Origin: a virus
IMG/VR virus record: IMGVR_UViG_3300008107_001297
Location: 1 to 28,667 of that record
Reading direction: 5' to 3' (one strand)
DNA length: 28,667 nt
Notes under the pieces: generated by a model
The model's input: the letters and a program-made list of their open reading frames with translations, nothing else
Told to the model about the DNA's origin: nothing
Databases searched by the model: none
Position numbers and translations under genes: made by a program
In this document: positions 1 to 28,667 of the stretch, piece by piece
Position numbering within the stretch: the first letter of the stretch is position 1
How the letters are laid out: every line of letters begins with the position of its first letter

Positions 1-161
1 GCTGCTGACATAAATCTTGCAGGAAAACCTTTTCCTGTATACCTATTTGTTTCTGAATAGTCTTCAAATTGACCGCCTCTTTGGGCTTTTTTTACTTTAG
101 CTTCTTTAATAGCTCTATTTGCTTTAGGAGCTCTTGTTCCTGTTTGTGCAATCCTTCTCAT
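1..161 (-). CDS. small basic KAQ-motif protein, 3' end outside window
   Basis: Reading leftward from the ATG at 161 gives an open frame of 53 codons that runs off the window edge without a stop. The protein begins MRRIAQTGTRAPKANRA and contains KKAQRGGQF at about residues 25-33. It is rich in Lys, Arg and Ala. The KKAQRGG motif matches the KAQYG/KAQWG/KAQGG motifs of the genes just upstream in transcription (190-690 and 1881-2354), so it is probably the next member of the same array. The role is unknown; a small DNA-binding or capsid-associated virion protein is an inference from charge and position. No Shine-Dalgarno sequence precedes the start, which is usual in this window. It is incomplete, so the total length is unknown. 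Confidence 0.7.
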   Translation of the reverse strand, partial: MRRIAQTGTRAPKANRAIKEAKVKKAQRGGQFEDYSETNRYTGKGFPARFMSA

Positions 162-189
162 TGTATTTGTTTTTATGTTTGTTTAAAAA

Positions 190-690
190 TTATTTTTTAG
201 AAGATTTTTTAGCCACACCATACTGAGCCTTTGGTTTTTTAGGCTTTATAAAAGGAGGTCCAGAATAACGTTTGATAAGACTGCTGTCCTTAGGTGTCTT
301 AGCTCCTCCTTGAGCTTTGGTTAGACGCTTTACCGCTTTAAGCTTAGTACCTTTTTTAGCACTACCTTGTCCACCAGCTACATTTTCACCTTTCCACATC
401 TTATCGTCTGTTATACCTCTACGTTTACCAGGACGACCAGAACTTTCATTTTCCATCATGTACTGTCTCTTTACAATACCATTCCTCATGATTTCTTTTT
501 CTTTCAACCTTTGTTCCAATTCTTTAGTGCGTTCATTTTGTTCTTTTCTTAACTGTCTATCACTTTTTATTCCTGATTTACGACTTCTGCCACATCCAGG
601 ATCTCCAGGATTTATACATCTTGTAGAGCTTGTGTATTGCTTACGAAGTTTTCTAGACATCCCATATTGGGCTTTTGCAATGTTTCTCAT
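190..690 (-). CDS. highly basic KAQYG-repeat protein (166 aa)
   Basis: This 166-residue protein is extremely rich in Lys and Arg and has no recognisable enzyme domain. It carries the motif KAQYG twice, near each end (residues 6-10 and about 155-159), and KAQGG in between (about 125-129). The motif is shared with neighbouring small proteins. A central stretch (about residues 40-70) is charged and probably helical (KSDRQLRKEQNERTKELEQR). A short Cys-containing segment lies near residues 25-34 (CINPGDPGCG). It starts 4 bp after the stop of the 107-residue gene and belongs to the same run. Charge, low complexity and location among virion genes suggest a structural or DNA-condensing protein, but this is inference. 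Confidence 0.75.
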   Translation of the reverse strand: MRNIAKAQYGMSRKLRKQYTSSTRCINPGDPGCGRSRKSGIKSDRQLRKEQNERTKELEQRLKEKEIMRNGIVKRQYMMENESSGRPGKRRGITDDKMWKGENVAGGQGSAKKGTKLKAVKRLTKAQGGAKTPKDSSLIKRYSGPPFIKPKKPKAQYGVAKKSSKK

Positions 691-694
691 GTTA

Positions 695-1018
695 TTATTT
701 TTTATGCATTTTTTTTAATGTTTGAGCAAGACGTGCTCTTTGACCAAGTTTCCCAGGCTTCTTAGCAGCAGCTGTAAGTTTACTAGCAGGAATAGGCTTT
801 CCAGGTTTAGCTCCTAATTGTTTACGAAGAGCTCCAGGTTTCTTAATAGCCTTCTGTATCCATTTGCCACCTTTAGCTTTTGGAGTTTTACCGCCTGTTT
901 GCATTTTACCAATGGTGCGGTTTTGAACATCTATCCAATCTCCTGTAATATTGGGAGCTTTCTTTGTAGAGCTTGTAACACCTGCAGCAACCAATCTGCC
1001 TTTTTTAACTGTTGCCAT
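695..1018 (-). CDS. highly basic small protein of the GGKT array (107 aa)
   Basis: This 107-residue protein is Lys/Ala/Gly-rich and begins MATVKKGRLVAAGVTSSTKK. The centre has MQTGGKTPKAKGGKWIQKA, which matches GGKS, GGKT and GGAKTPK stretches in the flanking basic proteins. The C-terminal half is made of basic Lys-Pro-Gly segments (KKPGKLGQRARLAQTLKK). No enzymatic domain is visible. It lies between the HNH endonuclease gene and the 166-residue KAQYG protein, with tiny gaps. It probably does the same kind of job as its neighbours: a packaged basic protein that binds DNA or decorates the capsid. The function is not established from sequence. Confidence 0.72.
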   Translation of the reverse strand: MATVKKGRLVAAGVTSSTKKAPNITGDWIDVQNRTIGKMQTGGKTPKAKGGKWIQKAIKKPGALRKQLGAKPGKPIPASKLTAAAKKPGKLGQRARLAQTLKKMHKK

Positions 1019-1036
1019 TTTATTTTATTTTATGAA

Positions 1037-1486
1037 TTAACAATTCCATTTTCTCAGGTAATCAGCCAGTTTCTTGGCTATCTCTGAACTATCTTTTACC
1101 TTACCAGCAGCTAAGTTACAATTTCCGCAGAGAATTTCTCTAACTTCTCCAGTAAGATGATTATGATCTACGTGTGGTTTATTATGTTGTCTACCTGTTG
1201 TATCAAGCTCTATTCCACAACACGCACATTTATTATTTTGTTCTTTCAACATCTCATCAAATCTTTCTGATGTGATGTTATATTTTGCAGGCAGGTTCCA
1301 TTTTCTAGTAGCTACTCTCATGCATTCTCTACAAGCATAATCTAATCCACTTTTTTGATGTCTGTTTTTGTTAAACTCAGAAGGATTTTTCCATTCTCTA
1401 CACTTACTACATCTAAATCTCCCCAGCTCATCAGGAACTTTTGCAACTCTTCCCCAATCTCTCTTTCTTTTTTCTAACAATGCCAT
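1037..1486 (-). CDS. endonuclease VII-type HNH endonuclease (149 aa), inserted cassette
   Basis: The protein has the organisation of the recombination-endonuclease-VII/HNH zinc family. An N-terminal zinc-ribbon-like part uses C26-x2-C29 and C52-x2-C55. It is followed by the nuclease core with C87-x2-C90, HVDHNHLTGEVREILC (His105, Asp107, His108, Asn109, His110) and C120-x2-C123. The family cuts DNA, either branched DNA or a homing target. The gene sits alone among unrelated basic structural genes and overlaps the 3' end of the preceding gene by 13 bp. A 19-bp direct repeat (18/19 identical) brackets it: one copy holds its start codon and the neighbour's stop, the other its own last codons and stop. 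That is the signature of a mobile homing-type cassette. Family assignment is firm; a homing role is inferred. Confidence 0.88.
   Translation of the reverse strand: MALLEKRKRDWGRVAKVPDELGRFRCSKCREWKNPSEFNKNRHQKSGLDYACRECMRVATRKWNLPAKYNITSERFDEMLKEQNNKCACCGIELDTTGRQHNKPHVDHNHLTGEVREILCGNCNLAAGKVKDSSEIAKKLADYLRKWNC
1038..1056. repeat. 19-bp direct repeat, left copy (HNH cassette end)
   Basis: The plus-strand sequence taacaattccattttctca differs from the copy at 1475-1493 by one base (t/g at position 8). Read on the minus strand it encodes the end of the HNH protein, ...LRKWNC followed by TAA. The other copy encodes the end of the neighbouring basic protein, ...LRKWHC followed by TAG, in the same relative frame. 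Confidence 0.85.
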
Positions 1487-1881
1487 TTTCTCAAACTCTT
1501 GTTGATCCTGCTGTTTGGATCGTTTGCTGTTTTAGCAGATGTAAGACGTTTCTTCATTCCTGACATCCTTGCACAGAATGACTTTCTTCTCTTAGCAGAT
1601 TTACTTCCAGGTTTGAGTTTGGAAGGTTTTGTTGTAACAGCTGTCTTAAGTTTGCTTCCAGGATTAGCTGCTCTATAAGAAGCTACACCTTTTTTGTTCA
1701 ATCCACCTTCAGGATTCTTACCTTCTTTTCTTGTCCAAGCTGGTGATTTACCACCATTTCTTAACGTAGATCCTTTGAATTGCCCTGTTTTTTTAATAAG
1801 AGGCCCATTAGGAACAGGAGATATTGATCCCTTTATTGCAGGAATTGTATCCCCTATTTTAGCTTTTCTTATTCTAGGCAT
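1474..1881 (-). CDS. basic small virion-type protein (135 aa)
   Basis: This 135-residue basic protein begins MPRIRKAKIGDTIPAIKGS. It contains NGGKSPAWTRKEG (about residues 42-54), related to the GGKT-type motif of its neighbours, and a C-terminal basic region with KSAKRRKSFCARMSGMKKR (about 93-111). The R[KR]KSFCARMSGM pattern is, from memory, recurrent in small basic proteins of large phages; no function is known to me. Its ATG overlaps the stop of the upstream gene as TAATG at 1881, so translation is probably coupled. Its last seven codons (LRKWHC, stop) form part of the direct repeat at the HNH cassette edge. It is likely to be a structural or DNA-binding protein by context. Confidence 0.75.
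   Translation of the reverse strand: MPRIRKAKIGDTIPAIKGSISPVPNGPLIKKTGQFKGSTLRNGGKSPAWTRKEGKNPEGGLNKKGVASYRAANPGSKLKTAVTTKPSKLKPGSKSAKRRKSFCARMSGMKKRLTSAKTANDPNSRINKSLRKWHC
1475..1493. repeat. 19-bp direct repeat, right copy (HNH cassette start)
   Basis: This is the partner of the 1038-1056 repeat (18/19 identical). On the minus strand it holds the final codons of the 135-residue basic protein and, in another frame, the ATG of the HNH gene. The two repeats mark the probable edges of an inserted 437-bp unit (repeat start to repeat start). The insertion leaves the interrupted gene's product essentially unchanged. Confidence 0.85.
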
Positions 1882-2354
1882 TACTTTTTCTTTGTTTGGG
1901 CTTTTATTTTACGCTCTTGTTTAAGCATTGCAGTTGTAGGAGCTTTAGGTTTAGCACCAGTCTTTTTATTCTGAGCTGCTTTGCTCCTCAAATTGTCCCA
2001 AAGACCTCTTTGAGAAACACTTCCATCTTTTCTTTTTAACATCATAGTTTTACCGCCTTTTTTTTGTTTTTCCAAGACATCTTTAGGGACATTTATAGTC
2101 TCTTTCTTTAATACTTTTCCTTTTTCTTTAAGAGACATTACTTCTTTCCTTTGTCCATCTGAAGTAGTGATATATTTGTGTTTATACACTCTACGAGGAC
2201 TCTCTTTTGTTTTTTTCTCAATGTCCTTTTCTACCATCATACTAGCTCCTGTAAATGGATTTTCGTAAAAGGAAGTTATATTCCTACCACCAGGTTCTTT
2301 TATAACCTGACGTTTACCTTTTCTAATTCCCCACTGAGCTTTTTTTGTGTTCAT
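1881..2354 (-). CDS. basic KAQWG protein (157 aa)
   Basis: The protein starts MNTKKAQWGIRKGKRQ, placing the KAQWG motif at residues 5-9. Further GGKTMMLKRKDG lies near residues 100-111, and the C-terminus ends in KAQTKKK. It is strongly basic throughout, with a mid-region that can form charged beta or helical segments (YITTSDGQRKEVMSLKEKGK). It is the first gene of the basic array in transcription order and follows the 81-residue acidic gene by about 15 bp. Its stop overlaps the next start (TAATG at 1881). Motif sharing with four neighbours indicates a paralogous or convergently built family. The function is unknown; virion association is inferred. Confidence 0.75.
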   Translation of the reverse strand: MNTKKAQWGIRKGKRQVIKEPGGRNITSFYENPFTGASMMVEKDIEKKTKESPRRVYKHKYITTSDGQRKEVMSLKEKGKVLKKETINVPKDVLEKQKKGGKTMMLKRKDGSVSQRGLWDNLRSKAAQNKKTGAKPKAPTTAMLKQERKIKAQTKKK

Positions 2355-2369
2355 GACACAGAAGTTAAC

Positions 2370-2615
2370 TTATGATTTAGGTTCGTCTAGAAGCTCTACA
2401 GCTATCCCGTTTTCTACAGCTCTTTGAAGAGCACCTTCAACAACAGTGTTTGCTTGATTTGCAATTAAAATACGTGCTGCTTCTTGAGTGTTTAAAACAG
2501 CTCTTAAAGCATTGAGAACCAATCCAAATTCTCCACCAGACAAGATGAAAGAATCATCAGGAGTCCATGTGTATTTCTTGTTTGGATCGTAAGAGGGTTT
2601 TTGTTGTTCTGACAT
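2370..2615 (-). CDS. unknown conserved-looking small protein (81 aa)
   Basis: The protein starts MSEQQKPSYDPNKKYTWTPDD. Unlike its downstream neighbours it is not basic. The N-terminal third is polar (PNKKYTWTPDDSFILSGGEF, residues 11-30). The rest looks like amphipathic helices (LVLNALRAVLNTQEAARILIA and VVEGALQRAVENGIAVELL). No motif identifies it. It lies between the 144-residue EIRVYN-ending protein and the basic array, after a 57-bp gap. It could be a small structural or accessory protein; I cannot name a function. Helical prediction is by eye. Confidence 0.7.
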   Translation of the reverse strand: MSEQQKPSYDPNKKYTWTPDDSFILSGGEFGLVLNALRAVLNTQEAARILIANQANTVVEGALQRAVENGIAVELLDEPKS

Positions 2616-2672
2616 AAATTTTGGTTTTAGGGAGTAAAAATAAATAATTAAAATGATATTTCCAAATATTTT
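2616..2672 (-). other. short intergenic gap with weak inverted repeat
   Basis: This 57-bp AT-rich gap holds an imperfectly isolated ATATTTGGAAATAT palindrome (about 2659-2672) just after the stop of the 144-residue gene, followed on the minus strand by T-rich sequence. It could be a weak terminator, but the stem is A/T only. No TAnnTTTG promoter match is present. Confidence 0.25.
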
Positions 2673-2693
2673 TTAATTATACACTCTGATTTC
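2673..2693. repeat. 21-bp identical gene end, copy 1
   Basis: These bases encode the shared C-terminus (EIRVYN, stop) and are identical to 6605-6625. Identity at synonymous positions beyond protein conservation points to homologous exchange or duplication between the 144- and 204-residue protein genes. Confidence 0.75.
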
Positions 2694-3107
2694 AACAAAT
2701 ACATACTGCTCATTAGTAGGAGAACCTGTATTGTCATTTTGTTCTACTCTTACAATCCAAGGTGAAGGACTAAATTCTCCACTAACAATGTAGATATTAT
2801 TACCACTTGGTGTAGCACTACTAACTTGAACATATACATTATTTTGACCAATGAGCCCAGTAACTGCTCCTGAACTTATTTGACCACTTGTTGCTGTCCA
2901 TGTAATTGTAACCCCTAATGTATTTTCAAAAACAGTAGCACTACCATCACCCATCAGAATTTGTGCTGTGTACACTTTGTATTTAGGAGCAGGGAGTTTA
3001 TCCTCTACAAATCTGTCTAAATTGAACCATCCTTTGGGGGCTTTTGCCTGGGAGGGATTGTTATTTATAAGCTTATCCCAAAAGCCAGTTTTAATAAATG
3101 TGGGCAT
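2673..3107 (-). CDS. tail/fibre accessory protein of the VYTA...EIRVYN family (144 aa)
   Basis: The N-terminal part (about residues 1-40) is unique: MPTFIKTGFWDKLINN... The rest shares a module with the 204-residue protein at 6605-7219. Both have APKYKVYTA / KPKYNVYTA at the module start, VFENTLG / VLENTIG in the middle and EIRVYN at the very C-terminus. The last 21 coding bases are identical between the two genes (2673-2693 and 6605-6625), which suggests recent exchange. The module is Ser/Thr/Gly-rich and beta-like, as in tail-fibre or decoration domains. Substrate and attachment are unknown. It follows the 94-residue gene closely, in the same operon. Confidence 0.72.
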   Translation of the reverse strand: MPTFIKTGFWDKLINNNPSQAKAPKGWFNLDRFVEDKLPAPKYKVYTAQILMGDGSATVFENTLGVTITWTATSGQISSGAVTGLIGQNNVYVQVSSATPSGNNIYIVSGEFSPSPWIVRVEQNDNTGSPTNEQYVFVEIRVYN

Positions 3108-3112
3108 ATGTT

Positions 3113-3397
3113 TTAGTTTAATTCTATATCAAATACTATCGTTGCTGAGGTTTTTATACTTTTGCTTAAGTTGAGTCTAATGTTGAATAAATTGTGTAAT
3201 TTCAATATCTCTTGGAGAAGCATGTCATTATATTTGGGTGCTGATGTTGCTATCCTAAAATGGTAAGAATGAGGTGTTTTAGTTATTTCCATAGAACAAA
3301 GCTCATCCACCGATTCTACAAGACCCATAAAATGCTGAAAGTAGGCTGCATCATTATCAGCCATCACCTCAGGAAAATACTTCTTTATTATATACAT
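3113..3397 (-). CDS. unknown phage protein (94 aa)
   Basis: This 94-residue protein begins MYIIKKYFPEVMADNDAAYFQHFMGL. It appears to be a compact alpha/beta protein: an N-terminal helix with VESVDELCSMEITK, a strand with SYHFRIAT, a helical stretch LLQEILKLHNLFN and a C-terminal strand ATIVFDIELN. I recognise no family. Its ATG overlaps the stop of the Dps-like gene as TAATG at 3397, so the two are probably translated in a coupled way and may act together. It has no signal peptide or membrane segment. Function is not assigned. Confidence 0.7.
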   Translation of the reverse strand: MYIIKKYFPEVMADNDAAYFQHFMGLVESVDELCSMEITKTPHSYHFRIATSAPKYNDMLLQEILKLHNLFNIRLNLSKSIKTSATIVFDIELN

Positions 3398-3810
3398 TAA
3401 GACAGAGTTAGTAAATATTTTACTTTAGCCGCTTCCCCAGAAAGTGCATCAGCAAGATTTGAAATATCGTGATATCCATTGCTTTCTGCATAGCTTTTTA
3501 AAGAGGATGAGAAAGACAAAAGATTTGATACACATTCACTGGATGTACAGTTTGTAAGAGGTTCTATCTTATAAGGACCAGGTTTCCTACCTGTATATCC
3601 CATAAGCTTCTCTATAACACCATCTTTGAAATCATGGACATAATCGTACAATCCCCCAACAGCTTGATGTTCTGCATAACTACTTGTTTGCCAATGAATT
3701 AGATGTAGTTGCTCATGAAAATATGTAAGCTTTCCAGCTATATTTTCTAATGTCATTTCTCCAGAAGAACTATTTAGCATTTCTTGAGGGAATAAAGATT
3801 TAATTGCCAT
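3397..3810 (-). CDS. Dps/ferritin-like helical protein (DUF5856-type), 137 aa
   Basis: The segment LTYFHEQLHLIHWQTSSYAEHQAVGGLYDYVHDFKDGVIEKLMG (about residues 28-71) resembles the first two helices of Dps/ferritin-like proteins. It has His-Trp (HWQTSSYAEH) where Dps has HWNxxGxxFxxLH, and an acidic helix follows. From memory, phage proteins with this pattern are labelled DUF5856 and predicted to have a ferritin-like fold. Length fits one four-helix bundle. Some ferroxidase-type ligands look present (His in HLIHW, His in YAEH, Asp in YDYVHDF), but activity is not assured. It may sequester metal or bind DNA or virions. It precedes the 94-residue gene with a TAATG overlap. Confidence 0.6.
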   Translation of the reverse strand: MAIKSLFPQEMLNSSSGEMTLENIAGKLTYFHEQLHLIHWQTSSYAEHQAVGGLYDYVHDFKDGVIEKLMGYTGRKPGPYKIEPLTNCTSSECVSNLLSFSSSLKSYAESNGYHDISNLADALSGEAAKVKYLLTLS

Positions 3811-3825
3811 TTTATTTGTTTACTT

Positions 3826-4239
3826 TTATAATGATATAATTTCTAAAAAATAACTACCAGGAATTGGATAAATTGATACTGCATATTTAAGAGGTCCTTC
3901 AGAAGCTATTTGTAAACAAATTTGATCTGGTGCAGAATAAGTAAACTTTCCAAAAGAAGATAAATTTGTATTCAAAAACTCAACAAATTCTTCATATGTT
4001 GTACTAGTATTATTTCCTATAAGAAGTTGTAATTGACCCCATGAACCTGAAAGTTTAAAAAGTATGCTAGTTTGATTTATAGTTTCAGAATCAACAGTAG
4101 TACATGTAATTATATTACTTAATCCACTAACAGGATTACAACACTCATATCCCTGCACTTCCTTCCAATTACCTACCTTGGGCTTGTTCTTTCTCCATAT
4201 AAGAGAACTAGAGACAGCTCTACCGCTACCATCGTAGCG
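3826..4239 (-). pseudogene. 3' part of a split APKVG-module protein gene
   Basis: Read from 4239 this frame encodes RYDGSGRAVSSSLIWRKNKPKVGNWKEVQGYECCNPVSG (broken here only by this description) and then about 100 further residues to the stop at 3826. The first ~35 residues align with the N-termini of the intact proteins at 4983-5441 (FVRYAQN..., APKVGTWKEV, ICC) and 9007-9354 (FVRYANN..., APKVGVWKEV, LCC). The missing first 12 residues lie at 4925-4960, on the far side of a ~685-bp insertion carrying a GIY-YIG nuclease. Expression needs splicing, an internal start (a GTG at 4156-4158 would give about 110 residues) or is lost. The downstream part is Thr/Ser-rich and structural in character. 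Confidence 0.75.
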
Positions 4240-4907
4240 AATATTTTTTTTCTACACCACTCTCCTACAGAACTAGGAGAAACATTTTCACATTCAGCAG
4301 CATGATGTAAAGAGTTATAATCTGCTAAAAGTTTATTGTCAATAGTATATTTATAAACTCTTTTGCCTCTTGGATTGATCCAACCCTTCTCTTTTCTTTC
4401 TTTGTTTTTTAAAGATATAAGCTCTTTTGTTTCTTCAGAATGTTTTTTGTTCTTCATTCCTCCAACCTGTCCCTTATGAGAGATAGATAGTTTTTTTAAA
4501 TGTTCTTCTGAATATATTCCTTTTTTATTTTTATTCCAAGGAGTGTTTCCTTTATTACCTTTACCTCCTTCTGAAATATTTAAAATATCATATCCCTCAT
4601 CTCTGTATTTTTGAATATATTGTATTTCTTTTTCAAACGCTTCTTCTTCAGACAATTTTTCTTCTATTATTTCAAAAGCAACCTTTTTTCCCAAATTATC
4701 AATTGTGTTGTTTAACCAAACATACAATGGTTTATGTAAACAAGTTTTTCTTTTTCTATCAGTGTTGTGTTTAGTTACTCTTTGTTTTGGATTTTTAGTA
4801 ACTCCAACGTATATACAATTATCACTTTTATCAAAAGAGTACATTATGTAAAGAGAAAAATCATTTTCAGGCTCATTGATATTAACTATACCGTTATAAT
4901 CCCTCAT
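4173..4907 (-). CDS. GIY-YIG homing endonuclease with NUMOD3 and NUMOD1-like DNA-binding domains (244 aa)
   Basis: The N-terminal catalytic domain has a degenerate GIY-YIG signature (LYIMYS at 19-24, IYVGVTKNPKQRVTKH at 32-47 with Arg43), the acidic helix EKEIQYIQKY with Glu94, and LNISEGGKG at 109-117. NUMOD3-like segments follow (NTPWNKNKKG and KNKKHSEETKE), then a NUMOD1/IENR-like helix-turn-helix (RVYKYTIDNKLLADYNSLHHAA... VSPSSVGEWCRKK, about 183-221). This is the standard build of phage homing endonucleases. It fills nearly the whole segment that splits a structural gene: its ATG is 17 bp after the 5' fragment. Its last ~22 residues, after ...WCRKKI, are translated from the interrupted gene in another frame, so the natural C-terminus is probably near residue 222. 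Confidence 0.9.
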   Translation of the reverse strand: MRDYNGIVNINEPENDFSLYIMYSFDKSDNCIYVGVTKNPKQRVTKHNTDRKRKTCLHKPLYVWLNNTIDNLGKKVAFEIIEEKLSEEEAFEKEIQYIQKYRDEGYDILNISEGGKGNKGNTPWNKNKKGIYSEEHLKKLSISHKGQVGGMKNKKHSEETKELISLKNKERKEKGWINPRGKRVYKYTIDNKLLADYNSLHHAAECENVSPSSVGEWCRKKIFATMVAVELSLVLLYGERTSPR

Positions 4908-4918
4908 TATAAATTGTT

Positions 4919-4960
4919 TTAGTTTACATAAGCTTTGAGATCACGTTTGTTTGTTGCCAT
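4919..4960 (-). pseudogene. 5' fragment of the split APKVG-module gene
   Basis: ATG at 4960 opens a 13-codon frame, MATNKRDLKAYVN, then TAA. It aligns with the start of the intact paralogues (MAQKKAFVRYAQ and MANKKGFVRYAN). Joining its valine codon (4925-4927) to the arginine codon at 4237-4239 gives AYV-RYDGSGRAVSSSLI, which restores the family pattern in frame. It therefore looks like exon-like fragment 1 of a gene interrupted by the GIY-YIG insertion, not an independent peptide. Confidence 0.75.
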
Positions 4961-4982
4961 TGTTTTATATTGTTTTTAAAGT

Positions 4983-5441
4983 TTAAGTAAAAGTTCCAAC
5001 AACAAAAGTTAGTTCTCCTATAGGACAAATAGATTGTTTTTTACATTCTGTCATTGTTAAAACTATCGTATCTCCATCTAGTGAAAATTGTCCTACTAAA
5101 GTAACAAGAATTGGATTATTACTACCATATGTATTATTTAAATAAGCTACTAAGTCTAATAAATTATTAGGATTAGGACTATAATTAGTACTATTAAAAC
5201 TAACTGTAACGTTGTCACATTTAAATTCCAAAAAAACTCCATTTGAAAAATCAGTCGTTTCTGGAGTAAATGATAATGTTACTGTTGTTTCATTACTACA
5301 ACAATTTCCTCCACCTCCACAACAAATGTCATAAGGAACCTCTTTCCATGTTCCCACCTTAGGAGCTTTTGTTCTAACAATTAAGCTTCCAGGAACCGCT
5401 TTATTTTGAGCGTAACGTACAAATGCTTTTTTCTGTGCCAT
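4983..5441 (-). CDS. structural protein with N-terminal APKVGxWKEV module (152 aa)
   Basis: Residues 1-40 (MAQKKAFVRYAQNKAVPGSL..., APKVGTWKEVPYDICC) form a module shared with the proteins at 9007-9354 and 3826-4239/4919-4960. It ends in a Cys-Cys pair. A Gly/Cys/Asn-rich linker follows (CCGGGGNCCSNET, about 41-53), then a Thr/Asn-rich beta-type domain (VTLSFTPETTDFSNG..., LVALVG-like strands). The constant N-terminus followed by a variable C-terminus is typical of an adaptor that docks different tips to one place on the virion. It is spaced one base from the upstream glycosyltransferase stop (TAAC-ATG). Ligand and location are inferred. Confidence 0.72.
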   Translation of the reverse strand: MAQKKAFVRYAQNKAVPGSLIVRTKAPKVGTWKEVPYDICCGGGGNCCSNETTVTLSFTPETTDFSNGVFLEFKCDNVTVSFNSTNYSPNPNNLLDLVAYLNNTYGSNNPILVTLVGQFSLDGDTIVLTMTECKKQSICPIGELTFVVGTFT

Positions 5442-5442
5442 G

Positions 5443-6462
5443 TTAATATTCTAATTTATATTTTTCTTTTAGCTCTAGGAGCTTTGTTAAATAGAAATGT
5501 GTACAATGTTTTTTGCTTTCCTCACTGTTTAACACTGTCTGTAAATGAGGATCTTTGAAAGGATCAGTTCCTTGGTGATATTTACCCTTGTAGAAAGCTG
5601 GATAACCATTAGCTGTATCACTCACAATCCCTGCATTATGGAATATTGCCACCTTGTCTAGCTTCTCAATACTGTCTGAAGCCCAGGCAAATTCTAGCTC
5701 TTTCACCACCTTTGTTTCATATCCTCTATACCAAAGGTTCCATAAAACAGCCCACATATCAGCACACCAGCTTTGGAATCCTTTGTTCTCATTTTCAAAA
5801 TATGTCTTATTGATTGTCAATAAGTATCTTCTTATGAGCATACAATCGTTATACACCTTGCTCCAAAATGCTGCATCTACGTTCTTAAGAAGATATTGTG
5901 CTCCTCCAGAATGTAGATTGTTCTTCTCACAGATTTCTCTATCTATCCCTACAATAGAAGCTGCTTGATTAAGAACATCTATTTTCTTGTATTCTTCTAG
6001 CTTCTCAGGAAGAACATCTTTTATCTTACTGTCAAAATATGAAGCATTTATGTAACTGTTTGTATCAGAAAGATAGCAAACATCATCATTTATGAACTTT
6101 TCGATGTCCAATTTGTCTGTAAACAACACATCACTATCGCAATAAAAGATAGCTTTATATTTCATCTCTGGACGATCTGCAAAGTATTTAGTGAGACACC
6201 AAGGGCGTAATATTGGAATATAAAAATTAAGTTTGTTAGTTACATCGTTTCTATCATCTCTGTAGAAAACAAACTCTGCTTCTGGATAGAGATCAACAAT
6301 TTTATCCCATTTATCACTTTTCTGTCTAAATCCTGGAGTGAAAACAATCACTGTAGCCCTATCTGAATATCCCAGGTTTTTTAAACTCTCAATCCATGCA
6401 TGCACCTGCCATGTGTAATATGTGTCATCTGGCTGTACACAGATAAACCTTAAATCCTTCAT
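5443..6462 (-). CDS. GT-A/GT8-like glycosyltransferase (339 aa)
   Basis: The fold signature is a nucleotide-sugar glycosyltransferase. It has an N-terminal Rossmann-like start (FICVQPDDTYYTWQVHAWIESL), RPWCLTKYF near 87-95, then AIFYCDSDVLF with the DxD metal/UDP-sugar motif at Asp109-Ser-Asp111. HSGGAQYLL follows at about 184-192, an SWCADMWAVLW segment, and FHNAG near 275-279 as a late His. Length fits a single catalytic domain. There is no signal peptide or membrane anchor, so it acts in the host cytoplasm. Within a virion cluster it may glycosylate a phage fibre or capsid protein, or modify a host surface precursor; the acceptor is not visible. It lies immediately upstream of the 152-residue APKVG-module gene. 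Confidence 0.75.
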   Translation of the reverse strand: MKDLRFICVQPDDTYYTWQVHAWIESLKNLGYSDRATVIVFTPGFRQKSDKWDKIVDLYPEAEFVFYRDDRNDVTNKLNFYIPILRPWCLTKYFADRPEMKYKAIFYCDSDVLFTDKLDIEKFINDDVCYLSDTNSYINASYFDSKIKDVLPEKLEEYKKIDVLNQAASIVGIDREICEKNNLHSGGAQYLLKNVDAAFWSKVYNDCMLIRRYLLTINKTYFENENKGFQSWCADMWAVLWNLWYRGYETKVVKELEFAWASDSIEKLDKVAIFHNAGIVSDTANGYPAFYKGKYHQGTDPFKDPHLQTVLNSEESKKHCTHFYLTKLLELKEKYKLEY

Positions 6463-6491
6463 ATATGTAGTTGTTGGTTTTTAAGCTTTTA

Positions 6492-6593
6492 TTAGGATGC
6501 AAGTGCTGCTATCAGCTTATCCAGCTGTTTGCTTATTTCCCAAAGCAAATTAGCCTCTTGACTCCATCCTATTTGTTTATTTGGAACTGACAT
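6492..6593 (-). CDS. stand-alone KQIGW tail-fibre N-terminal module (33 aa)
   Basis: ATG at 6593 to TAA at 6492 encodes MSVPNKQIGWSQEANLLW, then EISKQLDKLIAALAS. This is the first ~30 residues, and nothing else, of the larger proteins at 6605-7219 (MSIPAKQIGWSNESNLLW) and 7258-8553 (MAIIPKQIGWSQESNLLW). All three share K-Q-I-G-W-S-x-E-x-N-L-L-W followed by a short heptad-like helix (LxKL). The gene lies in the otherwise unexplained gap between the 204-residue gene and the glycosyltransferase. Conserved protein spelling with different codons argues that it is translated. It might cap or occupy the same attachment site as the fibres, or be the relic of a fibre that lost its tip. Confidence 0.72.
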   Translation of the reverse strand: MSVPNKQIGWSQEANLLWEISKQLDKLIAALAS

Positions 6594-6604
6594 TTTTATA
6601 TTAT

Positions 6605-6625
6605 TTAATTATACACTCTGATTTC
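6605..6625. repeat. 21-bp identical gene end, copy 2
   Basis: Identical to 2673-2693; both encode the C-terminal EIRVYN and stop of related fibre-like proteins about 3.9 kb apart. Confidence 0.75.
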
Positions 6626-7219
6626 GATTGGACGATTAATTATTAAATTATCAGATAAGTTTCCGTCTGCTCCATTTTCAATCGCAATTTGATTATTACT
6701 TATTCTATTAGAAAGAATTTGAACTATTGCTCCTTCAACATCAGCACTATTTTCATACACTAATGCTAAAGTTTTATTTTCAGTAAATAGTCCATTTGAA
6801 TTTGCATAATATTTACCAACAGTATCATAAGTAAACCAAATATTCCCAATAGTATTCTCTAACACTGTTACTACTGGAGCTCCTGTGTTGTATTCTAATT
6901 CTGTCTCAGATTCCCAATTTGCTGGTGTTGTTCCTGTAGCAACAAATGAAATACCAAATTCATTTGTAGGGGCTCCTACATTTGTAAAATCATCGTTACC
7001 TTGTATTGTTCCTAATTTATAAGTAACTCCAACAGTTAATGCACCTGATAAAGTTGTTAAAGGGCCATCTCCACCACTCTGTGTTAACAAGGCTGTGTAC
7101 ACATTGTATTTAGGCTTTAAATTGAATATAACAGATGTTAGCTTATTGAGCTGTTTCAATATATACCATAAGAGATTGCTCTCATTGCTCCAACCAATCT
7201 GTTTTGCAGGAATTGACAT
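6605..7219 (-). CDS. tail-fibre-like protein, KQIGW adaptor plus EIRVYN module (204 aa)
   Basis: Residues 1-30 are the KQIGW...NLLW adaptor, with the helix LLWYILKQLNKL. From KPKYNVYTALL onward (about 36) to the terminal EIRVYN it has the same module as the 144-residue protein at 2673-3107, but with a longer central insertion. That insertion (VTYKLGTIQGNDDFTNVGAPTN, then GISFVATGTTPANW, about 65-105) is typical of phage tail-fibre repeats. VLENTIGNIWFTYDT follows at about 118-132. It probably forms a fibre or decoration tip anchored through the N-terminal adaptor. The last 21 coding bases match the other gene exactly, supporting domain shuffling. Confidence 0.75.
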   Translation of the reverse strand: MSIPAKQIGWSNESNLLWYILKQLNKLTSVIFNLKPKYNVYTALLTQSGGDGPLTTLSGALTVGVTYKLGTIQGNDDFTNVGAPTNEFGISFVATGTTPANWESETELEYNTGAPVVTVLENTIGNIWFTYDTVGKYYANSNGLFTENKTLALVYENSADVEGAIVQILSNRISNNQIAIENGADGNLSDNLIINRPIEIRVYN

Positions 7220-7257
7220 TTTATTAATTTTTTATCATCTACTAATTTCTTCCCAGT

Positions 7258-8553
7258 CTATAGAACGTCTCTTTCAAGCTGGTTAGAAAAAAGGGCTTCT
7301 TTGAGGATGTTTATACTAGGTGATCCTTGGTTAGAGGAGTTAACATATCCACTAGCTAACACTCTTCCTCCTGTAGCACTTGTTCCTGTAATATTATAAT
7401 CTACAGCAGAATCAGCACCAGCAGTTAACCAACTTCCTCCAGAAATTGATACATTGCCATTCACCACTCTCCAAGCATAATTTTTACCATTACCAAGTCC
7501 TATGAGAGAAATAGCTGTTGCAATTACAATAGCATCTAGTCTTGTAGTCTTAAGTCTTATGCCTACAATGGGATAGTATGTACCAGCTACAGCAAATGTT
7601 CTAGGTGCAGTGATGGATGTACCAATAGACTGTTGTTTACCTCTAAGCTCATAACCACCTTCTGATATCACTGTAGAACAAATCTGTTTTAATGTAGCTG
7701 TTCCACCTGCACCAGATGAAGTGATTATATCATAACGCAGTGGTAATGAAGCAGTTGTGATGTATGTAGAAGCTATGATGTTAGCATGGTTGAATGTGTG
7801 ACAAAGAATAAATTGTCCATTGATAACAAATCCCATTCTTACAGACCCCACTCCTAACCACTCCATATCCATCCAAAGAATTTGTGCTTTAGTGATGTCA
7901 AGAGTGAGTCCTGAAGGACCTGTTCCATCAAGTTTATCACCATTCCAATCTGCTTGGTTAACTTCTGTATATACAGGTGTTCCTGTTACAGTGCTAGCTT
8001 TAACAAAACTAAGTGTATTTACAGCACCTCCTGTAAAACTTTTATCTGCTAATTGTAAATAAAAACCATTAGATTGTGTAATAAGTCCACCACCCACTAT
8101 CCCATTTTCACGAAAATATCCCACTCTCTGTGTAAGACCAACTTGAGCAGGGTTGAGAACAAATGTATTTAAAGTGAGAAGTGACTTACCAGGTTGGTAA
8201 GAAAACACTTTAATTGTTTCTCTAATAACATAATTAATATCTCCTAATCCAGCTGAGTTTGTAACAGTTAAATCTACAAGTCCTTGGTTAGCATTAAATG
8301 TAGCTGTACCTCCATTAACAGCTGTAGACCAAAGATCATTATCATCAAATCTATGACTAGAATCAAATAATGTAAAAGGTTGAGACACTCTAAGTCTTCC
8401 AAAAGCATCTTGTGCTGTAGAAGGAGCAAAAGTAATTGCTGTACTTTCATTACCAGATGCAACTATTCCATTAAGTCTATCAACTTTCTTTAATAGCTCC
8501 CACAAGAGATTGCTCTCTTGAGACCAGCCTATTTGTTTGGGAATTATTGCCAT
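7258..8553 (-). CDS. phage tail/structural protein with KQIGW adaptor and FGRLRVSQPFTLFD domain (431 aa)
   Basis: Start is set at ATG 8553, giving MAIIPKQIGWSQESNLLW, which aligns with the two related proteins; an upstream TTG at 8562 lies inside a promoter-like element. After the 30-residue adaptor comes AQDAFGRLRVSQPFTLFDSSHRFD (about 47-70). This signature recurs in tail or host-binding proteins of many tailed phages, which usually have a beta-sandwich of roughly 400 residues. Further text such as GGYELRGKQQSIGTSI supports that family. It is probably a receptor-binding or baseplate component. It is the first gene after a terminator hairpin and a TTG-N20-TAAATTTG promoter candidate, so it may head its own transcript. 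Confidence 0.8.
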   Translation of the reverse strand: MAIIPKQIGWSQESNLLWELLKKVDRLNGIVASGNESTAITFAPSTAQDAFGRLRVSQPFTLFDSSHRFDDNDLWSTAVNGGTATFNANQGLVDLTVTNSAGLGDINYVIRETIKVFSYQPGKSLLTLNTFVLNPAQVGLTQRVGYFRENGIVGGGLITQSNGFYLQLADKSFTGGAVNTLSFVKASTVTGTPVYTEVNQADWNGDKLDGTGPSGLTLDITKAQILWMDMEWLGVGSVRMGFVINGQFILCHTFNHANIIASTYITTASLPLRYDIITSSGAGGTATLKQICSTVISEGGYELRGKQQSIGTSITAPRTFAVAGTYYPIVGIRLKTTRLDAIVIATAISLIGLGNGKNYAWRVVNGNVSISGGSWLTAGADSAVDYNITGTSATGGRVLASGYVNSSNQGSPSINILKEALFSNQLERDVL

Positions 8554-8559
8554 AATATA

Positions 8560-8590
8560 CAAATTTATACTATTGTTGTAGTATTAACAA
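8560..8590 (-). promoter_or_regulatory. candidate Bacteroidota promoter for the 431-aa tail gene
   Basis: On the minus strand TTG (8588-8590), a 20-base spacer, then TAAATTTG (8560-8567) matches the Bacteroidota consensus TTG-N19-TAnnTTTG. It lies directly after a terminator hairpin and ends six bases before the ATG at 8553, so the transcript would be leaderless or nearly so. Such matches arise by chance in AT-rich DNA; position is the main support. Confidence 0.4.
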
Positions 8591-8596
8591 TAGCAA

Positions 8597-8627
8597 TAAA
8601 AAATAGAATAACCAATTCAGTTATTCT
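8597..8627 (-). terminator. rho-independent terminator after the 70-aa membrane protein gene
   Basis: On the minus strand AGAATAAC and GTTATTCT form a perfect 8-bp stem around a 7-base loop (TGAATTG), followed at once by ATTTTTTATT. The stop codon of the membrane protein (TGA) lies in the loop. The stem is AT-rich, so strength is uncertain. Confidence 0.6.
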
Positions 8628-8829
8628 TTAACCATCTGGAACAGAAGATATATAACAACCAAAAGCACCCTGAAATTAAATAGAATGTAATATCTGCTAT
8701 CCAGTATGAGCCACTCAAGTCCATTACAAGCTTGAACAGTGCATCGTATCCAAATGGAAGGAAGAACATTCCTAACATCATAGATGCCTCTTTTATTTTT
8801 AAAACTCTTTTTCTTGTTCTTTTTAACAT
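8617..8829 (-). CDS. small two-TM membrane protein (70 aa)
   Basis: The protein is 70 residues with a basic N-terminus (MLKRTRKRVLKIKEAS) and two hydrophobic segments (about 17-36, MLGMFFLPFGYDALFKLVM, and about 44-63, IADITFYLISGCFWLLYIF), then a positive end (CSRWLKNN). It is an inner-membrane protein with no assigned function; a second holin-like or superinfection role is possible but unsupported. Unusually here, its ATG is preceded by AAGGAG (8833-8838) with a 3-base spacing. An overlapping frame from 8842 would give a polar-basic protein with less plausible composition. It is followed by a terminator hairpin. Confidence 0.65.
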   Translation of the reverse strand: MLKRTRKRVLKIKEASMMLGMFFLPFGYDALFKLVMDLSGSYWIADITFYLISGCFWLLYIFCSRWLKNN

Positions 8830-8859
8830 GATCTCCTTCCATACAGGGTTATTTGGTTA

Positions 8860-8985
8860 TCACCTTCCTTGTCCTTGATATTTGGACACAGATTTGTCTT
8901 TAGGACCTTTGGATTTTTGAGCCTTTCCTTTCTTTCTTTTACCAAAAGTGATTTTTTTAACGTCTGCTGATTTTACTTTTGCCAT
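8860..8985 (-). CDS. 41-residue basic protein with GKAQKSKG motif
   Basis: ATG at 8985 to TGA at 8860 gives MAKVKSADVKKITFGKRKKG, then KAQKSKGPKDKSVSKYQGQGR. It is a very basic 41-residue protein. The KAQ motif recalls the KAQ[YW]G motifs of the basic array at 1-2354, although the rest differs. It fits exactly between the 115-residue and 70-residue genes. Ordered, non-random Lys spacing and the MAK start make translation likely. A virion or nucleic-acid-binding role is inferred from charge only. Confidence 0.65.
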   Translation of the reverse strand: MAKVKSADVKKITFGKRKKGKAQKSKGPKDKSVSKYQGQGR

Positions 8986-9006
8986 TTTCTATTAGTTTTA
9001 AAACAA

Positions 9007-9354
9007 TTAACAAGGAGGTGAAAACGCAACAACGATGCTATTTTCTACAATTCCAGCTAAACCTGATCCATAATAATATCCATCTGGAACAGGTTGATCA
9101 TCAGTGGTTTTGATTGTAAGATTTCCATCACAAGCATATATTTTATAAAAATCAAGTTCTCCACCACCACATTCTTCTGTAGTATACTGTAATTCTAATT
9201 GTATATAAACATTGCTACAAACAGACTGCTCACAACATAAATCATAAGCTACTTCTTTCCATACCCCAACCTTTGGGGCTTTATCTGCTAAAATTAATGA
9301 TCCAGCCACTAATTTGTTATTAGCATATCTTACAAATCCTTTCTTATTAGCCAT
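9007..9354 (-). CDS. structural protein with N-terminal APKVGxWKEV module (115 aa)
   Basis: Residues 1-40 (MANKKGFVRYANNKLVAGSL..., APKVGVWKEVAYDLCC) are the same module as in the 152-residue protein at 4983-5441 and the split gene at 3826-4960. The remaining 75 residues are different, short and Cys-containing (LELQYTTEECGGGELDFYKIYACDG). The chain ends VAFSPPC. This intact copy fixes what the split gene should look like. It probably occupies an equivalent virion position with another tip. It starts two bases after the stop of the 81-residue gene. Confidence 0.72.
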   Translation of the reverse strand: MANKKGFVRYANNKLVAGSLILADKAPKVGVWKEVAYDLCCEQSVCSNVYIQLELQYTTEECGGGELDFYKIYACDGNLTIKTTDDQPVPDGYYYGSGLAGIVENSIVVAFSPPC

Positions 9355-9356
9355 TT

Positions 9357-9602
9357 TTAATCAGTTATGTTTGTGAAAAATCCTTTTGATGTAAGGTCTT
9401 CTGCATTCTTGGAAGCTCTAATTTCTGCTCTTAGTATTTCTTGATCTGTAAAAAGAAGACACCTTTCATTCTTTCCATCAGCATCTTCCACCCATACAGA
9501 GATGTACCAGGGTTTAGCATTGGAAAACTTCTTCTTTTCTGTGTTCCACACTTTAATTAAGCGTCCAGCTTTAATTTTCACCTTGTCAATTAAATTTGCC
9601 AT
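9357..9602 (-). CDS. unknown small phage protein (81 aa)
   Basis: This 81-residue protein begins MANLIDKVKIKAGRLIKVWN. Beta-rich N-terminal part (KIKAGRLIKVWNTEKKKF, then PWYISVWVEDADGK) is followed by a short helical C-terminus (DQEILRAEIRASKNAEDL). It is small, soluble and has no signal or membrane segment. I recognise no family. It lies two bases downstream of the secreted 214-residue protein gene and two bases upstream of the APKVG-module gene, so it is transcribed with both. Confidence 0.7.
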   Translation of the reverse strand: MANLIDKVKIKAGRLIKVWNTEKKKFSNAKPWYISVWVEDADGKNERCLLFTDQEILRAEIRASKNAEDLTSKGFFTNITD

Positions 9603-9604
9603 GT

Positions 9605-10249
9605 TTAAGGGTTTTTATAATATTTTAATACAAATATGTCATTAAATCTGTCTTCAAAACGTATTGTTATAAGGTTAAGTCCTGAGCTAAAATACGTATT
9701 TATAGGTATGTTAATGGTCTTATTCACCAGATATTTTTTCCTAAACAACACCTCACCGTTTACATTATATATAATAGTGGTTTGTAAAATTGTTCTATTT
9801 CCCACATCCATCTTAAGAACTCCTCCTACAATTTGTACAGATGTTGCACTTGTATTTCTTGGATTAGTTATGAAATTGTTAGGAGAGATGTTTAATACAC
9901 CAAATGATGTATTTATTTCTAACAATCCCATGTCTATTTGTGAGCCTCCTAATATACAAACTGATTGAGGAAAAGGCTTCACTGTGAACTTTATAGAGGG
10001 TAGAGGTTGATGTGGAATAGATATGTATATAGAATCTAAAACACTTGTGTCTACACTTGGAGTTTGTTCAAATCTATACCTAATATCTATTCTACAATCT
10101 AGCTTATTTGTAATTTTAAATAAATATGTGTTGTTCTCAAATCCTAAATAAAAGACACTTATTACATCATTCTGAGCAAATTGTCCATTATTCTGTCCAA
10201 GAGAAGAAAGATTTATTAAAATTAACCATATAAGAAATATAAATCTCAT
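9605..10249 (-). CDS. secreted protein with T9SS-tail-like C-terminus (214 aa)
   Basis: The N-terminus MRFIFLIWLILINLSSLGQ is a signal peptide with likely cleavage near residue 18-19. The body is beta-rich and unrecognised. The last ~60 residues (IIYNVNGEVLFRKKYLV..., INIPINTYFSSGLNLITIRF, then FVLKYYKN) resemble the type IX secretion sorting domain of Bacteroidota (a 'vYnxxGxvl... Gl..i.v... xxKxxK' pattern); the resemblance was judged by eye. If right, host machinery may export or surface-anchor it. Its ATG overlaps the amidase stop as TAATG (10249), placing it in the lysis transcript. It may act at the outer membrane, for example in the last lysis step or in superinfection exclusion; this is inference. 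Confidence 0.6.
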   Translation of the reverse strand: MRFIFLIWLILINLSSLGQNNGQFAQNDVISVFYLGFENNTYLFKITNKLDCRIDIRYRFEQTPSVDTSVLDSIYISIPHQPLPSIKFTVKPFPQSVCILGGSQIDMGLLEINTSFGVLNISPNNFITNPRNTSATSVQIVGGVLKMDVGNRTILQTTIIYNVNGEVLFRKKYLVNKTINIPINTYFSSGLNLITIRFEDRFNDIFVLKYYKNP

Positions 10250-10899
10250 TACAGAGATTTTAGCATTTGTATCATTTTTGGGTGAGGATAGATGTCTGTT
10301 TTATCAGCTCTAACAGAATTGTGTGTATACACCCCAGGCTCTCCTTTAAGAGCTCTAGCGTTCAAGTTCCAAATATCCTCTTTGTATGTCAAAGGAATAC
10401 CATATCTATCTTTCCAAAGAAGCAAAAGTTCTTTTACACTAGCAATCTGTGCGTCAGAATAGCTGTGGAAGTATGTATATCCTTTGTATGGAACATCGAG
10501 TTTAGTCACCTGATTCTCAGGCACTTCTCCTCCTACATAGTTGTAAAACTTACCATTTGTGTAAGATAAGTGTCCCCAGTTACAAATCTCAATACCAATT
10601 GATAGTTTATCTAGATTTATGAAAGGAAGTCCAAATCTATCAAATGTAGAACGTTTAGCACCAAGATGGAATCCCCAAAACTTAGAACTAAACCCTTGTA
10701 CAATCCTACCATCTCCATCTGATGATCCTGGACCAGCAATAGCTACACATGTAGCCACTCTTTCTGGGTTGGATGCCCACCATCTAAATACATTTGTACC
10801 ACTGTTGTTACCAGCAGTGTGATGTAAATAAACTTGTTTCTTTGGATGTTCCTCTCTAATGTATTGACTTACAGGGAAATCCACTTGTAAAATGTTCAT
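10249..10899 (-). CDS. N-acetylmuramoyl-L-alanine amidase, endolysin (216 aa)
   Basis: This is an Amidase_2-type zinc amidase that cuts the bond between N-acetylmuramic acid and L-Ala in peptidoglycan. Visible features are VYLHHTAGN with zinc-ligand His26/His27, GRIVQGF and FHLGAKRSTF (about 65-86), LSIGIEICNWG with Glu104 (about 99-109), and HNSVRADKTDIYPHP near the end, giving His193 and Asp202 as the remaining ligands. It has no signal peptide, so it needs the adjacent holin for access. It overlaps the holin gene by 4 bp (ATGA at 10896-10899) and the next gene by TAATG. It is full length for a single-domain phage endolysin. Confidence 0.9.
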   Translation of the reverse strand: MNILQVDFPVSQYIREEHPKKQVYLHHTAGNNSGTNVFRWWASNPERVATCVAIAGPGSSDGDGRIVQGFSSKFWGFHLGAKRSTFDRFGLPFINLDKLSIGIEICNWGHLSYTNGKFYNYVGGEVPENQVTKLDVPYKGYTYFHSYSDAQIASVKELLLLWKDRYGIPLTYKEDIWNLNARALKGEPGVYTHNSVRADKTDIYPHPKMIQMLKSL

Positions 10900-11132
10900 A
10901 TATCTTGTTGTTGATTGTTTTTTTTGAGGATGACAGAAATTGCATCACTCACTTTCTTTTCGATTGTCTCAGGAGCAAGCAAAAGTACACACCCTGCAAC
11001 CAGTCCTCCTATTCCTTCCCAGACAAACGTAAAAGTTCCTTTATATACAAGAAACAATGTAACCACCATTGTTGCTGTACCTATAATTGTTGTAATCCAC
11101 CCACCTAAAACATTTCTAATAGCCTCTTTCAT
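10896..11132 (-). CDS. holin candidate (78 aa)
   Basis: This 78-residue protein has two hydrophobic segments (about 12-30, ITTIIGTATMVVTLFLVYK, and about 36-54, FVWEGIGGLVAGCVLLLAP) and a charged, Lys-rich C-terminus (KKVSDAISVILKKNNQQQ). It has a short N-terminus and the size typical of class II holins. It overlaps the endolysin start by ATGA, the classical holin-endolysin arrangement. It probably forms the membrane lesion that releases the amidase. Sequence family is not recognised, so the call rests on topology and position. Confidence 0.7.
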   Translation of the reverse strand: MKEAIRNVLGGWITTIIGTATMVVTLFLVYKGTFTFVWEGIGGLVAGCVLLLAPETIEKKVSDAISVILKKNNQQQDI

Positions 11133-11136
11133 AACA

Positions 11137-11457
11137 TTAATGTTTAATGTTTGCGTAAATAGTGGTGATGTATTGGATGATGAGAAGCAGCGTTATTCCC
11201 CCTCCCACTATCCAATACACTCTTTTTTTAAAGTCTTCCTGTCTACCCACCTTCTTCTCAAGCTGTTCAATCTTGTCTTTTAGAACAGAAATGTCATTAA
11301 TAAACCCTCCTGTTTTTGTAAGGGGATTTCCAAGAATAGCATCCACCACCTGGGTGAGTTTGGTGTTAATGTCATCAATTTTTTCTTCCAACTCAGTTAG
11401 TCTTTGATCCATGTTCTTAATGTCTTCTAGTACAGATTCTTCAAAATTGTGTTGCAT
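11137..11457 (-). CDS. coiled-coil protein with C-terminal TM segment (106 aa), lysis-associated
   Basis: The first ~80 residues carry heptad patterns (DIKNMDQRLTELEEKIDDI and LKDKIEQLEKKVGRQEDFKK). One hydrophobic segment lies near residues 81-101 (RVYWIVGGGITLLLIIQYI), followed by a short tail. This layout is seen in XhlA-like or Mu-type lysis accessory proteins that tether to the membrane and act with a holin. It starts the lysis run, just after a terminator-like hairpin and a promoter-like element. It could regulate holin timing or be a spanin-like component; I cannot decide. Confidence 0.68.
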   Translation of the reverse strand: MQHNFEESVLEDIKNMDQRLTELEEKIDDINTKLTQVVDAILGNPLTKTGGFINDISVLKDKIEQLEKKVGRQEDFKKRVYWIVGGGITLLLIIQYITTIYANIKH

Positions 11458-11486
11458 AATGCTAACGTTTACATAGGGAACGAATT

Positions 11487-11526
11487 AAAAAAGCACACCC
11501 TCCCCTCCGAAACGGGAAAATGTGCT
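11487..11526 (-). terminator. terminator or attenuator hairpin ahead of the lysis genes
   Basis: On the minus strand AGCACA...TGTGCT form a 6-bp outer stem. Inside is TTTTCCCG/GGGGAGGG, which can extend pairing through CCC/GGG. A run of six T follows the stem (11487-11492). The hairpin lies downstream of two promoter candidates and about 30 bp upstream of the ATG at 11457, so it may end the upstream transcript or attenuate the lysis transcript. Confidence 0.7.
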
Positions 11527-11555
11527 ATTTAGTTATAATTTATAGAAAGCCCTGC

Positions 11556-11586
11556 CAAAGGTAAAATAACATTTTGAATTATCCAA
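11556..11586 (-). promoter_or_regulatory. candidate Bacteroidota promoter, lysis cassette
   Basis: On the minus strand TTG (11584-11586), 20 bases, then TACCTTTG (11556-11563) fits TTG-N19-TAnnTTTG. It lies in the only sizeable gap in this stretch, upstream of the hairpin at 11487-11526 and the lysis genes. Confidence 0.45.
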
Positions 11587-11613
11587 ATTTATTTTAATCT
11601 GTGGACTTATCAA
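11584..11613 (-). promoter_or_regulatory. second overlapping candidate promoter
   Basis: TTG (11611-11613), 19 bases, then TAAATTTG (11584-11591) matches the consensus exactly. Its -7 box shares bases with the -33 box of the next match, so the two are tandem and mutually exclusive. The -33 element lies inside the end of the 111-residue gene. Confidence 0.4.
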
Positions 11614-11929
11614 GATGCCCTTTATCTATAGCTTCTAAAAGCCAAGCTAAAGCTTTTCCTAAGAGGGTGAGGTTTCCTCTATTTTTGGCTAGAACAAAGC
11701 TAATTGTCCTATCCATATCACCAAAAGGAATGTCTTTCTTCTTGATTAACAACTGGTTAAACAGTTCTTCACACACGGTGTTTCCATGTTGGTCAAGAGA
11801 TTTTGCTATCCTAAAGAGATAACTATCTATAGCTCTAAATAAGCTCACTAGTAGTTGAAAGGTAAATCCTATAGGCAATATAACTATTGACAGTATTAAA
11901 GCCACTAATAAAAGAATAAATCCTCTCAT
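11594..11929 (-). CDS. membrane-anchored phage protein (111 aa)
   Basis: A long N-terminal hydrophobic region, residues 3-31 (GFILLLVALILSIVILPIG then FTFQLLVSLF), is followed by a cytoplasmic-type helical domain (YLFRIAKSLDQHG..., NRGNLTLLGKALAWLLEAID) ending in DKSTD. There is no cleavage-like site, so it is probably a membrane anchor. It lies between the fibre gene and the lysis gap and is the last gene of the upstream transcript if the hairpin is a terminator. Function is unknown; a lysis-accessory role is possible from position. Confidence 0.65.
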   Translation of the reverse strand: MRGFILLLVALILSIVILPIGFTFQLLVSLFRAIDSYLFRIAKSLDQHGNTVCEELFNQLLIKKKDIPFGDMDRTISFVLAKNRGNLTLLGKALAWLLEAIDKGHLDKSTD

Positions 11930-11932
11930 ATA

Positions 11933-13213
11933 TTATTTTTTAAATGCTTCCATAAGCTCCCCAAGTATCATAGGAGTACAAAGGTTTTGCATCCTTACAG
12001 CTACAGGCACAGTGCTTGAGGAAAGTTCTGTTAGGAATAGGGATGTAGTGAATAAAGCTGTTCCAACAGTTCCATTATCATAAACCACACCACTTCTTGT
12101 ATCAGCAGCAGCAGGCATTTTAAGAGTGCCTATTAATCCACTTCCAGGACCATAAACTATGTTGTTTCTTGTATCTGCTTCTGCTGGCATATTAGGGAAT
12201 GTATCTTCTGAATAGAGTGTTCTTGGACTACCACCACTTGTAAAAAAATCAGCCTGTGTTGTGTTGTTTGCATCAAGCCAAACTATAGGAGCGTAAATAG
12301 CCATCTTACCGTTGTTGTTCACCATATTGCCATTTAGATAAACCTGACCATTTGTGTTTGTCATTCTTATTGCTTCTGCTGTTGCAGATGCTGTTACAGT
12401 TCCTGTTACGTTTATTATGTTTGCTGTTGTGGAAGAAATAGCTTCTACAGTTCCTCCTGTTACGTTCCCTGTAATGTTGTTTGTAGGGGCAGATGTAATT
12501 ATTGCCTCAGCTGCTGTTCCTCCTAAAATAGTTCCATTAACTGTTAATGATGTTCCTGAAAACGAAACTCCTTCATTGTTTGCTACTGACTGACCACCTG
12601 TAACATTACCTGTAATAGTAAGTGTTCCTGCTGATTGGTTTACTCCTCTATGAGAGCCACCTCCACCTATACCTCCTACAACATTACCTATTATTATAGT
12701 ATTGCCATTTGTAGAAACAAATGATTGAGCTCCCGTAGCAGCTCCACCATTTCCACCATTTACATTTCCTGTAATTGTTATTAACCCAGCTGATGTTTTA
12801 TTTATACATGTTGATACTGTAGTCGAACCATTAAAATTTGTTCCTGATAAATTCAAATTACAATTTCCGCTGTATAAAATTAAATTTGCAAAGGTTGTTG
12901 TAACATTCCCTCCCAAACTAATCGTAACAGTTCCTGTTGTTGCTGTCACCTGAATAAGATTTGTAGCACCTGGAACTAATGGAGATGATGAAGTAACAGT
13001 TCCTGTAACACCTGCTGTATTGAATACAAAGCTACCTCCTATCGTACCACCACTCCTCTGTGTTGTTCTTAATGTAGCTACATCAAAACTCTCATCCACA
13101 TTCAATGTTCTACCATCTGCATAAACATCATCTCCTGCAACAGGCTTTGTTCCACCGTTCCAGTTGGCTGCGTTACTCCAGTTCCCATTTGCTAAAGGCC
13201 ATTTATCTGCCAT
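11933..13213 (-). CDS. beta-solenoid tail fibre/tailspike-like protein (426 aa)
   Basis: The protein begins MADKWPLANGNWSNAANWNGG, then GDDVYADGRTLNVDES. It continues with many short repeats around GNVTGG/GNVNGGNGG (about 135-260), the look of a parallel beta-helix. A Cys-containing turn (SGNCNLNLSGTNFNGSTTVS then CINKTSAG) is shared with its neighbour. The C-terminal part has repeated [IV][VT][YF]GPGSGLIGTL-like segments (about 345-380) ending in LAVRMQ-type and MEAFKK. Its start overlaps the stop of the 632-residue paralogue as TAATG (13213). It is probably a host-binding fibre or spike. No enzymatic residue is evident; polysaccharide cleavage is conceivable but unseen. Confidence 0.78.
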   Translation of the reverse strand: MADKWPLANGNWSNAANWNGGTKPVAGDDVYADGRTLNVDESFDVATLRTTQRSGGTIGGSFVFNTAGVTGTVTSSSPLVPGATNLIQVTATTGTVTISLGGNVTTTFANLILYSGNCNLNLSGTNFNGSTTVSTCINKTSAGLITITGNVNGGNGGAATGAQSFVSTNGNTIIIGNVVGGIGGGGSHRGVNQSAGTLTITGNVTGGQSVANNEGVSFSGTSLTVNGTILGGTAAEAIITSAPTNNITGNVTGGTVEAISSTTANIINVTGTVTASATAEAIRMTNTNGQVYLNGNMVNNNGKMAIYAPIVWLDANNTTQADFFTSGGSPRTLYSEDTFPNMPAEADTRNNIVYGPGSGLIGTLKMPAAADTRSGVVYDNGTVGTALFTTSLFLTELSSSTVPVAVRMQNLCTPMILGELMEAFKK

Positions 13214-15111
13214 TACGAGTTATTATATTGTGAGATAATATTTCCTGCTGTTGTATCTGTCAGGGTGTTCTTCAGTCTTACAGCAAGGCTGTCAGAGCTT
13301 GCGTTAATACCACTTATGATGTCAGCACTTGTCAGCTCTCCTGTTCCTACTGTGTTGTCCACAGGTACGTTCTCCCTCACATCTGATGCTGAAGGCACAA
13401 CCATTGTTCCTGTCAAAGATAGAGCAGGACCAAATGTCACACCGTTTCTTACGTTTGTTGTAGCAGGAAGGTTAGGGGTAGAATCTGCTGAATATAGAGT
13501 TTTTGTCTGACCACCTCCTGTGTCCATTCTCCACAGAGTTGTTGCTGTATTAGAGATGAAAACGTTAGGACACCAGATAGCCATCCTTCCGAGTGTGTTG
13601 TACATATTACCTGTAAGGTTCACCACTTGTGTTCCTGTGCCTGTTAATTGTATTCCTGCTTGTGTTGTAGAAGCATATACATCACCTGTTACTGTAACTG
13701 TATAGGAGTTTTGTGCTGTAATTGTATTAGCTATGCCAGCACCACCATTACCAAAAACATTGCCTATAATAGTGCTGTTTGCTGATATTATTAATCCAGC
13801 TCCAATATTTCCTATTACATTTCCTGTTACATTTACTCCACCTGTTGATGTGAAAACTCCATTAGCACCAGTACCACCTCCTCCTGTAACATTACCATTA
13901 ACAGTTCCTAATGTACCACCAAAGTTAATACCATGAGCGGTTGCACCACTACCACCTCTCACATCACCATTAATAGTGAATTGTGATGCTGCTCCTGTTA
14001 GGGATATGCCATGAACGTTTGAGCCTGTACCACCTGTTACATTTCCTGTTACTGTTACGTTTCCTGCTGTTTGGGATATGCCTGAAGCTACAGATGAAGC
14101 AAATACGCTTCCTATAACAACTGTATTTCCTGCTGTTGAAAGTAAAGCATGACCATTTGGACTAGTGTTTGCGACCAAATCTCCTGTAACTGTTATTGTT
14201 CCTGTAGATGATTTATTTATACAAGTAGCAACATTAGCACTAATTCCACCATTAAACCTAACTCCATTTAAAGTGAAATTACAGTTTCCTGTGTAGTTAA
14301 ATATTTGAGAAGAAGTAGCATTTAATCCTGTCACAGCACTCCCCAAACTCAATGTAACTGTACCTGTTGTAGCAGTGACAGTAATAAGGTTTGCAGCACC
14401 TGCACTTAATGCTGCTGATGTACTCGTAGCACTAACAGTAACACCTGCTGTGTTGAAATTGAATGAGCCTCCTGATGCTAAAGCTGCTGTGCCTGGTTGG
14501 TAGAGTTCGAGTTCATTTATTCTTGGTGTTGAAGTACCTCCAGTTGCACTAATATTTACTCTATAATATCTATATGCGGTTGGATTTCCTATTGATGATA
14601 TTGAATATGTACCGTTATTTGGTATAGCTGTTGCTGATGTTACAGTATGTAAAATATTCCAAGATACATTGTTGCTACTTCCTTCAAATGTCCAGTTACG
14701 TGGATTATCAGCACTATTTGAAGCACCAAATATTGTATATCCGTCTATTATTATAGAACTACCAAAGTCAAAAGATAGCCAAGCAGGTACAGCATTTCCT
14801 GTCCAATAGTTAGAAGATTGAGCATAACTTCTATCAAATGCTCTATACGCTTCTTGTCCAACAGCAAATTGACTACTCGCAGCCGCAACAAATGGACTTG
14901 GAGCATTATTAGCAGTCATCTGTGGTGTAGCAATATCCCTTGCCCTTGCAGTATTATTCAAACTATTTACAGTAGCATTCGTATCCATAGCAACTGTGAA
15001 GCTGTTTGTGTAAACATCATCTCCAGTTGTAGGAATACCAAGCAAAGTTCCGTCATTCCATGTGGAAGTACTACTAAATGCTCCTGAAGAAATTGCCCAG
15101 CGAGTTGCCAT
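13213..15111 (-). CDS. beta-solenoid fibre with inserted F5/8-type C (discoidin-like) domain (632 aa)
   Basis: The N-terminal 50 residues and the region from about 210 to the end match the 426-residue paralogue (GGSFNFNTAGVT; CNFTLNGVRFNGG; GNVTGG repeats; TLYSADSTPNLPA; GPALSLTGT). Residues about 60-207 are extra and resemble a discoidin/F5-8 type C carbohydrate-binding domain: AYRAFD (88-93), WLSFDFGSSIIIDGYTIFG (111-129), NWTFEGSSNNVSW, YRYYRVNIS (180-188), RINELELY (197-204). This domain usually binds sugars or lipid surfaces, so it could add a receptor contact to the fibre. The insertion edges are sharp relative to the paralogue. It sits in the middle of the tail operon, three bases after the 100-residue gene stop. 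Confidence 0.8.
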   Translation of the reverse strand: MATRWAISSGAFSSTSTWNDGTLLGIPTTGDDVYTNSFTVAMDTNATVNSLNNTARARDIATPQMTANNAPSPFVAAASSQFAVGQEAYRAFDRSYAQSSNYWTGNAVPAWLSFDFGSSIIIDGYTIFGASNSADNPRNWTFEGSSNNVSWNILHTVTSATAIPNNGTYSISSIGNPTAYRYYRVNISATGGTSTPRINELELYQPGTAALASGGSFNFNTAGVTVSATSTSAALSAGAANLITVTATTGTVTLSLGSAVTGLNATSSQIFNYTGNCNFTLNGVRFNGGISANVATCINKSSTGTITVTGDLVANTSPNGHALLSTAGNTVVIGSVFASSVASGISQTAGNVTVTGNVTGGTGSNVHGISLTGAASQFTINGDVRGGSGATAHGINFGGTLGTVNGNVTGGGGTGANGVFTSTGGVNVTGNVIGNIGAGLIISANSTIIGNVFGNGGAGIANTITAQNSYTVTVTGDVYASTTQAGIQLTGTGTQVVNLTGNMYNTLGRMAIWCPNVFISNTATTLWRMDTGGGQTKTLYSADSTPNLPATTNVRNGVTFGPALSLTGTMVVPSASDVRENVPVDNTVGTGELTSADIISGINASSDSLAVRLKNTLTDTTAGNIISQYNNS

Positions 15112-15113
15112 AT

Positions 15114-15416
15114 CTAACTATAAACGTGAGTTAAGTAATTTATCCAATCAGTTCCACCAGCAGGCTGTGCTGTTGCTGTTGCACTAACACTCCCATCTGC
15201 TGCTATTGTAAGTCTTATAATAGTCCATACAGTTGCACTTTCACTACTCCCTGTTAATGCTGTTCCACAATAAAGGAATGAGCCACTTTGAGCAAACCTC
15301 CTTATTGTATTGTAAGGATTGAAAGCATCCCAAGCATAACCATTCCACTTCCAAGATGTACCTCCTGAAGTGTAAACCTGATTAAGGACTGGTGAGGACG
15401 GAAAGTCTAATGCCAT
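15114..15416 (-). CDS. small tail-fibre-associated protein (100 aa)
   Basis: The start MALDFPSSPVLNQVYTSGGTSWKWNGYAWD is the common phage-fibre motif (P-x-N-Q-x-Y...W.WNG..W). It is seen at the start of small fibre-linked or baseplate proteins. The rest is Thr/Ser/Ala-rich. It overlaps the 180-residue gene stop as TAATG (15416) and precedes the 632-residue fibre gene, suggesting a coupled assembly partner or tip. No enzyme motif is seen. Confidence 0.72.
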   Translation of the reverse strand: MALDFPSSPVLNQVYTSGGTSWKWNGYAWDAFNPYNTIRRFAQSGSFLYCGTALTGSSESATVWTIIRLTIAADGSVSATATAQPAGGTDWINYLTHVYS

Positions 15417-15958
15417 TAAATGTCTATTGAATAAGCGTTAACAAATATGTCATCCACCTCTTGGTTAGTTAGGCTTAATACAGCTTGTATCATAGCCACT
15501 GTTGGATTATTTCTTTCGATGTTGTTAGAATAATCCCAAGCATATTGAGCCTTAATCTTAAACTCCTGCTCAGCTTGTGTGCTGTCAGGAAGTGCATTGA
15601 TAGCTGCTGTTACATTTGCCTCAAGGTTCTGAATAGCAAGCTGCGCTCTTAACTGCCACCTTGTAACTCTTACAGGAACACCATCCACCACATCCTGTAC
15701 AAGCGGATGTACAAGTTTACCCTTAGCATAGTTGTCTATTCCTAAAGAGAGAAGGATGTTAAGGATGTACACTCTTTCATCTTCAGACAAAGTTGTTTCT
15801 GATGTATCAGAAAGCTCTTCAGCTACCCTTGATTCTAAAAGAGGCTTGTCAGAAGACACTCTATTGTATAGAATATCGCTGATGTATTTAGCTGCCTTGT
15901 CGCTTGTTAGGTAAGGGCTGCCATCCTTTTCAATGTTAAAGTCAAAATTGTATGTCAT
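15416..15958 (-). CDS. tail protein / tail-fibre assembly-like protein (180 aa)
   Basis: The C-terminal half has the pattern RWQLRAQLAIQNLEANVTAA, then INALP, YAWDYSNNIERNNPTVAMI and LTNQEVDDIFVNAYSI (about 99-177). Many phage tail proteins end in such a domain (WQ.k..L... aI..Lp.... W.....i.R..p.v......lt...iD.lF..A). The N-terminal half is helical with acidic stretches (LSDTSETTLSEDERVYILNILL). No signal peptide. It probably helps assemble or cap the fibres encoded next to it. It is separated from the 135-residue gene by a few bases and coupled to the next by TAATG. Confidence 0.68.
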   Translation of the reverse strand: MTYNFDFNIEKDGSPYLTSDKAAKYISDILYNRVSSDKPLLESRVAEELSDTSETTLSEDERVYILNILLSLGIDNYAKGKLVHPLVQDVVDGVPVRVTRWQLRAQLAIQNLEANVTAAINALPDSTQAEQEFKIKAQYAWDYSNNIERNNPTVAMIQAVLSLTNQEVDDIFVNAYSIDI

Positions 15959-15962
15959 AATT

Positions 15963-16370
15963 TTATATTTCGTAGAAGAATTGTCCTACTATTTGTTTTG
16001 TTCCTGATGCTGTCCATGTTGTTGTTAGCGCACTTATTGTTGTGTATCTTTGAAATGTAATGCTATTTACAGAACCACTACTTGAACCAAGTGCAACTTG
16101 ACCTGCTCCATTATCATTACCGTATGTCATAAAAACAATAGACGCATTTTTTGATATTATAGGCAAAGTAAAAGAAGTTGATGTGCTATTTGAAGTCCCT
16201 TCAATGGCATACATTATATAAACTATATTACCAACTACTTTATACCTTATTCTTTTTGTAGTGTAAACACTCCACCCAACAATACTAGATTGCTCCGAGA
16301 AGTCTATCCACGGAGTGTTAATTTGATTAGGTAAGTCACCACCATAAACACCATTTGCTACACCATTCAT
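15963..16370 (-). CDS. tail-fibre C-terminal-like protein (135 aa)
   Basis: This 135-residue beta-rich protein has WIDFSEQSSIVGWSVYTTKR (about 26-45), RYKVVGNIVYIMYAIEGTS and a final GTKQIVGQFFYEI. The Y..vgn.vyi.y.i.G.S....tsFtLP order (residues 43-70) is the usual jelly-roll of phage fibre tips, here as a separate gene. It lies between the 152- and 180-residue genes. Probably a receptor-binding tip or accessory. No catalytic site is seen. Confidence 0.68.
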   Translation of the reverse strand: MNGVANGVYGGDLPNQINTPWIDFSEQSSIVGWSVYTTKRIRYKVVGNIVYIMYAIEGTSNSTSTSFTLPIISKNASIVFMTYGNDNGAGQVALGSSSGSVNSITFQRYTTISALTTTWTASGTKQIVGQFFYEI

Positions 16371-16380
16371 ACTGTATCAA

Positions 16381-16839
16381 TTAAGGAGCTAAGTAATCTA
16401 ATCCTGAAGCCTGAATAAAGCAGGAAGCACCTCCTGAAAGGTTTGCCAAAGTTGTTGCCCTAAGTACATCACCACCTAAAAGTGGAATATACTGCCTTCC
16501 TGTATTGTCTAAAGGAAGACCTGGAATGTTTGTGCCATTTAGAAAATCCACAGCAAACCTAGCAAGGTTAGTGTTACCACTTGAAACAGGTACGTTAACA
16601 AGTCCTAAAGGAATCACAGTAGAACCACCTCTTAAAATGTAAATAAACACGTTAACAGTCACAGTATCGTTCGTTGTGGCTGTAAGAGATATAATCCTTG
16701 TACCAAATGTTCCTGCTGCCTCAATAGTAGTACCATTTGTATTGCTTCCCAATGTACCAATCGTTGTACCTGTAAGCACACCTATACCACCACTTGGCTG
16801 GTTGGCAACTCTAACTAAACTTCCTGCTGGTAAACTCAT
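16381..16839 (-). CDS. tail/baseplate beta protein (152 aa)
   Basis: This 152-residue protein is Gly/Thr/Asn-rich and beta-type: MSLPAGSLVRVANQPSGG, GTRIISLTATTNDTVTVNVF, IPLGLVNVPVSSG, then LPLDNTGRQYIPLLGGDVLR (about 105-125). The pattern with 'VPVxSGN' and 'LPLDNTGRQYIPL' recurs, from memory, in phage structural proteins next to long fibres. It is soluble, with no signal or enzyme site. It lies a few bases downstream of the 693-residue fibre gene and probably assembles with it. Confidence 0.65.
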   Translation of the reverse strand: MSLPAGSLVRVANQPSGGIGVLTGTTIGTLGSNTNGTTIEAAGTFGTRIISLTATTNDTVTVNVFIYILRGGSTVIPLGLVNVPVSSGNTNLARFAVDFLNGTNIPGLPLDNTGRQYIPLLGGDVLRATTLANLSGGASCFIQASGLDYLAP

Positions 16840-16842
16840 ATA

Positions 16843-18924
16843 TTAAAAATTAAATAGTATTCTTTGATTTGTCATTATCGCATAGTCAACATCATCCGCA
16901 AAGTTATCCAGACTTGTCTTTACAAGATTGTTTGTAGGATATTTAGTGGAAGATGTATCTAAAGTTGCATTCTCTTTGTTAGCAACATTCTCTGGTGTAT
17001 ACCCAATCTCTGTAAGCACTGTTGTAGCACTTATTGTAGCACCATTGCCCTTGAGGAGACCATTGAATGTTGTAGCTGTTAAGCTGTTTATTGTGTTTGT
17101 ACCACTTGCTCCTTGAGGACCTTGAGGACCTAAAGGGAGGGTTGCTTGCACCCATTGATAGGTGTTACCATCGTAAATATACGTATATTGTAATCCTGTA
17201 TCAGAGTGTGTCCAGAAGCTCTCAAGAACAATAGCTGATGTTCCTGTTCCTGTTGGTTGTGTGTTCTGATAGAATGTTGTGGGTTTGTCGTTAAACGTAT
17301 TCCAATCTGTAGAGCTTAGCTTTCCTGTGTTTGTTGCAGAAGCTACAGGAAGGTTAAATGTATGTGTGTTTGTAACACTGGATATGTTAAAATCTGTTCC
17401 TGTTGTTCCTGTAGCAAGGAATTGCACTTGGGCTATTAAGCCATTTAACGCACTTAGTCCTGTAGAGAAAGTTGTTAATATTTGAGAAAGATTAACACCT
17501 TCTGTATATAATGTAATAGTTCTTGTATCACATGCAACATACACTCTTATAGCAAGTCTGTCTGTTAATGCAAGAGTTGTTGTAGGAACAGCAATAGATG
17601 TTGTATATAAATCTAAAGATGTACCATTTGTAATAACTTCTGGAGATGTTGAATTGGAAGCAATAAGTGTAAATACAGCCCCATCATATTTATACAACTC
17701 TACATAAAAACTAGGAGATCCTCCTGCAGAACTAGCACTAAAATAGAAATCTATTAACCAGTTTCCACCAGGAATGTTAATTAGACTAGGATCACCAGCA
17801 TCTGTTAAAAACTGAGCTATAAGTCCATCTGTAGAAGTGGAATAGTTTGTTCCTCCTCCTATTACAGGGTTTCTACTTAATTGCTCATATCCAATAACAG
17901 AAGAAGGAATACTACCGTTTAAATAATAACTTATACTAGATCCTCCACCACTTGGAGAAGAAGGAAGTGTTGCAAGCTGACCATCACCTCTTATATATTG
18001 AGAAGCTGTTCCAGCCCCTGTAACAGTGAGAGTTCCACTAGATGTAACAGGTGAATTCTTTCCAGCATTTCCTGTTTGAGAAGGAAGCCCACTCACTGTC
18101 CAGCTTCTGTTAGCACTCAAATCATACGTTACACCATTGATTGTTAGTGTGCGTGTCTGAGGAACAGGTGTATATCCTATTAGAGCAAATATGTCAAGGT
18201 TTGTTAGAGGAGCAGCCCCTGTTACAAGACCTTTATTATTTACAGAAAACTTAAGAGGAGTGATGGATGGAAATACACCAGAGTTTACAGTGTTAAGGGT
18301 GAGGGTGATGTTACCTCCTGTCATCCCAGCTCCTGTAACATCTCCTGAGAACAACAGAAGTTGTGCAGGATAGCTGATTGCTGTGTTCACCACACCTGTA
18401 ATTCTACCCTTACTATCCACTGTAATACTAGGAACAGTGGAAGCATTCCCGTATGTATTAGCTATCACCCCTGTATTAGCTAATGTAAACAAAGCTGAAC
18501 CAGGACCACTAGCTGTTCCATCTCCCGTAAGAGCTGTAATGTAGTTTCCTGAAGGTTGATATGATGTACTGTCTAAAGAACCATCCCCTTTAACAAACTG
18601 AGAGATTGTACCTCCAGTGGTTATAAATGCTTGAGACTCAATGGTTCCTGAGAGCTTGAATGTAAATCCACCACTAGTTATAATAGTGTTTTCTGTAAGA
18701 GACCCTCCAAGTTTAACTGCACCACCAGGAGTGGATTGTATAATTCCATTCTGGAAAATATATCCAAGTCCAGCATCCTGAAACTTAGCATCAATCTTCT
18801 GTAGAGCTGTTTGAATGCTGTCGTTTGTATTAATACCTGTATACACAAGATTGCCACCCTGGTAGAATACACAGGTGCTGTTTAGTATAACAGGACACGG
18901 TTCAGCAGAACAAGCAACATTCAT
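16843..18924 (-). CDS. long tail fibre protein with collagen-like segment (693 aa)
   Basis: The N-terminus (MNVACSAEPCPVILNSTCVF then YQGGNLVYTGINTNDSIQTALQKID) is a likely baseplate-docking part with paired Cys. The body is a repetitive beta fibre: VTGAG/GDVTGAG-type repeats, then IGYTPVPQTRTLTINGV, SRNPVIGGG and a Ser/Thr-rich domain. Near residues 597-607 is a short collagen-like GPQGPQGASG. The C-terminal end has IGYTPENVANKENATLD and YPTNNLVKTSLD, a motif also in the 219-residue protein. It is the longest fibre-type product here and probably a side or central fibre that meets the receptor. It is in one run with neighbours on both sides. Confidence 0.82.
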   Translation of the reverse strand: MNVACSAEPCPVILNSTCVFYQGGNLVYTGINTNDSIQTALQKIDAKFQDAGLGYIFQNGIIQSTPGGAVKLGGSLTENTIITSGGFTFKLSGTIESQAFITTGGTISQFVKGDGSLDSTSYQPSGNYITALTGDGTASGPGSALFTLANTGVIANTYGNASTVPSITVDSKGRITGVVNTAISYPAQLLLFSGDVTGAGMTGGNITLTLNTVNSGVFPSITPLKFSVNNKGLVTGAAPLTNLDIFALIGYTPVPQTRTLTINGVTYDLSANRSWTVSGLPSQTGNAGKNSPVTSSGTLTVTGAGTASQYIRGDGQLATLPSSPSGGGSSISYYLNGSIPSSVIGYEQLSRNPVIGGGTNYSTSTDGLIAQFLTDAGDPSLINIPGGNWLIDFYFSASSAGGSPSFYVELYKYDGAVFTLIASNSTSPEVITNGTSLDLYTTSIAVPTTTLALTDRLAIRVYVACDTRTITLYTEGVNLSQILTTFSTGLSALNGLIAQVQFLATGTTGTDFNISSVTNTHTFNLPVASATNTGKLSSTDWNTFNDKPTTFYQNTQPTGTGTSAIVLESFWTHSDTGLQYTYIYDGNTYQWVQATLPLGPQGPQGASGTNTINSLTATTFNGLLKGNGATISATTVLTEIGYTPENVANKENATLDTSSTKYPTNNLVKTSLDNFADDVDYAIMTNQRILFNF

Positions 18925-18933
18925 GTTATTATA

Positions 18934-19176
18934 TTAAGCAAAGAAAAATAATGATCCTCCTAATGCTGTTACACCAGCATCAATCCAATCAAACTTTTCT
19001 TTTTGGTAAAATTTATCAAAACATTCCTTAAGGAGACCAGCTACTGTAGCAGTTCCCAAACAAATAAATCCTAATGTTGGTTGTGTGAACAGGTGAAAAC
19101 CTGCTGATATCATTGATATGAACAGCGATAATCCAAATCCTACTGTAAAATGCATTGCTTTATCTACTGGTATCAT
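18934..19176 (-). CDS. small membrane protein with DKAMHFTVG start (80 aa)
   Basis: The protein has an N-terminal DKAMHFTVGFGLSLFISMISAG and a second hydrophobic part (TLGFICLGTATVAGLLKECFD), a charged stretch KFYQKEKFDWID, then a third hydrophobic segment (VTALGGSLFFFA). The D-K-x-x-H-F-x-x-G ... KE-x-x-D ... D pattern recalls DUF2279/YfiM-like small membrane proteins and VanZ-like starts; the match is by eye. It lies between the metalloprotease lipoprotein and the long fibre gene. It could support insertion or export of the neighbour, or be a lysis accessory; uncertain. Confidence 0.65.
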   Translation of the reverse strand: MIPVDKAMHFTVGFGLSLFISMISAGFHLFTQPTLGFICLGTATVAGLLKECFDKFYQKEKFDWIDAGVTALGGSLFFFA

Positions 19177-19187
19177 ATTGTTGTATT

Positions 19188-20090
19188 TTAAAACCCCACC
19201 TTTTGTCTAATTATCAAACTGTCATTTTGAATATTTGAACACCCAAATGAGTTAGGTCCAATCCACCAATACCCTATTCTTGCATTAGAACTACCCATAA
19301 TAGGGGCTCTTGATGTAGATCCTGTTCCAAATCCAGGATTATATTCAGATATGAAGGTTGTTCCATCACATCTTATTTGATGGTATAACCCTAAAGTGTG
19401 TCCTGATTCATGAGAAATAGCTTCAGCAATAGGTTTTTGTTTATAGGCAAGAGCCTTGCTAAATACAAAACAAGGAACCTCTAATCCCCATGTTATAGAT
19501 TCAACATAAGCTATACCACCTACACTTCCATACCATTCATTAAATTCTGTAATTATAACCCTCTGCCTTCTCACTAAAGAAGCAGCATTGTAAACAGTTG
19601 AATCTGTAGTGATGGCTATTGGAGCAAACTGCTTATAGTCTTCTCTAACAGAATCTACAATATTATTAATTTCTGTTGAACTAAGACCAGAAGGTGTTGC
19701 ATAAAATGCTACACCACCATTCCAATAAGGCGTATTAACCGTGTGACCATCAAAATCTAAAAATATAACCCATGGTCCAAATGCAGGAGGAGGAGGAAAA
19801 GGTGTAGCATCACAAGCATCTCCTATTCCATCTTTATCAGAGTCTAATTGATCTGGATTAAATGTTACAGAGCAATTATCTTGTGTATCAAAAATTCCGT
19901 CTCTATCAGTATCACGAGCTTTTCTTCTAAGTGCTTCTTCTTGCTCTTTAGAAGACATTCTACCTATGACATTATAGTTTCCGTTTAAAAAATCACAGAT
20001 TTGTATGTCTTTTTTATAAATATGAAATGTGTCATGTTTAGAACATGTAATAAAGAATAAAATAAAAAAAGTTAGAAAAACCTTTTTCAT
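19188..20090 (-). CDS. predicted lipoprotein metzincin protease with thrombospondin type-3 repeats (300 aa)
   Basis: Residues 1-16 ([16 protein letters not shown]) are a signal with a lipobox-like cysteine at 16. Two Asp-rich calcium repeats of thrombospondin type 3 follow: [14 protein letters not shown] (60-73) and [12 protein letters not shown] (83-94). A Pro-rich linker ([10 protein letters not shown]) leads to a peptidase domain starting [20 protein letters not shown]. It has the zinc site [11 protein letters not shown], i.e. H227-E228-x2-H231-x2-G-x2-H237, and a Met-turn-type PIMG at Met265. All elements of a metzincin are visible. The product should be exported to the outer membrane or surface and cut proteins there, calcium-stabilised. 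It is flanked by fibre genes without a transcription break. It could also be a host-derived cargo gene; the same strand and tight packing argue that it is integral. Confidence 0.85.
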
Positions 20091-20093
20091 AAC

Positions 20094-20753
20094 TTATATT
20101 GTTATAACTACATAAGTTACATATACATCTAATGTACTATCCCCACCTACAGGATCTCCACCAGTGGTAGTTATTATCAATGCTTCATTCCCTGTGAGAG
20201 CATTAGAAGCTCCACTGTTTATAGGAGCATCGAATGTACAAGCATCCGAAACAAATGCAAGAACACCATTTCTTGTAATAGAGGTGGGACTGGACGGACT
20301 AGTTATAAGCAAATCTGTCACTGTGCTATATGCAGATGTGACAAAGTTATAATTCATCACCACTGAAACAGGAATAATCACCTTACCAGCTCCTTGGGCA
20401 GGAACTAATGTTACAGGAACACTACCAAGTGTTAGTATTTGAGCTGAAGATAGAGACACCTTCACCTGTTTAACAGACATAGTACTGTCAACATAAGTTT
20501 TAACAGCATTTTGTGTAGGATAGAGGGTGTCTGATGTTCCTAAAGAAGTGTTTGTGGACTTATTAGCCACATTCTCAGGAGTGAATCCAAGAAGTGGTTC
20601 AAGGGTAGCAACCTTAGCATCAATGATTCCAATAACTTCCTCTAGGTCTGTTAAAGGGGCAATGTCCAAATTTGATAAATAGGGACCATCGTAAAGCACA
20701 CATACAGCATTTGTGTATGTAGCACATGTAGGGCAAATTGCAGCTGTTCTCAT
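20094..20753 (-). CDS. baseplate/fibre protein (219 aa)
   Basis: N-terminal Cys-containing start MRTAAICPTCATYTNAVCVL then YDGPYLSNLDIAPLTDLEEVIGIIDAK matches the type of start of the long fibre at 16843-18924 (C...C...CVFYQGG..., QKIDAK). Near residues 55-92 is GFTPENVANKSTNTSLG, TLYPTQNAVKTYVD, the same motif found at the C-terminus of the long fibre. The C-terminal ~130 residues are beta-type and lack enzyme motifs. It is the first gene after the giant protein and probably a structural connector of the fibre apparatus. Confidence 0.72.
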   Translation of the reverse strand: MRTAAICPTCATYTNAVCVLYDGPYLSNLDIAPLTDLEEVIGIIDAKVATLEPLLGFTPENVANKSTNTSLGTSDTLYPTQNAVKTYVDSTMSVKQVKVSLSSAQILTLGSVPVTLVPAQGAGKVIIPVSVVMNYNFVTSAYSTVTDLLITSPSSPTSITRNGVLAFVSDACTFDAPINSGASNALTGNEALIITTTGGDPVGGDSTLDVYVTYVVITI

Positions 20754-20822
20754 AATTGTAAAATTAATTAGTTTAAGGTTATGATCAATGTCTTAAGACA
20801 AAATATCTGACATAATATAGCG
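20754..20822 (-). other. 69-bp gap with a 12-bp perfect palindrome
   Basis: The gap between the giant protein's shifted tail and the 219-residue gene holds tgtcttaagaca at 20789-20800, a perfect inverted repeat without T-tract. It is not a convincing terminator; it could be an operator. No TAnnTTTG match is seen here. Confidence 0.35.
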
Positions 20823-21140
20823 TTACCTTCTATTACTTTCCTTTTGGATGGTAACATCGTGTTCTTTAGCAAAGTCAGAATCAAATATAGATAAGTAGGT
20901 GACAAGAGATTTTGTAAACGGAAATATCTTCATTGCATATTTTATGGGGTGGGCCTTTTCTACCACCTCATCATAAGACTTTGTAGGGTCTGACAAATCT
21001 AATCCTGTGGTTTCTAACCACATTGCTGTAAAGAATTTACCTATATCTTTTATAAGTCCAACAGCAGGAAATATAAAACCTAAAACGGTTCTTTGCAGCC
21101 TTGTCAGCATCATCATCTGGTCCCATAAAGCCCATGGCAA
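20823..21140 (-). pseudogene. frame-shifted C-terminal tail of the giant protein
   Basis: This frame overlaps the end of the giant gene and continues it. Where the main frame breaks into ...KNRFRFYISCCWTYKRYR and stops at 21037, the +1 frame reads VLGFIFPAVGLIKDIGKFFT and then about 70 structured residues (GLDLSDPTKSYDEVVEKAH, TKSLVTYLSIFDSDFAKEH) to the stop at 20823. The hydrophobic-then-charged content fits the preceding C-terminus better than an independent start at 21140, whose first codons (MPWALWDQMMMLTRLQR) are the giant's code out of frame. A one-base change in the AAAA run at 21082-21085 or a programmed shift would join them. Confidence 0.7.
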
Positions 21141-24100
21141 ATCCTGCCCCTATGAGAGACATGAGAATAGCAATTTCTCTCACCTGATTTTGAAGGTTTC
21201 TTCTTGTCATATCAACAAAATCAGCAAATTCCATATCCATCACTTCCCCTGTTTCTTGTTCATATTTGGTTTTATAAACCTCATACATTTCTCTGTAAGC
21301 CTCCATTCCTTTATCATTCAAAACCAACATGTTACTTAACCTACCTATCTTGGGAAGAAGAATTGAATTTAATACATATCCAAGAAGTCTAAGTCTACCT
21401 ATATCATATTTCTGACCTTCAACCTTACCATCTGCGTTAATTGTTACAGAAAAGTCATCACTCACCTTTCTAAATTCACCAAAACGAGTTTCTGTAAGTT
21501 TAGGAATCCAGTTTTTAAAAACCATCATACTCTTTGTCCAAACGTTCATTTGCATCTGGTTAATGTCTCCATCAGAAATACCTCCTGTTGCATTTCTAGC
21601 AATACGTCTAGTTAAACTTGTCAAACGCAAGATTTCTTCTTTATTATTCAAATCCAATCCTGGAATAACTAACTTCCCATTTTCCATTTTCTTTGTTTTA
21701 GATATGGATCTGGTTTTCTTTAACTCCTCCACTTCTCTTTCTATCTTCTCATTTGCTTCTCTAAATGCAGCTGCTGAATCCCCTCTATTTTTATATTTGC
21801 TTTTCACAAACTCTCTAATAGGGATAATCTTTCCATTCTCTACCATCATATTATCCAAGAGAGAAAGGAATATTGTTTTTTCTATCAGTTGTTCAGGCAT
21901 TCTCATGAACACCATAAGATCATCACTAAAGCTTCTTCTTGTACCAACAATCATCCCTGCTTTCTTCATCATTTCGTAGGAAGGATCATCTTTCATAGGC
22001 ATAAACACATCCACTAGTTCACGAAACATTTTTTTCTCTTCATTGCTGGAAATAGTTTGAGACAATAAAAATGCTTCATTTTTAGTGAATTCTGATCCTT
22101 TGAAATAATGTCCTGCTTGTGTAAGGGCTTGGATGTTACCACCAAACCAGTTTACAGCACCTGATATGAATTCAAAACCAAGAGTTTTAAGCTGGAATGC
22201 TCTGTTTGCAGCATCAATTGTTTTAATCATTGATGCAGGATTGTCATTAGGAGTTAAAACTTCTTTTCCTGCAATTTTATTTATAAGCTTTTTTAATTCA
22301 TTTACAGGTTTTCCAATGTTGAATGCTGCATCTTCATCAGACAGAGAATACTTTTGATCGTATAAAAGAGTTCTCATGAATGCATCAAAAAGAGCTGCAT
22401 TCTCCTTGTTCCCAGCCTCTTCAATAGGATCACCTGCTGCATCTCTAACAACATTCCCAATCTTATTTGTTCTAAGGTGTCCTTTAAATTCTTCTATATC
22501 TTTAATTATCTTCACCTGACCTTCCACCTCAGATAGGTATTTATACTTATTTACATGTTGTAAATACAATATCATGTTCTTAAATAAATCCTCACTCACT
22601 TCTGAATAATCATTCACTCCATTTTCTTTCTTACTAAAATCATGTGTGTAATATTTTGGAATAGAATGTTCAAGTTCACCAGTTAGTGTATTATACTTAC
22701 CATATCCAACATCATCTGGATGCATTGTTAAACTATCTTGAAAGTTCTTCATTATAGACAATGTTCCATCCCAAGCAAGTTCTTCAGCCATTCCTTTTCT
22801 AACAAACGGTAAGAATGTTCTGTACACCATGTTGCTAACATACCCTATTTCATGAGCTTTCTCATTAATCTTTGTAATAAAATCATAGAGCTCTAATAGT
22901 TCAGGATCAGCTTTAACAGCTAAATAGTCTTTTGAGAACCATTTGTCAAGAGGATATCTTTTTAAAATATAGTTTCCTGTAGACCATCCGTTAAAATCTG
23001 ATCTTTCAATATCCCATCTACGTTTTTCTTCTTTGATGAGCTTTTCTCTTAAATCTGGATCATTAGGGTGATTGTTCTCAATTCTTTTTATCCTTTGATT
23101 CATCACTTCATCAGCATCCTTCTTGTACTTCTCCATATCAATATTGTCTCTTAGCCACTGTTTGTTACCCCCTTCTTCAGCCATTGCATCTATCTTGTCA
23201 TAAAACTCTTTACTGTATTTATAAACAAGCTTGTTTACAAATCCACCTTTTTCATCTTTTTGATATATGGTTTTTACAAGATTTCTAAGATTACCACCTC
23301 TTTTAGCAAGTCTTTCTCTTATGTCCATTAACTTTTTCACCTCCTCAAAAGACTCAGCGTTTGCCAGTCCTTTTGCTCTGGTTGTAAGTTTGAAGAGAAG
23401 ATTAAGAGCTGCGTTTTGAAGTTCAGATATACCTCTAAATCTACTAAAGAATCCCTTAATCACCTTTCCAGCTTTGGTGAGTCCTGCTGTAAGATTTCTT
23501 TGACCAATGTGTTTATCTGCAAAATCAAGTCTTGCTGCCTTAATTGCTAGATTACTTTTGTATATAGATGATGTTTGAAATCTTAATCTGTTTAATGTCT
23601 CCTCTCTGTAATCAAGAAGTTCTTGTTCTTCTTTTGTTTTAGCATCTTTTCTCCATTCTGGGCTATATATAAGATCTTCAAGTTGTCTATCAATATTAAC
23701 AAACACATCAGAAATTTCTATATAATCAAGCATTTCTTCTGAGAAATCTGAAAGAGTGGTGTTGTCTACATCTACAGATGTAGCAGGTTTATCTTTGTAA
23801 ATAGCGTTGTAATCATTTACTATTCTGTTACCTCTTTGTTGTATTGTTTCAATGATATCAATTAAAGGAACTAAGTCTGTCTTACCTCTAGCTAAACGAA
23901 TGGCTTTTTGAAGAATAGAAAGTTCTTGTCTTTTCAACAAACGTTCTTCTTCACTTGTCACTTTTTCATCAGACAGTTTTGAAAGCACTGCTTCCAGATC
24001 TTTCAACACCTTGTCCAACACATTATTACCTGTAGATTCTGTTTTCTCTGAAACAGGAAGAAGTCTAAGGTCTTCAATTTTCTCAGGGTTTACAGATCCT

Positions 24101-27030
24101 ATTGCTATACCACTTAAATACTTTTCTGAATTAGGAGCTTTTGGATCTTTCTGCTTAATATCAAGAAGAATAGGAATAGCCCTTATTTTACCAAACTCTT
24201 TTATTCCATAGTTATCTCTAAGGATTTCCTTATATCTTCTGAGCTGAACATCATATGCTCCTTGTTTATACCAAGCAACATCCTCTCCCTGGTTTGTCAT
24301 AAACTTCCAGTCAAGAATATGAGCTTTACCAGAAGGTTCTATTGCAAGAAAGTCAATTGTACCAGCTTCTTTTTCTTTGCTGTCATATATAATTCTTTCT
24401 GAGAGAATTAGTGTGTCTTTAGGAAAAGTGTCAATTAGTTCAACATAATAGTTCTCTAACGTGTCATACATATCCTTAGACTCTAGTTTGAACTTTGTTG
24501 GAGGATCGTCTGGCTTCTCTTTCCTTGTACCATCTTCATTATAATATCTTCCATGTATTTCTTCCAAATCAGCATGTCCTGCTACACCAAACTTTCTCTT
24601 TAATTCGTTAAATGCTTTCTCTTGTTCTGTAAACTCTTTCTTTCCAAATATACCTCTATACCATGCTTTCACTCTGTCTGTCACCCTTTTAGCAATAACA
24701 TCCCATGTTCCAGCAGCATTCTTTATTCTATAATAATTGGTTGCTTCTTCAGAATCAGATAGTACAGGATCTACAGGCTTATCATCTACAACTTTTTCTA
24801 TACTGTTTTTTGTGTTATCTAGTTTGTTTAACACTTCCTGTTGTATATTTGAAACAGTTTGCAAGAATACACCATCTCCCTTAATCATTTTAACTGTTCC
24901 ACCCACATCTCCTTGCATAATCTTTTCAGCCACCTCTTCAAATATAGAAATGTTAGCTGCTTTGTATGTTTGTCTTATAGCACCCAAAACAGCATTCCAT
25001 GCTCTCTTCACCCAAGACTGATTCTCTTCCTGTGTGAGTTCTGGGAAATCTGTAGATCCCTCATTCTTGTTGATAATCACTTCTGCAATAAGCTTATCTA
25101 CAGCTTCTTTTTTTATTTTACGAATGTCTGGTTTACCATTAGGAAGTTGGTATTCTTTTCTTCCCTTATACGCTTCTAGAGTTTGTTTGTAGATTTTGAA
25201 TTTATCAATCTTACTTATCATCTCTGTGACAAGTTTGGGATTGGTTTGCTCAAGAATGGCTGTAGCCAAATGCACCATTTCTTCTGTAAGAGCAACATCT
25301 TCTTTTCCTGTAGCAATAGCAATCACCCCTTTAACTAAATCAGCCACACCATTTACAGACTTTGTGTCTACAGAAGGATTGGATTTTGCATAATCTGCAA
25401 GATCCTGGATGCTAATCCCCATCTTCTTAGCAGCTTCCTTCACCTTGTTTAAGGTTTCTTTAGAAGCTGTAGACATAGGCATTCCTTCTGTCTGTAACAA
25501 TACAGCCTGTTGATCTCTTTCTTTGGAGATAGTTATTTCATTCCATGTATTTCCATATTCATCTGTAACTTGTTTAGGATTGTATCCTTGTTTTTTAAGA
25601 ATATTAGTTATATCATTTTCATAAAATTTCGCAGTATTTAAAAGAGAAGGTTGATGTGAAGATATTCTTTCTTTACTTTCAACAATTAACTTTTTTAACT
25701 TTTCAGTAGGATTTTTATCATATTCTTCTTGTTGTTCTTGTAATACTTGACGATATTCTTTGTCAATTTCTTCCCATCTATCATCTTTTAAAGCTTTTTC
25801 AGCTTCACTATAAGTTTTAAATCTACCCACGCTTTCTATTTGTATAATAGTATCAAGTTTTGGAAATACTACTTTTTCATAACCTTTTTTAGCAGAATCT
25901 TGGATAATAGATTTAACAAAGAATGTCACCCAGTTGTTAGATTTGTTTAGAAGTTGGAGGAATTGATTACTTTTACCCCAAATCATAGCTTCCCTCTTTT
26001 TTACCATAAAAGCTATTTCATCATGCTTTTTTTTAGCTTCAATAAATTCTTCTTCTGTAATATCTTGCTTCCCTACAGTTAAACCCCTTTCATTAAGTAT
26101 ACTTTTAAATGGAATTTTACCAGAGCCATTATAAATTCTACCATCTATAGTAAATATTCTAGGGTTTTTACTAAATTCACTAAAGTTTCCAGTAAGTGAC
26201 TCTTTATCCCTACCCTTCTGAAACAAATCAGATTGTAGTTCTAGTATTCTACGAGTTTTAGTAGGAGTTTCTGCTTGTTTTTCTAATTCATCTAAACCTT
26301 CCATACTCATTTCATCTGAGTAGTAAGCCTCTTTTAATTTATCAGAATACTCTTTCTTTTTTTCAGAAACTTTATCATCACTTCTAAACCATCCTATACC
26401 TTGATCTGTAGCAAACTGAGCATGACCTTTAATATTAGGAGTGATGGCTGGTGTAGCTATTTCATTCTCTGTATAATTGGTTCCTCCTGGAACTGTTAGG
26501 TTAGAGTAATATTGAGTATTTGGAATACCTTGTTCATTTAACTCTTTTGCATATTTTTCAGCAGCTTCCTTTGTTTTAATTTCTCTTCTGTAAATATTAT
26601 CATCTTTATCTACAACATTCCACCACCCAAAAGAACTTTGTTCTGCAAAAAACTGTTTTGATTCTTTAGCCAAAGGATGGTCTGGTTTTCTTTTATCTTT
26701 AGCAATATTAATCTCAATAGTAAAGCTGTAATTAGCTAATATACTAGCAATCAATTCATTACGATCTGTTGTATTAAATGATTTGAGAAGTTCAAGTTGT
26801 TCTTTAGGAATAGCAAGATCAGCTTGCATCTTCTTCCAGAAAGCATCACCAGAGATTTTATTTTTAGCAACAGAAGCAAAAAACTGATCAGCCTTAGGAG
26901 ATTCTAATAAACTAGTGGCTTTTAACGTGTAGTTTACACCATCTACATTTATTTCAGCCAATAATGGATTACCACCCGTTCTCTCAAGAGCAGCTTTGAA
27001 TTCTGGGCTATTTGGATTTATACATGCCAT
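21037..27030 (-). CDS. giant polyvalent virion-type protein with PD-(D/E)XK nuclease domain (~1,997 aa)
   Basis: Start is placed at ATG 27030 (MACINPNSPEFKAALERTGG), one base after the upstream stop; the frame is open from 27090 but would overlap that gene by 59 bp. Residues about 190-270 hold LTVPGGTNYTENE... and ILELQSDLFQKGR (Gln266-Ser-Asp268), then AKKGYEKVVFPKLD; from memory this QSD-type domain is common in phage polyvalent proteins. A RecB/Cas4-like PD-(D/E)XK nuclease follows: GTIDFLAI with Asp893, HILDWKF with Asp907 and Lys909, and YDVQLRRY (926-933). The remainder is helical, with WTKSMMVFKNWIPKLTETRFGE near the C-terminus, a pattern I associate with very large proteins of Bacteroidota phages. 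It is probably packaged and ejected with the DNA. Its natural end is frameshifted (see 20823-21140). Confidence 0.8.
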   Translation of the reverse strand: MACINPNSPEFKAALERTGGNPLLAEINVDGVNYTLKATSLLESPKADQFFASVAKNKISGDAFWKKMQADLAIPKEQLELLKSFNTTDRNELIASILANYSFTIEINIAKDKRKPDHPLAKESKQFFAEQSSFGWWNVVDKDDNIYRREIKTKEAAEKYAKELNEQGIPNTQYYSNLTVPGGTNYTENEIATPAITPNIKGHAQFATDQGIGWFRSDDKVSEKKKEYSDKLKEAYYSDEMSMEGLDELEKQAETPTKTRRILELQSDLFQKGRDKESLTGNFSEFSKNPRIFTIDGRIYNGSGKIPFKSILNERGLTVGKQDITEEEFIEAKKKHDEIAFMVKKREAMIWGKSNQFLQLLNKSNNWVTFFVKSIIQDSAKKGYEKVVFPKLDTIIQIESVGRFKTYSEAEKALKDDRWEEIDKEYRQVLQEQQEEYDKNPTEKLKKLIVESKERISSHQPSLLNTAKFYENDITNILKKQGYNPKQVTDEYGNTWNEITISKERDQQAVLLQTEGMPMSTASKETLNKVKEAAKKMGISIQDLADYAKSNPSVDTKSVNGVADLVKGVIAIATGKEDVALTEEMVHLATAILEQTNPKLVTEMISKIDKFKIYKQTLEAYKGRKEYQLPNGKPDIRKIKKEAVDKLIAEVIINKNEGSTDFPELTQEENQSWVKRAWNAVLGAIRQTYKAANISIFEEVAEKIMQGDVGGTVKMIKGDGVFLQTVSNIQQEVLNKLDNTKNSIEKVVDDKPVDPVLSDSEEATNYYRIKNAAGTWDVIAKRVTDRVKAWYRGIFGKKEFTEQEKAFNELKRKFGVAGHADLEEIHGRYYNEDGTRKEKPDDPPTKFKLESKDMYDTLENYYVELIDTFPKDTLILSERIIYDSKEKEAGTIDFLAIEPSGKAHILDWKFMTNQGEDVAWYKQGAYDVQLRRYKEILRDNYGIKEFGKIRAIPILLDIKQKDPKAPNSEKYLSGIAIGSVNPEKIEDLRLLPVSEKTESTGNNVLDKVLKDLEAVLSKLSDEKVTSEEERLLKRQELSILQKAIRLARGKTDLVPLIDIIETIQQRGNRIVNDYNAIYKDKPATSVDVDNTTLSDFSEEMLDYIEISDVFVNIDRQLEDLIYSPEWRKDAKTKEEQELLDYREETLNRLRFQTSSIYKSNLAIKAARLDFADKHIGQRNLTAGLTKAGKVIKGFFSRFRGISELQNAALNLLFKLTTRAKGLANAESFEEVKKLMDIRERLAKRGGNLRNLVKTIYQKDEKGGFVNKLVYKYSKEFYDKIDAMAEEGGNKQWLRDNIDMEKYKKDADEVMNQRIKRIENNHPNDPDLREKLIKEEKRRWDIERSDFNGWSTGNYILKRYPLDKWFSKDYLAVKADPELLELYDFITKINEKAHEIGYVSNMVYRTFLPFVRKGMAEELAWDGTLSIMKNFQDSLTMHPDDVGYGKYNTLTGELEHSIPKYYTHDFSKKENGVNDYSEVSEDLFKNMILYLQHVNKYKYLSEVEGQVKIIKDIEEFKGHLRTNKIGNVVRDAAGDPIEEAGNKENAALFDAFMRTLLYDQKYSLSDEDAAFNIGKPVNELKKLINKIAGKEVLTPNDNPASMIKTIDAANRAFQLKTLGFEFISGAVNWFGGNIQALTQAGHYFKGSEFTKNEAFLLSQTISSNEEKKMFRELVDVFMPMKDDPSYEMMKKAGMIVGTRRSFSDDLMVFMRMPEQLIEKTIFLSLLDNMMVENGKIIPIREFVKSKYKNRGDSAAAFREANEKIEREVEELKKTRSISKTKKMENGKLVIPGLDLNNKEEILRLTSLTRRIARNATGGISDGDINQMQMNVWTKSMMVFKNWIPKLTETRFGEFRKVSDDFSVTINADGKVEGQKYDIGRLRLLGYVLNSILLPKIGRLSNMLVLNDKGMEAYREMYEVYKTKYEQETGEVMDMEFADFVDMTRRNLQNQVREIAILMSLIGAGFAMGFMGPDDDADKAAKNRFRFYISCCWTYKRYR

Positions 27031-27031
27031 A

Positions 27032-28667
27032 TTAATAACATTCTTTAAGTTTGTTGATTGTGGTTTGAGCATCTTTTTGAAGAGCCTCATTGATGTAGCT
27101 CTTAGCTTGCTCTTCTGTCATCTTGTGCTTAGAGGCAAAATTAGTGATTATTTCTTGCTTTCTTTCAGGAGTGAATTCTGTTAATGTGTCAAAACTTACA
27201 ACTTCTGCACCTTCAACACTAGTGGATGGTTGTGCAGGAGCTACAGGAGCAGCAGCTGGAGCTTGTTTAACAACACCTCTTGGGAAATAAGAAGCCACCA
27301 CATCATCACTCTTCTCAGAGGAAGACCTCTTATTGGTTGCATACCTTATACCATTAAATATGTATTGATCCTTATATTCCTTTTCCTCCACTTTAACAAA
27401 CCCGTTATCAATCTTTGAAGGAACAGCCAGAGAATAAAGCTCTTTTGCTCTAAAGCTATCTCCCCATGCATTGATCATTTTGTATACAAACTGAGTAACT
27501 ATCTTACCACCTTGTGTGTAAGATGTTGTGACAGGAGTTTCATCTATTGGATAATAAACCTTTTTGAAAAGTCCTTTCTTTATGAAAGAGAAATCTCCTT
27601 CAGATCTCATTTGACGTTTCTTTGCAGCAACACTCATTCCTGCTTTAAGCTCCTCATCTGTAAGAATACTAGCATCCATAACCTCCCACGAATATACAAC
27701 AAATTCAGAATTAGCTGCTCTAGAACGAGCGTTTAATTTTAACAAACTTGGTATTTTACCTTGATTTATTGCCTCATCTACTTTCTTTGTAGACCCCTTG
27801 TCAAACTTCATGTTGTTGTTGTAGACGGTTTTCCCAAACGCATTTGTTTTTGGAGGACGAGCAGACTCATGAGGAACAATATCATCATCTGACCAGTTGT
27901 TTCTTTCGAACACATTCAAATCATAGAAATCCATAAGTCTCACCTTACCAAGATTTTCCATTATAGATAATGTATCATTGTATTGTTTTACAAAATCTTC
28001 ATATGGAAGAAGGCTTGTGAAGGATATTTTAGATGTAGAAAGTCCAGATTGAAGAAGAGAAACTCCTACAATATTCTGGTAGACATCATATCTTCCAGAA
28101 GCTTTCAGGTATTCTCTAAGTTCTCTAAACCCTTCAATTATAAGGTTTTGGTCGTACACCTTGTTATCCTTGTTAGTTAACATCAGGTTATCAGGAGTGG
28201 CACCTAGTCTGTCAGATATCTCAGCGTTCAAAATACCCTTCTTACCAATAATCATGTTATTGTACATAGCATGATTTTTGTCTCTAGCTATCTCATCCTT
28301 GAAGTCTTTTATCATCTTCACCCCACTGTTCTCATCCAACATGAGTCTTTTTAAGAAGTTCACCTTTGGAACATCTGAGTTGTTCTGCATCACCCAGTCA
28401 AAGAAATCACTTACAGCTTTTCTAGCTACAGTGACAAACTCCTTGTCAGAAAGATTTGTGTAAGGTGTAAGCACCTTCTCCATAATATTTCTGATTACAG
28501 ACTGGTCAGATTTTAATATCTGAGCTATAGCGTTTCTGCTCTTGTTTCCATATTCACGTATATCTTCAACAAAAGAGTTTTTTAACACGTCAGAAGCTGA
28601 GGAAATTATTGTTTGTTTAGCCTTTGCGTAGTCTGATTCTTTTTTAAACAAAATATAAGGATCATTC
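27032..28667 (-). CDS. large unknown protein, 5' end outside window
   Basis: The frame is open to the very edge of the window: codons before TTG 28651 read NDPYI, so the TTG is not a real start and at least 544 residues are present. Recognisable textures: an N-terminal helical part (ASDVLKNSFVEDIREYGNK), a middle with YNNNMKFDKGSTKKVDEA and SFIKKGLFKKVYYPIDET, a beta region (TSYTQGGKIVTQFVYKMIN), an Ala/Pro linker (QAPAAAPVAPAQPS, residues ~463-476 of the 539-residue part) and a C-terminal helix-rich tail (EQAKSYINEALQKD). I recognise no enzyme family. It ends one base before the giant gene's ATG, so the two are a unit and may be packaged together. Confidence 0.75.
   Translation of the reverse strand, partial: NDPYILFKKESDYAKAKQTIISSASDVLKNSFVEDIREYGNKSRNAIAQILKSDQSVIRNIMEKVLTPYTNLSDKEFVTVARKAVSDFFDWVMQNNSDVPKVNFLKRLMLDENSGVKMIKDFKDEIARDKNHAMYNNMIIGKKGILNAEISDRLGATPDNLMLTNKDNKVYDQNLIIEGFRELREYLKASGRYDVYQNIVGVSLLQSGLSTSKISFTSLLPYEDFVKQYNDTLSIMENLGKVRLMDFYDLNVFERNNWSDDDIVPHESARPPKTNAFGKTVYNNNMKFDKGSTKKVDEAINQGKIPSLLKLNARSRAANSEFVVYSWEVMDASILTDEELKAGMSVAAKKRQMRSEGDFSFIKKGLFKKVYYPIDETPVTTSYTQGGKIVTQFVYKMINAWGDSFRAKELYSLAVPSKIDNGFVKVEEKEYKDQYIFNGIRYATNKRSSSEKSDDVVASYFPRGVVKQAPAAAPVAPAQPSTSVEGAEVVSFDTLTEFTPERKQEIITNFASKHKMTEEQAKSYINEALQKDAQTTINKLKECY

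Follow-up and report, generated by a model that had tools for sequence, protein, structure and literature searches.

A GIY-YIG endonuclease gene that probably supplies a new start to a multi-copy phage module gene

The window, a stretch of 28,667 nucleotides of viral DNA (IMG/VR record IMGVR_UViG_3300008107_001297), carries on its minus strand a GIY-YIG endonuclease gene placed between the first twelve codons of a module gene and the startless remainder of such a gene (Table 1). The module family occurs in at least 257 viral contig stretches, with one to three copies between phrog_4417 and DUF5856 (loci L061-L139 included), and about 75 further loci show a module gene downstream of the phrog_4417 gene and ahead of DUF5856, mostly directly. 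Its proteins share about 46 conserved N-terminal residues (the start, RYDG, PKVG.W.E and ECC), followed by highly variable C-terminal parts; this N-terminus was also found in the two other module genes of the window where it had been predicted to be intact. The module matched no known family or fold. A model of the protein (pLDDT 84.6) gave no significant PDB match and one weak viral match, and the only basis for calling the module structural is therefore its neighbourhood.

A different GIY-YIG gene recurs just after DUF5856 (L014 6910-7398, L093 6551-6940, L099 5681-6070 and others), constituting a second endonuclease site in the same neighbourhood, and an Endonuclease VII-type gene lies at 1037-1486 of the window (Pfam 8.4e-21). 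Further along the window, an ORF of 2017 amino acids (21037-27090) seemingly loses its frame near its end; a 105-amino-acid ORF in another frame (20823-21140) may continue it, a possible sequencing error.

Table 1. Features of the endonuclease locus and its neighbours in the window.
Feature	Position	Strand	Basis or remark
Conserved downstream neighbour, DUF5856	3397..3810	-	Pfam, locus comparison
Module gene remainder without start, RYDGSGRAVSSSLIWRKNKPKVGNWKEVQGYECC plus variable C-terminal part	3826..4239	-	open frame
Endonuclease ORF tail encoded by module gene sequence in another frame, created by the deletion	4173..4244	-	relatives comparison
Deletion join, 97 bp of L010 and L004/L005 missing	4244..4245	.	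no microhomology
GIY-YIG homing endonuclease, 221 native codons, without last 15 residues and stop	4245..4907	-	Pfam, relatives
Leader, from remnant stop to endonuclease ATG	4908..4918	-	homologous in L010, L004, L007
5' remnant of 12 codons (MATNKRDLKAYV), closed by AAC TAA (Asn, stop)	4919..4960	-	relatives comparison
Neighbouring module gene, intact (MAQKKAFVRYAQ...), first of the modules that follow phrog_4417	4983..5441	-	
Conserved upstream neighbour phrog_4417, function unknown	5443..6462	-	located ahead of a module gene in nearly all loci
Another intact module gene MANKKGFVRYANN...	9007..9354	-	

The original prediction placed a 12-residue start, a nuclease frame and a module continuation at this locus, and all three were recovered. 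The minus strand from 4960 to 4925 reads ATGGCAACAAACAAACGTGATCTCAAAGCTTATGTA, in which ATG...GTA encodes MATNKRDLKAYV, with AAC TAA next; the RYDGSGRAV... frame is open from 4239 to 3826. The endonuclease ORF (4907-4173, 244 codons) matches GIY-YIG (PF01541) at 1.3e-11, with 45 bits against a cut-off of 22.6, and NUMOD3 (PF07460) at 4.8e-7, above the Pfam cut-off and C-terminal to the nuclease domain. By these domain criteria the ORF is a GIY-YIG homing endonuclease, predicted to cleave the element-free allele site-specifically. For its last 23-24 residues the ORF does use module gene sequence in another frame, as had been proposed. With dN/dS values of 0.11 and 0.19, the endonuclease is, by this sequence measure, under purifying selection. 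A structure model built with three sequences was poor (pLDDT 55.6) and was left out of the argument.

Close relatives were found in IMG/VR only: named phages searched by DNA gave no match, a search with the module N-terminus gave chance matches only and one with DUF5856 gave none. Remnant and endonuclease also occur together in five IMG/VR contigs (L010/L025, L004, L005, L006 and L007) from four metagenomes, representing at least three phage genomes, and L010/L025 matches the window at 99.9% identity across 1188 nt. The window endonuclease is 99-100% identical to those of L010 and L004, 82% to that of L007 and 52% to a copy in a further locus, L019, which itself scores 25.2 bits for GIY-YIG (Pfam), above the curated cut-off of 22.6; at the DNA level the endonucleases of L006 and L007 are 87% identical to that of the window.

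In these carriers the endonuclease and the module gene are both complete at their junction. Between endonuclease codon 221 and RYDG there are 97 bp of extra DNA in L010 and L004/L005, and homologous extra DNA in L006 and L007. The full endonuclease (236 aa in the L010/L004 type) terminates in ...EWCRKKAKPRNNFVYSYDKLN and a stop codon; FVYSY, its final strand, is still conserved in the L019 copy at 52% identity. After it come a leader and a new module start, ATGAGTAATAACAGACCTTTAAAGAGTTATATT, that is MSNNRPLKSYI, eleven codons with their own ATG, which run into CGC TAC GAT GG, or RYDG. The replacement codons of L007, MSNKRDLRAFV, likewise run into RYDG. The downstream gene is complete in L004 and L007, while the L010 contig ends within it. 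Identity between the old and the new starts is only 15-18 nt out of 33.

The 97 bp missing from the window comprise the end of the endonuclease with its stop, the leader, and the module gene's new ATG and replacement start, and the resulting join occurs in no other contig among the IMG/VR viral contigs searched. Judged against the relatives, the loss leaves the module gene without a start and the endonuclease without its C-terminal strand; past the join, no in-frame ATG, GTG or TTG occurs before a GTG at 4158, which lies downstream of the anchor. The codon-exact 3' boundary that was originally taken as an insertion boundary has therefore to be given up, since the relatives have 97 bp or homologous DNA there, and the insert of ~685 bp with no room behind the nuclease describes a deleted copy, the relatives holding at this point the endonuclease end, a stop, a leader and a new ATG. 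A plain insertion breaking the gene, one of the two readings first offered, stands in so far as the endonuclease sits at the 5' end of a module gene with a remnant upstream, but the gene is unbroken in the relatives, where a replacement start follows. A single record can mislead in this way, the apparently exact boundary being a 97-bp loss that is visible only beside relatives.

The other reading was an unusual intron, with coding and ribozyme functions superimposed, that would join AYV to RYD by self-splicing. In the window record alone, removing 4240-4924 does join them in frame. However, no group I or group II intron was matched by Rfam in the window region (E ≤ 10) or in L010, L007 and L019 (E ≤ 5), while the positive control, T4 td in the same 2.1-kb test, was found as Intron_gpI at E 2.6e-8, yet below the gathering score. 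The structure prediction proposed at the outset for a group I core gave an ordinary folding energy for 4240-4924 (z -0.78), and no ribozyme core was recognized in this stretch. In the relatives, moreover, the downstream gene begins with an ATG of its own and encodes a full N-terminus, and splicing is therefore not needed there. An intron of either group is very unlikely on this evidence, and a self-splicing one joining AYV to RYD can be given next to no credence.

The AYV-RYD join expected of intact homologues is present in uninserted module genes of L009 (MATNKRDLRAYVRYDG), L008 (MTNKRDLKAYVRYDG) and L012 (MATNKRDLKAYVRFDG), which begin MATNKRDLRAYV-RYDG, MTNKRDLKAYV-RYDG and MATNKRDLKAYV-RFDG, respectively. 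Intact uninserted genes with this remnant-type start occupy the same interval between phrog_4417 and DUF5856. The remnant is identical at 36/36 nt across the carriers of the endonuclease gene and differs little from the intact module gene starts of L012 (35/36 nt) and L009 (34/36 nt); among the fetched loci it was found only upstream of a GIY-YIG endonuclease of the window type. Its perfect conservation could reflect recent recombination instead of function. All six remnants have a common 5' junction and are thus counted as one founding event. The C-terminal, variable part of the gene that follows the endonuclease in L004 is orthologous to the first module gene of L009 (56%, 98 aa, 3e-32), whose own start, MATNKRDLRAYV, corresponds to the remnant. 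A gene natively beginning MATNKRDL.AYV therefore appears, from this comparison, to have a different N-terminus in L004, with its old start lying upstream of the endonuclease.

One observation counts against an insertion into the module gene. In L019 the 52% identical endonuclease stands directly before an intact module gene without any remnant, and the upstream gene overlaps the endonuclease ATG (TGATG). The remnant could therefore come from the deleted body of an extra upstream module gene: the endonuclease would always have sat between two module genes, the upstream one being later deleted down to 12 codons and the downstream one never having lost its start. Module genes often occur in tandem (1-3 copies) in the interval from phrog_4417 to DUF5856, which speaks for this history. 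On the other hand, the gene after the L004 endonuclease is orthologous to an L009 gene with a remnant-type start, so that no extra module body need be missing, and L007 and L009 each hold two module genes. We consider this history rather unlikely; a single founding event may have produced the remnant, insertion by cutting being favoured over loss of an upstream module body.

Patterns of divergence point to recent movement of the endonuclease together with its flanks. Between L010 and L004 the dS of the endonuclease is 0.015, as compared to 0.49 for the upstream gene (window against L004), and between L010 and L007 it is 0.47 as compared to 0.87. The near-identical tract begins close to the remnant ATG and stops where the anchor ends, and the DNA flanking it is dissimilar; within the tract the leader and new start are identical at 59/59 positions and the anchor at 106/109. 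In L004 and L007 the tract precedes the first intact module gene, whereas in the window an intact first module gene stands ahead of it. The endonuclease gene is present or absent at one locus and, by the dS contrast, has moved horizontally, as a free-standing endonuclease would. This contrast and the moving flanks are, on sequence grounds, marks of a homing endonuclease that transfers with its flanks. General shuffling of modules, in which recombination between conserved module starts moved the tract with the endonuclease as a passenger, would also fit module starts conserved at the DNA level and a tract that ends at the anchor edges. It is an unlikely explanation, given that the endonuclease appears to be under selection and that free-standing endonucleases are known to drive such local transfer (PMC2988022).

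The native form of the element is probably, from the comparison of relatives, a cassette that carries a free-standing GIY-YIG homing endonuclease, occupies the 5' end of a small, multi-copy phage module gene and supplies that gene with a new start. In the relatives the unit comprises, in order, the 12 original codons and a stop, the endonuclease, a leader, eleven paralogous codons with an ATG of their own, and the rest of the module gene from RYDG. The anatomy and the recent transfer are shown by the sequences; cleavage of an uninserted module gene near AYV/RYDG by the endonuclease is inferred, and repair would then copy the cassette into the cut gene. The cassette carries its own start, and the target gene would therefore stay readable. 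In the window, a later loss of 97 bp, or an assembly error, would have removed the endonuclease end and the new start.

That loss is one of three (76, 124 and 97 bp) that distinguish the window from its 99.9% identical twin L010 within 6 kb, with about six substitutions elsewhere; each is blunt or nearly so and cuts a gene that is whole in relatives. The window lacks 76 bp at about 7265/7266 that are present in L010 and, at similar length, in L006, and its virion structural gene (phrog_1645, 7258-8562) ends early as ...LERDVL. Conversely, L010 (L025) lacks, around its position 4739, 124 bp corresponding to window 5428-5551; as a result, the phrog_4417 gene and the MAQKKAFVRY module form one continuous frame there (TDPFK-EAFVRYAQ). 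In two of the three cases the end of the loss is within 10 nt of the module R codon. An endonuclease-like target at all three was considered and rejected, the 76-bp site not being significantly target-like (rank 11-49 among ~6100 positions).

The three losses could be endonuclease-induced breaks with one-sided loss, or assembly errors. We lean slightly towards errors of assembly or library preparation, the phage itself having an intact cassette, which is compatible with the homing model. The join is unique to the window record, and three blunt losses within so short a distance between twins, each cutting a gene whole in relatives, would be in keeping with such errors; assemblers, however, do not normally join sequence without overlap, and the position of two losses beside the module R codon could also result from a real endonuclease cut. 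A bolder and rather doubtful extension is that the cassette, its left end being the target's first 12 codons and its right end a recoded start, hops between paralogous modules, swapping their anchor and never breaking them, and that abortive cuts leave one-sided deletions such as those of the window and L010.

Among known systems, I-TevI, the endonuclease of the T4 td group I intron, shares the GIY-YIG domain and a weak similarity with the window endonuclease (27% over 89 aa, pairwise E 0.05), but it is encoded in a ribozyme intron detected by Rfam, and none was detected at the window element. SegG gave no sequence match with the endonuclease. T4-related phages contain both free-standing Seg endonucleases and gene-splitting insertions such as mobE in the nrdA gene of Aeh1 (PMC2988022). 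The Seg genes resemble the present element as free-standing GIY-YIG genes between or beside phage genes that home without an intron; unlike it, they are described, in the passages of that source considered, with neither a displaced gene start nor a replacement start (PMC2988022). In the case of mobE and of mobA, which lies in the T4 topoisomerase gene, a homing endonuclease gene is likewise found inside a phage gene, but the gene is split into two polypeptides that reassemble (PMC2988022); the present element instead replaces the first 12 codons, which drop out of the gene. No earlier phage case (crAss-like GIY-YIG, N-terminal replacement) was found among the open-access titles and abstracts covered, which does not prove absence.

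The closest precedent, by analogy, is that of the fungal mitochondrial mORFs, seen as a mirror image. In Allomyces macrogynus (atp6) and Glomus sp. (atp6, atp9, cox2 and nad3) these elements carry a foreign C-terminal copy and leave the native C-terminus of the entered gene displaced (PMC3630166). Both types combine an endonuclease ORF with a foreign, diverged gene end and leave the displaced native piece behind as a remnant; the entered gene remains expressed in the mORF case (PMC3630166) and is predicted to do so in the phage. At the present locus the foreign copy stands beside the endonuclease, in frame, with the native end displaced, at the 5' rather than the 3' end. The mORFs replace the 3' end and encode LAGLIDADG endonucleases, with one GIY-YIG (PMC3630166), whereas the window-type element replaces the 5' end and belongs to a bacteriophage. 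If the proposed model is true, it would represent a route by which an intronless endonuclease gene enters coding sequence without killing its target, and the phage 5'-end counterpart of the mitochondrial replacement-end elements.
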